Source: Cognatishimia activa
GTDB taxonomy: Bacteria > Pseudomonadota > Alphaproteobacteria > Rhodobacterales > Rhodobacteraceae
Assembly (NCBI RefSeq): GCF_017798205.1
Contig: NZ_CP060010.1
Span: 2,170,001-2,234,000, forward strand
Length of the DNA stretch: 64,000 nucleotides
Direction of reading: 5' to 3'
In this document: one piece after another, positions 1-64,000 of the stretch
Layout of the letters: each line of letters opens with the position of its first letter
How positions within the stretch are numbered: position 1 is the first letter of the stretch
Notes under the pieces: model-generated
Seen by the model: the letters and a program-made list of their open reading frames with translations, nothing else
What the model was told of the DNA's origin: nothing
Database searches by the model: none
Program-made: the position numbers and the translations under genes

Positions 1-975
1 AATCGTCTTGCCCTCGGCAATCAGGATCTGAGACTGCACGATGTCGATACCAGTCACCTCTTCGGTCACCGTATGTTCGACCTGCACGCGCGGGTTTACT
101 TCGATGAAGTAGAACTTGCCGCTTTCCATATCCATCAGGAATTCGACCGTGCCCGCGCATTCATAATTCACGTGCTTACAGATCTTGTAGCCGAGCTCGC
201 AGATCTCTTGACGCTGTTCATCGGTCAGATAGGGGGCAGGGGCGCGTTCCACGACCTTCTGGTTGCGGCGCTGAACGGAACAATCGCGTTCAAACAGATG
301 GTACATGCCGCCGTGTTTGTCACCGAGGATCTGCACCTCGACGTGACGCGCGCGGGTGATCATCTTTTCCAGATAGCCCTCGCCATTGCCAAAGGCAGCT
401 TCGGCTTCGCGACGGCCCTCAAGGACTTTTTCTTCAAGCTCATCTTCGCCGAAAATCGGACGCATGCCGCGACCGCCGCCACCCCAGGATGCCTTGAGCA
501 TCAGAGGATAGCCTACCTCTTTCGCTTCTGCTTTGATCGCGTCCATGTCATCGCCAAGCACTTCGGTTGCCGGGATGACCGGCACGCCCGCCTCAATCGC
601 CACACGACGGGCGCTGGCTTTGTCGCCAAGTGCCCGCATGGTCTCAGCTTTGGGGCCGATGAAGGTGATGCCGTTGGCAGCACAGGCATCCACGAAATCC
701 GGGTTCTCAGACAAGAGGCCATAACCCGGGTGGATCGCATCCGCCCCGCATTCCCGCGCCACGCGAATGATTTCGTCAATCGAGAGATAGGCGGCCACAG
801 GCCCCATGCCTTCGCCGATGCGATAGGCCTCGTCGGCTTTAAATCGATGCAGGCCCAGCTTGTCCTCTTCGGCGAAAACCGCGACCGTCTGCTTGCCCAT
901 TTCATTGGCCGCACGCATGACGCGGATTGCGATTTCACCTCGGTTGGCGACGAGAATTTTCTTAAATTCTGTCAT
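1..975 (-). CDS. pyc: Pyruvate carboxylase, N-terminal part (runs off the window)
   Basis: Biotin- and ATP-dependent carboxylation of pyruvate to oxaloacetate (anaplerosis), in the cytoplasm. Only the first 325 codons lie in the window; the gene continues beyond base 1. The protein opens MTEFKKILVANRGEIAIRV, the biotin carboxylase nucleotide fold, and carries the glycine-rich ATP-grasp loop KASWGGGGRGMR near residues 160-171 and the RDCSVQRRNQKVVERAPAP segment further on. The wording around YLSIDEIIRVA and DDMDAIKAEAKEVGYPLMLK fits pyruvate carboxylase better than AccC of acetyl-CoA carboxylase, which shares this fold; the carboxyltransferase half that would settle it is outside. The ATG at 975 follows a GGGAGAGGG ribosome site. 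Confidence 0.85.
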   Translation of the reverse strand, partial: MTEFKKILVANRGEIAIRVMRAANEMGKQTVAVFAEEDKLGLHRFKADEAYRIGEGMGPVAAYLSIDEIIRVARECGADAIHPGYGLLSENPDFVDACAANGITFIGPKAETMRALGDKASARRVAIEAGVPVIPATEVLGDDMDAIKAEAKEVGYPLMLKASWGGGGRGMRPIFGEDELEEKVLEGRREAEAAFGNGEGYLEKMITRARHVEVQILGDKHGGMYHLFERDCSVQRRNQKVVERAPAPYLTDEQRQEICELGYKICKHVNYECAGTVEFLMDMESGKFYFIEVNPRVQVEHTVTEEVTGIDIVQSQILIAEGKTI

Positions 976-1236
976 ATCGGACCCTCTCCCTTGGTACCAG
1001 TTTCTGCACTTGCGAAAGGGTTAGGGAGTGAAAACCTCTGAGGCAATACCCAATACGACGGATTTATGACGATCTCGTCGAATAAATCGGCGTTTTATCC
1101 GCCATCTCAGAAAAAAATTCAGGATCTTGTTAGGTCGTTGCTTTCGCAAGGAAAAAATCTCCCAAAAGCCATTGCGAACGCAATGATTTCTTCGATTCGA
1201 AACATTGCAGCTGCAGCATTTTCGCGATGTTTGAGG

Positions 1237-3018
1237 TCACTCCGCGGCCATTGACGATGAGGGCGACACGGGCTTTGGTTTTGTTGCTGGTAGCTTGGCT
1301 TGCGTCTCTCCGTAGATGCGGACCTGATTGCGGCCACCGTCTTTCGCTGCATAGAGCGCTTCGTCTGCCTGGCGCAGTAGGGCCTGGATATCGCGTTCAT
1401 TGTCGGGAAAACAGGCGACCCCTGCCGAGATCGTCACGGTCGGCAGGTGCTTTTCCTGATAGAGCACGCGCATCGCTTCGACTTTTTCGCGCAGTTTATT
1501 CGCGCGGGCCTCGACGGTTTTTAGATCGCTGCCGGGCCAGATCAACATGAACTCTTCGCCACCCATACGGCAGGCGACATCCTCGCCATCGCAGGCGTCC
1601 TGCAGACAGCTTGCCACTTCGCTCAGGACGTTATCACCCGCGTCATGGCCGTGATTGTCGTTGAACTTCTTAAAGTGATCCACATCCAGATAGATCATAT
1701 AGACCTTTTCGCCTTTTGCCTTGGCAGCGTTTAGGAGGCGGCGCAGACGGTCCAGCATATAGCGGCGATTGAACAGACCTGTCAGAGGATCGCGCGTTGA
1801 CTGTTCTTGAAGCTGATCGCGCATGCGCACATTGGCAATTGCCATCGAAATCTGTTCGGCACACATCTGCGCCAGTTTCTTACATTTGTAGAAATCCTTG
1901 TTGCTGGATGTCTTGCGGCGCCGCAAATTCATCAGCCCAACAGTTTCCCCATGCGCTAGGATCGGAAAACAGTAGTAGGGGCGATCATCATGAGGCTCCG
2001 CATGATCGCAACAAAAGTTCACTTCGTGACGACCAAATTCATAGGTGCGCCCACGACGCAGCCCCCAGCAGTCTTCGGGATGGATATGAGGCTTGTATTC
2101 ACCTCCGTTCCAAGCAGCACACCCGTCCAGCACGTCGCGTGAATTAGAATAGACATAGATCGAGCCTTCCGCGTCGGGCAACAAATGGCTCATGAAGCGC
2201 GCAACCATGTCAAAGAGTTCGCCCAATGACTGGCTGGACTGAAGCCATTCGTTGAGGTCGCCCAAAAGCTGTACCTCACGCGCGAGCTGCATCTGCTTTT
2301 CAACGAACTCACGCTCTTCCGCCGTTTGGCGTTTGGCCATTTTGACTTGGTATTGGGACGCCCGCGAAGAAATCCAAGCAGTGATTGTCAGCAACAGCGT
2401 TATTATCCCGGCAACAGCTGCAAAGGCAATTTGCATCCGTCGCAATGTAAGCTGATGCAGAGTCGTTGCATTCGTATAGAATTCAATAGCCCCAACAACT
2501 GTGCCACGTTCCAAAACAGGGACATAGACTTCGTAAACGATGTGTTTTTCGTCCATGTTCGTAAAGAGCGAATGAATTGCGAGACCATCAATCTCTTTAG
2601 CGTCTTTTTCCTCACGTTGAACGTAGGTATGCCCCTTTGCGACAACTTCCTTAAAATAGGCTTTGTCATTCACACTGCCAATTTCACGATTGCGCGACGA
2701 CCAGATTATTGTGCCGTCGAGGTCAAAAAGCTTGATACGGTAGATGTCCGACGCGTCGGGAACGCGCTTTAAATAGTTGATTTCATCAAGCGAAAGCTGG
2801 GCTTCGGTGAAGGGGCGCGCGACATCGTCAAAATGTGCAAGAACGCGGCGCTTCCACAGTTCCGCCTGTGTGACGTAGTCATGCGACAAAAGATAGTTCA
2901 CGGCCCTTGGCGGGAGCTGAAGATACCCCCAATAGGACAACCCAACGGACGCCACAAAAAGAACCGCGACTGGTGCAGCCCTGAGACCAGATCTCAATTT
3001 TTCCAGAACCCACATCAA
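1237..3018 (-). CDS. Membrane-bound GAF-GGDEF diguanylate cyclase
   Basis: Makes cyclic di-GMP from two GTP. It has 593 residues: a transmembrane segment near 13-33, an extracytoplasmic sensor region (about 35-195, Cache-like in look), a second transmembrane segment near 198-218, a GAF-like domain (about 240-400, rich in Cys and His) and a C-terminal GGDEF domain. The active-site motif is an intact GGEEF near residue 485, preceded by LTGLFNRRYM. The usual inhibitory RxxD site five residues ahead of GGEEF reads DGED, so product inhibition at this site is probably lost. The ligand is unknown. The gene stands alone, with pyc downstream and divergent pcrA upstream. The C terminus is a low-complexity Pro/Ser/Lys tail. 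Confidence 0.88.
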   Translation of the reverse strand: MMWVLEKLRSGLRAAPVAVLFVASVGLSYWGYLQLPPRAVNYLLSHDYVTQAELWKRRVLAHFDDVARPFTEAQLSLDEINYLKRVPDASDIYRIKLFDLDGTIIWSSRNREIGSVNDKAYFKEVVAKGHTYVQREEKDAKEIDGLAIHSLFTNMDEKHIVYEVYVPVLERGTVVGAIEFYTNATTLHQLTLRRMQIAFAAVAGIITLLLTITAWISSRASQYQVKMAKRQTAEEREFVEKQMQLAREVQLLGDLNEWLQSSQSLGELFDMVARFMSHLLPDAEGSIYVYSNSRDVLDGCAAWNGGEYKPHIHPEDCWGLRRGRTYEFGRHEVNFCCDHAEPHDDRPYYCFPILAHGETVGLMNLRRRKTSSNKDFYKCKKLAQMCAEQISMAIANVRMRDQLQEQSTRDPLTGLFNRRYMLDRLRRLLNAAKAKGEKVYMIYLDVDHFKKFNDNHGHDAGDNVLSEVASCLQDACDGEDVACRMGGEEFMLIWPGSDLKTVEARANKLREKVEAMRVLYQEKHLPTVTISAGVACFPDNERDIQALLRQADEALYAAKDGGRNQVRIYGETQAKLPATKPKPVSPSSSMAAE

Positions 3019-3137
3019 ATTTCTCCAACACGACCTCTATTGGTTTGCCACGTCATGCTGCCGGAACCGTTAACACTGCCCAATTATCTGTGTGCAATTT
3101 AGTTTAATTCGTTGGCCTCTTCCCAAAATCCTTATGT

Positions 3138-3152
3138 GAACATTACGCGAAC
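3138..3152 (+). promoter_or_regulatory. LexA (SOS) box of pcrA/uvrD
   Basis: GAAC-ATTACGC-GAAC is a perfect match to the alphaproteobacterial LexA operator GAAC-N7-GAAC. It lies 42 bases before the pcrA start. uvrD-type helicases are known LexA regulon members, so position and target agree. The promoter itself is not clear. Confidence 0.75.
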
Positions 3153-3193
3153 TTGGCTTTTCAACTCTGCTTTGAAACGTTAAGGTTTGCCCC

Positions 3194-5626
3194 ATGAGCA
3201 GCTTTGACGAATTTGACGCCTTTGAGGGCGCTTCCCTGTCCGCCCGCGCGATGGCGGCGCGGCCAATGCCGTATCTGGACGAGCTTAATCCGGCGCAACG
3301 TGAGGCAGTGGAAACCTTGGACGGTCCGGTTTTGATGCTGGCGGGGGCGGGGACCGGAAAGACCAAAGCTCTGACCGCGCGGATCGTGCATTTGCTGAAC
3401 ACAGGGCGCGCGCAGCCGAATGAAATATTGGCGGTCACTTTTACCAATAAAGCAGCGCGCGAGATGAAGAACCGCGTGGGGCGCATGTTGGGGCAAACCG
3501 TAGAGGGCATGCCTTGGCTGGGTACCTTCCATGCGATCTGCGTGAAACTTCTGCGCCGCCACGCGGAACTGGTGGGGCTTAAGTCCAACTTTACCATTCT
3601 GGACACCGACGATCAGATCCGCCTGCTGAAGCAATTGATCCAAGCGGCGAATATCGACGACAAACGCTGGCCTGCGCGGATGCTGTCGTCGATCATTGAT
3701 GGCTGGAAAAACAAGGCCTGGACGCCAGAGAACCTGCCTGCCTCAGAAAGCCAGGCCTATAACGACCGCGGCCCCGAGCTTTATGCGCAATATCAGACTC
3801 GCCTGCGCGAATTGAACGCGGTCGATTTTGGTGACCTTCTTTTGCACATGGTCACGATCTTTCAGAACCACGGCGACATCCTCGCACAATACCAACGTTG
3901 GTTCCGCTATGTGCTGGTGGACGAATACCAAGATACCAACGTCGCCCAATACCTCTGGCTGCGCCTCATCGCGGCCGAGCATAAAAACATCTGCTGCGTC
4001 GGCGATGACGACCAGTCGATCTATGGTTGGCGCGGCGCCGAGGTGGGCAATATTCTCAAGTTCGAAAAGGATTTCCCCGGTGCCCATGTAGTGCGGCTGG
4101 AGCAGAACTATCGCTCAACCCCGCATATTTTGGCCGGAGCCTCTGCGGTCATTGCGGGCAATGAGAACCGTCTGGGCAAGACGCTTTGGACGGAAGCTGA
4201 GGACGGCGACAAAATCCGTCTGATCGGCCATTGGGATGGCGAAGAAGAAGCGCGTTGGATTGGCGAAGACGTTGAGGCGCTGCAATCCGGCACCCGTGGC
4301 AAAGACCCCAAGAGCCTTGAGGACATGGCGATCCTCGTGCGCGCCTCCCACCAAATGCGCGCCTTTGAGGATCGGTTTCTGACCATCGGACTGCCTTACC
4401 GCGTGATCGGCGGGCCTCGGTTCTATGAGCGGATGGAGATCCGCGACGCCATGGCGTATTTCCGCGTTGTCACCAGCCCCGATGACGATCTGGCCTTTGA
4501 GCGGATCGTGAATACGCCCAAGCGTGGCCTCGGCAATGTCGCCCAGCAAAAGATCCAGACCTGCGCGCGCGATCACGGGCTGTCGCTGGTCGAAGGCGCT
4601 CGAAAACTGCTGGAGCTGAAGGGCTTCGGCGGCAAAGGCGCGAAGGAACTGCAGCTCTTGATCGACGGCATCGACCGCTGGCGCGCGCTGGGCGTGCAAC
4701 GCGAAGTCCAAGTGCCTCTGAACGACGAAGAGGTCATCGACGACGGCCTGACGCGGACCACGACCACCTTCATTTCCGCCCAAGAGGCTCTGACCCATAT
4801 CGAGCTGGCCGAAGTCATTCTTGACGAGTCCGGCTACACTGCCATGTGGCAGAACGACAAGACGCCCGAGGCTCCGGGCCGTCTGGAAAACCTCAAGGAA
4901 TTGGTCAAAGCCTTGGAATCCTTTGAGAACCTGCAAGGCTTCCTCGAACACGTCAGCCTGATCATGGACAATGAGAGCGAGGACACCGAGGAAAAGATCT
5001 CGATCATGACGCTGCACGCGGCAAAGGGTCTGGAGTTTCCAGTGGTGTTTCTGCCGGGATGGGAAGACGGGCTGTTCCCGTCGCAACGCTCGATGGATGA
5101 AAGCGGTCTGAAGGGCCTCGAGGAAGAACGCCGCTTGGCCTATGTCGGCATCACGCGCGCCGAAGAAGTCTGTACGATTTCCTTTGCGGGCAACCGGCGG
5201 GTGTTCGGGCAATGGCAAAGCCAGCTGCCGAGCCGTTTTATTGATGAACTGCCTGAGGATCACGTCGAGGTCCTAACCGCGCCGGGGATTTACGGTGGCG
5301 GCTATGGCGCTGCGGCGGGTGATTTCGGGGGTGGCATGCAATCACGCATGCAAAGCGCCAATACCTATAATTCGCCGGGCTGGAAGCGGATGCAGGATCG
5401 GGCAGGGGAGCGCGGGATTTCCCAGCCGCGTGAAAGCCGTGGGTCTGTGATTGATCTTGAGGCGGTGTCTAGCCATTCCGTGGGCGAACGCGTCTTCCAC
5501 CAAAAGTTCGGCTATGGCGAGATCATGGAAATCGAAGGCGACAAGCTGGTGATCGAGTTTGACAAGGCGGGTGAAAAGAAGCTGGTCGCGAAATTTGTGA
5601 CGGCGGCTGACGACGTGCCGTTTTAG
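3194..5626 (+). CDS. pcrA: UvrD/PcrA-type ATP-dependent DNA helicase II
   Basis: A 3'-5' superfamily 1A helicase for nucleotide excision repair, mismatch repair and removal of stalled complexes. It has 810 residues. Walker A is GAGTGKT at 51-57, after the Q-motif-like LNPAQREAV; Walker B is VDEYQDTN near 242; then GDDDQSIYGWRGAE, QNYRS, TLHAAKGLEFPVVF and RRLAYVGITRAEE follow in the usual order. The C terminus (VGERVFHQKFGYGEIMEIEG onward) is the short Tudor-like tail found in PcrA/UvrD, which binds RNA polymerase in studied homologues. The start ATG at 3194 follows the family's variable acidic N terminus. A LexA box lies upstream, which supports SOS induction. Confidence 0.95.
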   Translation: MSSFDEFDAFEGASLSARAMAARPMPYLDELNPAQREAVETLDGPVLMLAGAGTGKTKALTARIVHLLNTGRAQPNEILAVTFTNKAAREMKNRVGRMLGQTVEGMPWLGTFHAICVKLLRRHAELVGLKSNFTILDTDDQIRLLKQLIQAANIDDKRWPARMLSSIIDGWKNKAWTPENLPASESQAYNDRGPELYAQYQTRLRELNAVDFGDLLLHMVTIFQNHGDILAQYQRWFRYVLVDEYQDTNVAQYLWLRLIAAEHKNICCVGDDDQSIYGWRGAEVGNILKFEKDFPGAHVVRLEQNYRSTPHILAGASAVIAGNENRLGKTLWTEAEDGDKIRLIGHWDGEEEARWIGEDVEALQSGTRGKDPKSLEDMAILVRASHQMRAFEDRFLTIGLPYRVIGGPRFYERMEIRDAMAYFRVVTSPDDDLAFERIVNTPKRGLGNVAQQKIQTCARDHGLSLVEGARKLLELKGFGGKGAKELQLLIDGIDRWRALGVQREVQVPLNDEEVIDDGLTRTTTTFISAQEALTHIELAEVILDESGYTAMWQNDKTPEAPGRLENLKELVKALESFENLQGFLEHVSLIMDNESEDTEEKISIMTLHAAKGLEFPVVFLPGWEDGLFPSQRSMDESGLKGLEEERRLAYVGITRAEEVCTISFAGNRRVFGQWQSQLPSRFIDELPEDHVEVLTAPGIYGGGYGAAAGDFGGGMQSRMQSANTYNSPGWKRMQDRAGERGISQPRESRGSVIDLEAVSSHSVGERVFHQKFGYGEIMEIEGDKLVIEFDKAGEKKLVAKFVTAADDVPF

Positions 5627-5630
5627 AGAG

Positions 5631-5645
5631 CTTCGTTTTACGAAG
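5631..5645. other. Short hairpin between convergent pcrA and cysG-like genes
   Basis: CTTCGT-TTT-ACGAAG, a 6-bp stem in the 28-base gap between two convergent genes. No U-run follows on either strand, so this is at best a weak or factor-assisted terminator. Confidence 0.4.
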
Positions 5646-5654
5646 AAAACTGAG

Positions 5655-6680
5655 CTAGGCCTGACCAGAAGCTTTAACGCCAGTCGCTGCTGTCTGAGGG
5701 GCCATGAGCAACTCAAATTGGATTTCAGCATCTGACTCAAATGCATCAAGTAGTCCTAGCGTACCAGGCTCTGCGCAATTCTTGATCCAAACCACATTGC
5801 GCCCGGGCTTAGCGGCGCGCTTGATAAAGGCCACGCAGATCTTTGCAGGCCAAGGCACATCGTGACCAGCGCCGCCCATCAGATGACGCTCTGCATCCCG
5901 TCGTGCGAGTTCCAGAACGGCTTCATCAGCCGGTGTTTCATAGAAGATCTCATCAGCTTCCTGCAGGCGTTCAACAGCGCGCAGGGAAATCAGATCAGCC
6001 GCGCCTGCCGCTGTATCCACGACAGTGACTTGCGCCGCGCGATTTTCGTCAAAATCACCGGTGATACGCTGCTTGAGGCTCTGCAATGCTTCGCGTTCCG
6101 ATCCGCGTTTGAATGTCTGCCAGATCGGCCCAGCAAAGACCTCGCGCCAGAATGCACGACGCTGGGATTGCGGCACGTAGCGCGCAACCATCCCACGCAG
6201 ACGCCCCGCAGCGGCGGCGAAGCGGCCGAGGTTCGGGTCCAGCATCTGTTCAATCTGGGTTTTGATAAGGCGGCCCAGAACCGGTGCGTTGCCTTCGGTG
6301 CCAATCGCCACGACAACCGGATCGCGGTCCACAATGGACGGTGTGGTCAGGTCGCAGAGTTCCGGACGGTCCACAACATTCACCAAAAGCCCAGCGTCCT
6401 TGGCAATCGCATGGATCGCCACGTCTGCCGCGGGCGAACCGGTCGCGATGAAACCAATCGTTGCCTCAGCAAAGGAGGCACGTGTCACAGGCCCAGCCAG
6501 ATGCCGAATACGACCCTGTTTGATCATCGCACTCAGTTCGTCATCCGGCTGATCCCCGAGCAACAAAATATCCGCGTCCGACTTCAACAACAGACGGCAT
6601 TTCTGCGCAGCCTGCTCTCCGGCGCCGACGACGACAATCGTCCGGCCGGTGGTTTTGATGAACATCGGAAAGCTTTGCAT
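5655..6680 (-). CDS. cysG: Siroheme synthase-like protein: precorrin-2 dehydrogenase half with a truncated methyltransferase domain
   Basis: Last gene of the nitrate operon, 3 bases after nasA; siroheme is the cofactor of NirB. Residues 1 to about 215 match the CysG N-terminal half: Rossmann loop VVVGAGEQAAQKCRLLL, then VVDRPELCDLTTPSIVDRDPVVVAIGTEGNAPVLGRLIK (read in two parts), i.e. NAD-dependent precorrin-2 dehydrogenase/ferrochelatase. Full CysG is about 450-470 residues; this protein is 341. The remaining 125 residues resemble only the first half of uroporphyrinogen III methyltransferase (VTVVDTAAGAADLISLRAVE, then LLQEAD-like EADEIFYE) and lack the GGDPFxFGRGxEE motif. Known family role: NAD-linked oxidation and iron insertion. 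Inference: the SAM methylation step comes from a separate CobA-type enzyme elsewhere. Confidence 0.8.
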   Translation of the reverse strand: MQSFPMFIKTTGRTIVVVGAGEQAAQKCRLLLKSDADILLLGDQPDDELSAMIKQGRIRHLAGPVTRASFAEATIGFIATGSPAADVAIHAIAKDAGLLVNVVDRPELCDLTTPSIVDRDPVVVAIGTEGNAPVLGRLIKTQIEQMLDPNLGRFAAAAGRLRGMVARYVPQSQRRAFWREVFAGPIWQTFKRGSEREALQSLKQRITGDFDENRAAQVTVVDTAAGAADLISLRAVERLQEADEIFYETPADEAVLELARRDAERHLMGGAGHDVPWPAKICVAFIKRAAKPGRNVVWIKNCAEPGTLGLLDAFESDAEIQFELLMAPQTAATGVKASGQA

Positions 6681-6683
6681 GAC

Positions 6684-9296
6684 CTATTCCGCCGCGGTTT
6701 TCAGATGGGCTCCAGCCAATATAGCAGAGATTTCCGGACGGCAAGAACCACAGTTGGTGCCGGCCTCAAGCGCTGCGCCAATTTCCTCGACAGATGCGAG
6801 GTTCTGCGTCTCGATCGCGCGCAGGATTGTGTTGGCTCCGACGTTAAAGCAGGCACAAAGCGTCGGGCCGGGATCGGGTTGATTTGCGCCAGGGCGACCT
6901 GCGAGGATTGGAACCTCTGATCCGATGGCGTTGCCAACAAATTGGCGAGACACTTCGACCGGGGTGGGCGCCGCAAAGAGGGCTGCTAAAACCTGTCCGT
7001 CCCTTTGGAAAGCAATCCGAGCTGATCCGGGTTTCGCGCCGTTGACCGACATGATGTCCACGTGGCTCAGGCCAAAAACATCCTGCGCAAAGCTTTCCCA
7101 GTCCTCAGGGACTTCATTGTGTCCCAGCTCGACTTGCCAGCCAACAGTGGTCCGCGCGCGCGCCCAATAGTCGGTTTTGGCCGACGGTTTCTCTGCCGAA
7201 ACCGCAAACCCATACCAAGCGGCCTTATATGGTGAAATCTCGACCGGAGTTGCCTTGCTTTCAGGTTGCCCCGAGAGCTTGTCGACCTTGGGGGCGACCA
7301 AAGCATTCACGCGACCCGTGGGACAGGTGTCTTCTGTCCAATGGAGCGGGGCAAAGACTTCGCCTTGGGTGACTTTGTCGCTGATCATGACCCGCAGAAT
7401 GGCGGACCCATGCGGGCTGTCGACCTTGGCCAAAGTCGCCGCCGCCAGACCAAGCTTGAGCGCGTCCTCGGGGTGGATCTCCAGAAAGGGTTCGCCCATG
7501 TGTTGGGTCAGACGGCCGGTCTGGCCGGTTCGGGTCATCGTGTGCCACTGGTCTCGGATCCGGCCGGTGTTTAACCGATAGGGCCGATCCTCATCCGTCG
7601 CTTGCGCTAGGGGCTTATGAGACACCGCCACCATGCGCGCGCGACCGTCTTCGGTGAAAAACTTGCGGTCGCCAAAGAACCGGCCCCCAGTTTTCACGGC
7701 GCTGACGGGCCAGTGTTGGGGCGTAAACGTCTCGTAGTCGTCGTCCGAAATCTCGGCGAGGCCAGAGATGTCGAAGTCTTTGTTAAACGCCGCCGCGATG
7801 CCCGAGAGCGCTGCATGTTCGCGGAAAATCTCGGCAGGGCCGTGGTAGTTGAATGCTTCGCCAAACCCCATACGCCGCGCGACGCCGCAGATGATTTCCC
7901 AGTCGTGCCGCGTTTTGCCCGGAGCCGCACGCAGTGCACGCTGGCGGCTGATCAGGCGGTCTGAATTGGTGACGGTACCGAATTTCTCACCCCAGCCGCT
8001 GGCGGGCAGGACCACATCGGCAACCTGCGCCGTGTCGGTGGTGTCATACATGTCGCTGACCACGACAAAGTCACAGCCCTTGATGGCCGCGCGCACGCGG
8101 TCGGCGTCGGGCAGGGACTGTGCCGGATTGGTGCAAATCACCCAGAGCGCTTTGATGTCGCCGCGCTCTACCGCGTCAAACATGTCGATAGCCTTCAGGC
8201 CCTGAGCCGCTGGCATCACAGGGGCGTTCCAGAAGTCCTGCACAGCTTTGGAATGATCGGTGTTCTCAATGTCCAAATGACAGGCCAAAGTATTCGCGAG
8301 TCCGCCGACCTCACGGCCTCCCATCGCGTTGGGCTGCCCAGTGACCGACAAAGGCCCCATGCCAGCTTTGCCGATACGACCCGTCGCCAAATGGCAATTG
8401 ATGATTGAATTGACCTTATCCACGCCGCTGGTGGATTGGTTCACGCCCTGAGAAAACACGGTCACGGTTTTCTCATTGGCAAGCCACATGTCCACAAAGG
8501 TGGCCAGATCTGCATCAGACAGGCCGGTCTCAGAGACATCATCTGCGCGGGCCGCATCTAAAGCCGCCTCAAACCCCGACACGGCTTCGGCCAAATAGGC
8601 CTCATCCACCAAACCGCGCTCAGAAATCTCGGTAAGCAGATGGTTAAACAGGGCCACATCCCCGCCTGGTGCAATCCTGAGGTGCAAATCTGCCAGATCA
8701 CATGTCGCCGTCCTCCTCGGGTCCACGTTGATCACGCGCATCTCAGGCCGTGCCGCTTTCGCAGCCGCAAGCCTTTGATAAAGCACCGGATGACACCAGG
8801 CGAGATTGGACCCGACCAACACAACAGTGTCGGCCTCCTCCAGGTCCGTGTAAAGCCCCGGCACCGTGTCCGTGCCAAAGGCTCGCTTGTGGCCGACAAC
8901 GGTCGAAGCCATACACAGCCTTGAATTCGTGTCGATATTGGCCGTGCCAACAAAGCCCTTCGCGAGCTTGTTGATCACATAGTAGTCCTCGGTCAGCAGC
9001 TGACCCGAGACATAAAAGGCCACGGAATCCGGCCCATGTTCGGCAATGGCCGCGGAAAACTTGTCCGCAACCAGATCAAGAGCCTCGTCCCAGCCTGCGC
9101 TACGGTCGCCGATCTGCGGTGCGAGAAGACGACCCTCGGTCCCGAGGGTCTCGCCGAGTGCCGAGCCTTTGGAACAGAGCCGCCCAAAATTCGCCGGATG
9201 ATCGGGATCGCCTTTGATCGCCACACCGTTGGGGCCGACATCCGCCAGAACCCCACAGCCGACACCGCAATAGGCGCAGGTGGTTTTGACACTCAT
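6684..9296 (-). CDS. nasA: Assimilatory nitrate reductase catalytic subunit
   Basis: Cytoplasmic molybdenum enzyme that reduces nitrate to nitrite. It has 870 residues. The N-terminal CAYCGVGCGV...CSKG segment binds a 4Fe-4S cluster; molybdopterin-binding domains follow (NIDTNSRLCMASTV, GVNQSTSG, GKAGMGPLSVTGQPNAMGGR). The last 70 residues, CACFNVGANTILRAI then TNCGSCRPEI, are a BFD-like 2Fe-2S domain, as in Klebsiella and Paracoccus assimilatory enzymes. The ATG overlaps the nirD stop (ATGA at 9293-9296), which suggests translational coupling. No separate NasB-type flavoprotein electron donor is encoded in the window. Inference: electrons come from NADH through NirB and the Rieske-type NirD, as proposed for Paracoccus. 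Confidence 0.93.
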   Translation of the reverse strand: MSVKTTCAYCGVGCGVLADVGPNGVAIKGDPDHPANFGRLCSKGSALGETLGTEGRLLAPQIGDRSAGWDEALDLVADKFSAAIAEHGPDSVAFYVSGQLLTEDYYVINKLAKGFVGTANIDTNSRLCMASTVVGHKRAFGTDTVPGLYTDLEEADTVVLVGSNLAWCHPVLYQRLAAAKAARPEMRVINVDPRRTATCDLADLHLRIAPGGDVALFNHLLTEISERGLVDEAYLAEAVSGFEAALDAARADDVSETGLSDADLATFVDMWLANEKTVTVFSQGVNQSTSGVDKVNSIINCHLATGRIGKAGMGPLSVTGQPNAMGGREVGGLANTLACHLDIENTDHSKAVQDFWNAPVMPAAQGLKAIDMFDAVERGDIKALWVICTNPAQSLPDADRVRAAIKGCDFVVVSDMYDTTDTAQVADVVLPASGWGEKFGTVTNSDRLISRQRALRAAPGKTRHDWEIICGVARRMGFGEAFNYHGPAEIFREHAALSGIAAAFNKDFDISGLAEISDDDYETFTPQHWPVSAVKTGGRFFGDRKFFTEDGRARMVAVSHKPLAQATDEDRPYRLNTGRIRDQWHTMTRTGQTGRLTQHMGEPFLEIHPEDALKLGLAAATLAKVDSPHGSAILRVMISDKVTQGEVFAPLHWTEDTCPTGRVNALVAPKVDKLSGQPESKATPVEISPYKAAWYGFAVSAEKPSAKTDYWARARTTVGWQVELGHNEVPEDWESFAQDVFGLSHVDIMSVNGAKPGSARIAFQRDGQVLAALFAAPTPVEVSRQFVGNAIGSEVPILAGRPGANQPDPGPTLCACFNVGANTILRAIETQNLASVEEIGAALEAGTNCGSCRPEISAILAGAHLKTAAE

Positions 9297-9622
9297 GCCG
9301 CCGAGCGCTCCATGACCGCTGCGTCCAGCATCAGACGCCCGTTTTCAACGCGGATTGCGTAGGTGTCGATCTTACCTTCGTCCGCACCCTGCGCCTCGCC
9401 GGTATTCAAATCAAACACCCAATTGTGCAGAGGGCAGGTCACTGAGGTGCCATGCACGATACCCTCGCTCAAAGGGCCGCCTTTGTGCGGGCAGCGGTCC
9501 GAGGTCGCAAAAACCTCGTCCTCTGCCGTGCGAAAGACCGCAATACAGCCAAGTTTCGTCTTCACAACCCGCGCGCCGCGCACAGGGATCTGCTCAATCG
9601 ATCCGATATCAATCCAGCTCAT
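9293..9622 (-). CDS. nirD: Nitrite reductase small subunit, Rieske-type ferredoxin
   Basis: 109 residues. It carries the Rieske 2Fe-2S ligands CPHKGG and CPLHNW, in the order Cys-x-His...Cys-x-x-His, followed by VFDLNTGEA. It is the small partner of the siroheme nitrite reductase NirB and may also pass electrons to NasA. A longer in-frame reading upstream exists, but it lies inside nirB; the ATG at 9622 overlaps the nirB stop by ATGA, the same coupling used at the next junction, so I take MSWIDIGSIEQ as the N terminus. Confidence 0.92.
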   Translation of the reverse strand: MSWIDIGSIEQIPVRGARVVKTKLGCIAVFRTAEDEVFATSDRCPHKGGPLSEGIVHGTSVTCPLHNWVFDLNTGEAQGADEGKIDTYAIRVENGRLMLDAAVMERSAA

Positions 9623-12060
9623 TCTGCGGCCTCCAATGTCAGATTTGCCAGAGGCGCGAATTTCGGGGCCTCTTCCTCTTGGGCCAGTTCGGCCCAAGGG
9701 TCTTTCTGATAGATCGATTGAGACAGCTCGAAGCGTTCAACCAAAGCCTTGCGGTTCTCGATATCCTCAACGATCTGCTCTTTGACCCAATCCAGACCCA
9801 CTTTCGCGACCCACTTATAGGGGCGGTCCAGGTATTTCGCGTTCTCGCGATAGAGCTGCATAAAGGCGGTTGCGACCTCGATGGTTTCTTCCTCGGTTGT
9901 GCAATCCATCAGACGTTCGGTTTCCTTCACGTCCATGCCAGCCGCCCCTGCGACGCCAACTTGATAGCCGCTGTCCACACAGACGACACCGATGTCTTTG
10001 CAGGTCGCCTCGGCGCAGTTGCGCGGGCAACCCGACACCGCCAGTTTCACCTTATGCGGAGACCAAGAGCCCCAGAGCTTTTCCTCAAGCTTGATGCCCA
10101 AACCTGTGGAATCCTGCGTGCCAAAGCGACAGTGTTCTTTGCCGACGCAGGTTTTCACTGTCCGCAGACCCTTGGCATAGGCATGGCCCGAGACCATGCC
10201 CGCCGCGTTCAGATCCGCCCAGATCGCGGGTAGGTCTTCGCCTTTGACACCCAAAAGGTCGATGCGCTGACCGCCCGTGACGTGAACCGTCGGCACATTG
10301 TATTTCTCGGCCGCATCGGCAATTGCGCGCAGTTCCTTCGGCGTCGTCATGCCGCCCCACATCCGAGGCACGACGGAATAGGTGCCGTCCTTCTGAATGT
10401 TGGCGTGTTTGCGTTCGTTGACAAAACGCGACTGCGGGTCGTCCTGATATTCCACCGGCCAATCGGCCAGCAAGTAGTAATTGATCGCAGGGCGGCAGAC
10501 GTGACAGCCATTGCGGCTCTTCCAACCGAGTTCCTGCCAGACAGCCTCTTGGCTTTTCAGTTCTTTGGATTTGATCAGGCGGCGCACATCCTCATGGGTG
10601 AGGTCGGTACAGCCACAGATCGAGGCCGGCGCGGGGATGACGAAATCATCGCCCAACGTGGTCGCCAGAACCTGTTCGACCAATCCGGTACAGGTGCCGC
10701 AGGATGCGCTGGCTTTCGTGGTTGCCTTGATGGCCGCCAGATCCGTGGATCCGGCTTGGATGGCCTCAACGATCTGCCCCTTGCTCACGCCGTTACAACC
10801 GCAGATCTCCGCGTCAAGCGGTAAGGCTGCAACGGCCGCCATAGGGTCCAGGCTATCTCCCCCCTGATAGGCTGGGCCGAAAATCAAAGTTTCGCGCATT
10901 TCAGAGACGTCGGTCTTGTCTTTGATCAGACCGAAGAACCAATTGCCGTCGGCTGTGTCGCCATACATGACGGCCCCGACCAGAACGTCGCCTTCCAGAA
11001 CCAGACGTTTGTACACGCCACGCGCTGGATCGCGGAAAACGATGTCCTCGCGGCCCGGGCCTTCTGCGAAATCACCGGCGCTAAAGAGGTCACAGCCAGT
11101 AACCTTGAGCTTGGTGGCAACCTCTTTGGGTTCGAATTCCGCTGCCTCATCAAGCAGCGTCTTGGCAACGACTTTTGCTTGGTCATAGAGCGGAGCCACC
11201 AGACCAAAGAGCTGTCCACGGTGTTCAACACATTCGCCAACCGCAAGGATGTCTGGGTCAGAGGTCACCATCGCATCGCTTACGGTGATGCCGCGCTCAA
11301 CATCCAAGGCAGTATCTGTCGCCAGACGTGTCTCTGGGCGGATACCGACGGCCATCACCACCAAATCGGCAGGGATGACGGTTTTGTCTTGCAGCATCAC
11401 CGCTTCGACTTTGTCTTCACCCAGGATCGCAGCGGTCGAGGCCTGACATTTGATCTCGATGCCTTTGTCCTCAAGGCTGCGGCGCAACAGGTAACCTGCG
11501 GCCTCATCCAGCTGACGTTCCATCAAATGGCCCATCAGGTGCAGCACAGTCACATCCATGCCGCGCGCTTTCAGACCCGCTGCGGCTTCAAGTCCCAAAA
11601 GGCCACCGCCGATGACAACGGCTTTGCCGCCTTCGATGCCAGAGGCCTTAATCATCGCATTGGTGTCTTCCAGATCGCGATAGGCGATGACGCCGGGCAG
11701 ATCCTTGCCGGGCACTGGAATGATGAAAGGCGCAGAGCCCGTCGCGATCAGCAGCTTGTCATAAGCGACTTCGCCGTTCTGACCCACCACCACTTTGCGC
11801 TCGCGGTCGATCTGGGTGACATGCTCGCCAAAGCGGCACGTCACGCCATTTTCTTCGTACCAATCGGCATCATGGGTCACGATCTCCTCATAGGTTTTCT
11901 CACCCGAGAGGACCGGAGACAGCATGATCCGGTTATAGTTGCCGCGCGGCTCTGCATTGAACAGCGTGACGTCATAGGCCTCTTTGTCGGCCTCAAGTAG
12001 GTGCTCCAGCACCCGGCCCGAGGCCATACCGGCCCCGATGACAACAAGTTTCTTAGACAC
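9619..12060 (-). CDS. nirB: NADH-dependent nitrite reductase large subunit
   Basis: Six-electron reduction of nitrite to ammonium in the cytoplasm. It has 813 residues: an FAD/NADH half (MSKKLVVIGAGMASGRVLE, second dinucleotide fold KAVVIGGGLLGLEAAAGLK), two BFD-like 2Fe-2S segments (CGCNGVSKGQI...SCGTCTG and CGCTDLTHEDV...GCHVCRP), and a C-terminal siroheme/4Fe-4S domain with ligands in TCVGKEHCRFGTQDS and SGCPRNCAEATC. All cofactor cysteines are present. Full length for the family. It sits between the globin gene and nirD in the eight-gene nitrate operon. Confidence 0.95.
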   Translation of the reverse strand: MSKKLVVIGAGMASGRVLEHLLEADKEAYDVTLFNAEPRGNYNRIMLSPVLSGEKTYEEIVTHDADWYEENGVTCRFGEHVTQIDRERKVVVGQNGEVAYDKLLIATGSAPFIIPVPGKDLPGVIAYRDLEDTNAMIKASGIEGGKAVVIGGGLLGLEAAAGLKARGMDVTVLHLMGHLMERQLDEAAGYLLRRSLEDKGIEIKCQASTAAILGEDKVEAVMLQDKTVIPADLVVMAVGIRPETRLATDTALDVERGITVSDAMVTSDPDILAVGECVEHRGQLFGLVAPLYDQAKVVAKTLLDEAAEFEPKEVATKLKVTGCDLFSAGDFAEGPGREDIVFRDPARGVYKRLVLEGDVLVGAVMYGDTADGNWFFGLIKDKTDVSEMRETLIFGPAYQGGDSLDPMAAVAALPLDAEICGCNGVSKGQIVEAIQAGSTDLAAIKATTKASASCGTCTGLVEQVLATTLGDDFVIPAPASICGCTDLTHEDVRRLIKSKELKSQEAVWQELGWKSRNGCHVCRPAINYYLLADWPVEYQDDPQSRFVNERKHANIQKDGTYSVVPRMWGGMTTPKELRAIADAAEKYNVPTVHVTGGQRIDLLGVKGEDLPAIWADLNAAGMVSGHAYAKGLRTVKTCVGKEHCRFGTQDSTGLGIKLEEKLWGSWSPHKVKLAVSGCPRNCAEATCKDIGVVCVDSGYQVGVAGAAGMDVKETERLMDCTTEEETIEVATAFMQLYRENAKYLDRPYKWVAKVGLDWVKEQIVEDIENRKALVERFELSQSIYQKDPWAELAQEEEAPKFAPLANLTLEAAE

Positions 12061-12102
12061 GATTTACTCCTTGCCCTTTTGTGCGGGCAGGGAGGGCCCG
12101 TG

Positions 12103-12528
12103 TTAGGCGGCGTCCGTATACGCCGCGTCTTTCATCATTGAGGCAATGCCGCGATAGGCCTTCTCCCAGGCCGCGATTTCCGCATCGGTTAACGTGCGGG
12201 GCGCCATATCCTCGACCGCTTGGATCAAAGCTTCGCCGACCAGATCGTAATGTTCCGCCTCGGCGTTGTAATTCACATGCCGCCGCCCAAGCCGCTTGAT
12301 CTTGCCGGTGAACAGCCAGGGTGTGCTGAGATTGTTCACAATGAACTCCAGCATGTCGCTGAACTTCTCGAGCTGGCCCGACATTTCCTCGGGAAACAGA
12401 TCGCGCGCAGCAGGCGTGTTGCGAAATAGGATGCGATAGAAGGCCTCGGCCAGATAGCCCTGCTGCAACTTGATGCCGCGATAGCTGTCTTGGATAAGTT
12501 TCACTTCGTCTTTGGTCAGATCTGCCAT
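12103..12528 (-). CDS. Single-domain bacterial globin in the nitrate operon
   Basis: 141 residues with the three-over-three globin pattern: CD1 Phe in DLFPEEM (F45), E7-type Gln (Q52) and proximal His H84 in LGRRHVNY followed by EHYDLVGEALI. It resembles the heme domain of flavohemoglobins but has no reductase domain. Start ATG 12528 is chosen because AGGAGAG lies 5 bases upstream; 10 extra codons are open further upstream. Single-domain globins inside nas operons are known in Bradyrhizobium (Bjgb), where they are linked to NO formed from nitrite. Inference: it captures or detoxifies NO leaking from nitrite reduction, with electrons from a shared reductase. Located between nrtCD and nirB. Confidence 0.82.
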   Translation of the reverse strand: MADLTKDEVKLIQDSYRGIKLQQGYLAEAFYRILFRNTPAARDLFPEEMSGQLEKFSDMLEFIVNNLSTPWLFTGKIKRLGRRHVNYNAEAEHYDLVGEALIQAVEDMAPRTLTDAEIAAWEKAYRGIASMMKDAAYTDAA

Positions 12529-12605
12529 GGACACTCTCCTCAAAAAGAGAGTGCACATTAGGCAGGCTGGCTTTCGAAAGTCTGAACATCGCTGGTCCCA
12601 AACCC

Positions 12606-14297
12606 TTATTCCGCGGCGATCGCTTTTGCGGGAGTTTTGGCCTTGGGCTTGGCGCCATGCTCATACTCTTCAAGGAAATCAAGCACTTCCTGACGGAATT
12701 TGTAGTAATCCGGATGCTCAAGCAGGGCCTTGCGGCTGCGTGGGCGTGGCAGATTAACGTCTACAATTTTACCGACTGTCGCTTGGGGGCCATTGGTCAT
12801 CATGACCACGCGGTCCGCCAGCAGGATGGCTTCGTCCACATCATGGGTCACACAGATCGCGGTGACTTTGGTGCGGTCCCAGACCTCCATCAGCACTTCT
12901 TGCAGCTCCCAGCGGGTGAGGCTGTCGAGCATACCGAAAGGTTCATCCAGCAAGAGCAGTTTCGGCGACAGAGCAAAGGCGCGGGCGATGCCGACACGTT
13001 GCTTCATGCCGTTGGACATGGAATGGGCCGGGCGGTCCATAGCATCAGCCAGGCCGACGCGTTCGAGGTAATATTCGACCACATCCTGTTTCTCGGCCTG
13101 GCTGGCCTTTGGATAGACCTTATCTACGCCAATCGCACAGTTCTCCCGAGCGCTCAGCCAAGGGAAGAGGTTTGGTGACTGAAACACCACTGCGCGCTCG
13201 GGATCTGCGCCTTCGACGTGACGACCGTCCAGACGGATCGCACCTTTGGAAATGTCATTCAGGCCCGCCGCCATAGTCAGAACCGTGGATTTACCACAGC
13301 CAGAGTGACCGATCAGAGAGATAAACTCGCCGCGGTTCAGTTTAAGGTTAAAGTCCTCAACGACAGTGAGTGGGCCTTTGGGCGTCGGGTAGATTTTGTG
13401 CAACTGCGAGAAGTCGAGGAAGTTCTTGTCGATCATCCCTTTTTGCGCATCCGCCACCGCCTTAGGCGCACCATGGATCGGGGTCACGTCAGGCAGGATC
13501 TTGGAGCCTTCGACTTTCGCCTCAATCCCTACATCCATCAGGTATTTGGTCACATCCGCGCGCAGCTTTTTGAAGCCGTCGTGGTTGTTCATCTCCATCC
13601 GGTCACGTGGACGCGGGATCGAGACTTTGAACTCTTCGCCAAGGGTGCCGTCAGGACGCAGCGCAATGATGCGGTCGGCCAGAATGATGGCCTCATCTAC
13701 GTCATTGGTAATCAGCACGCAGGTTTTCTTGTCGCCTTGCCAGATCGCCTCGATCTCATCCGCCAGATTGGCGCGGGTGAGGGCGTCAAGCGCAGACAGT
13801 GGCTCGTCCAAAAGCAGCATCTCTGGGTTCATCGCCAGCGCACGCGCTACGTTCACTCGTTGACGCATCCCGCCCGAGAGTTCCGCAGGACGGCGGGTGG
13901 CTGCATGAGACAGGCCCACCATCTTGACGTAATGCGCGACTTTCTCGTCCTTTTCCGCCTTCGGCATGTTCGGGAAAACAGAATCCAGCGCCAGTTTGAC
14001 GTTTCCGTTGACCGTCAGCCAAGGCATCAGGGAGTAGCTTTGAAAGATCACACCACGCTCGGGGCTAGGGCCTTTGACCGGCTCGCCCTTGAAGGTGACG
14101 GACCCTTTGGTCGGCTCTTCAAGACCCGCCATCAGGTTGATCAGAGTTGTCTTGCCGGTGCCCGAGAACCCCAGCAGGACGAGGAACTCGCCCTCCTGAA
14201 CCTCAAGGTTAATGTTTTTCAGAACATCGGTTTTGGCAGTGCCTTCCCCGAAACTCTTGTCGACGTTTTCGAATTTGAAAAAGCTCATGTCGATCAC
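12606..14297 (-). CDS. nrtCD: Nitrate ABC transporter, two fused ATP-binding domains (NrtC/NrtD-like)
   Basis: 563 residues holding two complete ABC ATPase domains in one chain. Domain 1: Walker A GFSGTGKT, signature LSGGMRQR, Walker B LLLDEPLSALD. Domain 2 (from about residue 290): Walker A GHSGCGKS, signature SNGMKQR, Walker B LLLDEPFGMLD. Cyanobacterial NrtC and NrtD are separate proteins; here one polypeptide supplies both ATPases. The second signature reads SNG instead of SGG. A GTG at 14297 overlaps the nrtB stop (GTGA); an ATG at 14288 (MSFFKFENVDKSF) is the alternative start and I cannot decide between them. The C terminus is a Lys/Ala-rich tail. It energises nitrate uptake through NrtB. 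Confidence 0.9.
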   Translation of the reverse strand: MIDMSFFKFENVDKSFGEGTAKTDVLKNINLEVQEGEFLVLLGFSGTGKTTLINLMAGLEEPTKGSVTFKGEPVKGPSPERGVIFQSYSLMPWLTVNGNVKLALDSVFPNMPKAEKDEKVAHYVKMVGLSHAATRRPAELSGGMRQRVNVARALAMNPEMLLLDEPLSALDALTRANLADEIEAIWQGDKKTCVLITNDVDEAIILADRIIALRPDGTLGEEFKVSIPRPRDRMEMNNHDGFKKLRADVTKYLMDVGIEAKVEGSKILPDVTPIHGAPKAVADAQKGMIDKNFLDFSQLHKIYPTPKGPLTVVEDFNLKLNRGEFISLIGHSGCGKSTVLTMAAGLNDISKGAIRLDGRHVEGADPERAVVFQSPNLFPWLSARENCAIGVDKVYPKASQAEKQDVVEYYLERVGLADAMDRPAHSMSNGMKQRVGIARAFALSPKLLLLDEPFGMLDSLTRWELQEVLMEVWDRTKVTAICVTHDVDEAILLADRVVMMTNGPQATVGKIVDVNLPRPRSRKALLEHPDYYKFRQEVLDFLEEYEHGAKPKAKTPAKAIAAE

Positions 14298-15376
14298 CGG
14301 TTAGAGGTAAAGGTGAAGAGGGATTGGATGGCGTACATGACCCGGTCCAAGAGGAAGCCGATGATGCCGATGGTCAGAACAGCGACCATGATTTTCGCGA
14401 GCGAGCTGGAAGAGCCGTTCTGGAATTCATCCCAGACGAATTTGCCGAGACCCGGGTTTTGTGCCAGCATTTCCGCGGCAATCAGAACCATCCAGCCCAC
14501 ACCCAGGGACAGACGAAGACCGGTGAAGATCAGCGGCAATGCGGATGGCAGAACCAATTTGGTGATCTTGGTATAGGTGTTCATTTTCAGAACTTTGGAC
14601 ACGGCGACGAGATCTTTGTCGATCGATGCCACACCCAGAGCGGTGTTGATTAGCGTCGGCCAAAGCGAGCAGAGCGTCACGGTAATTGCCGACACAAGGA
14701 AGGATTTCGCGAACAGCCCGCCTTCGGATGCTGCGACAGCCGAGACGACCATGGTGACAATCGGCAACCATGCGAGCGGCGAGACCGGCTTAAAGATCTG
14801 AATAAGCGGGTTGATCGCAGAGTTTGCGGTCGGGCTGAGACCCGCCATGATGCCCAGCGGCACAGCGATCACGGTGGCGATCAGGAAGCCGAAGAAGACA
14901 GTTTGGATCGAGGTCCAGATCTGCTGGTAATAGCTTGGCGCGCCGGTGAAGGGGATGTCTTTGACTTTCTCAGGCTGGCCATTCGCGATGAAGCGCTCGT
15001 TGCGTTTTGCAACACGTTCTTCATGCTTTGCGCGCTTTTCGGCTTTCGCCTGTGCGTCCTCATGCAGGTTGACGGCTTCGGTCCAGACTTGCTGCGGACC
15101 GGGGACGGCGCCCAGAGAGGTCTGAACAGTTGGTGCCAGAGTGCCCCACATCACAAGGAAGGCGGCAATCGCCAGCAAAGGCACGCACAAAAGGCGCCAG
15201 ATTTCTTTCATTTGCGCGCGCGGGTTGTCGCCCGCTGCGGCTTTCAGGATCGGTGTGATCCAAGCAAGGCCCAGAACCTGAAACCAGGCGTCGGCTTTGT
15301 TGATACGCGTAAACAGACGCGCGCGTCGTGCCTCGCGATCTGCGTCGGTGATGGTTTGTGGGTCGATGGCTGTCAT
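14294..15376 (-). CDS. nrtB: Nitrate ABC transporter permease
   Basis: 360 residues. The BPD-type permease core fills the second half, with several transmembrane segments (VFFGFLIATVIAVPLGIMAG, PLAWLPIVTMVVSAVAAS, SAITVTLCSLWPTLIN) and the cytoplasmic EAA-like loop LVLPSALPLIFTGLRLSLG that contacts the ATPase. The N terminus has a separate transmembrane segment (near residues 67-87) followed by a charged stretch of about 55 residues rich in Lys, Arg and Glu before the core. The next gene overlaps its stop by 4 bases. It works with NrtA (periplasm) and NrtCD. Confidence 0.92.
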   Translation of the reverse strand: MTAIDPQTITDADREARRARLFTRINKADAWFQVLGLAWITPILKAAAGDNPRAQMKEIWRLLCVPLLAIAAFLVMWGTLAPTVQTSLGAVPGPQQVWTEAVNLHEDAQAKAEKRAKHEERVAKRNERFIANGQPEKVKDIPFTGAPSYYQQIWTSIQTVFFGFLIATVIAVPLGIMAGLSPTANSAINPLIQIFKPVSPLAWLPIVTMVVSAVAASEGGLFAKSFLVSAITVTLCSLWPTLINTALGVASIDKDLVAVSKVLKMNTYTKITKLVLPSALPLIFTGLRLSLGVGWMVLIAAEMLAQNPGLGKFVWDEFQNGSSSSLAKIMVAVLTIGIIGFLLDRVMYAIQSLFTFTSNR

Positions 15377-15426
15377 AGCTCTGGTCCTGAGAATTCGAAT
15401 AGCTGCGGTGTAAATCGCGGGGGGAG

Positions 15427-15451
15427 CCCTCTCCCCAAGAAGGGGAGAGGG
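15427..15451 (-). other. Perfect intercistronic hairpin between nrtA and nrtB
   Basis: A 10-bp perfect stem CCCTCTCCCC/GGGGAGAGGG with a 5-base loop, in the 87-base gap between nrtA and nrtB. No U-run follows on the minus strand, so it is not an ordinary terminator. Inference: it protects the nrtA 3' end or partly blocks read-through, giving more binding protein than permease, as known for malE-malF. Confidence 0.7.
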
Positions 15452-15463
15452 AAGTTGTTTGGG

Positions 15464-16828
15464 TTAGCCTTGGACTTCTGCACCAACCACGGTTTGGCCA
15501 GACTTCAGACCAATTGGCAGGCTTTCCAGGTAAGCGTTCGGGGTGCGACCGTCGTATGCGATACCGTCAATGATGTCGGCTGCTGGGGTCGGCGCTTTGT
15601 AGCCGTCGCTGTCCCAAGGGAAGTCCGCTTCGTTCGCCAGACCTTCTTCGACCAGCAGCTTCGCGGCTTCGAGATAGATCTCAGGCTTGTAAACGGATTT
15701 CGCAACTTCGTCATACCAGCTGTCAGGCTTGGTCTCGGCGATCTGACCCCAGCGGCGCATCTGGGTCAGATACCAGATTGCGTCAGAGTAATAAGGGTAG
15801 GTCGCGTTATAGCGGAAGAACACGTTGAAATCTGGGACTTCGCGCTTGTCGCCTTTTTCATACTCGAAAGTACCGGTCATAGAGTTCGCGATAACCTCAT
15901 AGTCCGCGCCCACATATTCAGGGCGAGACAGGATTTCCACGGCTTCTTCACGGTTTGCGTTGTCGTTTTCATCCAGCCACATCGCTGCGCGGATCAGAGC
16001 CTTCACCACAGCTTTGGTGGTGTTCGGATACATCTCCGCAAATTCGTTGGTGATGCCGAAGACTTTCTCTGGGTTGTTCTTCCAGAGCTCATAGTCGGTG
16101 ATCACAGGCACGCCGATGCCTTTGAACACGGCCTGCTGGTTCCAAGGCTCACCCACGCAGTAGCCGTGGATCGTGCCCGCTTCCAGCGTTGCTGGCATTT
16201 GTGGAGGGGGGGTTACAGACAGGAAAACATCCGCGCCGATCTGACCGGAGATGTTTTCAGGAGAGTAGTAGCCTGGCTCCAGACCACCTGCCGCGAGCCA
16301 ATAGCGCAGCTCGTAGTTGTGGGTGGACACCGGGAAAACCATACCCATGTTGAATGGCTTACCTTCGCTGTTGAACTTCTCAACAACGGGGGCCAGAGCC
16401 TGAGCAGAAATCGGGTGCTGAGGGCGGCCGTCATCCATGGTTGGGATGTTTGGCTTCATCATTTCCCAAACTTCGTTGGAGACGGTGATGCCGTTGCCGT
16501 TGAGGTCCATAGAGAATGGGGTGATGATGTGGGCCTCGGTGCCGTAGCCGATGGTCGCAGCCAGAGGCTGACCCGCCAGCATATGCGCGCCGTCGAGCTG
16601 GCCGTCGATCACACCATCCAGCAGAACTTTCCAGTTCGCTTGTGCTTCCAGCGTCACGAACAGGCCTTCGTCGTCAAAGAAACCTTGTTCATACGCAACG
16701 GCCAAAGGTGCCATGTCCGTCAGCTTGATAAAGCCAAAGGTCAGCTCGTCTTTTTCCAGTTCCAATTCAGCCCAAGCAGGCGCTGCCAGTAATGTGGTCG
16801 CTGCCAGGATCGAAGCAATGTTTTTCAT
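15464..16828 (-). CDS. nrtA: Nitrate-binding protein of the ABC transporter
   Basis: Periplasmic nitrate (possibly nitrite) receptor of the NrtABCD system. 454 residues with a Sec-type signal peptide [20 protein letters not shown]; no lipobox Cys, so probably soluble. The mature part has the NrtA/CmpA family signatures [30 protein letters not shown], and [13 protein letters not shown]. First structural gene of the operon; its leader (16829-17085) carries the candidate NasT-binding hairpins. It is a paralogue of the cytoplasmic sensor NasS encoded just upstream. Confidence 0.94.
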
Positions 16829-16865
16829 GTCTTCTGTCCTCGTGGTTAAGCCCTGTTGGGCAAAA

Positions 16866-16910
16866 TAAAAAAAGCCGCCGACGCATTTGGCCCCAGGGAT
16901 AGGGGGTCAA
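16866..16910 (-). terminator. Candidate leader attenuator ahead of nrtA
   Basis: On the minus strand a G+C-rich stretch with CCCC...GGGG and GCC...GGC pairings ends in seven U residues (16873-16867), then A and four more U, 38 bases before the nrtA start. This is where a NasT-controlled terminator is expected. I could not find a long clean stem, so the exact fold is unresolved. Confidence 0.45.
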
Positions 16911-16959
16911 AGGTCGAGCGACTTTGCTCAGAGAGTTCCCAGAACTTTGGGAGGGAGGG

Positions 16960-16979
16960 ACACGACGCCGTTGTCGTGT
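16960..16979 (-). promoter_or_regulatory. ANTAR-target hairpin P2 of the nrtA leader
   Basis: Minus strand: ACACGAC-AACGGC-GTCGTGT, a 7-bp perfect stem with a six-base loop whose positions 1 and 4 are A and G. This is the loop rule of RNA hairpins bound by ANTAR proteins such as NasT and NasR. It sits between P1 and the candidate attenuator. Confidence 0.65.
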
Positions 16980-17042
16980 TGTTAATCATCTTATGCGACG
17001 CACCCCTAAGGCTGGCGAGTCCATTTCTTTAATTTTTCTGCA

Positions 17043-17064
17043 TTGCAGCGTTCATTCGCTGCAA
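17043..17064 (-). promoter_or_regulatory. ANTAR-target hairpin P1 of the nrtA leader
   Basis: Minus strand: TTGCAGCG-AATGAA-CGCTGCAA, an 8-bp perfect stem with a hexaloop again having A at position 1 and G at position 4. With P2 it makes the two-hairpin layout known for ANTAR antitermination. The 63-base linker to P2 is long. It could also be a DNA operator, since it follows a second dyad by one base. Confidence 0.6.
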
Positions 17065-17065
17065 C

Positions 17066-17082
17066 TGCACAAAAAATGTGCA
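17066..17082 (-). promoter_or_regulatory. Candidate NtrC-binding dyad
   Basis: TGCAC-N7-GTGCA, a perfect 17-base inverted repeat starting 3 bases after the nasS stop. The GCAC-N7-GTGC core is that of enterobacterial NtrC sites at glnA. No sigma54 promoter with correct spacing is visible downstream; in Rhodobacter NtrC works with sigma70, so this does not exclude it. Confidence 0.55.
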
Positions 17083-17085
17083 AAC

Positions 17086-18255
17086 CTACCGCTGAGGGTC
17101 AAAGGTTTGCCCGTCAAAGAAGCGGTTTTGCCCAAGACTCAGGCTGCCAGTTACCGCGCGCACCTCAGTCGACTCGGTGAGTCCGCCCTCGATTTTTGAA
17201 TTGCTCAACGGCATCGGCGCCCCCAATTGCCCCAAAGCACGGCGATAGAGGTCACTGCGAAAGATCTTGTGAACCTCGGAGGCCGCCACGTCGTCGACTG
17301 TCCCATGACGCGCCTTAAGGCGTTCGGCGATCCAATCGGCTTGTGATTGCCACGGAAAGGTAGCCCCCTCCGTGTGGAAACGCAGAAAATTGTCGTGATG
17401 CTTATTGGCCCCGGCACTGTTAAGCACCAAACGACCTGTCAAAGCCCGGTCAATCAGATCAGAGTTCACCCCCACATAGTCCTTTCGGGCCAAAACCTCT
17501 GCCAGAGCGACATGCTTGCTGGGCTGGTCCAACCATTGCCCCGCACGCCACAAGGCGCGGATCAACTTGAGCGCTGTGTCTTCGTTTTGCTCGGCCCAAT
17601 CTGCGCGTGTCGCCAAAACTTTTTCCGGCGCTGCCGTCCAAATCGCGGCCCCCGGCAGGATCAGCGTTCCGTTGGCTGTATCTACGGTGACAGACCCCCA
17701 AGGCTCTCCCACGCAAAAGATGTCGAGGTCTCCGTTCTTGATTGCTTGCGCCATCAAGGGCGGGGGTACGGCCTGGATCTGAAAGTCGTCTCCCGCCTTT
17801 AAACCCACAGCATTCAGCCAAATCGACACCAGTTCTGAATGCATGGACAGATAGAACGGCACGCCAATGCGCAAAGGTTTTGGCAGTGATGCAACCGCAA
17901 GCGCGGCCGCTTTGGCGTCTTTGAAATCAAACCCATAGCCGCGCACTTCCAGCAGGGCCGCCATATTGGGGCTGACGCCAATGACATTGCCATTCATGCT
18001 GAGAACCGACAGAACCTGCAATTTCGGCAGCCCGTTCATGAGTCCCAAATAAGAGGCCACGGGCACTGGCGACAACATATGCGCCGCCTGAATTTGCCCA
18101 AAGGCAAGTTGATCTCGAAGGGTGCTCCAACTGGGAGCACGTTCAAGCGACAGGTCGAGACCTTCTTCTTCTGCAAACCCGAGTTCTTTGGCGACGATCA
18201 AAGGGGCAGCGTCGACCAGGGGAATAAAACCGGCTGCGATCGGAGTAAGGCTCAT
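17086..18255 (-). CDS. nasS: Nitrate/nitrite sensor NasS
   Basis: 389 residues of the NrtA/CmpA family without a signal peptide (MSLTPIAAGFIPLVDAAPLI), so cytoplasmic. Family signatures include AHMLSPVPVA and FCVGEPWGSVTVD. In the NasS-NasT system NasS holds the antiterminator NasT in an inactive complex until nitrate or nitrite binds. Its ATG overlaps the nasT stop (ATGA, 18252-18255), fitting the 1:1 complex. The stop TAG lies at the head of the nrtA leader. The paralogous transport receptor NrtA next door has a signal peptide, which separates the two roles. Confidence 0.9.
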   Translation of the reverse strand: MSLTPIAAGFIPLVDAAPLIVAKELGFAEEEGLDLSLERAPSWSTLRDQLAFGQIQAAHMLSPVPVASYLGLMNGLPKLQVLSVLSMNGNVIGVSPNMAALLEVRGYGFDFKDAKAAALAVASLPKPLRIGVPFYLSMHSELVSIWLNAVGLKAGDDFQIQAVPPPLMAQAIKNGDLDIFCVGEPWGSVTVDTANGTLILPGAAIWTAAPEKVLATRADWAEQNEDTALKLIRALWRAGQWLDQPSKHVALAEVLARKDYVGVNSDLIDRALTGRLVLNSAGANKHHDNFLRFHTEGATFPWQSQADWIAERLKARHGTVDDVAASEVHKIFRSDLYRRALGQLGAPMPLSNSKIEGGLTESTEVRAVTGSLSLGQNRFFDGQTFDPQR

Positions 18256-18836
18256 GACAAAAGCTCCGAGGCCGTGACCAGCGCCTGGGCAACATCCGCC
18301 ACGCGCTTGCTCTGATCCATCGCGGTTTTACGCAGCAGGGCATAGGCCTCCTCTTCGCCAACGCCGCGAGCTTTCATTATTATGCCTTTGGCCCGATCCA
18401 CGATCTTGCGCTCCTCAAGCGCGCGTTTGGTGGTTTCCAATTCCGTGCGCATGCGCTGGAACATCTGAAACCGCGCAATGGCGGCGTCGAGGATGGGTTT
18501 GATCCGGTCATTTTGCAGCCCATCGACGATATAGGCCGAGACACCGGCCTCAATCGCTGCCTTGGTCAGTTGCGCATCGGAGCGATCTACGAACAGCGCA
18601 ACCGGGCGCTCTAAAGGATCGGAGGCCAAAGCCAGTTGTTCGATCGCGTCGCGCGATGGATCGGTGACGTCGACCAGGACAACATCCGGGGCAAAACGCG
18701 CGACAGAGCGCGCCAAGCCGCTGACCTCGGAAAGCACGTGGATCTTGTGTGATCCGGTCTCAGCTAAGGAATCGACAATCGCGCAGGCGCGATCCCGATC
18801 TTTCTCGACGACAACGATGGTGAGGTTCTCTGACAA
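18252..18836 (-). CDS. nasT: ANTAR-domain transcription antiterminator NasT
   Basis: 194 residues: a receiver-like domain (1-120) and a C-terminal ANTAR RNA-binding domain (about 125-190, ALEERKIVDRAKGIIMKARG then EEEAYALLRKTAM). The receiver region keeps an Asp in VVLVDVTDPS, but the usual acidic pocket is altered (VVVEKDRD), as in other NasT proteins controlled by NasS, not by phosphorylation. The start is TTG (18836); an in-frame TAA lies 6 bases upstream and no ATG is near, so TTG is needed. Expected target: the hexaloop hairpins in the nrtA leader. Confidence 0.9.
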   Translation of the reverse strand: MSENLTIVVVEKDRDRACAIVDSLAETGSHKIHVLSEVSGLARSVARFAPDVVLVDVTDPSRDAIEQLALASDPLERPVALFVDRSDAQLTKAAIEAGVSAYIVDGLQNDRIKPILDAAIARFQMFQRMRTELETTKRALEERKIVDRAKGIIMKARGVGEEEAYALLRKTAMDQSKRVADVAQALVTASELLS

Positions 18837-19035
18837 AATTTACTCGTATGGCTATGCAGACTAGGCTGGCTTGCGCCCTACATAGTAAAACTGGCGGCCG
18901 TCTTGAATTTCTGCGTTGCAGCAATGGGTGAAAAATAGATGTGTTTGATTAATTTTTGAGCAAAATTGGCCAACTGTGCCGTGCCCGTACACCACATAGG
19001 ACCCATTGGGGTATCTTTGGAATGGGACACCACCG

Positions 19036-19060
19036 CTTTCATCTTGCCCCAAATACTCCT
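19036..19060 (-). repeat. Rhodobacteraceae-type intergenic element, copy 2
   Basis: Minus strand: a segment ending GTATTTGGGGCAAGATGAAAG, 24 bases after the xerC stop and preceded by a GC-rich stretch. It shares a TATTT-x-GGGCAAGA...GAAAG core with the element at 20851-20873. From memory, similar stretches follow genes in many Rhodobacteraceae genomes; the function is unknown. Confidence 0.55.
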
Positions 19061-19084
19061 GCCGGAGGCATCCAGGGCCGCCAG

Positions 19085-19999
19085 TTACGCCTTCGGGTGC
19101 GTGCGGTTGTAAACCTCCATGAGGCGCGTGGTGTCCACAGCCGTATAGGCCTGAGTCGTCGACAGCGACGCATGCCCCAAGAGTTCCTGTATCGCCCGCA
19201 GGTCTCCGCCGGCTTCAAGAAGATGGGTGGCAAAGCTGTGGCGCATGGCATGTGGTGTCGCGCTTGCGGGCAGTCCCAATTGCATACGTACATTCTGCAT
19301 GACGCCCTGAATATGCCGCGCGTTCAGCCGTCCGCCACGTGCGCCGATAAACAAGGGCCGCTCGGGGTCCATCGGAAAGGGTGCTTGGCGCACGTAATCG
19401 GCAACCGCATCTCGCGCAGCTGGGATGACAGGCACCAACCGCTCTTTGTTGCCCTTGCCCACAATCCGCAGGACATCGGGCAGGGGGTGAGCGTCTGCAT
19501 TCAGCCCCAAAGCCTCAGATATCCGCAAACCGCAGCCATATAACAGAGTGACAACAGCGATATCGCGCGCGCCTTGCCAGCCTTCGCGTGTTTGAAACTC
19601 CACCGTTTCAATGACAGCCTTGGCCGCGTCCGGGGCCAAGGGGCGTGGGAGTTTCTTTTGAAACTTGGGCGCACGCGTGGACAGAACGGCGGTTGGGTCA
19701 AATCCCTCACGCTCCGCCAACCACCTGAAAAAGCCCTTTACCGCCGATAGCTTGCGCGCCAGCGTGCGCGGGCCGACGTCGCCAGTCCGCATCCGCGCCA
19801 TCCATGCGCGCATATCTGAAACCGTGAGTTTTGAAAGCGGAGCCAACCCTTGCTGCGCGCCCTTATGTTCGCTCATGAAGGCGAGGAACTCTGTGACATC
19901 GGCGAAATAGGCCTTAAGCGTGTTGTCTGAATTGCCTTTCAGAGCCTTCTCGGCCTCAAGCCAACTGTCCCGCGCGGCAGTCGCCGCCGGCGAAATCAC
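19085..19999 (-). CDS. xerC: Tyrosine recombinase XerC
   Basis: 304 residues. It resolves chromosome dimers at dif together with XerD. N-terminal SAM-like core-binding domain (TLKAYFADVTEFLAFM), then a catalytic domain with Arg in GCGLRISEALGL, HAMRHSFATHLL (HxxR), the second His in LGHASLSTTQAY and the nucleophile Tyr in the same segment. Pairing with DUF484 (stop/start overlap of 4 bases) and full length argue for the housekeeping recombinase, not a phage integrase. Confidence 0.92.
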   Translation of the reverse strand: MISPAATAARDSWLEAEKALKGNSDNTLKAYFADVTEFLAFMSEHKGAQQGLAPLSKLTVSDMRAWMARMRTGDVGPRTLARKLSAVKGFFRWLAEREGFDPTAVLSTRAPKFQKKLPRPLAPDAAKAVIETVEFQTREGWQGARDIAVVTLLYGCGLRISEALGLNADAHPLPDVLRIVGKGNKERLVPVIPAARDAVADYVRQAPFPMDPERPLFIGARGGRLNARHIQGVMQNVRMQLGLPASATPHAMRHSFATHLLEAGGDLRAIQELLGHASLSTTQAYTAVDTTRLMEVYNRTHPKA

Positions 20000-20703
20000 G
20001 ACAGCCAGCGCCGCATGGCGCGTTCAAAGACGCCTGCAAAGAAACTTAGCAAATCTGTGCCTTGCTGCGGCGTGAAATGGTGTGGATCTTCGGCTCCCAT
20101 GACGAGCATACCAGGCAGGCGGCCTTCGCCGAAATCCAGTTTCAGGCAGGCTTCAGAGCGAATGAAGTCAGCACGTTCCCCAAAGACGGGTTTTGAGCCG
20201 CTCTCCATCTGGCGCAGCGTAACCTGCCGCGCCGGGACATTGCGGCCTCCGGTCAGGTAGCGTTCGACAAAGCCGGGCTCTGCGACGCTGAGCACCTCAC
20301 CGAGGCGCTTGATCTGAACCTCTTTTTCGTCTTGGGCTGTTTCCAGCACCAGACGGACCGCATCAACGCGCAGGATATTGGCGACTTCGCCGTCAAGATC
20401 CTTAAGGAACATCTCAAATTCCAGAGGATCCAGCATGCGCAAGATTGCGCGATGCACCTGATTGGTGCCCGCCAGATTTTCATAGGCTGCTGCGATTACA
20501 CTGCGATGGGTGTCCTCTAGCCGGTCCAGCCGCGCTTCAAGACGCTCCATCGCGATGCCGCGCAGATCGACAATATTGCCGCCCATGGAGCGTTCGTTGG
20601 CCGCAATAAGCGCCTTCATAACATCTTGATCTTCAAGGATAATCTCTGGTTTCGAGAGAATCTTGTCGCGCAGAGTATCTTCGATTTTTGCCGTGCTGCT
20701 CAT
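19996..20703 (-). CDS. DUF484 family protein
   Basis: 235 residues, GAF-like fold by family. DUF484 genes stand directly before xerC in many alpha- and gammaproteobacteria; the cellular role is not established. Signs: KIEDTLRDKILSKPEIILED, DLRGIAMERLEARLDRLE (a short coiled region), and the C-terminal LPGMLVMGAEDPHHFTPQQG, matching the family pattern. The ATG at 20703 is preferred; 16 more codons are open upstream but lack a ribosome site. Overlaps xerC by 4 bases. Confidence 0.85.
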   Translation of the reverse strand: MSSTAKIEDTLRDKILSKPEIILEDQDVMKALIAANERSMGGNIVDLRGIAMERLEARLDRLEDTHRSVIAAAYENLAGTNQVHRAILRMLDPLEFEMFLKDLDGEVANILRVDAVRLVLETAQDEKEVQIKRLGEVLSVAEPGFVERYLTGGRNVPARQVTLRQMESGSKPVFGERADFIRSEACLKLDFGEGRLPGMLVMGAEDPHHFTPQQGTDLLSFFAGVFERAMRRWLS

Positions 20704-20742
20704 GAGATGCCTGTTCGTCTTTTGCTGTACTCTAGCAGAAGC

Positions 20743-20785
20743 CACCCGCAATATCTTGTGTTTTTTCTACCTGCGGGTGTTTTTT
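20743..20785 (+). other. Hairpin with U-run, plus strand
   Basis: CACCCGCA...TGCGGGTG (8 bp, 21-base loop) followed on the plus strand by TTTTTT. It has terminator form, but no plus-strand gene ends here; the flanking genes are on the minus strand. It may stop antisense transcripts from the DUF484 promoter region. Confidence 0.4.
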
Positions 20786-20796
20786 GAGGTGGGGTG

Positions 20797-20873
20797 GAGG
20801 GGCGTTGCCCCTCTGAGGCGATCTGCTGTGCAGATCCCCCCATTCACCCCAAGATATTTAGGGCAAGAGAAAG
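20797..20873 (+). repeat. Rhodobacteraceae-type intergenic element with two hairpins, copy 1
   Basis: Two tight hairpins, GAGGGGC-GTT-GCCCCTC (20797-20813) and GATCTGC-TGT-GCAGATC (20820-20836), then AAGATATTTAGGGCAAGAG (from 20851) ending at the talC stop. The last part matches the element at 19036-19060, in opposite orientation. Confidence 0.55.
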
Positions 20874-20874
20874 A

Positions 20875-21528
20875 TCAGAGGATCTTGATATCTGCCGCCG
20901 CGATGTCCGCGAGGAAGGCAGCCAGGCCTTTGTCGGTCAGCGGGTGGTTGACCATGCCTTTGATGACCGCAGGAGGTGCGGTGATCACGTCTGCACCAAT
21001 ACGTGCGCATTCTGCGATGTGGTTGGCGGTGCGGATCGAGGCCGCGAGGATCTGGGTTTCGTAGCCGTAGTTGTCATAGGCAGTGCGGATGTCTTCAATC
21101 AGGTCCATGCCGTCGAGGTTGATGTCATCCAGACGCCCGATGAACGGAGAAATGAACGTTGCGCCAGCTTTGGCGGCGAGGATCGCTTGGTTCACAGAGA
21201 AACAGAGCGTGACGTTGACCATTTTGCCTTCGTCGGTGAGGGTCTTACAGGCCTGCAGACCGTCCCAAGTCAGCGGGACTTTGACTGCGATATTGTCGGC
21301 GATCTCGGCCAGTTTGCGGCCTTCGGCGATCATGGTGTCTGCGTCGGTCGCGGTGACCTCGGCGGAAACGGGGCCAGAGACCAGCTCACAGATTTCTTTG
21401 GTGACTTCGATGATGTCACGGCCGGATTTTTTGATCAGCGATGGATTGGTGGTGACACCATCGACCATGCCAAAGTCATTGAGTTCTGCGATTGCATCTA
21501 TTTCTGCAGTGTCTACAAAGAATTTCAT
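20875..21528 (-). CDS. tal: Small transaldolase (TalC / fructose-6-phosphate aldolase type)
   Basis: 217 residues, the short class of transaldolases. It transfers dihydroxyacetone units in the pentose phosphate pathway or acts as a fructose-6-phosphate aldolase; the sequence alone does not decide. It starts [18 protein letters not shown], the family opening, has GVTTNPSLI, the Schiff-base Lys in [12 protein letters not shown], and [10 protein letters not shown]. Divergent from priA with a 100-base gap. Confidence 0.92.
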
Positions 21529-21628
21529 AACGCGCGTCCTGATTGGGTTGGCTTTTAAGGGTTGGTCTAGGGTCGCGCCTCGTTTACCTCATCGAGGTGT
21601 TAGCGCAAACCCTTTTTGCGAGGCGGAT

Positions 21629-23824
21629 TTGAAAGACCCGGACTTCTTTGACGCAGGTGATCTGGTTGCTGTCCTGACCACCCAGCCCTTGGACCGGACC
21701 TTGGATTACAAGGCTCCTGAAGGAGGGTGCTGGTTGGGCGCGTTTGTAGAGGTTCCTTTGGGGCCGCGCAAGGTGCTGGGCGTGGTCTGGGGGCGCGGGC
21801 GCGGCGATTGGGATATCGCCAAGGTGCGTAGCGTTAATCGGGTGCTGGATGTGGCGCCGATGCGGTCTGAAATGCGCTCGTTTCTGGAGAAGGCGGCGAG
21901 TTATACGTTGACGCCTATGCCTGCGATGCTGCGGCTCGCGACGCGGGCGCCGGGGCTGTCTGATCCGCTGTCTATGCGTAAGGTTTATCGGCTGGGAGAG
22001 GGCGTGCCGGATCGAGTCACAGACGCGCGCACGCGGGTGATTGAGGCTTTGCGGGAATATGGCGGGCTTGGGTTCACGCTAAAGGAAGTGTCCGAGTTGG
22101 CGGGGGTGACGTCTTCGGTTGTGAAAGGTCTCGTGAAGCAAGGGGTTGTCCTGGAAGAGGACACACCGCGCGATCAGCCTTATCGGCGGATGGATGCGGA
22201 TTTTGGTCCCAAAGAGCTGACCGAAGATCAGGCGGCGGCGGCCGAAAAGGTCTCGACGGGTATCAAGGATGAGGTCTATGGCACGTCTTTGCTGCGTGGC
22301 GTCACCGGATCTGGAAAGACCGAGGTGTATCTAGAGGCGGTGGCCGCCTGCATTGAAGCGGGGCGTCAGGCTTTGGTGCTGTTGCCCGAGATCGCTTTGA
22401 CGGCTGAATTCCTCACGCGGGTTGAAGCACGCTTTGGCGCAAAGCCTGCGGAATGGCATTCGGGCGTCACCATGACCGAACGTCGCCGGATCTGGCGGAT
22501 GGTCGGGCAGGGTGGGGCTCAGGTGGTGATCGGGGCGCGGTCGGCCTTGTTCCTGCCGTTTCAGAACCTGGGTCTGATCGTGGTCGATGAGGAACATGAC
22601 ACCTCTTACAAGCAGGACGACGGGGTGCTTTATAACGCCCGCGATATGGCTGTTCTGCGTGCGAGCCTTTGTGGCGCGCGGGTTGTGCTGGCTTCGGCCA
22701 CGCCGAGCCTTGAGAGCTGGGCCAATGCGGATGCCGGAAAATATGAGCGTATCGAGCTGACCTCGCGCTTTGGGCCTGCCGTTCTGCCGGATATGCGCGC
22801 GATTGATATGCGGGTTGAAGACCTGCCGAGTGCGCAATGGATTTCTCCGACCTTGCAGTCCGCTGTGCGCAGCCGATTGGAAAAAGGCGAGCAATCTCTG
22901 CTGTTTATCAACCGCCGTGGCTATGCGCCGGTGACGATCTGCCGGGCCTGTGGGCATCAGGTGGGCTGCGATCATTGCGATGCGCGGATGGTGGAGCATC
23001 GGTTCCTGAAACGGCTGCTCTGTCATCAATGTGGCGAGAGCAAACCGATGCCAGAGGCCTGCCCGAGCTGTGGCGTCGAGGGCAAACTCGCGCCTGTGGG
23101 GCCGGGTGTGGAACGGCTTGCCGAAGAGGCGCAGGCGCATTTTCCGGAGGCTCGGTTGGCGGTTTTGTCGTCAGATCTCTTTGGTTCGGCGCGTGCGTTG
23201 AAAGAGGGGATCACCCAGATTGCCGAGGGTGGCGCGGATATCATCATCGGCACGCAATTGGTGGCCAAGGGACATAACTTTCCTTTGTTGACCTTGGTGG
23301 GGGTGATTGATGCGGACCTTGGCCTGCAGGGCTCTGACATGCGCGCGGCAGAACGCACGTTTCAATTGATGCGCCAGGTGGCGGGTCGGGCGGGGCGTTC
23401 GGAACGCAAAGGCACGGCATTGATGCAGACGTTTCAGCCGGATCATCCGGTTATTCGTGCGATTTTATCTGGCGACGAGGAAGGCTTTTGGCAGGCCGAG
23501 GCGGATCAACGCCGGCATGCAGGCGTGCCCCCTTATGGGCGCATGGCTGGGATCATTCTGTCCTCTCCTGATGTGCAGCAAGTCTTTGATATCGGGAACC
23601 AATTGGCGCGCAATGACGGACCATTGCGTGAGATTGGCGCGCAGGTGTTTGGACCAGCGCCCGCGCCGATTGCACGGGTTCGCGGGCGTCATCGCGTGCG
23701 CCTTTTGGTGAAGGCCGAGAAGTCTGCACCGATCCAACAGGCTTTGGCAAAGTGGGTAAGTCAGGTGAAACCAAAAGGCGATCTACGCCTGTCCGTCGAT
23801 ATCGATCCTCAGAGTTTCTACTGA
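21629..23824 (+). CDS. priA: Primosomal replication protein N' (helicase PriA)
   Basis: 731 residues, close to E. coli PriA (732). It restarts stalled replication forks. N-terminal DNA-binding region (VAVLTTQPLDRTLDYKAPEG, VPLGPRKVLGVVWG), Walker A GVTGSGKTEVYLE, Walker B VVDEEHDTSYKQ, and the zinc-binding cysteines CRACGHQVGCDHCD and CHQCGES...CPSCG. The open frame extends far upstream, antisense to tal; the N terminus of the family and an AGGCGG site place the start at TTG 21629. No in-frame ATG fits. Confidence 0.93.
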   Translation: MKDPDFFDAGDLVAVLTTQPLDRTLDYKAPEGGCWLGAFVEVPLGPRKVLGVVWGRGRGDWDIAKVRSVNRVLDVAPMRSEMRSFLEKAASYTLTPMPAMLRLATRAPGLSDPLSMRKVYRLGEGVPDRVTDARTRVIEALREYGGLGFTLKEVSELAGVTSSVVKGLVKQGVVLEEDTPRDQPYRRMDADFGPKELTEDQAAAAEKVSTGIKDEVYGTSLLRGVTGSGKTEVYLEAVAACIEAGRQALVLLPEIALTAEFLTRVEARFGAKPAEWHSGVTMTERRRIWRMVGQGGAQVVIGARSALFLPFQNLGLIVVDEEHDTSYKQDDGVLYNARDMAVLRASLCGARVVLASATPSLESWANADAGKYERIELTSRFGPAVLPDMRAIDMRVEDLPSAQWISPTLQSAVRSRLEKGEQSLLFINRRGYAPVTICRACGHQVGCDHCDARMVEHRFLKRLLCHQCGESKPMPEACPSCGVEGKLAPVGPGVERLAEEAQAHFPEARLAVLSSDLFGSARALKEGITQIAEGGADIIIGTQLVAKGHNFPLLTLVGVIDADLGLQGSDMRAAERTFQLMRQVAGRAGRSERKGTALMQTFQPDHPVIRAILSGDEEGFWQAEADQRRHAGVPPYGRMAGIILSSPDVQQVFDIGNQLARNDGPLREIGAQVFGPAPAPIARVRGRHRVRLLVKAEKSAPIQQALAKWVSQVKPKGDLRLSVDIDPQSFY

Positions 23825-23827
23825 CCA

Positions 23828-23848
23828 GAACTGACAACTGTTCAGTTC
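23828..23848 (+). other. Hairpin just after priA
   Basis: GAACTGA-CAACTGT-TCAGTTC, a 7-bp perfect stem 4 bases after the priA stop. No U-run follows, so termination is uncertain. Confidence 0.4.
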
Positions 23849-23910
23849 CGCACACCTTAGGCGCGCGGATTTCGCTCGCCATAGGGTGAAAACAGGCGTA
23901 AGCGCGAAGT

Positions 23911-25143
23911 ATGTTTGAAAAAGTCTCTTTAAGCGCGGCCTCTGACCGCCCCGTCTGGCAACGTCCCTTCGGCCTTTTGGTTCTGATGGCGATTGCCATG
24001 CCATTGGCGTTTTCCACATGGTCGGCGCTGCTGAATAACTTCGTGATCGAAGTCGCCAATTTCGATGGCTCGGACATTGGTCTTTTGCACACGGTCCGCG
24101 AGATCCCAGGCTTTTTGTCCTTCCTCGTGATCTTTGTGATCATCTTTATTCGCGAGCAGGTGTTGGGGCTTTTGTCTCTCGTGCTGCTTGGTGCTGCAAG
24201 TGCCGTTACGGCTTGGTTCCCGACGCTTGGCGGCATTTTGATGATCACACTGCTGAGCTCGATCGGTTTTCATTATTACGAGACAGTCAACCAATCCGTT
24301 CAACTTCAATGGCTTAAGAAAGATCGTGCCCCGCAGGCGCTGGGTTGGTTGGCGGCTGTGGGCTCTGCCAGTACGCTGGTGATTTACGTGCTCATCGTCA
24401 TGACTTGGGAAGGGCTTGGTCTGAGCTATAACTTTGTGTTTCTCGTCTCAGGGCTGCTGACGGTGGGGCTCGCGATCTTCGCGCTCTTTGCCTATCCGCA
24501 GTATGAATCCGAGACCCCTCAGATCAAAAAGATGATCCTGCGCAAGCGCTACTGGCTCTATTATGCGCTGACCTTTATGGCCGGCGCACGGCGTCAGATC
24601 TTTGTGGTCTTTGCTGGCTTTATGATGGTCGAACGCTTTGGCTTTGACGTGCATCACCTGACCGGTCTTTTTCTGATCAATCTGATCGCCAACATGATCT
24701 TTGCGCCCTTTATCGGCCAAATCGTTGCGCGGTTCGGAGAGCAACGGACGCTGTTGGTGGAATACATCGGCCTGGTTTTGGTCTTCCTGGCCTATGGCGG
24801 GATCTATTTCTTTGGCTGGGGTGTGGTTCTTGCGATGGTGCTTTATGTGGTGGATCACCTGTTGTTCTCGATGGCCTTGGCGATGAAGACCTATTTCCAA
24901 AAGATCGCAGACCCGGCTGATATCGCACCGACAGCCGCTGTAGCCTTTACGATCAACCACATCGCAGCGGTGTTCCTGCCGGTTCTTTTGGGGCTCTTGT
25001 GGCTCTATTCCCCAGCGATTGTGTTCATCATGGCGGCCGGGGGCGCTGCGATCTCTTTCTGCCTGGCGCTGCTTATTCCGCGCCATCCGGTCAAAGGTTA
25101 TGAAACCCGCTTGCAACGCCCGTTGGCAGCTCCGGCAGAATAG
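23911..25143 (+). CDS. Major facilitator superfamily transporter
   Basis: 410 residues with about 12 hydrophobic segments (for example FGLLVLMAIAMPLAFSTWSA, FLSFLVIFVIIFI, IGLVLVFLAYGGIYFFGWGV). The substrate is not readable. It is 2 bases from the MATE gene that follows, so the two are probably co-transcribed. The start ATG 23911 gives MFEKVSLSAASDRP before the first membrane segment. Confidence 0.82.
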   Translation: MFEKVSLSAASDRPVWQRPFGLLVLMAIAMPLAFSTWSALLNNFVIEVANFDGSDIGLLHTVREIPGFLSFLVIFVIIFIREQVLGLLSLVLLGAASAVTAWFPTLGGILMITLLSSIGFHYYETVNQSVQLQWLKKDRAPQALGWLAAVGSASTLVIYVLIVMTWEGLGLSYNFVFLVSGLLTVGLAIFALFAYPQYESETPQIKKMILRKRYWLYYALTFMAGARRQIFVVFAGFMMVERFGFDVHHLTGLFLINLIANMIFAPFIGQIVARFGEQRTLLVEYIGLVLVFLAYGGIYFFGWGVVLAMVLYVVDHLLFSMALAMKTYFQKIADPADIAPTAAVAFTINHIAAVFLPVLLGLLWLYSPAIVFIMAAGGAAISFCLALLIPRHPVKGYETRLQRPLAAPAE

Positions 25144-25145
25144 CA

Positions 25146-26495
25146 ATGGCAGAGCGCGGCAGATTCCTGGACGGATCCACAATGGGGCATGTGACACGCA
25201 TGACCCTGTTGGGCGGCTTGGGGATTACCTTTGTGTTCCTCGTCGATCTCGTGAACCTCTTCTGGATCGCCTATTTCGGTAACGAGCAACTGGTGGCCGC
25301 CATCGGCTTTGCCTTTGCGGTGCAGTTCTTTTCCGTGTCCACCGGTGTGGGCATGATGATTGCCACAACGGCGATTGTTTCGCGCCAGATCGGGCGCGGC
25401 GATATGGATCGAGCGCGCGAAGAGGCGACCTCGGCGATGATCCTGACCGTCGGATTTCAGGCCTGCGTGGCACTCTTGATCGTGTTGTTCCGCTATCCAT
25501 TGCTAGAACTCGTGGGCGCGCAAGGCGAGACACTTGAGATGGCCGCCCGTTATCTTTTGATCACGATCCCATCTTTGGCGATTATGGCAATCGGCCTATC
25601 GGGCTCGGCGATTTTGCGCGCTGAAGGCGATGGGCGGCGCGCGATGTATGTGACGGTCAGTGGCGGTGTGTTGTTGCTCTTTATCGACCCTCCGCTGATC
25701 TACTTGCTTGGGCTGGACGGGGCGGCAATCGGCATTGTTCTGTTTCGCATCACGCTGGCCATTCAGGCCATGCGGTTTTTGATCGGGAAACACGACCTGC
25801 TTGCGCCGCCAGCGTTTGCCGCGCTGAAACGCTGTGTATTGCCGTTTTTCGCCGTCGCAGGACCTGCCCTGCTGACACAAATGGCGACGCCCTTTGGCTA
25901 CTATATCCTGACCTCGGTCATCGCCCCATTCGGAGACAGCGCCGTCGCAGGTTGGGCTGTTGTGAACCGCGTGAGCGTGGTGGCCTTCGGATCGATCTTT
26001 TCGCTGTCCGGCGCGGTCGGAGGGATCTTTGGCCAGAACTACGGCGCTGAACTTTGGGCGCGGGTGCGTACGACATATCGCGACGCTCTGCTGTTCTGCT
26101 TGGGCTATACCATTTTCGCCTGGGCCGTTTTGTCCTTGAGTGCCAGCAGCATTATCGCGGCCTTCAACCTGTCCGCTGAAGGGGCAGAGGTCTATCGCGC
26201 TTTCGGCTATGTCGGCTCGGCCAGCTTCATTTTGTTGGGTGGTTTGTTTGTATCTGTGTCGGCCTTCAACTCGCTAGGCAAACCCATCCGTGCGACGCTG
26301 ATGACCTGGCTCCGGGACGGCGTTTTGATGCTGCCCGTGGCCTGGTGGATGGCGAGCCTGACCGGCGCAACCGGCGCGGTTTATGCGCAGGCTATGGTCG
26401 GGTCGGCCGTCGGTATTCTGTCAGCCTTCTGGGGATGGCGTTTTGTTGCGTCTCTTGGGCAGTCAGACCCAGCGGCTTCCCAAGAGCCCGCTTGA
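25146..26495 (+). CDS. MATE family efflux transporter
   Basis: 449 residues, 12 hydrophobic segments in two related halves. Family signs: RMTLLGGLGITFVFLVDLVN near the start, GVGMMIATTAIVSRQIGRG in the first half and GAVGGIFGQNYGAELW in the second, the MATE loop with Gly-Gln-Asn. Typically a Na+- or H+-driven exporter of cationic or hydrophobic compounds; the substrate is unknown here. Confidence 0.88.
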   Translation: MAERGRFLDGSTMGHVTRMTLLGGLGITFVFLVDLVNLFWIAYFGNEQLVAAIGFAFAVQFFSVSTGVGMMIATTAIVSRQIGRGDMDRAREEATSAMILTVGFQACVALLIVLFRYPLLELVGAQGETLEMAARYLLITIPSLAIMAIGLSGSAILRAEGDGRRAMYVTVSGGVLLLFIDPPLIYLLGLDGAAIGIVLFRITLAIQAMRFLIGKHDLLAPPAFAALKRCVLPFFAVAGPALLTQMATPFGYYILTSVIAPFGDSAVAGWAVVNRVSVVAFGSIFSLSGAVGGIFGQNYGAELWARVRTTYRDALLFCLGYTIFAWAVLSLSASSIIAAFNLSAEGAEVYRAFGYVGSASFILLGGLFVSVSAFNSLGKPIRATLMTWLRDGVLMLPVAWWMASLTGATGAVYAQAMVGSAVGILSAFWGWRFVASLGQSDPAASQEPA

Positions 26496-26518
26496 TCCCG
26501 GATCATATTTCCGCCAAA

Positions 26519-26530
26519 GGGATGCATCCC
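26519..26530. other. 12-base palindrome upstream of prmA
   Basis: GGGATGCATCCC, 18 bases before the prmA ATG. Perfect dyad without a loop; possibly an operator or part of a leader fold. No supporting context. Confidence 0.25.
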
Positions 26531-26547
26531 TACGCAAGAGGCCCCAA

Positions 26548-27423
26548 ATGCCCACTTTCACAGCTCTGACGACCCTGACCGGCAAAGACAATGCCGACAA
26601 ACTTGGCGACGCGATGGAGAACCTTGATCCCATGCCAACCGGCGTGGGGGTGTTTGAAATCGAGGACGGGTCTGGGCTTTGGGAAGTCGGGGGCTATTTC
26701 ACCGAAGCGCCGGACGAAGCGGGCTTGGCGCTTTTGGCGGCCGCCTTCGGGGCCAAGGATTTCGCGGTGAGCGAATTGCCGGATACCGATTGGGTCGCCA
26801 AAGTTAAACGAGAGCTCTCCCCGGTGCAGGCGGGGCGGTTCTTTGTTTACGGCAGCCATGACGCGGATCAGGTGCCTGAAGGTTGCGAGCCTTTGTTGAT
26901 CGAGGCCGCCATGGCCTTTGGAACCGGACATCATGGTACGACGCTGGGGTGTTTGCGGGCTTTGGATCGGCTGGTGGACGGTGACTTTCATGGCCACAAC
27001 GTTGCGGATATCGGATGTGGTACAGCCGTTCTGGGTATGGCCGCCGCGCGGATCTGGCCGGAAACGGTTTTGGCCAGCGATATTGATCAGGTGGCTGTCG
27101 ATGTGGCCGAAGCCAACGTCAAAGCCAATGATCTGGTCGGTCGTGTTGTCTGTCTAGAGGCCGCGGGCTTTGGTCATGAAGATCTGCTGGCGAAAGCGCC
27201 CTTCGATCTGGTCTTTGCCAATATTCTTAAGGCTCCTTTGGTGATGCTGGCACCCGATATGGGGCAGAACATCGCGCCAAAAGGCCACGCGATCCTGTCG
27301 GGCATTCTGAACGAGCAAGCCGACGAGGTCGTCGCGGCCTATGATGCAACCGGCTTTGACGTCACGCATCGCGAAGAGATCGGGGAATGGACCACGCTGA
27401 CCCTCACACGCCGGGCGGAGTAA
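26548..27423 (+). CDS. prmA: Ribosomal protein L11 methyltransferase
   Basis: 291 residues. SAM-dependent methylation of L11. Motif I is ADIGCGTAVLGMAA, followed by an acidic residue in LASDIDQVAVDVAEANVKAN and the family motif VFANILKAPLVMLAP. FGTGHHGTTLGCLRAL before motif I is characteristic. The ATG at 26548 (MPTFTALTTL) is chosen from family length; the frame is open for 55 codons upstream, through the end of the MATE gene in another frame. Confidence 0.9.
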   Translation: MPTFTALTTLTGKDNADKLGDAMENLDPMPTGVGVFEIEDGSGLWEVGGYFTEAPDEAGLALLAAAFGAKDFAVSELPDTDWVAKVKRELSPVQAGRFFVYGSHDADQVPEGCEPLLIEAAMAFGTGHHGTTLGCLRALDRLVDGDFHGHNVADIGCGTAVLGMAAARIWPETVLASDIDQVAVDVAEANVKANDLVGRVVCLEAAGFGHEDLLAKAPFDLVFANILKAPLVMLAPDMGQNIAPKGHAILSGILNEQADEVVAAYDATGFDVTHREEIGEWTTLTLTRRAE

Positions 27424-27430
27424 TCTCGGC

Positions 27431-27465
27431 GAATGCCTAAATCTCGCCACATTTGTCAGGCATTC
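27431..27465 (+). other. Inverted repeat after prmA
   Basis: GAATGCCT/AGGCATTC, a perfect 8-bp pair with a 19-base loop, 7 bases after the prmA stop. No U-run; weak terminator candidate. Confidence 0.35.
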
Positions 27466-27503
27466 ACCGTCTCAGGCAGGGGCGCTGTCTGAGTATTATT
27501 AAC

Positions 27504-27851
27504 GTGGATATCCAACAGCAAGAATTCGAGTATCGTGTCAAGCGCTTGCGTCGCAAGCGCTCTAAAGCCATGCGTTCACATGGGCCGGCTTTCATCGATC
27601 AAGACGGTTACGTCATCGTGCAAGCCAAATCGCGCGCGCGGCCTGTGCCGTTTTTGGGAGTTTTCCTATTGGCGCTGGGCTTCTTTGCACTGAAAGGCCT
27701 GATGATTGCGGGTATTGGTGCAGATATTTATGCGATCCGTATTCAGGAACTTTTCACCAGTTCATCCATTGTCACTCAGATCGGTGCATGGACCATGCAG
27801 GGCGATGCTGTGTCGCTAATGATGGCCGAAAACATCCAGAAAATTCTGTAA
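27504..27851 (+). CDS. Small single-pass membrane protein, unknown function
   Basis: 115 residues from the GTG at 27504 (VDIQQQEFEYRVKRLRRKRS). A very basic N-terminal region (RVKRLRRKRSKAMR) is followed by one hydrophobic segment (VPFLGVFLLALGFFALKGLM) and a short C-terminal part. By the positive-inside rule the N terminus should be cytoplasmic. A TTG at 27453 would add 17 residues, but has no ribosome site. I do not recognise a named family. The basic stretch could bind nucleic acid or phospholipid; this is a guess. Confidence 0.6.
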   Translation: MDIQQQEFEYRVKRLRRKRSKAMRSHGPAFIDQDGYVIVQAKSRARPVPFLGVFLLALGFFALKGLMIAGIGADIYAIRIQELFTSSSIVTQIGAWTMQGDAVSLMMAENIQKIL

Positions 27852-27880
27852 TCCCAGCTCTGTAATCCCGATGGGCAAAG

Positions 27881-27913
27881 AAAAAGCCGCGGTTGATACC
27901 TCAACCACGGCTT
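27881..27913 (-). terminator. Rho-independent terminator of the DUF1127 gene
   Basis: On the minus strand a 13-bp stem with one mismatch and a TACC-complement loop ends in TTTTTCTTT. It starts 31 bases after the DUF1127 stop. Confidence 0.85.
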
Positions 27914-27943
27914 AACAACGACAGTGAAGGTCGATTGTTTGCT

Positions 27944-28141
27944 TTAGAAGTCCGCGATGTTGCCGCGAGACAGGCCGATATCGGACAGCTCACGATCGGT
28001 CAGTTTGGACAGCTGCGCGCGGGTGCTGCGTGCTGCGTTCCACTGTGCGACAGTCGCGACGAGGGAGGAGAATGCAAACCCGATACGGCCGGAGAAACCA
28101 GCGTTGAGGGACTGCGCGGGGGTGTAGTCAAATGCGGCCAT
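27944..28141 (-). CDS. DUF1127 small protein
   Basis: 65 residues. The C-terminal LSKLTDRELSDIGLSRGNIADF matches the DUF1127 (YjiS-like) consensus. Small DUF1127 proteins in other alphaproteobacteria affect sRNA/RNA turnover and phosphate or carbon stress responses. Monocistronic, with its own strong terminator. The upstream gap to ruvC (28142-28433) is A+T-rich and must carry divergent promoters. Confidence 0.85.
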   Translation of the reverse strand: MAAFDYTPAQSLNAGFSGRIGFAFSSLVATVAQWNAARSTRAQLSKLTDRELSDIGLSRGNIADF

Positions 28142-28357
28142 ATCATACTTCCTTTTTTGGTCGGTGTTTCATTTGAGGTCGTCAGTAAGCCGCAGATAGG
28201 GTTAACAATTACCCCATGCAAATACCTTTTTTTCATAGCAGATATGCAGTTTTTGCATGCGTCGGATTGGGTGATTTATTTGCGGCATAGGTTTGTAAAT
28301 TTGCGACCGATTTGGGTGTTGATGATTTGGAAGCGACCCGTGGATGTCGTAAATCGC

Positions 28358-28387
28358 TTGGCGCGTGTTCTTGTTTTGTGCTAGTGT
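28358..28387 (+). promoter_or_regulatory. Candidate ruvC promoter with a LexA-like half-degenerate box
   Basis: A -35-like TTGGCG (28358) and -10-like TAGTGT (28382) at 18-base spacing surround GTTC-N7-GTGC (28367-28381), one base from the reverse-complement LexA box GTTC-N7-GTTC. ruvCAB is SOS-controlled in many bacteria. Both the promoter and the box are imperfect. Confidence 0.35.
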
Positions 28388-28433
28388 TTTTGTAACGATC
28401 CGTGAGCGATCAGAGCAGGCACAGGAAAACATC

Positions 28434-28943
28434 ATGCGAATTTTGGGAATCGACCCCGGTTTGCGCAACATGGGATGGGGGATTATCGACTCAGTCGGCA
28501 GCCGTCTCAGCCATGTGGCCAACGGTATTTGCCATTCAAAAGGCAGCGATGATCTGGCGCTGCGTCTGCATGATCTGCACCAACAATTGACAGATGTGAT
28601 CCATCGCTATCAGCCGGATCATGCGGCTATTGAACAGACCTTTGTGAACAAAGATGCGGTTGCGACGTTGAAACTGGGTCAGGCGCGCGGGATCGCGTTG
28701 TTGGTGCCCGCACAAGCCGGTATAGAGATCGGCGAATATGCCCCCAACAAGGTGAAGAAAACCGTGGTTGGCGTGGGGCATGCGGAAAAGCATCAGGTGG
28801 AACATATGGTCAAACTGCAATTGCCCGGAGTTCAGATCGCTGGGGCGGATGCATCGGATGCCTTGGCCATCGCGATTTGCCACGCTCACTATGCGGGTGC
28901 ATCGCGCGGGTTGGATCAGGCACTGCGGCGGGCCTCGGCATGA
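28434..28943 (+). CDS. ruvC: Holliday junction resolvase RuvC
   Basis: 169 residues. It cuts Holliday junctions symmetrically. The N-terminal [16 protein letters not shown] carries the first catalytic Asp, [11 protein letters not shown] the Glu, and [15 protein letters not shown] the final Asp pair. The stop overlaps the ruvA start (ATGA). The ATG at 28434 is the family start; the open frame runs further upstream without homology. Confidence 0.95.
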
Positions 28944-29623
28944 TTGGCAAGATTGCGGGGCGCGTCGACTATAAGGCGCTGGATCACGCGCTGATCGATG
29001 TGCGGGGCGTGGGCTATATCGTCTATTGCTCCGAGCGCACGATGGCGGAATTGCCGCCTGCCGGAGAGGCGGTGGCGCTTTATACAGAACTCTTGGTGCG
29101 CGAGGACGTGTTGCAGCTCTTTGGGTTCACGTCGCTACTGGAAAAGGAATGGCATCGGTTGCTGATTTCCGTGCAAGGGATCGGTGCCAAGGCTTCTTTG
29201 GCGATCCTTGGAACCTTGGGGCCTGAAGGGGTCGGTCGTGCGATTGCTTTGGGCGACGTGACAGCGATCAAATCCGCCAAAGGGATCGGACCGAAAACAG
29301 CGCAACGCGTGGTGCATGAGCTCAAAGACAAAGCACCAGCGGTTATGGCCCTGGGCGGCAGCCTGTCTGGGACTGCAGGGGCGCCGGTTTCGGATGACGT
29401 GATTGAGGCACCCACTGCTTCACCGGCGGTCGCGAAACCTGCACCAAAGGCGGCTGAGGGCAATGCGGCCGCGCAGGCCGAGGCTCTGTCTGCTTTGGGC
29501 AATCTTGGCTACACGCCGGGCGATGCGGCGGGTGCCGTGGCGCAGGTGTCTGGAGAAATGCCAGAGGCGGATACGCCAGCTTTGATTAAGGCAGCTTTGA
29601 AGCTGCTGGCTCCGAAAGGCTAG
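28940..29623 (+). CDS. ruvA: Holliday junction branch migration protein RuvA
   Basis: 227 residues. It binds the four-way junction and loads RuvB. It begins [20 protein letters not shown] (OB fold); the helix-hairpin-helix regions include [13 protein letters not shown] and [19 protein letters not shown]. The C-terminal domain III ([19 protein letters not shown]) contacts RuvB and is joined by an Ala/Pro-rich linker of about 55 residues. ATGA overlap with ruvC; ruvB follows 3 bases later. Confidence 0.95.
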
Positions 29624-29626
29624 GGG

Positions 29627-30652
29627 ATGAGTGAACCAGACCCAACCCTGCGCCCCGAAGCGCGCCCTGAGGATGCAGACCGTGCCTTGCGCCCGCAAGG
29701 TTTGGATGAATTCATCGGACAAGCCGAAGCCCGTGCAAACCTGCGGATCTTTATCGAATCCGCGCGTCGTCGTGGCGAGGCGATGGACCATACGCTTTTT
29801 CACGGACCTCCCGGTCTAGGTAAAACCACGCTCGCGCAAATCATGGCGCGCGAATTGGGCGTGAATTTTCGCATGACCTCGGGGCCTGTCTTGGCCAAGG
29901 CAGGCGATTTGGCCGCGATCCTAACCAACCTTGAAGCCCGCGACGTGCTCTTCATTGACGAGATCCATCGTCTGAACCCCGCAGTCGAAGAAGTGCTCTA
30001 TCCCGCGATGGAGGACTTTGAGCTAGACCTCGTGATCGGCGAAGGCCCAGCGGCGCGCACCGTGCGCATTGAACTCCAACCCTTCACGCTAGTCGGTGCG
30101 ACAACGCGGCTTGGCTTGCTGACCACGCCACTCAGGGATCGTTTCGGCATTCCAACGCGGCTGCAGTTCTATACCGAGGACGAACTCAACGAGATCGTGT
30201 CCCGCAACGCCCGCAAACTGGCAGCCCCTGCCGACGACAAAGGCTCTCGCGAGATCGCGCGGCGCGCGCGGGGCACGCCAAGGATCGCAGGACGGCTCTT
30301 GCGCCGCGTGGTGGACTTTGCGCTGGTGGAGGGCGATGGGCGGATCACGCAGGATCTGGCTGATGGCGCGCTCAATCGGTTAGGGGTAGATAATTTGGGT
30401 CTTGATGGAGCCGACCGCCGCTATCTGACCTTCATCGCGGAAAATTACGCGGGTGGGCCTGTCGGCGTGGAAACCATCTCGGCGGCGCTCAGCGAAAGTC
30501 GGGATGCGATTGAAGAAGTCATCGAACCCTTCCTCTTGCAACAGGGTCTTATTCAACGTACCCCCCGCGGGCGCATGTTGGCGCAGAAGGCCTGGACGCA
30601 TCTTGGCCTGTCGGCACCAGAACCTCGTGCGCAGGATGATCTGTTCGAATAA
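29627..30652 (+). CDS. ruvB: Holliday junction branch migration ATPase RuvB
   Basis: 341 residues, AAA+ motor of RuvAB. Walker A GPPGLGKT at 60-67, Walker [11 protein letters not shown], sensor 1 GATTRLG, arginine finger PLRDRFG, and a C-terminal winged-helix domain ([21 protein letters not shown]). Full length. It follows ruvA directly and forms the standard ruvCAB operon. Confidence 0.96.
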
Positions 30653-30669
30653 ACGCCCGGAGGCCTCTG

Positions 30670-31323
30670 ATGAGCCTTTTTGCTGATCCTGCTGAGATCG
30701 AAACGCTGTTCACACGCCAAGATGGCACTTATGCCTTCGCGCGCTGGGGCCGTCCGATTGCGCCGATTGTTTTCGGCGTGGATGATGCGACGTTGCAGAC
30801 GGTAAAAGGCGCGGTCGAGGCCGTGGTGACTTTGGCAGGCCACCAGATGGCCGAAACGGATCCCGAGCTTGGCTCAAACCTCATGTTCTTTTTCTTCCGT
30901 GATTGGGTAGAGCTGCTGGATGTGCCCGATCTCGACCGCATGATCCCAGACCTCGCACCCCTGGTGGTGCGTCTGAACAAAGCTGACGCCGCGCATTACC
31001 GTACCTTCCGCTTTGACGACCAAAATGCGATCCAAGCGGCTTTTGTGTTTATCCGCATCGCCGGTGCCGCCGCCAAACAGCCCGCCGAAGATCTTGCCCT
31101 CAGCCAAGCCGTCCAAATCATGCTGATGTGGGGTGATAAGGCTTTTGCGACGAAATCGCCGCTCGCCCTGTTGCCGGGTCAGAAAAGCGCCGTGCTGCGG
31201 CCTGAGATCGCGGGTGTCATCGCCGCCGCGTATGACCGCATGATGCCCAGCTTTGCCGACGACAGCAGCCACGCTTTGCGGCTGTTCGCGCGCCTGCAAG
31301 CGCCCATCGTTAACCAGGGTTAA
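30670..31323 (+). CDS. Conserved protein of unknown function between ruvB and ybgC
   Basis: 217 residues, no signal peptide and no membrane segment, so likely cytoplasmic. Segments such as TYAFARWGRPIAPIVFGVDD, ELGSNLMFFFFRDWVELLDVPDL and LNKADAAHYRTFRFD give a mixed alpha/beta pattern. I do not recognise a named family, although I expect homologues in this position in other Rhodobacteraceae. It is 17 bases after ruvB, so it may belong to the ruv transcript. Confidence 0.75.
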   Translation: MSLFADPAEIETLFTRQDGTYAFARWGRPIAPIVFGVDDATLQTVKGAVEAVVTLAGHQMAETDPELGSNLMFFFFRDWVELLDVPDLDRMIPDLAPLVVRLNKADAAHYRTFRFDDQNAIQAAFVFIRIAGAAAKQPAEDLALSQAVQIMLMWGDKAFATKSPLALLPGQKSAVLRPEIAGVIAAAYDRMMPSFADDSSHALRLFARLQAPIVNQG

Positions 31324-31385
31324 CCAGAAATTCCTTGCAAAGCCGCCATGGCTTTTTTACCGCCTATCCAAGGGAGAGCGGTTTC

Positions 31386-31772
31386 ATGCATGAGTTTCCA
31401 ATTCGCGTTTACTACGAAGACACCGATATGGCGGGGATTGTCTATTACGCGAACTATCTGAAATTCATCGAACGGGCCCGCAGCGATTGGGTCCGCCAGA
31501 AGGGCGTCGATCAGAACGCCATGAAAGACGAGGACGGCGTGGTCTTTGCCGTGCGCAAGGTTGAAGCCGACTATCTGATGCCTGCGAAGTTTGACGACGA
31601 ACTCTTGGTCGAGACGCGCGCGATCCAGGTCACCGGCGCTCGATTGGTCATGGAACAGATCGTCAAACGCGGCAATGAGCTGCTGTTTCAGGCCATCGTG
31701 ACCATCGTTTGCGTGGGCGAAAACGGCCAGGCAGCCCGTTTGCCAGCAAATCTCCGCCTAATGCTGCATTGA
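31386..31772 (+). CDS. ybgC: YbgC-type acyl-CoA thioesterase of the Tol-Pal operon
   Basis: 128 residues, hotdog fold. The catalytic pattern is YYEDTDMAGIVYYANYLKF, with the Asp and Tyr of the YbgC/4-hydroxybenzoyl-CoA thioesterase class. First gene of the classical ybgC-tolQRAB-pal-cpoB cluster. ATG 31386 is the family start; 17 more codons are open upstream. Known homologues act on acyl-CoA or acyl-ACP linked to phospholipid metabolism. Confidence 0.92.
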   Translation: MHEFPIRVYYEDTDMAGIVYYANYLKFIERARSDWVRQKGVDQNAMKDEDGVVFAVRKVEADYLMPAKFDDELLVETRAIQVTGARLVMEQIVKRGNELLFQAIVTIVCVGENGQAARLPANLRLMLH

Positions 31773-31894
31773 TATCGGCAATTTTACCGATTTGAGGCGG
31801 AAGTCGTGGCTTTCCCCGTTCATCTTCTGTAGATTCTGCGCAAAATGGGTCCAAAGAGCCCACCGTAAAAGAACAGACGATAAAGAGCAGACTT

Positions 31895-32569
31895 ATGGAA
31901 GCAGCCGTAGATTTCTCGATGTGGGGCCTATTCGCGCGCGCCACGCTGACTGTGAAACTGGTGATGGTGGTGTTGATCATCGCATCGTTCTGGTCGTGGT
32001 CTGTGATCATTCAAAAACTCATGTCCTACCGTGTTGCACGCCGCGAGGCTGCGCAGTTTGATCGGGCGTTTTGGTCTGGTGAGCCGCTTGATGCTCTGTA
32101 CGAAGAGATGGGTCCCGATCCTGACGGCCGCTCGGCGCGGATCTTTGCCGCGGGGATGCTGGAATGGCATCGCAGTCATCGTCAGGACGGCGGATTGATT
32201 GCCAATGCCACCAGTCGGATTGATCGGTCGATGGATGTGGCCGTCGCGAAAGAAGCGGAAGAATTGCAAAAGGGTCTGCCGATCCTTGCGACGATTGGCT
32301 CGACGGCGCCCTTCGTGGGCCTCTTTGGCACCGTCTGGGGCATCATGAACGCCTTTATCGAGATCGCGGAACAACAGAACACCAACCTCGCCGTCGTGGC
32401 TCCGGGGATTGCCGAAGCGCTTTTGGCAACAGGGCTTGGCCTTTTGGCCGCGATCCCGGCGGTGATTTTCTACAACAAACTCTCGGCAGACAGTGATCGC
32501 ATCATCGCGGGCTATGAGGCCTTTATGGATGAATTCGCCACGATCCTGAGCCGTCAATTGGACAGCTGA
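31895..32569 (+). CDS. tolQ: Tol-Pal system proton channel protein TolQ
   Basis: 224 residues, MotA/TolQ/ExbB family. One N-terminal membrane segment (LTVKLVMVVLIIASFWSWSV) and two close to the C terminus (LPILATIGSTAPFVGLFGTV, GIAEALLATGLGLLAAIPAV). With TolR it forms the stator that uses the proton motive force to drive TolA during outer membrane constriction. tolR begins 3 bases after the stop. Confidence 0.94.
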   Translation: MEAAVDFSMWGLFARATLTVKLVMVVLIIASFWSWSVIIQKLMSYRVARREAAQFDRAFWSGEPLDALYEEMGPDPDGRSARIFAAGMLEWHRSHRQDGGLIANATSRIDRSMDVAVAKEAEELQKGLPILATIGSTAPFVGLFGTVWGIMNAFIEIAEQQNTNLAVVAPGIAEALLATGLGLLAAIPAVIFYNKLSADSDRIIAGYEAFMDEFATILSRQLDS

Positions 32570-32572
32570 TCC

Positions 32573-33055
32573 ATGGGTGCAGGTGTCATCAAAAAAGAGG
32601 GCAGGGGGCGGCGGTCTCGGCGTACCCGCAACCAGCCGATGGCAGAGATCAACGTCACGCCTTTTGTGGATGTGATGCTGGTCCTGTTGATCATCTTTAT
32701 GGTAGCGGCGCCCTTGTTGACGGTCGGCGTGCCGATTGAACTGCCAAAGACAGCAGCAAATCCATTGCCGGGGGAGCAAGAAGAGCCTTTGACCATTTCC
32801 GTCACGGCAGAAGGCACCGTTCTGATCCAGACGACCGAAACCCCAATGGCGGATTTGATCCCTAAATTGCGCGCCATCGCTGCCGAAAGGGATTCAGATC
32901 GCGTCTATCTGCGTGCAGATGGCGCAATTCCCTATGAGGTCGTCGTGCAAGTCATGGGCGCGCTCAATGCCGGAGGCTTTAGCGACATTGGCCTGGTAAC
33001 CGACATCGGAGGCCCGGGTCTGGATGGTGCGGGAACAGATGGCGAGAACGGCTGA
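32573..33055 (+). CDS. tolR: Tol-Pal system protein TolR
   Basis: 160 residues, ExbD/TolR family. A basic N terminus (KKEGRGRRSRRTRN), then PMAEINVTPFVDVMLVLLII, whose membrane Asp is the proton-carrying residue, and a periplasmic domain of about 100 residues. Partner of TolQ. The start of tolA overlaps its 3' end. Confidence 0.94.
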   Translation: MGAGVIKKEGRGRRSRRTRNQPMAEINVTPFVDVMLVLLIIFMVAAPLLTVGVPIELPKTAANPLPGEQEEPLTISVTAEGTVLIQTTETPMADLIPKLRAIAAERDSDRVYLRADGAIPYEVVVQVMGALNAGGFSDIGLVTDIGGPGLDGAGTDGENG

Positions 33056-34142
33056 GGCGCTCCCGCTCCATCTGGGGCATTATGTGTCGGGCAGTGCGCA
33101 TGTTCTGCTGATCGGCTGGGTGCTATTTGGGGGCGTGTTTCGCTCGGCGCCCGAGCCCTTTGAAATCACCGGCGTTGAGATGATTTCCTTTGAGGAGTTC
33201 GATGCGCTCTTTGCGCCCGAAAACGTACCGTCGCCTGAAACCGCCGTGCAAACGCCCGTTGCGCCCGACGTCACTGAAGCAGCCCCCACTCTGACCCCAA
33301 CACAAGATCCCCAGATCGAAACCGTGCCTGTGCCAGAGCCCACGCCGACCGAACCAGACCCTGTACCAGAGGTCGCGACACCTGCGCCTCCGTCGCCGGT
33401 CATTCCCGACACGCCAGTGGCGCCAGAGCTGCCAAGCATCGAGCCGCCAAGTGCCGCGCCAGAACAAGCCGTGCGCCCCATTGCGCGGCCCGTGCGTCGC
33501 GTAGCGCCAACGCCAGTCGACGCCCCGGACCCCGATCTGCAAATCGCCGAGATCGACCAAGCCCCAAGTGCTCCGAGTGAGGACGCGGCCGCGACCGAGG
33601 AGGCCCCCGAGGCGACCGCACGCGAAGAGGCCGCCACGGAAATCCCCACCGAGCCTCAGGATGTGGCCGCCGCACCGACGACCTCGGTGCGACCGCGCAT
33701 CAGACCGCGCACCGTGACGCCCGCCGTACCAACGCCTGCACCTGACACAACCAACGACAGCGTCGCCGCGGCTTTGGCTGAGGCACAAGAGCAGGCCGAT
33801 ACACCCGCGCGCCCTAGCGGCCCGCCGCTGTCCTTCGCTGAAAAAGAATCCCTCAGGGTCTCGGTTCAGCAATGTTGGAACGTGGATGTGGGCAGTCAGG
33901 CCGCAAATGTGGTCGTGGTCTTGGGCATGTCACTGGATCGTGATGGTCGTGTGGTAGGTGGTACGTTAAGACTGCTGTCAGCAACCGGCGGCGACACCCG
34001 TGCCCAAAATGCAGCTTTTGAAGCCGCACGGCGGGCGGTTTTGCGCTGTCAGCGTGGTGGATTTAATCTGCCGATTGAGAAATATGACCATTGGCGTGAT
34101 ATAGAAATGACGTTCAATCCGGAGAAAATGAGACGTAGATGA
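33024..34142 (+). CDS. tolA: Tol-Pal system protein TolA
   Basis: 372 residues. An N-terminal membrane anchor (about 19-39, [19 protein letters not shown]), a long Pro/Glu/Ala-rich periplasmic stalk (about 65-260) and a C-terminal globular domain with [14 protein letters not shown] and [13 protein letters not shown], a Cys pair typical of TolA domain III. It links the inner membrane motor to TolB and Pal. The stalk is proline-rich, unlike the helical Ala/Lys stalk of E. coli. The start is 33024 or the in-frame ATG at 33039; both overlap tolR. Confidence 0.88.
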
Positions 34143-35470
34143 AGACTTTCCTTAAATCATTGCTGTGCGCTTTGGCTCTTTTCGTGAGCGTGGCCCCGCT
34201 GGCGCAGGCCCAGAACGGTCCTCTCCGGATCGAAATCACCGATGGTGTGATTGAACCCTTACCCTTCGCGGTGCCGAATTTTGTCGCCGAAACCAGCGGC
34301 ATGGAAGAGCTCGCGACCAATATCGCGCGGGTCGTTGCGGCGGATCTGAACGGCACCGGCCTTTTCCGCGAGATCCCGGAAAACGCTTTTATCAGCACGA
34401 TCACAAACTTCTCTTCTCCGGTGCAATATTCCGACTGGAAGGCGATCAACGCACAGGCGCTGATTTCCGGTGCCGTCAGCATGAACAACACGGGCGAGAT
34501 GTCGGTGAAGTTTCGGGTTTATGACGTCTTCTCGGGCCAAGAGCTTGGCAACGGCCTGCGCTTCCGCGGCACGCGCGAGGGTTGGCGGCGCATTGCGCAT
34601 AAGGTGGCCGATGCGGTTTATAGCCGGATCACGGGTGAAAGCGGCTATTTTGACAGCCGCGTCGTTTACGTCAGCGAGACTGGCCCCAAAAACGAGCGCC
34701 TCAAGCGCCTTGCGATCATGGATTATGACGGCGCGAACCTGCAGTTCCTAACCGACAGCAGCTCCATCGTTCTGGCACCGCGCTTTTCGCCCAGTGGTGA
34801 CCGCGTGCTTTATACCTCTTACGAAACCGGCTTCCCGCGTGTGTTTGTCTTGGATGTGGGCTCTGCGACCCGTCGCGTGCTTGAGGATCAACCGGGCACC
34901 ATGAGCTTCGCGCCTCGTTTCTCGCCGGATGGCAACAGCGTCGTCTTCTCGATTACCGAGGGCGGCAACACCGATATCTATCTGATGGACATCAACAGCG
35001 GGTCTCGCAAACGCCTGACCAATGCGCCGTCAATTGAAACGGCTCCGTCGTTTAGCCCCGACGGCAAGCGGATTGTCTTTGAAAGTGACCGGTCCGGCAG
35101 TCAGCAGCTTTATATCATGTCCGCAAATGGCGGGCAGGCGCAGCGGATCAGCTTTGGGCAAGGACGCTATGGTACGCCGGTCTGGAGCCCGCGCGGCGAC
35201 CTCGTGGCCTTTACCAAACAGAACAAGGGCCGTTTCCACATCGGCGTCATGCGGGTGGATGGCTCGGAAGAACGTCTTCTGACCGCGAGTTTTCTGGATG
35301 AAGGCCCGACCTGGTCCCCGAATGGGCGTGTGATCATGTTCACCCGCGAAACACAGGGCGCGAATGGCTCGGCGTCGCTTTATTCGGTGGATGTCTCGGG
35401 GCGCAACCTCAAGCCTGTGCGCACGCAGGGTGGGGGGTCCGACCCAAGCTGGTCGCCGCTGCAACAGTAA
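34139..35470 (+). CDS. tolB: Tol-Pal system periplasmic protein TolB
   Basis: 443 residues. Signal peptide [19 protein letters not shown] to AQA, an N-terminal alpha/beta domain, then a six-bladed beta-propeller shown by repeated [33 protein letters not shown] units. It binds Pal and the TolA C terminus. ATGA overlap with tolA. Confidence 0.95.
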
Positions 35471-35554
35471 AGATATTCAGGAATGCCGGACTATGATAAG
35501 CTTGCAGCAAATCCTTAGATCCGGTCTGAGAGAGAAAAGAAGCGAGGGGTAAAG

Positions 35555-36058
35555 ATGAGCAGCATGAAATTGACAGCCGCTTTGGTGGCGAGCTTGGCGC
35601 TGAGCGCCTGTACGGACGCTGGCCAGTTCGGCGGTGGAGGCCTGTTTGGCGGCAATCGCCCTGCGGACGATACCGAATTCGGTGACCCGACAAGCCCCAG
35701 CTATTTCCAGCAAGCCATTGGCGACCGCGTGTTGTTCCCGGTGGATCAGGCCGTGCTGACGGACGAAGGCCGCGCGATCCTTGATGCCCAAGCGGGCTGG
35801 CTTGCCGTGAATTCCGATTATGTCGCCATCATTGAAGGCCATGCCGACGAGCAAGGCACGCGCGAATACAACCTCGCGCTGGGCGCGCGCCGTGCCAATG
35901 CGGTCCGCGAATATCTCTTGTCCAAAGGTGTCGCCGGCGTGCGTCTGCGCACCGTCAGCTACGGCAAAGAGCGCCCGATTGAGATCTGTTCGGCAGAGGC
36001 TTGCTATGAACAGAATCGCCGCGCAGTGACGGTCATTTCGGGCGGTCTCAGCAGCTAA
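35555..36058 (+). CDS. pal: Peptidoglycan-associated lipoprotein Pal
   Basis: 167 residues. Lipoprotein signal MSSMKLTAALVASLALSAC with lipid on Cys19. The C-terminal OmpA-like domain binds peptidoglycan (IIEGHADEQGTREYNLALG, RRANAVREYL, SYGKERPI). The ribosome site GAGGGG lies 6 bases ahead of the ATG. Outer-membrane end of the Tol-Pal bridge. Confidence 0.95.
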   Translation: MSSMKLTAALVASLALSACTDAGQFGGGGLFGGNRPADDTEFGDPTSPSYFQQAIGDRVLFPVDQAVLTDEGRAILDAQAGWLAVNSDYVAIIEGHADEQGTREYNLALGARRANAVREYLLSKGVAGVRLRTVSYGKERPIEICSAEACYEQNRRAVTVISGGLSS

Positions 36059-36074
36059 GTTAAGGAATTTCGCC

Positions 36075-36899
36075 ATGCGTTTCATTGCAGTCGCAGCCTT
36101 TGTGCTATGCTCTTTCGCTCCTGCGACGGTCTCGGCCCAGCAAGAGGAAACCTTGGCGGATATTCGTCAGCAGCTCTCGATCCTGTTTGTGGATGTGCAG
36201 CGGCTAAAGCGGGAGTTGTCGACGACTTTGGCCCCGCGTGGGTCCGAGAACGAGGTGTCCGTTCTGTCGCGCATTGACGCGATTGAGCTGGAACTGCAGC
36301 GTTTGACCGGCAAAACGGAACAGCTGGAATTCCGTATCGAGCGGATCGTCAAAGACGGGACCAACCGGATTGGCGATCTTGAATTCCGCCTTGTCGAACT
36401 TGAAGGCGGCGACGTCAGCCAATTGGGCGAAACCACTACGCTGGGCGGGGATGTGGCTGGCACAATCGATCAGCTTGAGGACACAGGGTCTGGCGATGGA
36501 GTCCCAACCGAATTGGCCGTGGGCGAAGAAGCGGATTTCCAGCGCGCTTATGATGCGCTGGATTCCGGGGATTTCCTGGCCGCCGCTGATCAATTCCGCG
36601 CCTTTAACGAAACCTATCCCGGTAGCCCGCTTTCGGCTGAAGCCTTCCTGCGTCAGGGCGAGGCTTTGGAAGGGTCCGGCGCAACCGCAGATGCGGCGCG
36701 GGCCTATCTGGAAAGCTATTCCGGCCATCCCAATAACTACACAGCGCCCGAAGCCTTGTTCCGTTTGGGAACGGCCCTTGGCAAGCTGGGTCAAACCCGC
36801 GAGGCCTGCGTGACCCTCAACGAGGTCGGTGTGCGTCATCCGGGCGACAGTTTCGTCGGGGATGCGCAGGCTGAAATGCAAAGGCTTCAATGTAGCTGA
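36075..36899 (+). CDS. cpoB: Cell division coordinator CpoB (YbgF)
   Basis: 274 residues. Signal peptide MRFIAVAAFVLCSFAPATVSA, a coiled-coil region (about 25-105; LADIRQQLSILFVDVQRL, IDAIELELQRLTGK) and a C-terminal TPR domain (FQRAYDALDSGDFLAAADQF onward). In E. coli it ties Tol function to peptidoglycan synthesis at the septum. The TGA stop shares its A with the tilS ATG (TGATG). Confidence 0.92.
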   Translation: MRFIAVAAFVLCSFAPATVSAQQEETLADIRQQLSILFVDVQRLKRELSTTLAPRGSENEVSVLSRIDAIELELQRLTGKTEQLEFRIERIVKDGTNRIGDLEFRLVELEGGDVSQLGETTTLGGDVAGTIDQLEDTGSGDGVPTELAVGEEADFQRAYDALDSGDFLAAADQFRAFNETYPGSPLSAEAFLRQGEALEGSGATADAARAYLESYSGHPNNYTAPEALFRLGTALGKLGQTREACVTLNEVGVRHPGDSFVGDAQAEMQRLQCS

Positions 36900-38143
36900 T
36901 GCGCGACAGCAAGACGATTTTAACGAAAATCGCCAGTCGAGTGCCTGCTGAAGGCGCGATTGGCGTGGCTGTGTCGGGCGGCGGGGATTCCCTTGCGCTC
37001 TTGCTGGCATTGCAGGAAATAGCAGAGACCACGGGGCAACAGATCGAAGCCATGACCGTCGATCACGGGCTGCGCGCCGAAGCGACTGCCGAGGCGGATT
37101 ACACCCGCAAAATCTGTGTCAAACTCGGCATTCCCCACGCGACCGCGCGCTGGACGGGGTGGGGCGGCGAAGGCAACTTGCAGGACGCGGCGCGGCAAGG
37201 CCGGTATCGTTTGATCGCGGAGTGGGCCGAGCGTCGCAAACTGGCTGCGGTCTGCATTGGCCACACACAGGACGACGTGGCCGAGACCTTTGTGATGCGC
37301 CTGGGTCGCGAAAGCGGTGTCGACGGTCTGGCGAAAATGGCCGAGCGTTTCACGCGCCACGACGTGCAATTCCTGCGTCCAATGCTGGACATCGAACGTT
37401 CCGAGCTGCGCGACTATCTAAAACGGCGTGGTGTTGAGTGGGTTGATGATCCCTCTAACGACAACGAAGATTTCGACCGCGTCCGCATCCGTCGCGCGCT
37501 TGAGGTTTTAAGGGACGTCGGTATCTCGTCTGAAAACCTCGCTGCAGTTGCCGAAAACATGAGCCAAGTGCGCGACGTGATGAAAGATCGCGCTGCGGAT
37601 TTTGCGGCTCGGGTGGCACGTCAGGACAAGGGCGATCTTGTTCTGGATCTGGAGAGCTTTAAGGCAGCGCCCTATGAATTGCGCCGCCGTCTTTTGAATG
37701 ACGCCCTGGGCTGGGTGTCTCCAACGCCTTACCCTCTGCGCCGAGGCACGTTGAGCGAGCTGGATCATGCCATTTCCGAGGGTCGGAATTTCTCTTGCAA
37801 CGGCTGCATCATTCAGCTGACCGCAAAATCGGCCCGCATTCTGCGCGAATTCAATGCCGTGCGCGAGCTGGTGGAATTTGCTCCAAACTGGGATCGTTGG
37901 CACCTTAAGGGGCCTTGGACTGTGGGCCTCAAAGTCACCGCTTTGGGCGAACCGAGCCTTGCCGGTTTGGAAGATTGGCGCGCATCAGGCGCGACGCGAC
38001 AATCCTTGATGGCGTCGCCCGCCGTGTGGAAAGGCGAAGATTTGATCGCGGTGCCCTTGGCAAACTATGGCGAGGGGTGGTCATTAAACCTACGTGAACC
38101 CGATTTTCACAAGTTTATGCTAGGATCCGCCTATTCGCATTGA
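36899..38143 (+). CDS. tilS: tRNA(Ile)-lysidine synthase TilS
   Basis: 414 residues. It modifies C34 of tRNA-Ile(CAU) to lysidine, making it read AUA. PP-loop SGGGDS at 26-31, then VDHGLRAEATAEADY, CIGHTQDDVAETFVMRLGR and LRPML. The C-terminal substrate-binding part is less conserved. One base overlaps cpoB. The tol-cpoB-tilS-ftsH order is common in alphaproteobacteria. Confidence 0.93.
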   Translation: MRDSKTILTKIASRVPAEGAIGVAVSGGGDSLALLLALQEIAETTGQQIEAMTVDHGLRAEATAEADYTRKICVKLGIPHATARWTGWGGEGNLQDAARQGRYRLIAEWAERRKLAAVCIGHTQDDVAETFVMRLGRESGVDGLAKMAERFTRHDVQFLRPMLDIERSELRDYLKRRGVEWVDDPSNDNEDFDRVRIRRALEVLRDVGISSENLAAVAENMSQVRDVMKDRAADFAARVARQDKGDLVLDLESFKAAPYELRRRLLNDALGWVSPTPYPLRRGTLSELDHAISEGRNFSCNGCIIQLTAKSARILREFNAVRELVEFAPNWDRWHLKGPWTVGLKVTALGEPSLAGLEDWRASGATRQSLMASPAVWKGEDLIAVPLANYGEGWSLNLREPDFHKFMLGSAYSH

Positions 38144-38192
38144 ACCTTGCGGCGTGATGTCTATTTATCACCCATGGAGGCTGTGATAGACA
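38140..38192 (+). promoter_or_regulatory. Possible ftsH promoter and leader hairpin
   Basis: TTGAAC (38140) and TATTTA (38162) with 16 bases between resemble a sigma70 promoter. Overlapping it, TGTCTAT..ATCAC (38158-38171) pairs with GTGATAGACA (38183-38192) with a small bulge. Neither is strong. Confidence 0.3.
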
Positions 38193-38222
38193 CGGCTCCA
38201 ACCGAATTTTAGGAGAATTGCC

Positions 38223-40139
38223 TTGGGCAACGCACGTAATATCGCTTTCTGGGTTGTGCTCTTCCTGCTGATCCTCGCGCTTTTCAATCTGCTAAGCGGC
38301 AACAGCAGCACCCTGCAAAGCCGTGAAATTGGCTATTCCGACTTTGTCGCCTCTGTTGAGGAGGGCACTGTCACCAGCGTCACCTTGGATGGCGAAAAGG
38401 TTGTGTATCGCACGGCAGACGGCACGGACTATGTCACCATCGCGCCCGAAGACGCCCGCGTGACCGAGCTTTTGCTGGCCCAGGACGTGCCGGTAAAAGC
38501 CGAGGCGCAAGAGCAATCTGGCTTTCAGGCATTCATCCTAAGCCTGCTGCCCTTCCTGCTGTTGATCGGTGTGTGGATCTATTTCATGAACCGCATGCAG
38601 GGTGGTGGCAAAGGCGGCGCGATGGGCTTTGGCAAATCCAAAGCCAAGATGCTGACCGAAAAGCATGGCCGCGTGACCTTTGATGATGTCGCTGGCATCG
38701 ATGAAGCGAAAGAAGAGCTCGAAGAGATCGTTGAGTTCCTCCGCAACCCTCAGAAATTCAGCCGTCTTGGCGGTAAGATCCCTAAGGGCGCGTTGCTCGT
38801 AGGCCCTCCGGGTACAGGTAAAACCCTACTGGCGCGCGCGATTGCGGGTGAGGCGGGTGTGCCGTTCTTCACCATCTCTGGTTCTGACTTTGTTGAGATG
38901 TTCGTGGGTGTGGGTGCCTCCCGTGTCCGTGACATGTTCGAGCAAGCCAAGAAAAACGCGCCTTGTATCGTGTTCATCGACGAAATCGACGCCGTGGGTC
39001 GCCATCGTGGCGCAGGCTATGGCGGCGGCAATGACGAGCGTGAACAGACGCTCAACCAGCTGCTTGTCGAGATGGACGGTTTTGAAGCCAACGAGGGCGT
39101 GATCATTCTGGCCGCGACCAACCGGAAAGACGTGCTGGACCCAGCGCTGCTGCGTCCGGGCCGTTTTGACCGTAACGTGACTGTCGGCAATCCTGACATC
39201 AAAGGCCGTGAGAAGATCCTTGGCGTTCACGCGCGTAAGACGCCTCTGGGCCCAGACGTCGACCTGCGCATCATTGCGCGCGGTACGCCGGGTTTCTCTG
39301 GTGCGGATCTCGCGAACCTTGTGAATGAGGCCGCGCTGATGGCTGCCCGTGTCGGTCGTCGTTTTGTCACGATGGAGGATTTTGAATCCGCCAAAGACAA
39401 GGTGATGATGGGGGCCGAACGTCGCTCGATGGTTCTGACTCAGGATCAGAAAGAAAAGACCGCTTATCACGAAGCAGGCCACGCTGTGGTGGGCCTAAAA
39501 TTGCCGGAATGTGATCCCGTCTATAAGGCGACAATCATTCCGCGCGGTGGCGCTTTGGGCATGGTCGTGTCCCTGCCTGAAATGGACCGTCTGAACTACC
39601 ACAAAGAGGAATGTAAGCAGAAGCTGGCCATGACCATGGCTGGTAAAGCTGCTGAGATCATCAAATACGGTGAGGACAATGTGTCCAACGGCCCAGCAGG
39701 CGATATCATGCAAGCCAGCCAACTGGCACGCGCGATGGTGCTGCGTTGGGGGATGTCCGATAAGGTCGGCAACATCGACTATGCCGAGGCGCATGAGGGC
39801 TATTCCGGCAATACCGGTGGTTTCTCGGTCTCGGCCAACACCAAAGAGCTGATTGAAGAAGAGGTCCGCGCCTTTATCCAAGGCGGCTATGATCGTGCCT
39901 ACGAAATTCTGACCAAATACAAGGATGAGTGGGAACGTCTGGCGCAAGGCCTGTTGGAATACGAAACCCTGACGGGCGAAGAAATCCAGCGCGTCATGAA
40001 CGGCGAGCCTCCGCAAGCGTCTGATGATGACGAAGGCTCTGCGCCTAGTGCCGAGGATAAGCCATCTGTGACGGCGATCCCGAAAACCAAACCGCGCAAC
40101 AAGCCGGATGGCGGGATGGAGCCTGAGCCGACCGCCTAA
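38223..40139 (+). CDS. ftsH: ATP-dependent zinc metalloprotease FtsH
   Basis: 638 residues. Membrane-anchored AAA+ protease for misfolded membrane proteins and regulatory substrates. Two membrane segments (about 8-25 and 103-122), Walker A GPPGTGKT at 194-201, Walker [12 protein letters not shown], the second region of homology with Arg residues ([10 protein letters not shown]), and the zinc site HEAGH near 416. The start codon is TTG, 7 bases after AGGAGAA; ATG does not occur in a suitable place. The C-terminal tail is acidic then Pro/Lys-rich. Ends in a strong terminator. Confidence 0.96.
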
Positions 40140-40163
40140 CGCGCTCGACACGCAAAACAAATA

Positions 40164-40193
40164 AACCGGTGCTCGCATGAGTGCCGGTTTTTT
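40164..40193 (+). terminator. Rho-independent terminator after ftsH
   Basis: AACCGGTGCTC-GCAT-GAGTGCCGGTT, an 11-bp stem with two G-U pairs and a tetraloop, followed by TTTTTT. It begins 25 bases after the ftsH stop and closes the tol-tilS-ftsH region. Confidence 0.9.
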
Positions 40194-40388
40194 GTTTTCG
40201 AAAGCATGGTGATCCAGACCGCTTGTTTGGCATAGGACGCGAAACGAGATTTCCGTTTCCCAAACGAAACCCCATCTGTCGCGCAAGACGCAAGAATGCT
40301 TGTTTGTGTCGGAATTGCTCCGTGTGCCGAGGCATTCTGTCGCTATTAATCGAGTCAAACACCACCTTTAGCGACTGGAAAGACCGCC

Positions 40389-42065
40389 ATGGGATATAAA
40401 TCAGACATCGAAATCGCACGCGAAGCCAACAAGAAACCGATCATGGAGATCGGCGCCAAGCTTGGTATGGAACCAAATGACCTGCTGCCCTATGGCCATG
40501 ACAAAGCCAAGGTTAGCCAAGAGTTCATCAACTCGGTTCAGGGCAAAGAGGATGGCAAGCTGATCCTCGTCACCGCGATCAACCCGACCCCTGCGGGCGA
40601 AGGTAAAACCACCACCACCGTGGGTCTGGGCGATGGTCTGAACGCGATCGGCAAGAACGCGATGATCTGTATCCGCGAGGCGTCCTTGGGCCCGAACTTC
40701 GGCATGAAGGGCGGCGCTGCTGGCGGCGGTTACGCGCAGGTTGTGCCAATGGAGGAAATGAACCTCCACTTCACCGGTGACTTCCACGCGATTACTTCTG
40801 CGCACTCGCTTCTGTCGGCGATGATCGACAACCACATCTATTGGGGTAACGAGCAGGAAATCGACACCCGCCGCGTTGCATGGCGTCGTGTGGTCGATAT
40901 GAACGACCGTGCGCTGCGTCAGATCACGGCGTCTTTGGGTGGCGTATCCAACGGCTTCCCGCGCGAAACCGGCTTTGACATCACAGTGGCCTCTGAGGTT
41001 ATGGCGATCCTTTGCCTCGCGACCGACCTCGCGGATCTGGAGAAACGTCTGGGCGACATCATCGTGGCCTATCGCCGCGACAAGACGCCTGTGTATTGCC
41101 GCGACATCAAAGCATCCGGCGCGATGACCGTGCTGCTGAAAGACGCGATGCAGCCAAACCTCGTGCAGACGCTGGAAAACAACCCGGCCTTTGTCCACGG
41201 CGGCCCATTCGCGAATATCGCGCACGGCTGTAACTCTGTCATCGCGACCAAGACCGCGTTGAAAGTGGCGGACTACGTCGTGACCGAAGCTGGCTTTGGT
41301 GCGGACCTTGGCGCCGAGAAATTCATGAACATCAAATGCCGCAAAGCAGGGCTTGCACCCGATTGTGTGGTGCTCGTGGCGACTGTGCGCGCGATGAAGA
41401 TGAACGGCGGGGTGGCGAAAGCGGATCTGGGCGAAGAGAACGTGCAGGCGGTTCAAGACGGTTGTGCGAACCTTGGCCGTCACATCGGCAACGTTAAATC
41501 CTTTGGCGTGCCTGTGGTCGTTGCGATCAACCACTTTGTCACCGACACCGACGCCGAAGTTGCGGCCGTCAAGGAATACGTTGAGGGCCAAGGCTCTGAA
41601 GCGATCCTGTGTCAGCACTGGGCGCATGGCTCTGAAGGCACCAAAGAACTGGCGACCCGCGTTGCGGAAATCGCAGACTCAGGCGTCAGCCAATTCGCAC
41701 CGCTCTATCGCGACGAGATGCCTCTGTTTGAGAAAATCGAGACCATCGCGAAACGCATCTACCGTGCGGACGAAGTTCTGGCAGATCAGAAAATCCGCAA
41801 CCAGCTGCGCGAATGGGAAGAGGCCGGCTATGGCAACCTGCCTGTCTGTATGGCTAAGACACAGTACAGCTTCTCGACCGACCCGAACCTTCGTGGTGCA
41901 CCAGTCGGTCACTCTGTGCCAGTACGTGAGGTGCGCCTCTCTGCCGGTGCCGGTTTCATCGTGGTTGTCTGCGGTGAGATCATGACCATGCCTGGCCTGC
42001 CACGCAAGCCAGCGGCCGAGACGATTTGCCTCAATGCAGATGGTGAAATCGAGGGCTTGTTCTAA
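40389..42065 (+). CDS. fhs: Formate-tetrahydrofolate ligase
   Basis: 558 residues. ATP-dependent formation of 10-formyl-tetrahydrofolate from formate. P-loop-like [18 protein letters not shown] near residue 60, [36 protein letters not shown]. Full length. With folD it forms a one-carbon module that feeds purine and fMet synthesis or oxidises C1 units, a common route in marine roseobacters using methylated compounds. The 195-base leader between the ftsH terminator and fhs shows no feature I can support. Confidence 0.96.
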
Positions 42066-42083
42066 GTTGAAAAATGCGCTCTC

Positions 42084-42110
42084 TGCGGCCACATAAAGGG
42101 TGGCCGCAGG
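42084..42110 (+). promoter_or_regulatory. Perfect hairpin at the fhs-chorismate mutase junction
   Basis: CTGCGGCCAC-ATAAAGG-GTGGCCGCAG, a 10-bp stem, 18 bases after the fhs stop. Its 3' arm runs into the AGGAG ribosome site (42109-42113) of the next gene, so folding may limit ribosome access. No U-run, so not a classical terminator. Confidence 0.65.
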
Positions 42111-42119
42111 AGTATCCAA

Positions 42120-42434
42120 ATGACGACACTGAAATCCCCTCAAGACTGTCAAAACATGCAGGAATTGCGGGAGGCCATAGATGGTCTGGATCGTCACTTG
42201 GTCGAGCTTTTGGTGGCGCGTGCGGGGATGATCGACCGCGCAATCGAGCTCAAACAGATTAACGGCTGGCCCGCCCGCATTCCCGAACGTGTGGAAGAGG
42301 TGGTCAGCAAGGTCAAAGCAACCTCGGCATCTGTGGGGCTAGACCCCCAGCTAACCGAGGATTTGTGGCGACGCCTGATAGATTGGTCCATCGCGCGCGA
42401 GGCGCAGGTGATCAAAGAGAACGCAGAGGCCTAG
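42120..42434 (+). CDS. Chorismate mutase, AroQ class
   Basis: 104 residues, all-helical. Converts chorismate to prephenate for Phe/Tyr synthesis. MQELREAIDGLDRHLVELLV with Arg and Asp, RAGMIDRAIELKQ (active-site Lys region), ERVEEVV and WRRLIDWSIAREAQ fit the monofunctional AroQ pattern; PchB-type isochorismate pyruvate lyases share this fold. It sits between fhs and folD, an unusual pathway mix. The hairpin before it overlaps its ribosome site. Confidence 0.85.
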   Translation: MTTLKSPQDCQNMQELREAIDGLDRHLVELLVARAGMIDRAIELKQINGWPARIPERVEEVVSKVKATSASVGLDPQLTEDLWRRLIDWSIAREAQVIKENAEA

Positions 42435-42461
42435 CCTCTTAGACTGTGGGGGACTGACAAG

Positions 42462-43352
42462 ATGGCAGCTCAGATTATCGACGGCAAAGCCTTTGCCGCA
42501 ACCGTGCGTGAAAAAGTGGCAGGCCATGTGGCGCGGCTGAAAGAAGAAAACGGCATCACGCCGGGTTTGGCCGTGGTTCTTGTTGGGGAAGACCCTGCGA
42601 GCCAGGTTTATGTGCGCTCTAAGGGAAAGCAGACCGTTGAGGCGGGCATGAATTCCTATGAACACAAGCTGGACGCGGACACCTCTGAAGAGGATCTGCT
42701 GGCCGTTGTGAACCAGCTGAACAATGACCCGAATGTGCATGGCATTCTGGTGCAGCTTCCGCTGCCGGGGCATCTGAACGAAGATCTGATCATCAACTCT
42801 ATTGATCCGGCGAAAGATGTGGATGGGTTCCATATTTCTAACGTGGGCCTTCTTGGCACGGGTCAGAAATCCATGGTGCCTTGCACACCGCTTGGCTGCT
42901 TGATGATGCTGCGCGATCACCATGGTTCTCTGTCTGGTATGGATGCGGTTGTCATCGGGCGCTCCAACATTGTGGGCAAGCCAATGGCGCAGCTTTTGCT
43001 GGGCGATAGTTGCACCGTGACAATCGCACATAGCCGCACCAAAGACTTGCCGGATGTTGTGCGTCGTGCGGATATCGTTGTGGCCGCTGTGGGCCGCCCT
43101 GAGATGGTGCCTGGGGACTGGATCAAGGAAGGCGCGACCGTGATTGATGTGGGCATCAACCGCATCGAGCGTGATGGTAAGAACAAACTTGTGGGCGACG
43201 TGGATTACGCGTCTTGTGCCGAGCGGGCAGGGGCGATCACCCCAGTGCCGGGCGGTGTTGGGCCGATGACCATCGCCTGTCTCTTGGCCAATACTGTGAC
43301 GGCTTGCTGTCGTGCACACGGGCTCGCGGAACCCGAAGGGCTCACCGCTTAA
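42462..43352 (+). CDS. folD: Methylenetetrahydrofolate dehydrogenase/cyclohydrolase FolD
   Basis: 296 residues. Interconverts 5,10-methylene- and 10-formyl-tetrahydrofolate. [14 protein letters not shown] holds the catalytic Lys, [16 protein letters not shown] and the dinucleotide loop [18 protein letters not shown] follow, and [18 protein letters not shown] ends the core. Same strand as fhs, together forming the C1 module. Confidence 0.95.
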
Positions 43353-43353
43353 A

Positions 43354-43399
43354 CTTTTTCTTTGAAAGAAAAAGACGTCGGATCCTTTTAAAGGATCCG
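43354..43399 (-). terminator. Double hairpin between convergent folD and thioesterase genes
   Basis: CTTTTTCTT-TGA-AAGAAAAAG (43354-43374) and CGGATCC...GGATCCG (43379-43399, extended by TTT/AAA). On the minus strand the second stem is followed after four bases by TCTTTTTCTTT, a terminator-like layout for the thioesterase gene. Confidence 0.55.
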
Positions 43400-43409
43400 C
43401 GCAGGCGGC

Positions 43410-43844
43410 CTAGGTCTTTGGATGGGCCGCCACCATCGTTCCCATTAAAATCGCGACGTGGATCGGCGCTTTGCCGTGGCTCTCGCCGTAGACATCGGCC
43501 TGCGTGACAATCAGCCGCTTGCCGGGTTTGATCACGCGTCCGACTGCACGCAGCCGCTCTCCAGCGGCAGGGGCAAGCAGGTTGATCTTCATTTCAGTGG
43601 TCAAAACATTGCCGTCCAGCGTCATGGTTGTGGCGGCCGCAAAGCCCGCTGCTGTGTCCCCAAGCGCAAAGGTCAGGCCCGCATGGCCAACGCCATTGTG
43701 CTGCAAAAACGCTTCGCCTAGCGGTGCGGTGATTTCGGCACGGCCCAATTCGACCCCATGAATTTCAGCGCCAATTGTCTTCATAAAGGCCTGTGCATAA
43801 AAGGCTGCGCGGATTTTTTCATCAACAATGGGATCCAGGGACAT
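43410..43844 (-). CDS. PaaI-like hotdog thioesterase
   Basis: 144 residues. The PaaI/YbgC-like acyl-CoA thioesterase fold: LGRAEITAPLGEAFLQHNGV, HAGLTFALGDTAAGFAAAT (the characteristic GxxxxxxD helix start) and LTTEMKINLLAPAAGERL. PaaI itself hydrolyses hydroxyphenylacetyl-CoA; no phenylacetate genes are near, so the substrate is open. Monocistronic, convergent with folD. Confidence 0.85.
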   Translation of the reverse strand: MSLDPIVDEKIRAAFYAQAFMKTIGAEIHGVELGRAEITAPLGEAFLQHNGVGHAGLTFALGDTAAGFAAATTMTLDGNVLTTEMKINLLAPAAGERLRAVGRVIKPGKRLIVTQADVYGESHGKAPIHVAILMGTMVAAHPKT

Positions 43845-43913
43845 AGGACACCTGCCGTTCGTATTCCCTTAGAGCATGCCGATCTGATCAGAGGTCACAA
43901 CGAGAGCGTCGCG

Positions 43914-44576
43914 TCACTTTGGCAAGGGAACGATCCGAGGGGTTTGGCCGGTGACGATGGCTTGCGCCTCAGGGCGCATCAGGCTTTTCAGTGCGTCATC
44001 AGAGCTGCGCAATCCGCCGGTATAGGTGCCATATGACGGCATGATGATCCGGTCGGAATCAAACAGGAACGCGGGTCTGGAAATCGACCTAAGGCGGGTC
44101 TGCACACGAACTTTGGGATGATAGTGCCCTGAAATTTCGCCACTTTTCCCCTGCTGCGGGATATGGCGGAACGTAAGCGGCGGCAAAGGCAATTCGGCCA
44201 AATGGCTGCCCGGCAATTGCACGGGTCCCGGATCATGGTTGCCTTCGATCCAGATCCAACGGCGGCCTGCCTGCAGGCGATGGATCCAGTTGGTCTCGGC
44301 CTCAGGCAGCTCGTCCAGCACCTCTAGATCGTCAAAACTGTCGCCCAGACAGACCACAATCGCGGCCTGCGTCTGTTGCAGATCATGTTCCAGCCGGATC
44401 AGCGTGTCCTGCGTGTCATAGGGCGGCAGAACCTGCCCAGACAGGCGCGCGAGCCGTTCTGATTTCCCAAGATGAAGGTCGGAAACACAAAGCAGGCGTT
44501 TTTCCTGCCACCAAAGCGCGCCCGACCCAAGGGCCGTCAACTGTGCGCCTGCCAAAGAAAAGTCCACGCCGTTCAT
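43914..44576 (-). CDS. pdeM: PdeM, ligase-associated DNA damage response metallophosphatase
   Basis: 220 residues, calcineurin-like fold. Metal ligands in LCVSDLHLGK (D33, H35), VVCLGDSFDD, WIEGNHDPG and ISGHYHPKV. PdeM is one of four proteins usually encoded together (Lhr-like helicase, ATP-dependent ligase, MBL exonuclease, PdeM). Here it follows the helicase by 42 bases. The cellular substrate is unknown. Confidence 0.88.
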   Translation of the reverse strand: MNGVDFSLAGAQLTALGSGALWWQEKRLLCVSDLHLGKSERLARLSGQVLPPYDTQDTLIRLEHDLQQTQAAIVVCLGDSFDDLEVLDELPEAETNWIHRLQAGRRWIWIEGNHDPGPVQLPGSHLAELPLPPLTFRHIPQQGKSGEISGHYHPKVRVQTRLRSISRPAFLFDSDRIIMPSYGTYTGGLRSSDDALKSLMRPEAQAIVTGQTPRIVPLPK

Positions 44577-44618
44577 ATGGCATAGGTGACCTAAATCGGG
44601 GGCACTGGCAAGCAGGGA

Positions 44619-47030
44619 TCAGTTAATTTTTGCAAGGCCAGAGGTGTCCATCAACCTGGCCTCTTCTTCCGCCAAAAGCCGTTCTTCGGCAGACCCTGAT
44701 ACTGAGACCTTGCCGACCTCTAAAAACAGGGGCGCTGCCAGAGGCGTCACACGATCCAGCACGACGTGATCGATACGCCCGTCGATCCGCGCGAGCATTT
44801 CTTCGATGCGCGCGAAATCTACGAGGCCGCGCATCGCCTCTTCTCGGGTGATCTGCATCAAGACGTGATCAGGGTCATACTTCAGCAAAGTGTCATAGAG
44901 GATATCGCTGGAAAACGTTGCTTGCCGGCCGGTCTTGCGCTTGCCGGGCAGGTTGCGGTCAATCAGGCCCGCGATGGTCGCAACACCTCGGAAGGTGCGT
45001 TTCATGAGTGCGTTTTCAGCAAGCCAGCCGTCCAAGCCGTCGCGCAGCTCCTTTGGGTCCAGCAGTGGGCGAGGATCGCTTACGTGATCTAAACCCCAGA
45101 TCAAGGTGGCGTAATCGGTGGCGACAAAGCCCATTGGAGCGAGCCCCAAGTCTTCCATCCTCTTCGTCAGCAAAAGTCCCAAAGTTTGCTGCGCGTTTCG
45201 GCCTGCAAACCCATAAACACACAGGTTCTGGCGATCGTCATTCGGAAAGCTTTCAACCAAAAGACGCCCGGGTTGTGGCAGTCTCGACATCTTGGTTTGT
45301 AGATGCAACCAGTCGCTAGTGTGTTGGGGCAGTTCGGGCCAATCCCCTTTGTCAAACAATCGCAAAATACGTTGGGACAATTGGGTTGAGGTCGAGAATT
45401 TCGACCCCGAGAATACAGCCACTTTGGGTTTGCGCCCGCGATTGCGCGAGACTTCGACGGTCATCTCGCGCAGGCCCTCATAGCGCACGATCTGCCCGCC
45501 GATCAGAAAGGTGTCGCCGGCGGTGAGTGACGCGGCAAAGGCTTCTTCGATCTCGCCCAGCGGCTTGCCGCCGCGGGACCGGCCCATGCGCACTTTCAAC
45601 AGGTCGCTGTCCTGAATAGTGCCCGCATTCATGCGGATCTTGGCCGCCGAACGTGGATCGCGCAGATGCCATGTCCCGTCCGGTGCCTGTTTTAACCGTT
45701 GCCACTGATCATACGCCCGCAGCGCATAGCCACCGGTTGCACAGAACGTCAGACAAAGGTCGAAATCAGCTCGGGACAGATCAGCGAAGGCCCCAGCCGA
45801 GGTCATTTCGGCGAAGAGTTCGTCCGGATCAAACGACCCCGCCGCCGCGCGCAGCATGATATGTTGGCACAAGACGTCCCGAGGCCCAGCCCCGCGTGTT
45901 TCCCCATCCAGATCGTTTTCCTGCACCGCTTGAAGCGCTGCGACGCATTCAATGACCTCAAATCGGTTCGCCGGCACCAGTATGGCTTTTGACGGCGCAT
46001 TATAGCGGTGATTGGCCCGCCCGATGCGTTGCACCAGTCGTTTAACGTTCTTGGGCGCGCCGACCTGAATGACCAAGTCCACATCGCCCCAGTCGATGCC
46101 CAGATCCAGACTGCCCGTGCAAACAATTGCCCGCAGCTCGCCGCGCACCATCGCGGCTTCGACCTTTAGGCGTTGCTCTCGGTCCAAGCTGCCATGGTGT
46201 ATGCCAATGGGCAGCGCTTCGTCATTTGCGAGCCAGAGGTTGTGAAAGAAAATTTCGGCCTGCGCGCGGGTGTTGTGAAAGATCAGCGTGGTCTTGTGTT
46301 TCTTGACCTCTTCCAGAACTGCTGGGATCGCATAGGCCGCGCCGCCGCCGGACCAGGGTGGGGCCTCGTCGGTCTGTAGCATCGAGATATCAGGTGCAGG
46401 GCCTGGATCTGCGGTTAAGATCTCGCAAGGGTCCGGGTTTTTGGCCAAGAGCTTTGCGATGTCGTCTGGTCGATCCACGGTCGCCGAAAGGCCAACACGT
46501 TTCATATCGGGGCACAGTGCCTGCAAGCGCGCCAGTGCCAGCATCAATTGGTCGCCCCGTTTGCTTTCCGCCAAAGCGTGGATTTCATCCACGACGACCC
46601 GCTTGAGGCCACGGAAAATATGGGGCGCATCCTCGTAACTGGTCAGGAGAGCAAGGCTTTCCGGCGTGGTCAGCAGAATATGAGGCGGATCAGCCCGCTG
46701 GCGTTTCTTGCGCATACCAGAGGTGTCACCCGTGCGCTCTTCGATCCGAATGGGCAGCCCGATCTCTGAAATCGGCGTGTTGAGATTGCGTTGAATGTCG
46801 CTCGCAAGCGCCTTGAGCGGAGAAACATAGAGCGTATGCAGACCCTCATGCGTCCCATCTGCCAAATCGACCAAAGTGGGCAGGAACCCCGCCAGAGTCT
46901 TGCCACAGCCCGTCGGAGCAATCAGCAAAAGGGCGGGCACATCGCCTTTGGCCAGCATCTGCAACTGATGTGGATGGGCCGCCCAGCCTCGGCTGGCAAA
47001 CCAGTCGTTGAATGCCGATGGAAGCGTCAT
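44619..47030 (-). CDS. Ligase-associated DEXH helicase (Lhr-like)
   Basis: 803 residues, Lhr-core family of superfamily 2. Walker A APTGCGKTLAG (38-48), VVDEIHALAESKRG, GLSATV, TGSLDLGIDWGDVDLVIQVG, QRIGRANHR, then winged-helix and Lhr C-terminal domains. It unwinds DNA 3'-5' by family. Only pdeM accompanies it; the ligase and exonuclease of the usual set are not in the window. Starts ATG 47030 with MTLPSAFNDWFASRGW. Confidence 0.9.
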   Translation of the reverse strand: MTLPSAFNDWFASRGWAAHPHQLQMLAKGDVPALLLIAPTGCGKTLAGFLPTLVDLADGTHEGLHTLYVSPLKALASDIQRNLNTPISEIGLPIRIEERTGDTSGMRKKRQRADPPHILLTTPESLALLTSYEDAPHIFRGLKRVVVDEIHALAESKRGDQLMLALARLQALCPDMKRVGLSATVDRPDDIAKLLAKNPDPCEILTADPGPAPDISMLQTDEAPPWSGGGAAYAIPAVLEEVKKHKTTLIFHNTRAQAEIFFHNLWLANDEALPIGIHHGSLDREQRLKVEAAMVRGELRAIVCTGSLDLGIDWGDVDLVIQVGAPKNVKRLVQRIGRANHRYNAPSKAILVPANRFEVIECVAALQAVQENDLDGETRGAGPRDVLCQHIMLRAAAGSFDPDELFAEMTSAGAFADLSRADFDLCLTFCATGGYALRAYDQWQRLKQAPDGTWHLRDPRSAAKIRMNAGTIQDSDLLKVRMGRSRGGKPLGEIEEAFAASLTAGDTFLIGGQIVRYEGLREMTVEVSRNRGRKPKVAVFSGSKFSTSTQLSQRILRLFDKGDWPELPQHTSDWLHLQTKMSRLPQPGRLLVESFPNDDRQNLCVYGFAGRNAQQTLGLLLTKRMEDLGLAPMGFVATDYATLIWGLDHVSDPRPLLDPKELRDGLDGWLAENALMKRTFRGVATIAGLIDRNLPGKRKTGRQATFSSDILYDTLLKYDPDHVLMQITREEAMRGLVDFARIEEMLARIDGRIDHVVLDRVTPLAAPLFLEVGKVSVSGSAEERLLAEEEARLMDTSGLAKIN

Positions 47031-47116
47031 ACCTGCGCGTAAGACCTTTGAAGATTGAGGCGAAGCGAGAATTTAAGGAACGCTAGGGCGCTGCGGCGCT
47101 CAAGGCAAGATCAACA

Positions 47117-47136
47117 TCAAGCGAGCTCGAAGCTCG
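47117..47136. other. Hairpin downstream of the ArsR-type gene
   Basis: CGAGCT-CGA-AGCTCG (47122-47136), with outer bases ACATC/GATGT able to extend it across a small bulge. No U-run on the minus strand. Weak terminator or processing stem. Confidence 0.35.
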
Positions 47137-47144
47137 ATGTGCTC

Positions 47145-47492
47145 TTACTCTTTTGAGGGATCTTCACGCGTTGAGTCCGTGGCGCAAAACCGTTCATAGA
47201 GAACACCGATAATCTGGGCGACAGTCTGGTCTGCGACAGAGTAATAAACGGTCTTTCCGTTGCGGCGGGTCTCAACCATCTCTTCTTCGCGCAAGCGTGC
47301 AAGCATCTGACTGACCGCAGCCTGACGCGCATCCAATAGAATTTCCAACTCGCTGACGGATTTTTCGCCTGTCGAGAGATGGCAAAGGATTTTCAATCGA
47401 CCTTCATGCGCAAAGCTTTTCAGGAAGCGCGCCGCAGCGGCTGCGCTTTCTTCAAAAGACGTCATAGAGTCGGCGGAGTTTTGGATATTCAC
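47145..47492 (-). CDS. ArsR-family repressor of the BigR/SqrR persulfide-sensing type
   Basis: 115 residues, winged helix. RLKILCHLSTGEKSVSELE has Cys37 and the C-terminal helix VLYERFCATDS has Cys103, 66 residues apart, the same spacing as the two redox cysteines of Xylella BigR (recalled Cys42 and Cys108). In BigR and Rhodobacter SqrR these form a tetrasulfide link on reactive sulfur and release DNA. RQAAVSQMLARLREEEMVETRRNGK is the recognition region. No metal-site CxC of classical ArsR/SmtB. No sulfide oxidation genes lie nearby, so the targets are elsewhere. Confidence 0.8.
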   Translation of the reverse strand: MNIQNSADSMTSFEESAAAAARFLKSFAHEGRLKILCHLSTGEKSVSELEILLDARQAAVSQMLARLREEEMVETRRNGKTVYYSVADQTVAQIIGVLYERFCATDSTREDPSKE

Positions 47493-47552
47493 AGCTAAAT
47501 CCTAAAACAATTGACCCAGCCTAGCATAGAAACCGCCAATTTGCGAAGTCAC

Positions 47553-48782
47553 TTATTCAAGAGGTGGCGCGCCACCGGCAAAAGAGTTGCCATTCACATA
47601 GTCGCAAGGATCGTCCTGCATGTTCAGATGTAGATCGTGGCCGGTGAAAGGATGCGCGCGGGCAAGGTCTTCGTCGACTTCGATGCCAAGGCCGGGTTCG
47701 GTTGGCGCGTGGACAAAGCCGTCTTCGACGCGAATGCCGCCTTTGATGAGGTCCTTGTGGAAAGGTGTTTCGATGGTTTCGACCATCAGGATGTTCGGGA
47801 TCGAAATGCCGAAATGGATATTCGCGGCCCATTCCACTGGGCCTGCATAAAGATGCGGTGCCATCTGCGCGTTGTGAACTTCGGCGAGGGCTGCGATCTT
47901 TTTTGCCTCCCATATGCCGCCGACGCGCCCCAGCGCGGGTTGCAGGATTGTTGCGGCTCCCAGGCGCAGGACGTCTGCGAATTCGGCTTTGGTAGTGAGG
48001 CGCTCGCCGGTGGCTGTCGGAATGCGCACAGCTTGCGCGACTTTGGCCATTTCGCGCGCATTGTCTGGCGGAATTGGCTCTTCATACCAGAGCGGGCTGT
48101 ATTTCTCCAAGGCCTGCCCAAGGCGGATCGCGCCCGCGGTGGTGAATTGCCCGTGGGTTCCGAACAATAGGTCCGCCTCATCGCCCACCGCGCCGCGGAT
48201 CGCCTGACACATGGCCTCGGACATGGTGATGTCGCGCATCGCAGGCATGTGGCCGCCGCGCATTGTGTATGGACCAGCCGGGTCAAATTTCATCGCGGTG
48301 TAGCCTTGGGCCAGCAGATCAGCCGCCGCTTCGGCATGCATAGCGGGCGAGGTCCAAAAGGCGTTTATGTCATGCTCGGGAAGGGGATAAAGATAGGTAT
48401 AGGCCCGCAGCCGTTCATTCATTTTACCACCCAGCAGAGCATAGACGGGACGACCGCGATCCTTGCCCAGAATATCCCAGCAGGCGATCTCTAACCCGGA
48501 AAACGCGCCCATCACGGTCAGGTCCGGCCGCTGCGTGAAGCCTGAGGAATAGACCTTGCGGAACATCAATTCGATGTCTTCGGGGTTCTCGCCCTGCATA
48601 TGCCGCTCAAAGACATCGCGGATTACGTGGGTCATGGCCTCGGGCCCCACAGAGGCCGCATAGCATTCACCCCAACCGACCAGCCCGGTGTCGGTGCGCA
48701 GTTTGACCAAAATCCAGTAACGGCCACCCCAACCCGGCGCTGGGGGGCTTGTGACGATGACATCCAGATCGATCAGACGCAT
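47553..48782 (-). CDS. Enolase-superfamily dehydratase (mandelate racemase/galactonate dehydratase-like)
   Basis: 409 residues. A capping domain (MRLIDLDVIVTSPPAPGWGG) and a barrel with metal-ligand acids in LWYEEPIPPD and ATGERLTTK and a His in MAPHLYAGPVEW. The strand that normally gives the first metal Asp (DFHG in DgoD) reads GTHG, so this Asp appears to be replaced by Gly. The family dehydrates or isomerises sugar acids; the exact substrate is not readable. It follows the alcohol dehydrogenase by 56 bases on the same strand, suggesting a short sugar-acid or polyol operon. Confidence 0.8.
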   Translation of the reverse strand: MRLIDLDVIVTSPPAPGWGGRYWILVKLRTDTGLVGWGECYAASVGPEAMTHVIRDVFERHMQGENPEDIELMFRKVYSSGFTQRPDLTVMGAFSGLEIACWDILGKDRGRPVYALLGGKMNERLRAYTYLYPLPEHDINAFWTSPAMHAEAAADLLAQGYTAMKFDPAGPYTMRGGHMPAMRDITMSEAMCQAIRGAVGDEADLLFGTHGQFTTAGAIRLGQALEKYSPLWYEEPIPPDNAREMAKVAQAVRIPTATGERLTTKAEFADVLRLGAATILQPALGRVGGIWEAKKIAALAEVHNAQMAPHLYAGPVEWAANIHFGISIPNILMVETIETPFHKDLIKGGIRVEDGFVHAPTEPGLGIEVDEDLARAHPFTGHDLHLNMQDDPCDYVNGNSFAGGAPPLE

Positions 48783-48838
48783 GGGGCTCTCCTTTGGATG
48801 TGAGCTTGCGACGAAGTCTTCGCGGGCGCAAGCGCGCC

Positions 48839-49924
48839 TTAGAACACGATGACGTTGCGCTTGGCAGTGCCGGTTTTTGTGTCGGCAATGGCTTCGTTGA
48901 TTTTATCCAGCGTCCATGTGCCAGAGACCAACTCATCCAGTTTCAAGCGGCCTTGCTCATAGAGGTCTGCCATCCAAGGGATGTCGCGCGGCACCACCAC
49001 GTCGCCCATTTTAGAGCCGATCATGCTCTGGCCGACAGCGGCGAAGTTCGCGGCCTCATATGTAGAAACCGCGCCCGTATGGGGCATACCCACCATGATC
49101 ATCTTGCCGCCATAGGCGAGGTAATTCGGCGCGGCGTCATAGGCAGGGGCGGCACCCACAGTGACCAGAACCGCATCGGCCCCACGTCCTCCGAGGGCCT
49201 CTTTGGCGGCGCGCCATGGCTTATCTTCCGTAGCGAGCACACCGTGGGTTGCGCCAAATTCCTTTGCGATTTCAAGCTTCTCTTCGCTCATATCCACGGC
49301 GACGATCCGACGAGCACCTGCGATACGCGCGCCTTGGATGGCGTTCAGGCCCACACCGCCTGCACCAATAACGACGACGTCTTGACCAGCGCGCAATTGC
49401 GCTGCGTTCACAACAGCTCCGACGCCGGTGATGACGCCGCAAGCCAAGAGGCTCGCGCAGGTCGAGGACATATCCTCGGGGATCTCGGCGATCTGGCTTT
49501 GATCGACCACGACCTTCTCTGCAAAAGCTCCACAGGCCATCGCCTGATGCAACTTGCTGCCGTCGGGCATGGTCAGAGGCCCTTTGTCACCGTCATAGGC
49601 CGTTTGACAGATCGTCGGCGTTCCGGCCGCACAGGCAGGGCAGGTGCCACAGGCGCGAATGAGGGTCACGACCACTTTGTCACCCACCTGATGGCCCGTT
49701 ACATTGTCGCCCATCGCGGTAATCACGCCCGCCGCCTCATGGCCATAGACCGCAGGCAAAGACCCGCCCCAGGCACCATCGGCGTAAGAGATATCTGAGT
49801 GGCAAATCGCGACGGCAGCGAGGGTCACCTCGACCTCGCCTGAAATCGGTGCGCGCAGCTCGACGTCTTCGATAGAGAGGGGTTTGCCAAATTCGTGGCA
49901 GACAGCAGCTTTGACTAGGGCCAT
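48839..49924 (-). CDS. Zinc-dependent alcohol dehydrogenase
   Basis: 361 residues, medium-chain dehydrogenase. Catalytic zinc ligands in AICHSD (C41), YGHEAAG (H62) and LACGVITG; structural zinc Cys92, Cys95, Cys98 and Cys106 (CGTCPACAAGTPTIC). NAD-binding GAGGVGLNAIQGA with a following acidic VAVD, which favours NAD over NADP. Overall closest to class III-like/benzyl alcohol types, but the substrate is open. AAGGA lies ahead of the ATG, and a 29-base dyad lies just upstream. Confidence 0.88.
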   Translation of the reverse strand: MALVKAAVCHEFGKPLSIEDVELRAPISGEVEVTLAAVAICHSDISYADGAWGGSLPAVYGHEAAGVITAMGDNVTGHQVGDKVVVTLIRACGTCPACAAGTPTICQTAYDGDKGPLTMPDGSKLHQAMACGAFAEKVVVDQSQIAEIPEDMSSTCASLLACGVITGVGAVVNAAQLRAGQDVVVIGAGGVGLNAIQGARIAGARRIVAVDMSEEKLEIAKEFGATHGVLATEDKPWRAAKEALGGRGADAVLVTVGAAPAYDAAPNYLAYGGKMIMVGMPHTGAVSTYEAANFAAVGQSMIGSKMGDVVVPRDIPWMADLYEQGRLKLDELVSGTWTLDKINEAIADTKTGTAKRNVIVF

Positions 49925-49937
49925 GTCAGAAATCCTT

Positions 49938-49966
49938 GTTAACTCGCACCAGCTTGGTGAGTTAAC
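49938..49966 (-). promoter_or_regulatory. 29-base operator-like dyad before the alcohol dehydrogenase
   Basis: Outer arms GTTAACTC/GAGTTAAC (8 bp) enclose inner arms ACCA/TGGT around GCT. It ends 14 bases before the dehydrogenase start. Size and symmetry suit a GntR- or LacI-type regulator; no such gene is adjacent. Confidence 0.6.
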
Positions 49967-49999
49967 GCTATCAGCTGACCGCCCGATTGCGACAAAGTT

Positions 50000-51217
50000 T
50001 TATGCGTTTTGTGTCGCTTGTGATGCACTACGCCACGTAAAGATCACGATCGCGATGCCCATGAGGAGTGCTGCCAGCAAGAAGGACGCACCGGGCAGGT
50101 AGATCGGGGCCGAGTCTCGCGTGAAAAAGGCGAAGGTTTGGTTCATCACCAAAGGCGAAATCACCATGCCGATGGCCGCCACAGACGTGAGCACGCCTTG
50201 CAATTCCCCTTGTGCGTCATCAGGGACGACGCGCGACATTATGCCTTGCAACGCAGGCAGGCCGATAGAGGCGAGCGCGGCGATAGGTGTGAAGGCGAGG
50301 ATCAACATGCCGCTGGGTACCAAGCCGATGAAAAGCATGGCGAAAATTTCGAGGCCGAGACCGAAAATCACCGTGCCGCGATAGCCGAAGCGATTGATCA
50401 AAGGCTGCACCAAAAGAGCTTGGCTGGCGGCATAGAAAATGCCGAAAACGGCCAGAGATATCCCGATCATGCTGACGCTCCAGCCAAAGGCTTCGGCGGT
50501 GAAGTAGCTCCAGATCGCGGGGTACACATAGGCTGAGACCTGATAGAAAAAGAACACCAAGAGAAGCGCGCCTAGGTTTGGGAGCTTGGAGACGGCGGCA
50601 AACGCCCCAAGCGGGTTTGCGCGTTTCCAGCGGAAGGGGCGGCGGATCTCATCCGTGACGGTTTCTTTTAGGACGAAATAGCCTAGGATCACATTCGCGC
50701 CGGCGAGGGCGGCGGCCGCAAAGAACGGCGCGCGGGTGCCAAATTCCGCAAGCATACCGCCAAGCGCTGGGCCGAGGACAAAGCCAATGCCAAAGCCTGC
50801 ACCAATCAGGCCGAAGTTCTTCGCCTTTTGATCCGGCGTCGAGATGTCTGCCATATAGGCGCTGGCGGTAGAGTGCGTCGCGGCGGTAATGCCTCCGACG
50901 ATCCGGCCCGCCAGCAATAGCCAGATGCTGCCCGCCAGAGCCATGACGATGTAGTCAAGCGCCATGACCGTCAGGGAAATCAGCAGGACGGGTCTGCGGC
51001 CATAGCGGTCAGACAGGTTGCCAAGGAAGGGACCAAAGAGGAACTGCATCGCGGCAAAGGACGCGGCCAATATGCCGCCCCAGATCGCCGCATCCGAGAT
51101 GCCGACGCCCTGAACCTCTTGGATCAGATCGGGCATCACAGGCATGATCAGACCGATGCCCATGGCGTCAATCACAACGGTCATAACGATGAAGATGATC
51201 GGCAATCTTGATGACAT
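50000..51217 (-). CDS. TetA-like MFS drug exporter
   Basis: 405 residues, 12 membrane segments, DHA1 family. Motif A between segments 2 and 3 is [14 protein letters not shown], and motif C in segment 5 is [14 protein letters not shown], the antiporter signature. [20 protein letters not shown] in the first segment is typical of TetA-class exporters. Start ATG 51217 ([11 protein letters not shown]) has GGGGA ahead. The natural substrate is unknown and resistance cannot be inferred. Confidence 0.85.
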
Positions 51218-51272
51218 AACGGTCCCCAAACCCTCTTAGGGGTCAGAGATAAGGGATTTAAATGCAAAATCA

Positions 51273-51284
51273 AACTGATCAGTT
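51273..51284 (-). promoter_or_regulatory. 12-base palindrome upstream of the TetA-like gene
   Basis: AACTGATCAGTT, perfect, 56 bases before the MFS start, in an A+T-rich stretch that should hold the promoter. It could be a TetR- or MarR-type operator; no regulator gene is adjacent. Confidence 0.4.
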
Positions 51285-51308
51285 CAGTTTTGACAGTTTG
51301 CCGTAGGG

Positions 51309-52112
51309 TCAGATTTCCGCGTCTTGGGCTATGTGGCCGATATCTTTGAGGAATTGCACCAAGGGCATGGCAAAAGAAATTGGCTGATCCACGGGCGAAA
51401 GGTGCCCGGATTTGCGAATGATTTCCACTTTTGAACCCGGGATGAGCTCTACGATCTCTCGGGTCATGTCCGGCGGGATGATCTTGTCGTCAAAGCTGGC
51501 GAGCCCCAAAGTCGGCAGGCGCAGACCGCTGGTGGGTGTGTAAAAATCCGTGGTTTTTACCGCTTCCATATAGCCGATCACCACCTCATCCGGCAGGGCC
51601 GCGAGGCTTTTGCGCCAAGGCTCGGTCTTGCCGTTCAGATGCCAGTCTTTGGTGAACCAGGCTTCAATCGTGCGGCTTGTCATGCCGCCGGTGCCCTTGG
51701 CGCGCACCTCTTCGATTTGCTTGTCCCACTGGCTGGCAATCCCTACCCGCGCCGAGGTATTCGCCAGCACGAGGCCTCGGATGATATCCAGCCGCTTCAC
51801 AGCCAATCCCTGCGCCACCATGCCGCCAATCGACAGGCCGACAACGACCGCATCGCGGACCTTCAGGTGATCCAGAACCCGTTCCACGTCACGCACCAGA
51901 CTGCCCATCTTATAGATACCCTCAGGTGCCGTGCTGTCGCGATGGCCGCGCATATCTGGGCGTATGATCCTGAGGCCCGGAGGCAGGTGCTCGATCATAT
52001 CCTCCCATAGATGTGCGCCGGTTCCGAGCGCGTGCAACAGCACCAAAGGTGCGCCATTGCGTGGGCCTTCGTCGATCACGTTAAGGCTGTGGGTGCCGAG
52101 GTCGATCTTCAT
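51309..52112 (-). CDS. Alpha/beta hydrolase, 3-oxoadipate enol-lactonase (PcaD)-like
   Basis: 267 residues. Oxyanion loop LLHALGTGAHLWED, nucleophile elbow GLSIGGMVAQGLA (Ser), and C-terminal KSGHLSPVDQP (His). PDMRGHRDSTAPEG and LVLANTSARVG are like PcaD, which opens 3-oxoadipate enol-lactone. No other pca genes are in the window, so the catabolic role is an inference. Its ATG directly abuts the stop of the upstream nuclease-like gene, the last gene of a five-gene operon. Confidence 0.75.
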   Translation of the reverse strand: MKIDLGTHSLNVIDEGPRNGAPLVLLHALGTGAHLWEDMIEHLPPGLRIIRPDMRGHRDSTAPEGIYKMGSLVRDVERVLDHLKVRDAVVVGLSIGGMVAQGLAVKRLDIIRGLVLANTSARVGIASQWDKQIEEVRAKGTGGMTSRTIEAWFTKDWHLNGKTEPWRKSLAALPDEVVIGYMEAVKTTDFYTPTSGLRLPTLGLASFDDKIIPPDMTREIVELIPGSKVEIIRKSGHLSPVDQPISFAMPLVQFLKDIGHIAQDAEI

Positions 52113-53300
52113 TCATTTCAATCGCATATGGGCCATGATCTGCCCGTGATCAGAGGCCAGTTTGTTATAGGGCGCTTCCGGGTGGCTGCCGTCGGTGAGA
52201 TGGTCGTTAAAGACACTAAAGTACTCCATATCGCCGATCCGGTCGGGATTGTCAGGATTGAAATGACGCGACAGGTAAATCTGGTCGATACTTTCATGCA
52301 CGCCGCCAAACGCGGTCGTATAGACCACATCGCGCAGGCTTTTGCGCAGGAATAGGTTCTCGGCAGAGACGAGCTGCATTTTCAGCAAAGCCGCGCGGAT
52401 CTGTTTGTCCTCAGCCTCGCTGTAGCGATCGCGCGGCGTTTCGGCGTCGTGGCGCAGCATCCAAGCGTAGTTTTTGAATGGTGTCTCGCCCGAGATGATT
52501 TCCGAACTGACCGCGTTTTCGCCATCGTTGAAATCGCCCGTGACGGCGACGGGGTTGCCCGCCTCCAGTTCCTTGACGATCTCGCGGCGCAGAACCCAAG
52601 CCTCTGCCATGCGGCGCACTGCGGCGCGTAGGGATCCAAGGGCACGGCCAATTGGATCGTATTGGGTGAGATCTGCCTCGGGGGCAGGGCCTCCGTGATC
52701 GGGGCGGGGGAATTCGCCGAGTTTGGATTTCAGGTGGCAATTGAAAAGCGTCACCACGTGATCGCCCACGGGCACGCGCACCTTGAGGATCGGGCGGGAG
52801 AGACGAGTGATCCGGATCGAGCCGCCGTCGCCTCCGGTCAGATCCTGCATGGGAATGTCGAGTGTTTCAGGTAGGTCCTGAATGACCTCAGGATCCCCGA
52901 CAAACCCAAACCGGCTGAGGACCGCGACGCCAGGGCGGCGATGGCCTGGCTCGCCTGTGTCGTTGACGTTCTTGGCAAAGGCGATGTAGCGCGTGTCATA
53001 GGGGTCAAACCCCAGCTTTTTGAAGATCGCTTTGCGGTGATAGCGTTTGTCGCGACTGGGGATCACAGCGGCATTCAGGGCCGCGCCCCGTTCATTGGTT
53101 TCCTCAATCACTTGGCGCAGCGCGTCTTCTTCAAAGATCTCTTGAAATCCGATGATATCGGCATCCATCGACAGGATCTGATCCGCCATCCAATCGACTT
53201 TCCACGCATGTTCCTCGGGGGTGTAGGACTGGAAGCGATAATACTCCTGATCTGCTCCGATCAGGTTTTTGACGTTGAAGGACGCAAGCGTGAAATGCAT
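52113..53300 (-). CDS. Endonuclease/exonuclease/phosphatase (EEP) family protein
   Basis: 395 residues without a signal peptide. EEP motifs: FNVKNL (Asn), IGFQEIFEE (Glu), LFNCHLKSKLG (His), VTGDFNDGENA (Asp-x-Asn), SDHGQIMAHM (Asp-His). The members cut nucleic acids or phosphoesters such as inositol phosphates or sphingomyelin; the inserted region near 210-260 is not informative. Tight operon position between a PLP dehydratase and the PcaD-like gene. Confidence 0.8.
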   Translation of the reverse strand: MHFTLASFNVKNLIGADQEYYRFQSYTPEEHAWKVDWMADQILSMDADIIGFQEIFEEDALRQVIEETNERGAALNAAVIPSRDKRYHRKAIFKKLGFDPYDTRYIAFAKNVNDTGEPGHRRPGVAVLSRFGFVGDPEVIQDLPETLDIPMQDLTGGDGGSIRITRLSRPILKVRVPVGDHVVTLFNCHLKSKLGEFPRPDHGGPAPEADLTQYDPIGRALGSLRAAVRRMAEAWVLRREIVKELEAGNPVAVTGDFNDGENAVSSEIISGETPFKNYAWMLRHDAETPRDRYSEAEDKQIRAALLKMQLVSAENLFLRKSLRDVVYTTAFGGVHESIDQIYLSRHFNPDNPDRIGDMEYFSVFNDHLTDGSHPEAPYNKLASDHGQIMAHMRLK

Positions 53301-53305
53301 GGGAT

Positions 53306-54277
53306 CTATCCGTAGGTCTGAAGGACTTGGGTAAAGAGCGCAGGGTCGACGTTGCCGCCGGTGGTGACGGCGATGGCGGTGTCCATCGCGAGCGCGTCGC
53401 CATGAAAGAGCGCCGCCGCAAGCGACACCGCGCCGCCGGGTTCCAGCACGATTTTGAGGCGGTTGAAGGCCAATGCCATGGCGCGTTTGGCCTCTTCATC
53501 AGAGACCGCGATGCCTTGGCCTGCGAGGCGGTGGAGGATAGGGAAGGTCATCTCACCGGGCGCAGGCGTGAGGATTGCGTCACAGAGGCCTTTTGCCGGG
53601 CTATTGTGGGCCGTGATCGCACCGGTTTCGAGCGAGATGCGCACGTCGTCAAACCCTTGTGGCTCGCAGGTGCGCACTTTCATCTTTGGCGCTTTGGCTT
53701 CTAGTGCCAAGGAAATTCCCGCAGACAAGCCACCGCCGCCTGTACAGATCAAAACCTCTGCCGCATTAATGCCGACCTCCGCCGCTTGTTCGGCAATCTC
53801 AAGGCCAGTGGTGCCTTGGCCTGCGATGACCTGAGCGTCGTCATAGGGGCGGATCAGGATCATGCCAGCTTTGGTGTATGCCTCAGCAGCCTCTTCGCGG
53901 CTTTCGCCCCCGGCGCGGTCATAAAGGACCACGTCTGCGCCCAAAGCACGGGTGTTGTCGATTTTAATCTGAGGCGCATCGGCTGGCATGACGATCACGG
54001 CTTTCACGCCGTGCGCCGCTGCCGCAGATGCCACGCCCTGCGCGTGATTGCCCGAAGAGAAGGCAATGACGCCCTGTTTTCTCTGCGCGTCGCTGAGCGC
54101 TGAGACCGCAGACCATCCGCCGCGAAATTTGAATGATCCGGTGTGCTGCAGGTTTTCAGGTTTCACGAAAACATGCCGTCCGGCGATCTCGTCCAAGAAT
54201 GGCGACGACAGAAGCGGTGTGCGTCTTGCGTGGCCCTTGAGCCGCTGGGCGGCGGCTTCGATCATGTCTATGTTCAT
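53306..54277 (-). CDS. PLP-dependent threonine/serine dehydratase
   Basis: 323 residues, fold type II. PLP Lys50 in TGSFKFRGG and the glycine loop TGGGGLSAGISLALEA that holds the phosphate. Deaminates threonine or serine (TdcB/serine racemase-like); it lacks the C-terminal ACT regulatory domain of biosynthetic IlvA, so allosteric control by isoleucine is not expected. ATG 54277 overlaps the upstream hydrolase stop (ATGA); six more codons upstream are open. Confidence 0.88.
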   Translation of the reverse strand: MNIDMIEAAAQRLKGHARRTPLLSSPFLDEIAGRHVFVKPENLQHTGSFKFRGGWSAVSALSDAQRKQGVIAFSSGNHAQGVASAAAAHGVKAVIVMPADAPQIKIDNTRALGADVVLYDRAGGESREEAAEAYTKAGMILIRPYDDAQVIAGQGTTGLEIAEQAAEVGINAAEVLICTGGGGLSAGISLALEAKAPKMKVRTCEPQGFDDVRISLETGAITAHNSPAKGLCDAILTPAPGEMTFPILHRLAGQGIAVSDEEAKRAMALAFNRLKIVLEPGGAVSLAAALFHGDALAMDTAIAVTTGGNVDPALFTQVLQTYG

Positions 54278-55101
54278 GTGAGCCTCGCAATCCAATCGCG
54301 CAGGGTGTCCAGCGCTTCTGGTTCATCCAGAAAGGGGATATGACCGCGATCTGCTACGGTGACGGCCAGAGCATCGGGCAGTTCCTTTTGCATGCGCTCA
54401 AAGGCGGTCGCGGACAAAAGGTCGGAGTTCGCGCCTCGGATCAGGGCCACAGGTAGATGCGCGAAGGCTGTAAAAAAGGGCCAGAGGTCCGGCACTGCTT
54501 GCAGGCTGGCGGCCTCGACCGCGTCGCGCAGCTTGGGGTCATAGGTGTTGATCAGGCCGTTCGGTGTCTGGTGGTGCTGTTTCTCGACTTCTTCGCGCCA
54601 GCGGCTGTCGGGCACATTGGCAAAACCTGCCATGACGCTTGACCGCACGGCCGCGGCTTCGGCATAGGTTTTCCACACGGGCGGGCGGCCCAGATAGCCC
54701 ATGATGGCCGAGAGACCCGCTGTGTCGAGTTCCGGCCCGATGTCGTTCATCGCAACGCCGATCAGACGATCCATACACATTGCTCCAAGCGTCATCGCAA
54801 TTAGCCCGCCGCGCGAAGTGCCTAAGATTGCGAACCTCTCAAGACCCAGATGATCCATCAGCTCAATCGCGTCTTGGGCTTCGCGCGAGACGGAATAGGT
54901 GGTGAAATCCTCGACCCAATCAGATTTGCCACGCCCGCGATAGTCCATCTTGATCAGCCGCGCGCCGGGCAGATGGCCGTCGATGTAGCTGAAATCGGTG
55001 GAATTACGTGTCAGGCCCGAGAGGCAGAGGACGGGGGCCTCTTCGGTGCCCTCATCGGTATAGAAAATTGTGACCCCGTCAGAAGTTTGAAAATTGGCCA
55101 T
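54274..55101 (-). CDS. Alpha/beta hydrolase
   Basis: 275 residues. LCLSGLTRNSTDFSYIDGH at the oxyanion region, nucleophile elbow LGTSRGGLIAMTLG (Ser) and DRGHIPFLDEPEAL (His) make the triad. The DYRGRGKSDW segment is common in small-molecule esterases. The substrate is unknown. It shares one base with the dehalogenase stop upstream and overlaps the dehydratase start by 4 bases. Confidence 0.82.
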   Translation of the reverse strand: MANFQTSDGVTIFYTDEGTEEAPVLCLSGLTRNSTDFSYIDGHLPGARLIKMDYRGRGKSDWVEDFTTYSVSREAQDAIELMDHLGLERFAILGTSRGGLIAMTLGAMCMDRLIGVAMNDIGPELDTAGLSAIMGYLGRPPVWKTYAEAAAVRSSVMAGFANVPDSRWREEVEKQHHQTPNGLINTYDPKLRDAVEAASLQAVPDLWPFFTAFAHLPVALIRGANSDLLSATAFERMQKELPDALAVTVADRGHIPFLDEPEALDTLRDWIARLT

Positions 55102-55784
55102 CAGGCCCTCGCTAAATCTGGAATTGTGGTGAGGTCAGACAGAACATGATGCGGGGTCCAAGGCAAGCGGTCCATCGGTTCGCCTGCGCGGTTGACCCAG
55201 ACAGTGGTGAAGCCAAAGCCTGCAGCCCCCGCCGCGTCCCAACCGTTAGAGGATACAAAGAGCACCTCGTCGCGCGCGCAATTAAAGCGGTTTGTCACAA
55301 GCTCATAGACCGAGGCGTCTGGTTTAAAGATACCCACGCTTTCTACACTAAGAACGTCATCGAGCACATTGCCGATCCCAGCACTGTCGACGGCACCATT
55401 CAGCATATCAGGCGATCCATTGGACAGGATCGCCGTCTCAAACTCCTGATCTTTCAGGGTTTTCAGCATCGTTGGCACCTCTGGATAAGCCGAGAGTTCC
55501 CAATAAAGTTGTAAAAGCCGTTCGCGCAGCGCGGGCTCAGCGAGGCCAGAGGCCTCCAGCGCCCAGTCCAAGCCCTCCTGGGTCACTTGCCAGAAATCCG
55601 TATGGGCGCCTGTGATGGCACGCAGCCAAGTGTATTGCAGCTGTTTCAAGCGCCAGTCATTTGCGACCTTGGGCCAATGGGTGGCAAATGCTTCGCGCCC
55701 CGGTTCCTGGGCCGCTTCACGTGCGGCAGCGGCGACGTCAAACAGCGTGCCATAGGCGTCAAAAACGCAAGCTTTAATGGGCAT
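55101..55784 (-). CDS. Haloacid dehalogenase type II (HAD superfamily)
   Basis: 227 residues. Nucleophile Asp9 in VFDAYGTLFD, SNGSPDML (Ser, Asn), Lys in GIFKPDASVYE and the type II signature FVSSNGWDAAGA. L-2-haloacid dehalogenases hydrolyse haloacetates or 2-halopropionates to hydroxyacids; they occur widely in marine bacteria. First gene of the tight operon 55784-51309. Activity on other short substrates cannot be excluded. Confidence 0.85.
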   Translation of the reverse strand: MPIKACVFDAYGTLFDVAAAAREAAQEPGREAFATHWPKVANDWRLKQLQYTWLRAITGAHTDFWQVTQEGLDWALEASGLAEPALRERLLQLYWELSAYPEVPTMLKTLKDQEFETAILSNGSPDMLNGAVDSAGIGNVLDDVLSVESVGIFKPDASVYELVTNRFNCARDEVLFVSSNGWDAAGAAGFGFTTVWVNRAGEPMDRLPWTPHHVLSDLTTIPDLARA

Positions 55785-55921
55785 ATGAGATCCTCCGTTG
55801 CGGCCAGAATGATCCCTTGCAGCGTGAAGTCAATGCAGGGCGATTTGCATCACGGGATTTTTCCCGATAGGGGAGGCGCGTCAGAGGTCACGGGGACGTC
55901 TGAGAACAGATTGGACAGACC

Positions 55922-56407
55922 ATGAGTGACGCAAAACAGCTCGCCAAAGCGGGCGACAACGTACAGATCCACTACACCGGCACGCTGGATGACGGCAGCA
56001 CCTTTGACAGCAGCGAGGGCCGCGATCCGCTGGCGTTCACTCTGGGGTCTGGGCAGGTCATCAAGGGTTTTGATGACGGTGTGACCGGCATGAGCGTCGG
56101 CGAAGAAAAGACGATCCACATTCCATGCGAAGACGCTTATGGCCCGATCAACCCAGCCATGATGCAGGATGTGCCGCGTGAGCAGATCCCGGACGAGATC
56201 CCTCTGGAGCTGGGCATGATGCTACAGATGCAGGGGCAGGCGGGTGATGTAATCCCTGTGACGGTCGTGAATATCACCGACGATACCGTCACGCTGGACG
56301 CAAACCATATGCTCGCGGGCAAGGATCTGACCTTTGCCTTGAAGCTGGTCAGCATCGGCGCGCCGGTTGCGGCGGGTGGCGAAGAGAAAAGCTGCGGCTG
56401 CTGCTAA
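55922..56407 (+). CDS. SlyD-like FKBP peptidyl-prolyl isomerase
   Basis: 161 residues. FKBP domain (VQIHYTGTLDDGSTFDSSEG, GSGQVIKGFDDGVTGM) with the insert-in-flap domain (IPCEDAYGPINPAMMQDVPR), the SlyD layout. The C terminus ends KSCGCC, a short cysteine tail; E. coli SlyD has a long His/Cys tail used for nickel. Cytoplasmic, as no signal peptide. Divergent from the dehalogenase operon. Confidence 0.9.
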   Translation: MSDAKQLAKAGDNVQIHYTGTLDDGSTFDSSEGRDPLAFTLGSGQVIKGFDDGVTGMSVGEEKTIHIPCEDAYGPINPAMMQDVPREQIPDEIPLELGMMLQMQGQAGDVIPVTVVNITDDTVTLDANHMLAGKDLTFALKLVSIGAPVAAGGEEKSCGCC

Positions 56408-56425
56408 GTATTTCGTTCAGAACAG

Positions 56426-56454
56426 AAAAAGCCGGGTGATATGCCCGGCTTTTT
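56426..56454. terminator. Bidirectional terminator between slyD-like and fabI
   Basis: AAAAAGCCGGG-(7)-CCCGGCTTTTT, an 11-bp perfect stem with A-run and T-run on the two sides, so it works as a Rho-independent terminator on both strands for the convergent genes. Confidence 0.9.
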
Positions 56455-56476
56455 GCTTTTTAGATGTCTATGAAAC

Positions 56477-57268
56477 CTAGAGGTTTTCCGGCTGCGGCAT
56501 GCCCAGAACGTGATAACCACCATCCACGCGGATGATCTCACCAGTTGTGCAGGCCCCGGCTTCGGACGCCAGATAAACCGCAGTTCCACCGACCGCTTCC
56601 AATGTCGCATTTGCACGCATCGGCGCGTTGGATTCGGTCTGACGGAAGGTCTTGCGTGCCCCGCCAATCGCAGCGCCTGCCAGTGTTTTCATCGGACCCG
56701 GAGAGATCGCGTTCACGCGGATGCCTTCTGGGCCAAGGTCGTTTGCTAGATAGCGCGTTGCCGCCTCAAGCGCGGCTTTCGCAACACCCATGACGTTGTA
56801 GAAGGGCGTCACACGGTTAGAGCCCTGATAGGTCAGGGTCAGGATCGTCCCGCCTTGGTGCTTCATCAAAGGATGGGCACGACGGGCGACTTCGATCAGG
56901 CTATAGGCCGAGATGTCCATGGAGTTCTTGAAGTTCGCGCGCGAGGTGTCCAAGAACCGGCCTGTCAACTCGTTCTTGTCTGAATAGGCAATCGCGTGGA
57001 CGACAAAGTCGATGTTGTCCCAGCGCTGGCCCAGCTGATCAAACGCTGCATCCAAGGACGCATCATCCGTCACATCCACATCGACCATAAAGTCGCTACC
57101 AAGGCTTTCTGCCAGAGGCGCAAGGCGTTTGCCAAAGGCCTCGCCCTGATAGGTGAAGGCCAGCTCCGCGCCGGCTTCATGCATAGCTTTTGCAATGCCC
57201 CAAGCGATCGAGCGATCGTTGGCGACGCCCATAATCAGGCCGCGTTTTCCTTTGAGCAGGTCAGACAT
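56477..57268 (-). CDS. fabI: Enoyl-ACP reductase FabI
   Basis: 263 residues. Reduces trans-2-enoyl-ACP with NADH in fatty acid elongation. GLIMGVANDRSIAWGIAKA is the nucleotide loop; the catalytic pair lies in FYNVMGVAKAAL (Tyr-x6-Lys), and the first conserved Tyr is in LTLTYQGS. Last gene of fabA-fabB-fabI. Confidence 0.94.
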   Translation of the reverse strand: MSDLLKGKRGLIMGVANDRSIAWGIAKAMHEAGAELAFTYQGEAFGKRLAPLAESLGSDFMVDVDVTDDASLDAAFDQLGQRWDNIDFVVHAIAYSDKNELTGRFLDTSRANFKNSMDISAYSLIEVARRAHPLMKHQGGTILTLTYQGSNRVTPFYNVMGVAKAALEAATRYLANDLGPEGIRVNAISPGPMKTLAGAAIGGARKTFRQTESNAPMRANATLEAVGGTAVYLASEAGACTTGEIIRVDGGYHVLGMPQPENL

Positions 57269-57310
57269 ATCTTTCGTCCCTTAAAGTTGTCTTGTTGCTA
57301 AATCAGTGGG

Positions 57311-58540
57311 TTAGCCGGTGTATTTCGACATGATCATCGACCCGTTGGTACCGCCAAAGCCAAAGCTGTTGGTCATCACGCTATCAAGCCCTGCGTTTTC
57401 CACGAGGCTTGTGGCGATTTCGCCTTCGTTGATGCCATCGGCGAGGGTTTCCACGTTGATCGACGGGGTGATGAAGTCATTGTCCAGCATCAAGAGGCAG
57501 AAGATCGCCTCCATCGCGCCGGCCGCGCCCTGACCGTGGCCGGTCATGGATTTGGTCGAGCTGATCGGAGGCACATTACCCTCGCCGAATACACGGCGGA
57601 CCGCTTCGACTTCGCCGACATCGCCGACAGGGGTCGAGGTGCCGTGGGCGTTGATATAGCTGACTTTGCGCCCCTCAGGCAGAGTCTGCAGCGCCAGACG
57701 CATCGCGCGCTCGCCGCCTTCGCCGGAGGGGGCGACCATGTCGTGGCCGTCAGAGGTTGCGGCGAAACCCGTGACTTCGGCGTAGATCTTGGCACCGCGG
57801 GCCAGAGCGTGGTCGAGATCTTCAAGCACCACGATGCCACCGCCGCCGGTGATGACGAAGCCGTCGCGGTCTTGGTCAAAGGCGCGTGATGCTTTGGTCG
57901 GATCGTCGTTTTTCTTGCTGGACATCGCGCCCATGGCGTCAAAGAGGCAAGAGAGCGTCCAGTCCAGTTCCTCACCGCCGCCTGCAAACATGACGTCCTG
58001 TTTGCCCATCATGATTTGCTCCGCCGCATTGCCGATGCAGTGCAGGGATGTCGAGCAGGCCGAGGTGATCGAATAGTTGATGCCTTTGATTTTAAAGGCC
58101 GTCGCGAGGTTTGCCGAAATGGTCGAGCTCATGCATTTTGGCACGGCGAATGGCCCAATGCGCTTGGTCGCGCCGGTTTTCGCAACGGTCTGGTGCGCAG
58201 TCAGCATGGCCGAGGTCGACGGCCCGCCAGAGCCTGCCACGAGGCCAGTGCGTTCGTTGACCACATGCTCCTCAGACAGGCCAGCATCCGCGATGGCCTG
58301 AGACATCGCAATATGGGCATAGGCCGCGCCCGGCCCCATGAAACGGAGGGTGCGTTTGTCGACATGTTCGCTGACGTCGATTTTCAACGTACCCGCCACC
58401 TGAGAGCGGAACCCGTGTTCCACCATCTCGGGGCTGGCTTCGATGCCGGATTTACCTGCCTTTAGGCTGGCGATGACTTCTTCTGCGTTATTGCCGATTG
58501 AGCTGACGATGCCCAAACCAGTGACGACGACTCGACGCAT
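57311..58540 (-). CDS. fabB: 3-oxoacyl-ACP synthase I FabB
   Basis: 409 residues. Condensing enzyme for unsaturated fatty acid elongation. Active-site Cys in TSACSTSLHCIG, His in NAHGTSTPVGDVGE and STKSMTGHGQGAAG. Adjacency to FabA supports FabB over FabF. Full length, 42 bases from fabI. Confidence 0.94.
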   Translation of the reverse strand: MRRVVVTGLGIVSSIGNNAEEVIASLKAGKSGIEASPEMVEHGFRSQVAGTLKIDVSEHVDKRTLRFMGPGAAYAHIAMSQAIADAGLSEEHVVNERTGLVAGSGGPSTSAMLTAHQTVAKTGATKRIGPFAVPKCMSSTISANLATAFKIKGINYSITSACSTSLHCIGNAAEQIMMGKQDVMFAGGGEELDWTLSCLFDAMGAMSSKKNDDPTKASRAFDQDRDGFVITGGGGIVVLEDLDHALARGAKIYAEVTGFAATSDGHDMVAPSGEGGERAMRLALQTLPEGRKVSYINAHGTSTPVGDVGEVEAVRRVFGEGNVPPISSTKSMTGHGQGAAGAMEAIFCLLMLDNDFITPSINVETLADGINEGEIATSLVENAGLDSVMTNSFGFGGTNGSMIMSKYTG

Positions 58541-58572
58541 ATGCGTACTCCTGAATTTGTGCCGGGGTGGGC

Positions 58573-59082
58573 TTAGCTTTCGGACAGGGCGACTTTCATG
58601 CCTGTGACTTGATAGATAACCTCTCCGTCGGCCTCTACAATACCATCCGCGACGCCCATTGTCAGACGGCGGGTTTGCACGGCTTTGGTGAAATCCACCT
58701 TATAGGTCAGCATTTTGCGATCCGGGCGCACCATGCCGGTTAGTTTGACTTCGCCAACACCAAGCGCATATCCGCGCCCTTGCCAGCCGCGCCAGCCAAG
58801 GTTGAAACCGGTCAGCTGCCACAAACCATCCAGACCCAGACAGCCTGGCATGATCGGATTACCTGGGAAGTGGCAGTCAAAGAACCAGAGGTCCGGCGTG
58901 ATGTCGAATTCCGCCACCACATGGCCTTTGCCATGCAGGCCGCCGTCGCCGGAAATATCCGTGATCCGATCCATCATCAGCATCGGAGGAGCAGGCAGCT
59001 GTGCATTCCCTTCGCCGAATAATTCGCCGCGGGCGCATTTCAGGAGGTCCTCTTTGTCAAAGCTGCTTGGATAATCGGCCAT
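58573..59082 (-). CDS. fabA: 3-hydroxydecanoyl-ACP dehydratase/isomerase FabA
   Basis: 169 residues. Introduces the cis double bond in the anaerobic-type unsaturated fatty acid route. Active His in [20 protein letters not shown], with the partner Asp in GLDG. ATG 59082 ([10 protein letters not shown]) is chosen because an AAAGGGG site lies upstream of it; a further ATG lies 24 bases upstream. Divergent from irr, with the shared promoter region between. Confidence 0.95.
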
Positions 59083-59184
59083 AGAGGCATGCCCCTTTCT
59101 TGTCATTCTGTGTCTTCATTTCCGTCTAGCACTGCATGCCATGGGGCTGCAAGGTGACACTGAGGGTGCAACACCTGTCTTTGC

Positions 59185-59211
59185 GACGCATTTTCAATTG
59201 AAAGGGGCGTC
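59185..59211 (+). promoter_or_regulatory. Operator-like nested dyad in the fabA-irr promoter region
   Basis: GACGC...GCGTC encloses the 12-base palindrome TTTCAATTGAAA (59192-59203), which overlaps the -35 box of the irr promoter. It does not match the Irr ICE box consensus as I recall it. A repressor site for irr is the likely reading. Confidence 0.45.
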
Positions 59212-59226
59212 AGCGGGGCTTATATT
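59198..59226 (+). promoter_or_regulatory. Sigma70-type promoter of irr
   Basis: TTGAAA, 17 bases, TATATT. This is a close match in both boxes with ideal spacing. It predicts a start site near 59233 and a leader of about 22 bases to the irr ATG at 59255. Confidence 0.7.
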
Positions 59227-59254
59227 GGCTGTGAACCAGATGGCAGGCACTTTA

Positions 59255-59671
59255 ATGACACCAACCGCGATCAAGAATGGAACCAAATGGCTGGCGAGCG
59301 CAGATGTGCGCCCGACGCGTCAACGTGTTGCGCTTGCGTCTTTACTGGTGGGTGACGGAATGGATCGCCATGTCACTGCCGAGAGCCTGTTTGACGATGC
59401 CCGTGGCGTCGGTGAAAGCGTGTCTTTGGCGACGGTGTATAATACTCTGCGCGCCTTTTGCGATGCTGGTTTGATGCAGGAAATTACGGTGGATGGCTCT
59501 AAAAGCTATTTTGACACCAATATTTCCGACCATCCGCATTTCTTCTGGGAAGATGATCGTGTTCTAACCGATGCGCCTGCAGAGCAGCTTAAGATCGTCC
59601 AACTGCCAGAAGCACCAGCGGGTGCCGAGATCTCTAAGGTCGACGTCGTAGTGCGTCTGCGCCGGAAGTAA
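59255..59671 (+). CDS. irr: Iron response regulator Irr (Fur family)
   Basis: 138 residues. Represses or activates iron genes under iron limitation in alphaproteobacteria, with stability set by heme. Winged helix in VRPTRQRVALASLLVGDG and VSLATVYNTLRAFCDAG; the dimerisation domain holds NISDHPHFFWEDDR. Irr of rhizobia has a HHH heme motif there; this reads HPH. The frame opens earlier, but the promoter and a GGCAGG site favour ATG 59255. Irr next to fabA is a usual Rhodobacteraceae arrangement. Confidence 0.9.
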   Translation: MTPTAIKNGTKWLASADVRPTRQRVALASLLVGDGMDRHVTAESLFDDARGVGESVSLATVYNTLRAFCDAGLMQEITVDGSKSYFDTNISDHPHFFWEDDRVLTDAPAEQLKIVQLPEAPAGAEISKVDVVVRLRRK

Positions 59672-59706
59672 TCTGACATTCTTAGAAATTAGCGATCAGC
59701 GCGACG

Positions 59707-60444
59707 TCAGTCGTTCCAACGTTGCACGTAATCGGTCTGATAGGCCCGTTTGGCGCGCTTTGGTGTCAGGGGCTTGCGCACCACGTAGTGAATGATCAAA
59801 GGCGCCCCGGCGGGCAGCTCGCCTTGAACGCGCGGGCGGCGTCCGGTTTGCGTCGGGTCGCTGACGCGAGCGGTTTGATTGGCAAGGGCAGGGCGGAGCG
59901 GTTGCAGTAGAACGTCCAAAACCTCGTACCCTCGAGCGTTTTGCCAATAGCCAAAGATCATCTCGGGGCAGATCTGATAAAACCCGTGATTTATCCAGTT
60001 ATTGCACGGGGATTGTCCGATCAGAACCCCTCCGGGTTTTAGCGCTTTGTCGATATTTTTATAGGCTGTGGGAAGGTCAAAAATATGCTCGCACGTGCCC
60101 CCGTCGTAGATCACGTCAAACTGCGCCTCTAGCTCTTTGGGCAGTTTTTGGGACAGGTCACAGACGATGGATGCCTTCTCAAAATCGGAATAATCGATCG
60201 AGTCGACCTGCGAAAACCCAAGTTGATGAAACAGGGCTTCGGAATAGGCATCGTCTGCATTGTGCAATTGATCCTCGGTCACGCCGGGCAAGTGCTCTTC
60301 GAGTACCTTTGACAGTAATTTCGCTGAGGCTCCTCGGCGAGAGCCGACCCATGTTTGACGCCCGAGCATCGCAAAACGCCCAGTGAGGTCGTGGGTTTTC
60401 ACCGTTTCAATAAGCCGGGCAACGAGCGTGTCTGGAAGCGCCAT
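59707..60444 (-). CDS. SAM-dependent methyltransferase
   Basis: 245 residues, class I Rossmann-type. SIDYSDFEKASIVCDLSQKL, FDVIYDGGTCEHIFDLP and NIDKALKPGGVLIGQSPCNN are the SAM-binding and post-II motifs. The usual GxGxG loop is not evident in the N-terminal part, which is odd. The C terminus is basic (KPLTPKRAKRAYQTDYVQRW). It follows the glycosyltransferase by 20 bases, so a role in surface glycan or lipid modification is possible, but unproven. Confidence 0.78.
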   Translation of the reverse strand: MALPDTLVARLIETVKTHDLTGRFAMLGRQTWVGSRRGASAKLLSKVLEEHLPGVTEDQLHNADDAYSEALFHQLGFSQVDSIDYSDFEKASIVCDLSQKLPKELEAQFDVIYDGGTCEHIFDLPTAYKNIDKALKPGGVLIGQSPCNNWINHGFYQICPEMIFGYWQNARGYEVLDVLLQPLRPALANQTARVSDPTQTGRRPRVQGELPAGAPLIIHYVVRKPLTPKRAKRAYQTDYVQRWND

Positions 60445-60464
60445 TTACGCAGCACCGAAAGGGG

Positions 60465-61334
60465 TTAGAACCACTGACCCGGCTCCATCAACCCGAGGTC
60501 CATCAACTGACGAGAGTGCCACTCAAACGGCACGGAATTGTGCCATTTAAAACTCTTGATGTCATAGGTCGAGCCCGCGTTGGTCTTGAGCGCCTTCGCC
60601 GCGCGGAACGAACAGACCGAGGCGGTCAGGTTGCTGTGCCAGGCGCAGCTATAGGTGTTCATTTCTTCGTCTGAGAATGTGAAGTCCGGACGCAGGTAAA
60701 CGCCTGGTGTGGCTCGGAAAATAGAGATCCTGTCGATCTTGCGTTTGGCTTTTGGAATGTGTTCTTCAAACCGCCAGCGAAGCCCGCCATAGAAATCAAG
60801 TTGGCGTTCTTTGGGGTGATTGTGGTTCTCTGGGTCCGGCCGCGCCAAAGCGTAATAGCCAGCCTTGTCCATCATCGCCCCTTCGATAGTCACCGCGTCC
60901 CGATGCTGATGCAGGTTTTCGGCATAAAGGTCGACCACATAGGTCAGCATCGCCGAGCGGCGCTCTTCGGCGTGAAAGGCTAGCATTTCGCCGATGCTGC
61001 GCGTCTCGCAGAACGGAAACAGCAGGTATTCGGCGTTAAAGCAGTAATAGAGCCATTGACCCGCACAGGCCTCCGCGACCTCATTGACCGCAGTGATCAT
61101 GTCAGGGCCGCTCGCGGTCTCCATGTCGATACGGATAACCATCTCGGCGACATCATGGGCCAGCTTGAAACCACTTGGCATAAAGGCCAGCACTTGCTTG
61201 AACCCGATGTCCTTGTGGTGGCGCAGGGTGGTGTCCAGCTCCACATCGTCTTCGGCAAAGATCAGGGCAAGCGGGCCTTTCGCAACAAGACCTGCGTCGG
61301 ATTTCAATAGCTCGGCAAAACTCGTGAACTGCAT
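60465..61334 (-). CDS. Glycosyltransferase-like protein (GT2/GT92 type)
   Basis: 289 residues. ALIFAEDDVELDTTLRHHKD at the N terminus and the MITAVNEVAEACAGQWLYYCFNAEYLLFPF segment (read in parts) resemble family 2/92 transferases that begin with a nucleotide-sugar domain; the usual DxD is represented only by acidic runs. No membrane segment. Paired with the methyltransferase on the minus strand and divergent from miaB. The acceptor is unknown. I hold the family call as moderate. Confidence 0.65.
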   Translation of the reverse strand: MQFTSFAELLKSDAGLVAKGPLALIFAEDDVELDTTLRHHKDIGFKQVLAFMPSGFKLAHDVAEMVIRIDMETASGPDMITAVNEVAEACAGQWLYYCFNAEYLLFPFCETRSIGEMLAFHAEERRSAMLTYVVDLYAENLHQHRDAVTIEGAMMDKAGYYALARPDPENHNHPKERQLDFYGGLRWRFEEHIPKAKRKIDRISIFRATPGVYLRPDFTFSDEEMNTYSCAWHSNLTASVCSFRAAKALKTNAGSTYDIKSFKWHNSVPFEWHSRQLMDLGLMEPGQWF

Positions 61335-61382
61335 CGGTGCCTACTTTTGATTTTTGCTGAAAGTGATCGAAATCGCCTCTTA

Positions 61383-61410
61383 TTGCAAGCGTCACGCATC
61401 GTGGTATAGG
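61383..61410 (+). promoter_or_regulatory. Candidate miaB promoter
   Basis: TTGCAA, 16 bases, TATAGG, ending 29 bases before the miaB ATG. A reasonable sigma70-type match with slightly short spacing. Confidence 0.45.
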
Positions 61411-61439
61411 GAGGCGCTCTGGATTTTAGAGGTAAGATC

Positions 61440-62762
61440 ATGGCCGACCCCAAGAAGCTCTTTATCAAGACCTATGGCTGTCAGATGAATGTCTATGACA
61501 GCGAACGCATGGCCGAGGCTATGGGGGGCGCTGGTTATGTGACCACGGAAACGCCGGATGACGCGGATATGATCCTGCTGAACACCTGCCACATTCGCGA
61601 GAAGGCGGCCGAGAAGGTCTATTCCGAGTTGGGCCGTTTTAAAGGGCTTAAGGCCGAGAAGCCTGACCTAAAAATTGGCGTCGCAGGCTGTGTCGCGCAG
61701 GCCGAGGGCGAAGAGATCATGCGCCGCCAGCCTTTGGTTGATCTGGTCGTGGGGCCTCAGGCCTATCACCGTCTGCCAGAGATGGAAGAGAAGGCGCGTG
61801 GCGGGGCAAAGGCCTTGGATACGGATTTCCCCGAAGAGGATAAATTCGAGAAACTGAAAGGTCGCGGCAAAGCCAAACGGGCACCTGCTGCGTTCTTAAC
61901 CGTGCAGGAAGGCTGCGATAAATTCTGTGCTTTTTGTGTGGTGCCCTACACACGCGGTGCGGAAGTCAGTCGTCCGGCAGAACGCGTCCTGAACGAAGCG
62001 CGCGATCTTGTGGAACGCGGCGTGCGCGAGATCACCCTCTTAGGCCAGAACGTAAACGCCTATCATGGTGACGGCCCAAAAGGAGGCACATGGTCTCTGG
62101 CCGATCTGATCTGGGAACTTGACAAGGTCGACGGGTTAGAACGCATCCGCTTTACCACCAGCCACCCCAATGACATGCAGGACGATCTGATCGCCGCTCA
62201 TGGTGAATGCAGCAAGCTGATGCCGTATCTGCACCTGCCGGTGCAATCGGGCAGTGACAAGATCCTCAAGCGCATGAACCGCAGCCATACCGCCGAAAGT
62301 TACCTGCGCTTGATCGAGCGCATCCGCGCGGCGCGTCCAGATATCCTGATCTCGGGTGATTTCATTGTTGGCTTCCCAGAAGAGACCGAAGAAGATTTTC
62401 AAGACACCATGGCCCTGATCGAAGAGGTCAAATACGGTCAGGCGTTTTCCTTTAAATATTCCACGCGCCCCGGCACGCCTGCAGCGGAACGTCCGCTGGT
62501 AGATGACGCAGAGGCCTCGGATCGCCTCTACCGCCTCCAAGCCCTGATCACCAAGCAGCAGCAAGAGATCCAGCAGTCCATGGTGGGCCGCGAGGTCTCT
62601 GTGATGTTTGAACGCAAAGGGCGGCTTGAGGGGCAGATGGTCGGCAAGTCCGAATATCTGCACGCGGTCCATGTGGCAAATGCGGATGTGAATGTCGGCG
62701 ATATCCGCGCTGTGAGAATCGTTGAAAGCAGCGCAAATTCGCTGGGTGGCGTTCTCGTTTAA
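61440..62762 (+). CDS. miaB: tRNA-2-methylthio-N6-isopentenyladenosine synthase MiaB
   Basis: 440 residues. Radical-SAM enzyme that adds a methylthio group to i6A37 of tRNAs. N-terminal cluster cysteines in [26 protein letters not shown] and [10 protein letters not shown]; radical SAM CxxxCxxC in [17 protein letters not shown]; a C-terminal TRAM domain ([20 protein letters not shown]). All six cysteines are present. A short bulged hairpin (AAGGTAAC/GTTAACCTT) follows the stop at about 62762-62783. Confidence 0.96.
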
Positions 62763-62955
62763 GGTAACAAAAGTTAACCTTTCAGCCCGTTCCCTATATT
62801 TTCTTGGCGCTGCGCGGGTTTCTATGGTCGCCCACAATATCTTGTGGATTTCCCTTCACATGATCGGAAAATTTGCTACAGTACTGTCATGAATGATGTC
62901 GGCTCTTCCCTTGGCTGCTGCGGCCCGGGTGGCGCGCGACAGTGAGGGTAGTATC

Positions 62956-63531
62956 GTGGCAGATCATTTTAAAACCGGCCTGCGCCGTGCATTGGGGAGC
63001 ATCGCAATTGCTGCGATCACATGCACCAGCGTTGCGACCACTGCGGTCGCGCAAGGCACCAAAACCATCCGAGGCGCGGAATATAAACCTACCATCTGGG
63101 TCGACCCGGATGGCTGTCAGCATTGGGTGATGGACGACGGCGCAGAGGGCTATATGACCCCGAATGTGAACCGTCATGGCATTCCAGTGTGCGACCATTC
63201 CAAACTTTGCGGCATGATGAATGCGGATCAGTTCTTTGCCTCTGGCAGCTATCGGATCACCAGCCAGGGCCGCGCGCGCCTTGCGCAGTTCTTTCAGCAG
63301 AACGGCTCGGACGCCTATATCATCATCGGCCATACCGACAGCCGGGGCTCTGACGAAAGCAATATGAAGCTTTCCTTCAACCGCGCCGCGACCGTCGCGA
63401 ATGTCGGCACCAGTGCTGGCGCGAATATCGTCGACGTGCGGGGCTATGGCGAGCGAATGCCGCGGGCCTCGAACAAAACATCCGTCGGCCGCGCGGAAAA
63501 CCGCCGCGTCGAAATCATGTGTCTGAATTAA
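62956..63531 (+). CDS. OmpA-like periplasmic protein with an N-terminal cysteine module
   Basis: 191 residues from GTG 62956, chosen because GAGGG lies 8 bases upstream; an in-frame ATG at 62893 would add 21 residues. Signal peptide to about residue 32 (AVA-QG). Residues 47-79 form a module beginning IWVDPDGCQHW and ending PVC. A C-terminal OmpA/Pal-type peptidoglycan-binding domain follows (IIIGHTDSRGSDESNMKLS, NRAATVANV, YGERMP, ENRRVEIMC). The same module recurs in the lipoprotein gene 11 bases downstream. Probably periplasmic and attached to peptidoglycan; the function is unknown. Confidence 0.8.
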   Translation: MADHFKTGLRRALGSIAIAAITCTSVATTAVAQGTKTIRGAEYKPTIWVDPDGCQHWVMDDGAEGYMTPNVNRHGIPVCDHSKLCGMMNADQFFASGSYRITSQGRARLAQFFQQNGSDAYIIIGHTDSRGSDESNMKLSFNRAATVANVGTSAGANIVDVRGYGERMPRASNKTSVGRAENRRVEIMCLN

Positions 63532-63542
63532 GGGGAGCGACG

Positions 63543-63860
63543 ATGAAACTGAAATCAACAGCACTCGCTCTCCTGGCGGCAACGGCGGTCTCGGGCTGTG
63601 TCGAGTCCTTTGAGGGCGGCAAGAACATTGCCGATAAGACCATCGATCAGGGGTTTGACGACAAGCACCTTAGCCAATTGGTGGCCGGTATTTGGGTCGA
63701 TCCAAACGGCTGTGACCACTGGATTATTGACGACGGTCTCGAGGGATACCTCAGCCAGCGGCTGGATCGCTATGGCAAGCCGGTCTGTTCTGGCATCGCA
63801 CCGCCCAATACGGCAACCGGCCCCTACAAAGAAGGGTCCAAGTACTACGACAAACTATGA
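63543..63860 (+). CDS. Small lipoprotein sharing the cysteine module
   Basis: 105 residues. MKLKSTALALLAATAVSGC is a lipoprotein signal with lipid on Cys19. After a short helical part, residues 50-82 carry the module IWVDPNGCDHW...DDGLEGY...PVC; 20 of 33 positions equal those in the preceding OmpA-like protein. The remaining C terminus is short and uncharacterised. An in-frame ATG at 63519 lies within the 3' end of the previous gene and is less likely. Same operon, closed by the terminator below. I do not recognise the module. Confidence 0.78.
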   Translation: MKLKSTALALLAATAVSGCVESFEGGKNIADKTIDQGFDDKHLSQLVAGIWVDPNGCDHWIIDDGLEGYLSQRLDRYGKPVCSGIAPPNTATGPYKEGSKYYDKL

Positions 63861-63890
63861 TCGGGTCCCAGATCACAGATCATCATCCAA

Positions 63891-63923
63891 AAGACCGCGC
63901 GCATCCGCTCGCGGTCTTTTTTT
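63891..63923 (+). terminator. Rho-independent terminator after the lipoprotein gene
   Basis: AAGACCGCG-(10)-CGCGGTCTT, a 9-bp perfect stem followed by seven T residues in all. It ends the two-gene OmpA-like/lipoprotein unit. Confidence 0.9.
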
Positions 63924-64000
63924 GTAACTCTGGCGTGAATTTTGCCGCCAACTGCTTGCAGGTCTTTTGGAAAATTTGCAGGCTAAGACTCAGAGCCATT

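Follow-up and report, generated by a model that had tools for sequence, protein, structure and literature searches.

The DNA analyzed here is a single stretch of 64,000 nucleotides, which we refer to as the window. On its minus strand, the gene order is nasT, nasS, a 257-nt gap, nrtA, a nitrate-permease-like gene, a nitrate-ATPase gene, and nirB. The genes around the gap are as follows.

18255..18836, minus strand: nasT, ANTAR-domain RNA-binding protein (PF03861, E 5.3e-21)
17086..18255, minus strand: nasS, nitrate/nitrite sensor and partner of NasT (PF13379), assigned by position and NMT1-like fold
15464..16828, minus strand: nrtA (PF13379), which heads the regulated operon for nitrate uptake

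The nasS-nrtA gap contains a predicted NasT (ANTAR) antitermination leader. An original prediction, made for this gap from the sequence, named the NasT system, the strand, the protein, and the target gene, and these stand: NasT has an ANTAR domain and is the sole ANTAR match found in its own genome, it is encoded directly upstream of the leader, and the leader is conserved before nrtA. The stretch from 16850 to 17090 (241 nt) has a folding z of -3.24, and only 1 of 200 shuffles was equally stable. Further along the same operon, between the nitrate-ATPase gene and nirB, there is a small reading frame (window 12103-12558) that we named globin-like by eye.

We searched 198 genomes of the family, found a nasS match in 89, and took 70 nasS loci, including that of the window, for comparison. 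An nrtA-like match lies downstream of nasS in 68 of the 70 loci. The nrtA-like alignment begins 214 to 486 nt past the nasS stop codon, except in one locus (L055), where it begins after 885 nt, at residue 207; identity is approximately 32% in four loci (L045, L054, L057, and L060). From the 68 gaps, 66 contained a GC[N6]GC candidate for the hairpin that we call P2, and 61 of those also contained a first hairpin, P1, under a rule requiring A at loop position 1 and G at loop position 4 (A1/G4). A MAFFT alignment was made of 45 of these 61 leader segments.

Outer hairpins and terminator

Four elements of the window leader, in order of transcription, are discussed below.

16960..16979, minus strand: P1, putative first ANTAR hairpin, ACACGAC[AACGGC]GTCGTGT, -9.1 kcal/mol; called "P2" in the original prediction
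16937..16952, minus strand: Pm, middle hairpin, TCCC[AAAGTTCT]GGGA, degenerate in the window
16915..16930, minus strand: P2, putative antiterminator hairpin, TGAGC[AAAGTC]GCTCG, overlapping the 5' arm of the terminator; absent from the original prediction
16867..16924, minus strand: predicted intrinsic terminator, a long bulged stem of -22.9 kcal/mol with a U-tract at 16873-16867

Many relatives have a counterpart of P1 at a similar place in the gap, with differing stems, and a further A1/G4 hairpin downstream of it. We sought P2 as GC[N6]GC before a T-run and chose among candidates by pairing with the terminator arm, applying no loop rule, which avoids circularity; the P2 loops found this way have A at position 1 in 63 of 66 leaders and G at position 4 in 65. 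P1 was also picked without a loop rule, as the best hairpin with any loop of 4 to 8 nt, and was obtained for 63 of the 66 leaders. Hexaloops account for 43 of these 63 picks, and 41 of the 43 have both A1 and G4. In the 45-leader alignment, the closing C:G pair is present in 44 leaders for P1 and in all 45 for P2, and 91.5% of cells are paired in the P1 stem and 93.8% in the P2 stem. Changes on both sides occur in four of the six P1 pairs. P2 hardly varies; therefore, its support is sequence conservation, not covariation.

Considering P1, Pm, and P2 together, covariation is 0.402 compared to 0.162 ± 0.014 in shuffled alignments (0 of 500 as high) and no more than 0.123 in slid versions of the structure. 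Of the five measures applied to this alignment, two do not stand out from shuffles: the number of pairs with both-sided changes (6 versus 6.3 shuffled, with 423 of 500 as high) and the number of pair types (31 versus 27.9, with 32 of 500 as high). As judged from the alignment, P1 carries most of the compensatory signal.

The U-rich tract that had been reported just before nrtA was located at 16873-16867. The remark that the terminator stem is "not clean" is accurate in that the stem is bulged and that a simple consensus scan of the window leader found zero terminators (the same scan found no sigma-70 promoter); nevertheless, the terminator pairs hold in relatives. Across alignment columns 71-83 with 124-136, 84.9% of cells are paired, covariation is 0.245 versus 0.159 ± 0.010 in shuffles (0 of 500 as high), and six pairs have both-sided changes versus 3.6 in shuffles (2 of 500 as high). 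We also sought a conserved -10 element at a fixed distance from P1 in the leaders and found none.

P2 occupies columns 65-80, of which columns 71-80 are common to P2 and the terminator, and both helices are conserved; because of this overlap, the two folds are mutually exclusive. The base at P2 loop position 3 and the base that it pairs with in the terminator vary in concert (AU in 27 and GC in 13 of 45 leaders). In predicted folding of the window leader, the pair probability of P2 is 0.85 to 1.0 for transcript ends from 16915 to 16880 and 0.01 at 16874, and the terminated state (-39.0 kcal/mol) is favored over the state with P1 and P2 (-33.4 kcal/mol) by 5.6 kcal/mol. An antiterminator that must be held in place by a protein is expected to behave as in this predicted switch. 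The overlap, the conservation of both helices, and the folding switch all point to a last hairpin that excludes the terminator.

The middle hairpin and the proposed switch

The P1-P2 linker is 29 nt in the window and 19 to 42 nt in an automatic listing of relatives, in which some rows took the middle hairpin for P2. The window value lies outside the 2 to 25 nt used for dual-hairpin targets in a survey of actinobacteria (PMC8164766) and the 5 to 12 nt of the E. faecalis eut targets. Given that the linker exceeds both ranges and that a further hairpin lies between P1 and P2 in most relatives, we class the leader as a variant, not as a standard dual-hairpin member.

We counted middle hairpins in two genome sets, using 78 of 79 leaders in the first and 67 of 73 rows in the second, where six rows had no P2 by pattern. 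Sequences inside each set are related, and the two sets overlap; therefore, counts from them are not independent. When any loop sequence was accepted (loop of 6 to 7 nt, C-G closed, stem of at least 4 bp), Pm was found in 55/78 and 46/67 leaders. The first base of these unrestricted loops is G in 21/55 and 6/46, and a purine at position 1 and G at position 4 occur together in 44/55 and 29/46. Under a rule requiring that combination (R1/G4), with loops of 6 to 7 nt and stems of at least 4 bp, Pm was found in 46 of 78 linkers, compared to a mean of 2.6 and a maximum of 9 in 200 shuffles. With loops of 6 to 8 nt and stems of at least 3 bp, the R1/G4 rule detected Pm in 64/78 leaders of the first set (shuffled mean 10.1, maximum 19, 100 shuffles) and 52/67 of the second (shuffled mean 9.1, maximum 17), leaving 14/78 and 15/67 leaders in which Pm is missing by this rule.

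Pm is the least conserved part of the structure, with 76.0% of cells paired in the 45-leader alignment. In the window, Pm keeps A1/G4 when read with an 8-nt loop; the folding program closes an extra A-U pair, which leaves the loop AAGTTC. This extra pair removes G4, so Pm is degenerate here, and the A1/G4 hexaloops of the window leader are those of P1 and P2, not that of the middle hairpin. In many leaders, including that of the window, additional pairs within the loop are predicted by the folding program, and such pairs would hide an R1/G4 reading. Canonical Pm hexaloops are present in some relatives.

The distance between loop starts is 26 to 30 nt from P1 to Pm in 50/64 and 46/52 leaders (24 in the window), 20 to 22 nt from Pm to P2 in 45/64 and 39/52 (23 in the window), and 45 to 51 nt from P1 to P2 in 57/78 and 55/67 (47 in the window). 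The P1-P2 spacing is thus approximately twice the 24 nt of the two-hairpin target in Enterococcus faecalis, and Pm splits it into near-normal steps. The eut targets of that species are described with two hairpins and a linker of 5 to 12 nt, the eutP loop step being 24 nt, from A29 to A53 (PMC3369931). Altering the linker there is reported to have eliminated activity or lowered it strongly, and lengthening it by 20 nt abolished antitermination by EutV (PMC3369931, PMC8934654). As described, EutV targets share with the window leader both the A1/G4 hexaloops and a last hairpin inside the terminator stem (PMC3369931, PMC8934654); they differ from it in that the first and last loops of the window leader are 47 nt apart and have another hairpin between them. 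Overall, the switch is apparently built from three hairpins rather than the textbook two, and the two-hairpin count of the original prediction had overlooked the hairpins at 16930-16915 and 16952-16937.

P1 and the terminator are conserved and covary, P2 is conserved and overlaps the terminator, and Pm is present in most relatives. We consider it likely that the leader is a NasT-controlled antitermination switch in which P1 serves for loading, P2 competes with the terminator, and Pm acts as a stepping stone or bridge. Without nitrate, NasS would hold NasT, and RNA polymerase would halt at the terminator (16924-16867). With nitrate, freed NasT would load on P1 as it emerges from the polymerase and would end on P2. 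The terminator takes its 5' arm from the loop and 3' arm of P2; P2 held by NasT would therefore prevent the terminator from forming, and the genes from nrtA to nirB would be transcribed. Because P1 and P2 are approximately twice as far apart as the hairpins of two-hairpin ANTAR targets, Pm would bridge them. In Paracoccus, nitrate is described as splitting NasS-NasT, with NasT binding the nasA leader (PMC3795266); for the window, we infer both the binding of NasT to the RNA and the role of Pm.

It is a real possibility, though short of probable, that only P1 and P2 bind NasT and that Pm, as a spacer, simply brings the two closer together, its loop sequence being irrelevant. Such a role would suit the loop length of Pm, which is 7 to 8 nt in 35/64 and 39/52 leaders, and the A at Pm loop position 4 in two leaders with a shorter linker (L068 and L071); furthermore, NasR is described with two hairpins in SELEX and binding tests (PMC7496416). 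An irrelevant loop is harder to reconcile with the base composition at position 4, because Pm loops found without a loop rule have G there in 47/55 and 33/46 leaders versus 22 to 23% G in linkers. It also sits poorly with the three A1/G4 hexaloops present in 8/78 and 9/67 leaders. Three such hexaloops also occur in Paracoccus versutus (L175) and in a locus from another family (L217). In the switch that we prefer, with Pm as a stepping stone or bridge, Pm would presumably bind NasT itself.

A broader proposal, which we offer tentatively and regard as improbable on balance, is that the nitrate leaders of alphaproteobacteria are ANTAR RNAs with three sites. These would work either by handover of NasT along the hairpins in two near-canonical steps or by simultaneous occupancy of all three loops by a free NasT hexamer (three dimers), so that antitermination would succeed over a span too wide for a two-hairpin target and would be more cooperative.

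Hairpins at class- and phylum-level loci were listed without a shuffle control. One such class-level locus from another family (L226, hairpins at 194, 224, and 248) has three hexaloops with a purine at position 1 and G at position 4 before a relative of nrtA, spaced 30 and 24 nt apart.

Distribution and known systems

We built a covariance model from the 45 aligned leaders. It recovers the leader from 23 of 25 loci outside the building set (E ≤ 0.0016), missing L030 and L045; in the genome of L030, the leader is placed further on, before nrtA. The model also matches 71 of 80 NasT loci of the second set (E ≤ 0.01) and 10 of 289 sampled genomes of the class (E ≤ 0.01), weaker matches among them. 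At E ≤ 0.001, it matches 70 of 197 sampled genomes of the family, so the corrected anatomy given here applies to a nitrate switch of that reach. The window's own genome has one strong match (71.2 bits), and the next scores 16.0. Rfam searches at the gathering score and at E ≤ 5 returned no relevant family. In one genome (G188), the leader lies just before nrtA though approximately 2 kb from nasS (L089:1789-1896).

Seven genomes carry a second copy of the leader (G071, G088, G092, G161, G188, G192, and Rhodobacter maris, L176). Six of the seven are not directly behind nasTS and precede siroheme-synthase or uroporphyrinogen-III methyltransferase (cysG-type) genes (L091:1503-1601, L176:5642-5741, L262, L263, L264, and L265), with the gene named from the reading frame only in L176 and L265. 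The seventh (L266), a weak leader match of 28.7 bits, precedes a NirB-like gene that is below the family cutoff. Assimilatory nitrite reductase uses siroheme as its cofactor; therefore, a leader before siroheme genes fits a NasT regulon, to which siroheme synthesis would likely belong in some genomes.

These second copies also bear on whether NasT controls the gap at all. Since a terminator does lie downstream of nasTS, the region could instead be an ordinary end to that transcript plus a promoter for nrtA, free of NasT control. We regard this as very improbable, given that the P1 and P2 loops are conserved, that the P1 stem covaries, that leader copies precede cysG-type genes elsewhere, and that NasT is reported to bind the nasA leader of Paracoccus denitrificans (PMC3795266).

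The P. denitrificans nasA leader is among the closest described counterparts: as in the window, it sits between nasTS and the structural operon, and the regulator is the same (PMC5424462). The report on it places two hairpins, HI and HII, 137 and 91 bp upstream of nasA (PMC5424462). In strain DSM 413, with the nasA ATG that we chose, the folded hairpin that includes P1 ends 137 bp before it and the one that includes P2 ends 91 bp before it, and the published HI and HII thus appear to be the outer two hairpins. That leader is described with two hairpins (PMC5424462), whereas DSM 413 has a third hexaloop, TCGC[AATGAT]GCGG, between them. According to the same report, expression on nitrate was severely diminished when HI was mutated, and chromosomal replacement of HI abolished growth on nitrate, whereas mutation of HII left expression on nitrate relatively unaffected and raised expression on ammonium 2-fold (PMC5424462). 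The weak HII phenotype, as described there, is not predicted by the simplest model. A clear U-tract terminator is present in the window leader, whereas no T4 run closely follows P2 in the leader that we take to be the P. denitrificans counterpart (L167, gap after 7754). Given this absence and the HII phenotype, termination may proceed differently in Paracoccus, and the published mutants are open to reinterpretation and extension. NasT freed by nitrate is described there as having a form that broadly fits a hexamer (PMC3795266).

The nasF leader of Klebsiella, the target of NasR, shares nitrate-responsive ANTAR antitermination with the window leader, and hairpins with C:G closing and A1/G4 loops are described as selected in vitro; NasR differs in being a one-component sensor with two hairpins, whereas the window has NasS-NasT (PMC7496416). 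A survey of actinobacterial ANTAR targets describes two hairpins with a linker range of 2 to 25 nt (PMC8164766). Within the open-licence literature, as far as its accessible text extends, we found no three-hairpin ANTAR target; on that basis, the kind of switch is known (ANTAR antitermination by NasT), and the three-hairpin layout is a new variant. This layout suggests that two hairpins are not the upper limit for ANTAR regulation. Because the published ANTAR searches considered here assume two hairpins, one search allowing a linker of at most 25 nt, such arrays could be missed or half-described.

Beyond the class, 11 loci were listed, and hairpin arrays are present in four. Two-hairpin loop spacing is 22 to 23 nt in three loci from outside the class (L267, L269, and L274), compared to 18 to 19 nt in three class-level loci (L206, L207, and L208). 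In L277, one of the four with arrays, 55 nt separate two hexaloops, and no R1/G4 hairpin with a stem of at least 4 bp is listed between them.

The region upstream of P1

Three features lie between nasS and P1.

17042..17065, minus strand: inverted repeat, GTTGCAGCG[AATGAA]CGCTGCAAT, -13.0 kcal/mol, with an A1/G4 hexaloop; called "P1" in the original prediction
17038..17048, minus strand: candidate PhaR-type site, CTGCAATGCAG, an exact match to CTGCNNNGCAG, overlapping the 3' arm of the inverted repeat
17066..17082, minus strand: TGCACATTTTTTGTGCA palindrome right after nasS, TGCAC-N7-GTGCA

The original prediction paired this repeat with the hairpin at 16979-16960. Both hairpins are present as it gave them, on the minus strand, perfect, with loops AATGAA and AACGGC that follow A1/G4. 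A hexaloop with a stem of at least 9 bp arose in 143 of 5,000 shuffles of the 103-nt upstream segment, and one that also follows A1/G4 arose in 10 of 5,000 further shuffles. Among the 61 upstream segments, an A1/G4 hexaloop hairpin with a stem of at least 7 bp occurs in one, that of the window itself; on this lack of conservation, we reject the repeat at 17065-17042 as an ANTAR hairpin. Conservation of the loops in relatives, which had been proposed as a deciding observation, fails for 17065-17042 and holds for 16979-16960, whose true partner is the missed hairpin at 16930-16915, in the terminator arm. The reported 63-base linker separates the two originally paired hairpins (62 nt, 17041-16980) and is an artifact of that pairing, since the true partner overlaps the terminator; the linker is longer than usual all the same, at the 29 nt between P1 and P2. 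That the two hairpins nevertheless form an ANTAR motif with a 63-nt linker, as their existence and A1/G4 loops might suggest, is most unlikely, because the upstream one is confined to the window and bears a PhaR-type DNA site in one arm, and neither overlaps the terminator, whereas a conserved further A1/G4 hairpin does.

CTGCNNNGCAG is quoted as the PhaR site of Rhodobacter sphaeroides (PMC12542648), and the window shares it exactly at 17048-17038, a candidate PhaR operator in the promoter region. An exact CTGCNNNGCAG is present in 16 of 61 upstream segments, compared to a mean of 0.34 and a maximum of 1 in 50 shuffles, and in none of the 61 downstream segments. With one mismatch allowed, the counts are 42/61 upstream (shuffled 5.8, maximum 12) and 5/61 downstream. 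TGCNGCA words occur in 45/61 upstream segments (shuffled mean 6.5, maximum 15). Because the inverted repeat is not conserved, the motif is enriched, and the PhaR-type site overlaps it, the repeat is probably promoter or operator DNA and not part of the RNA switch. The enrichment of the motif upstream of nrtA leaders across the family hints that PhaR, a regulator of carbon storage, also acts on nitrate uptake, which would be a possible link between the two processes.

A related 15-base pattern occurs 13 times in the window's own genome, versus three times for a reversed-pattern control. We inspected the surroundings of five of the 13 sites (L110, L115/L116, L118, and L121). One is beside phasin-like (phaP-like, just below the Pfam cutoff), phaC, and phaR genes; two are before a thiolase gene; one (L121) is inside another reading frame; and one (L118) is in no telling place.

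The TGCACATTTTTTGTGCA palindrome at 17082-17066 resembles what we take to be the consensus of an NtrC site. The exact form TGCAC-N7-GTGCA is present in two of the 61 leaders, including that of the window.
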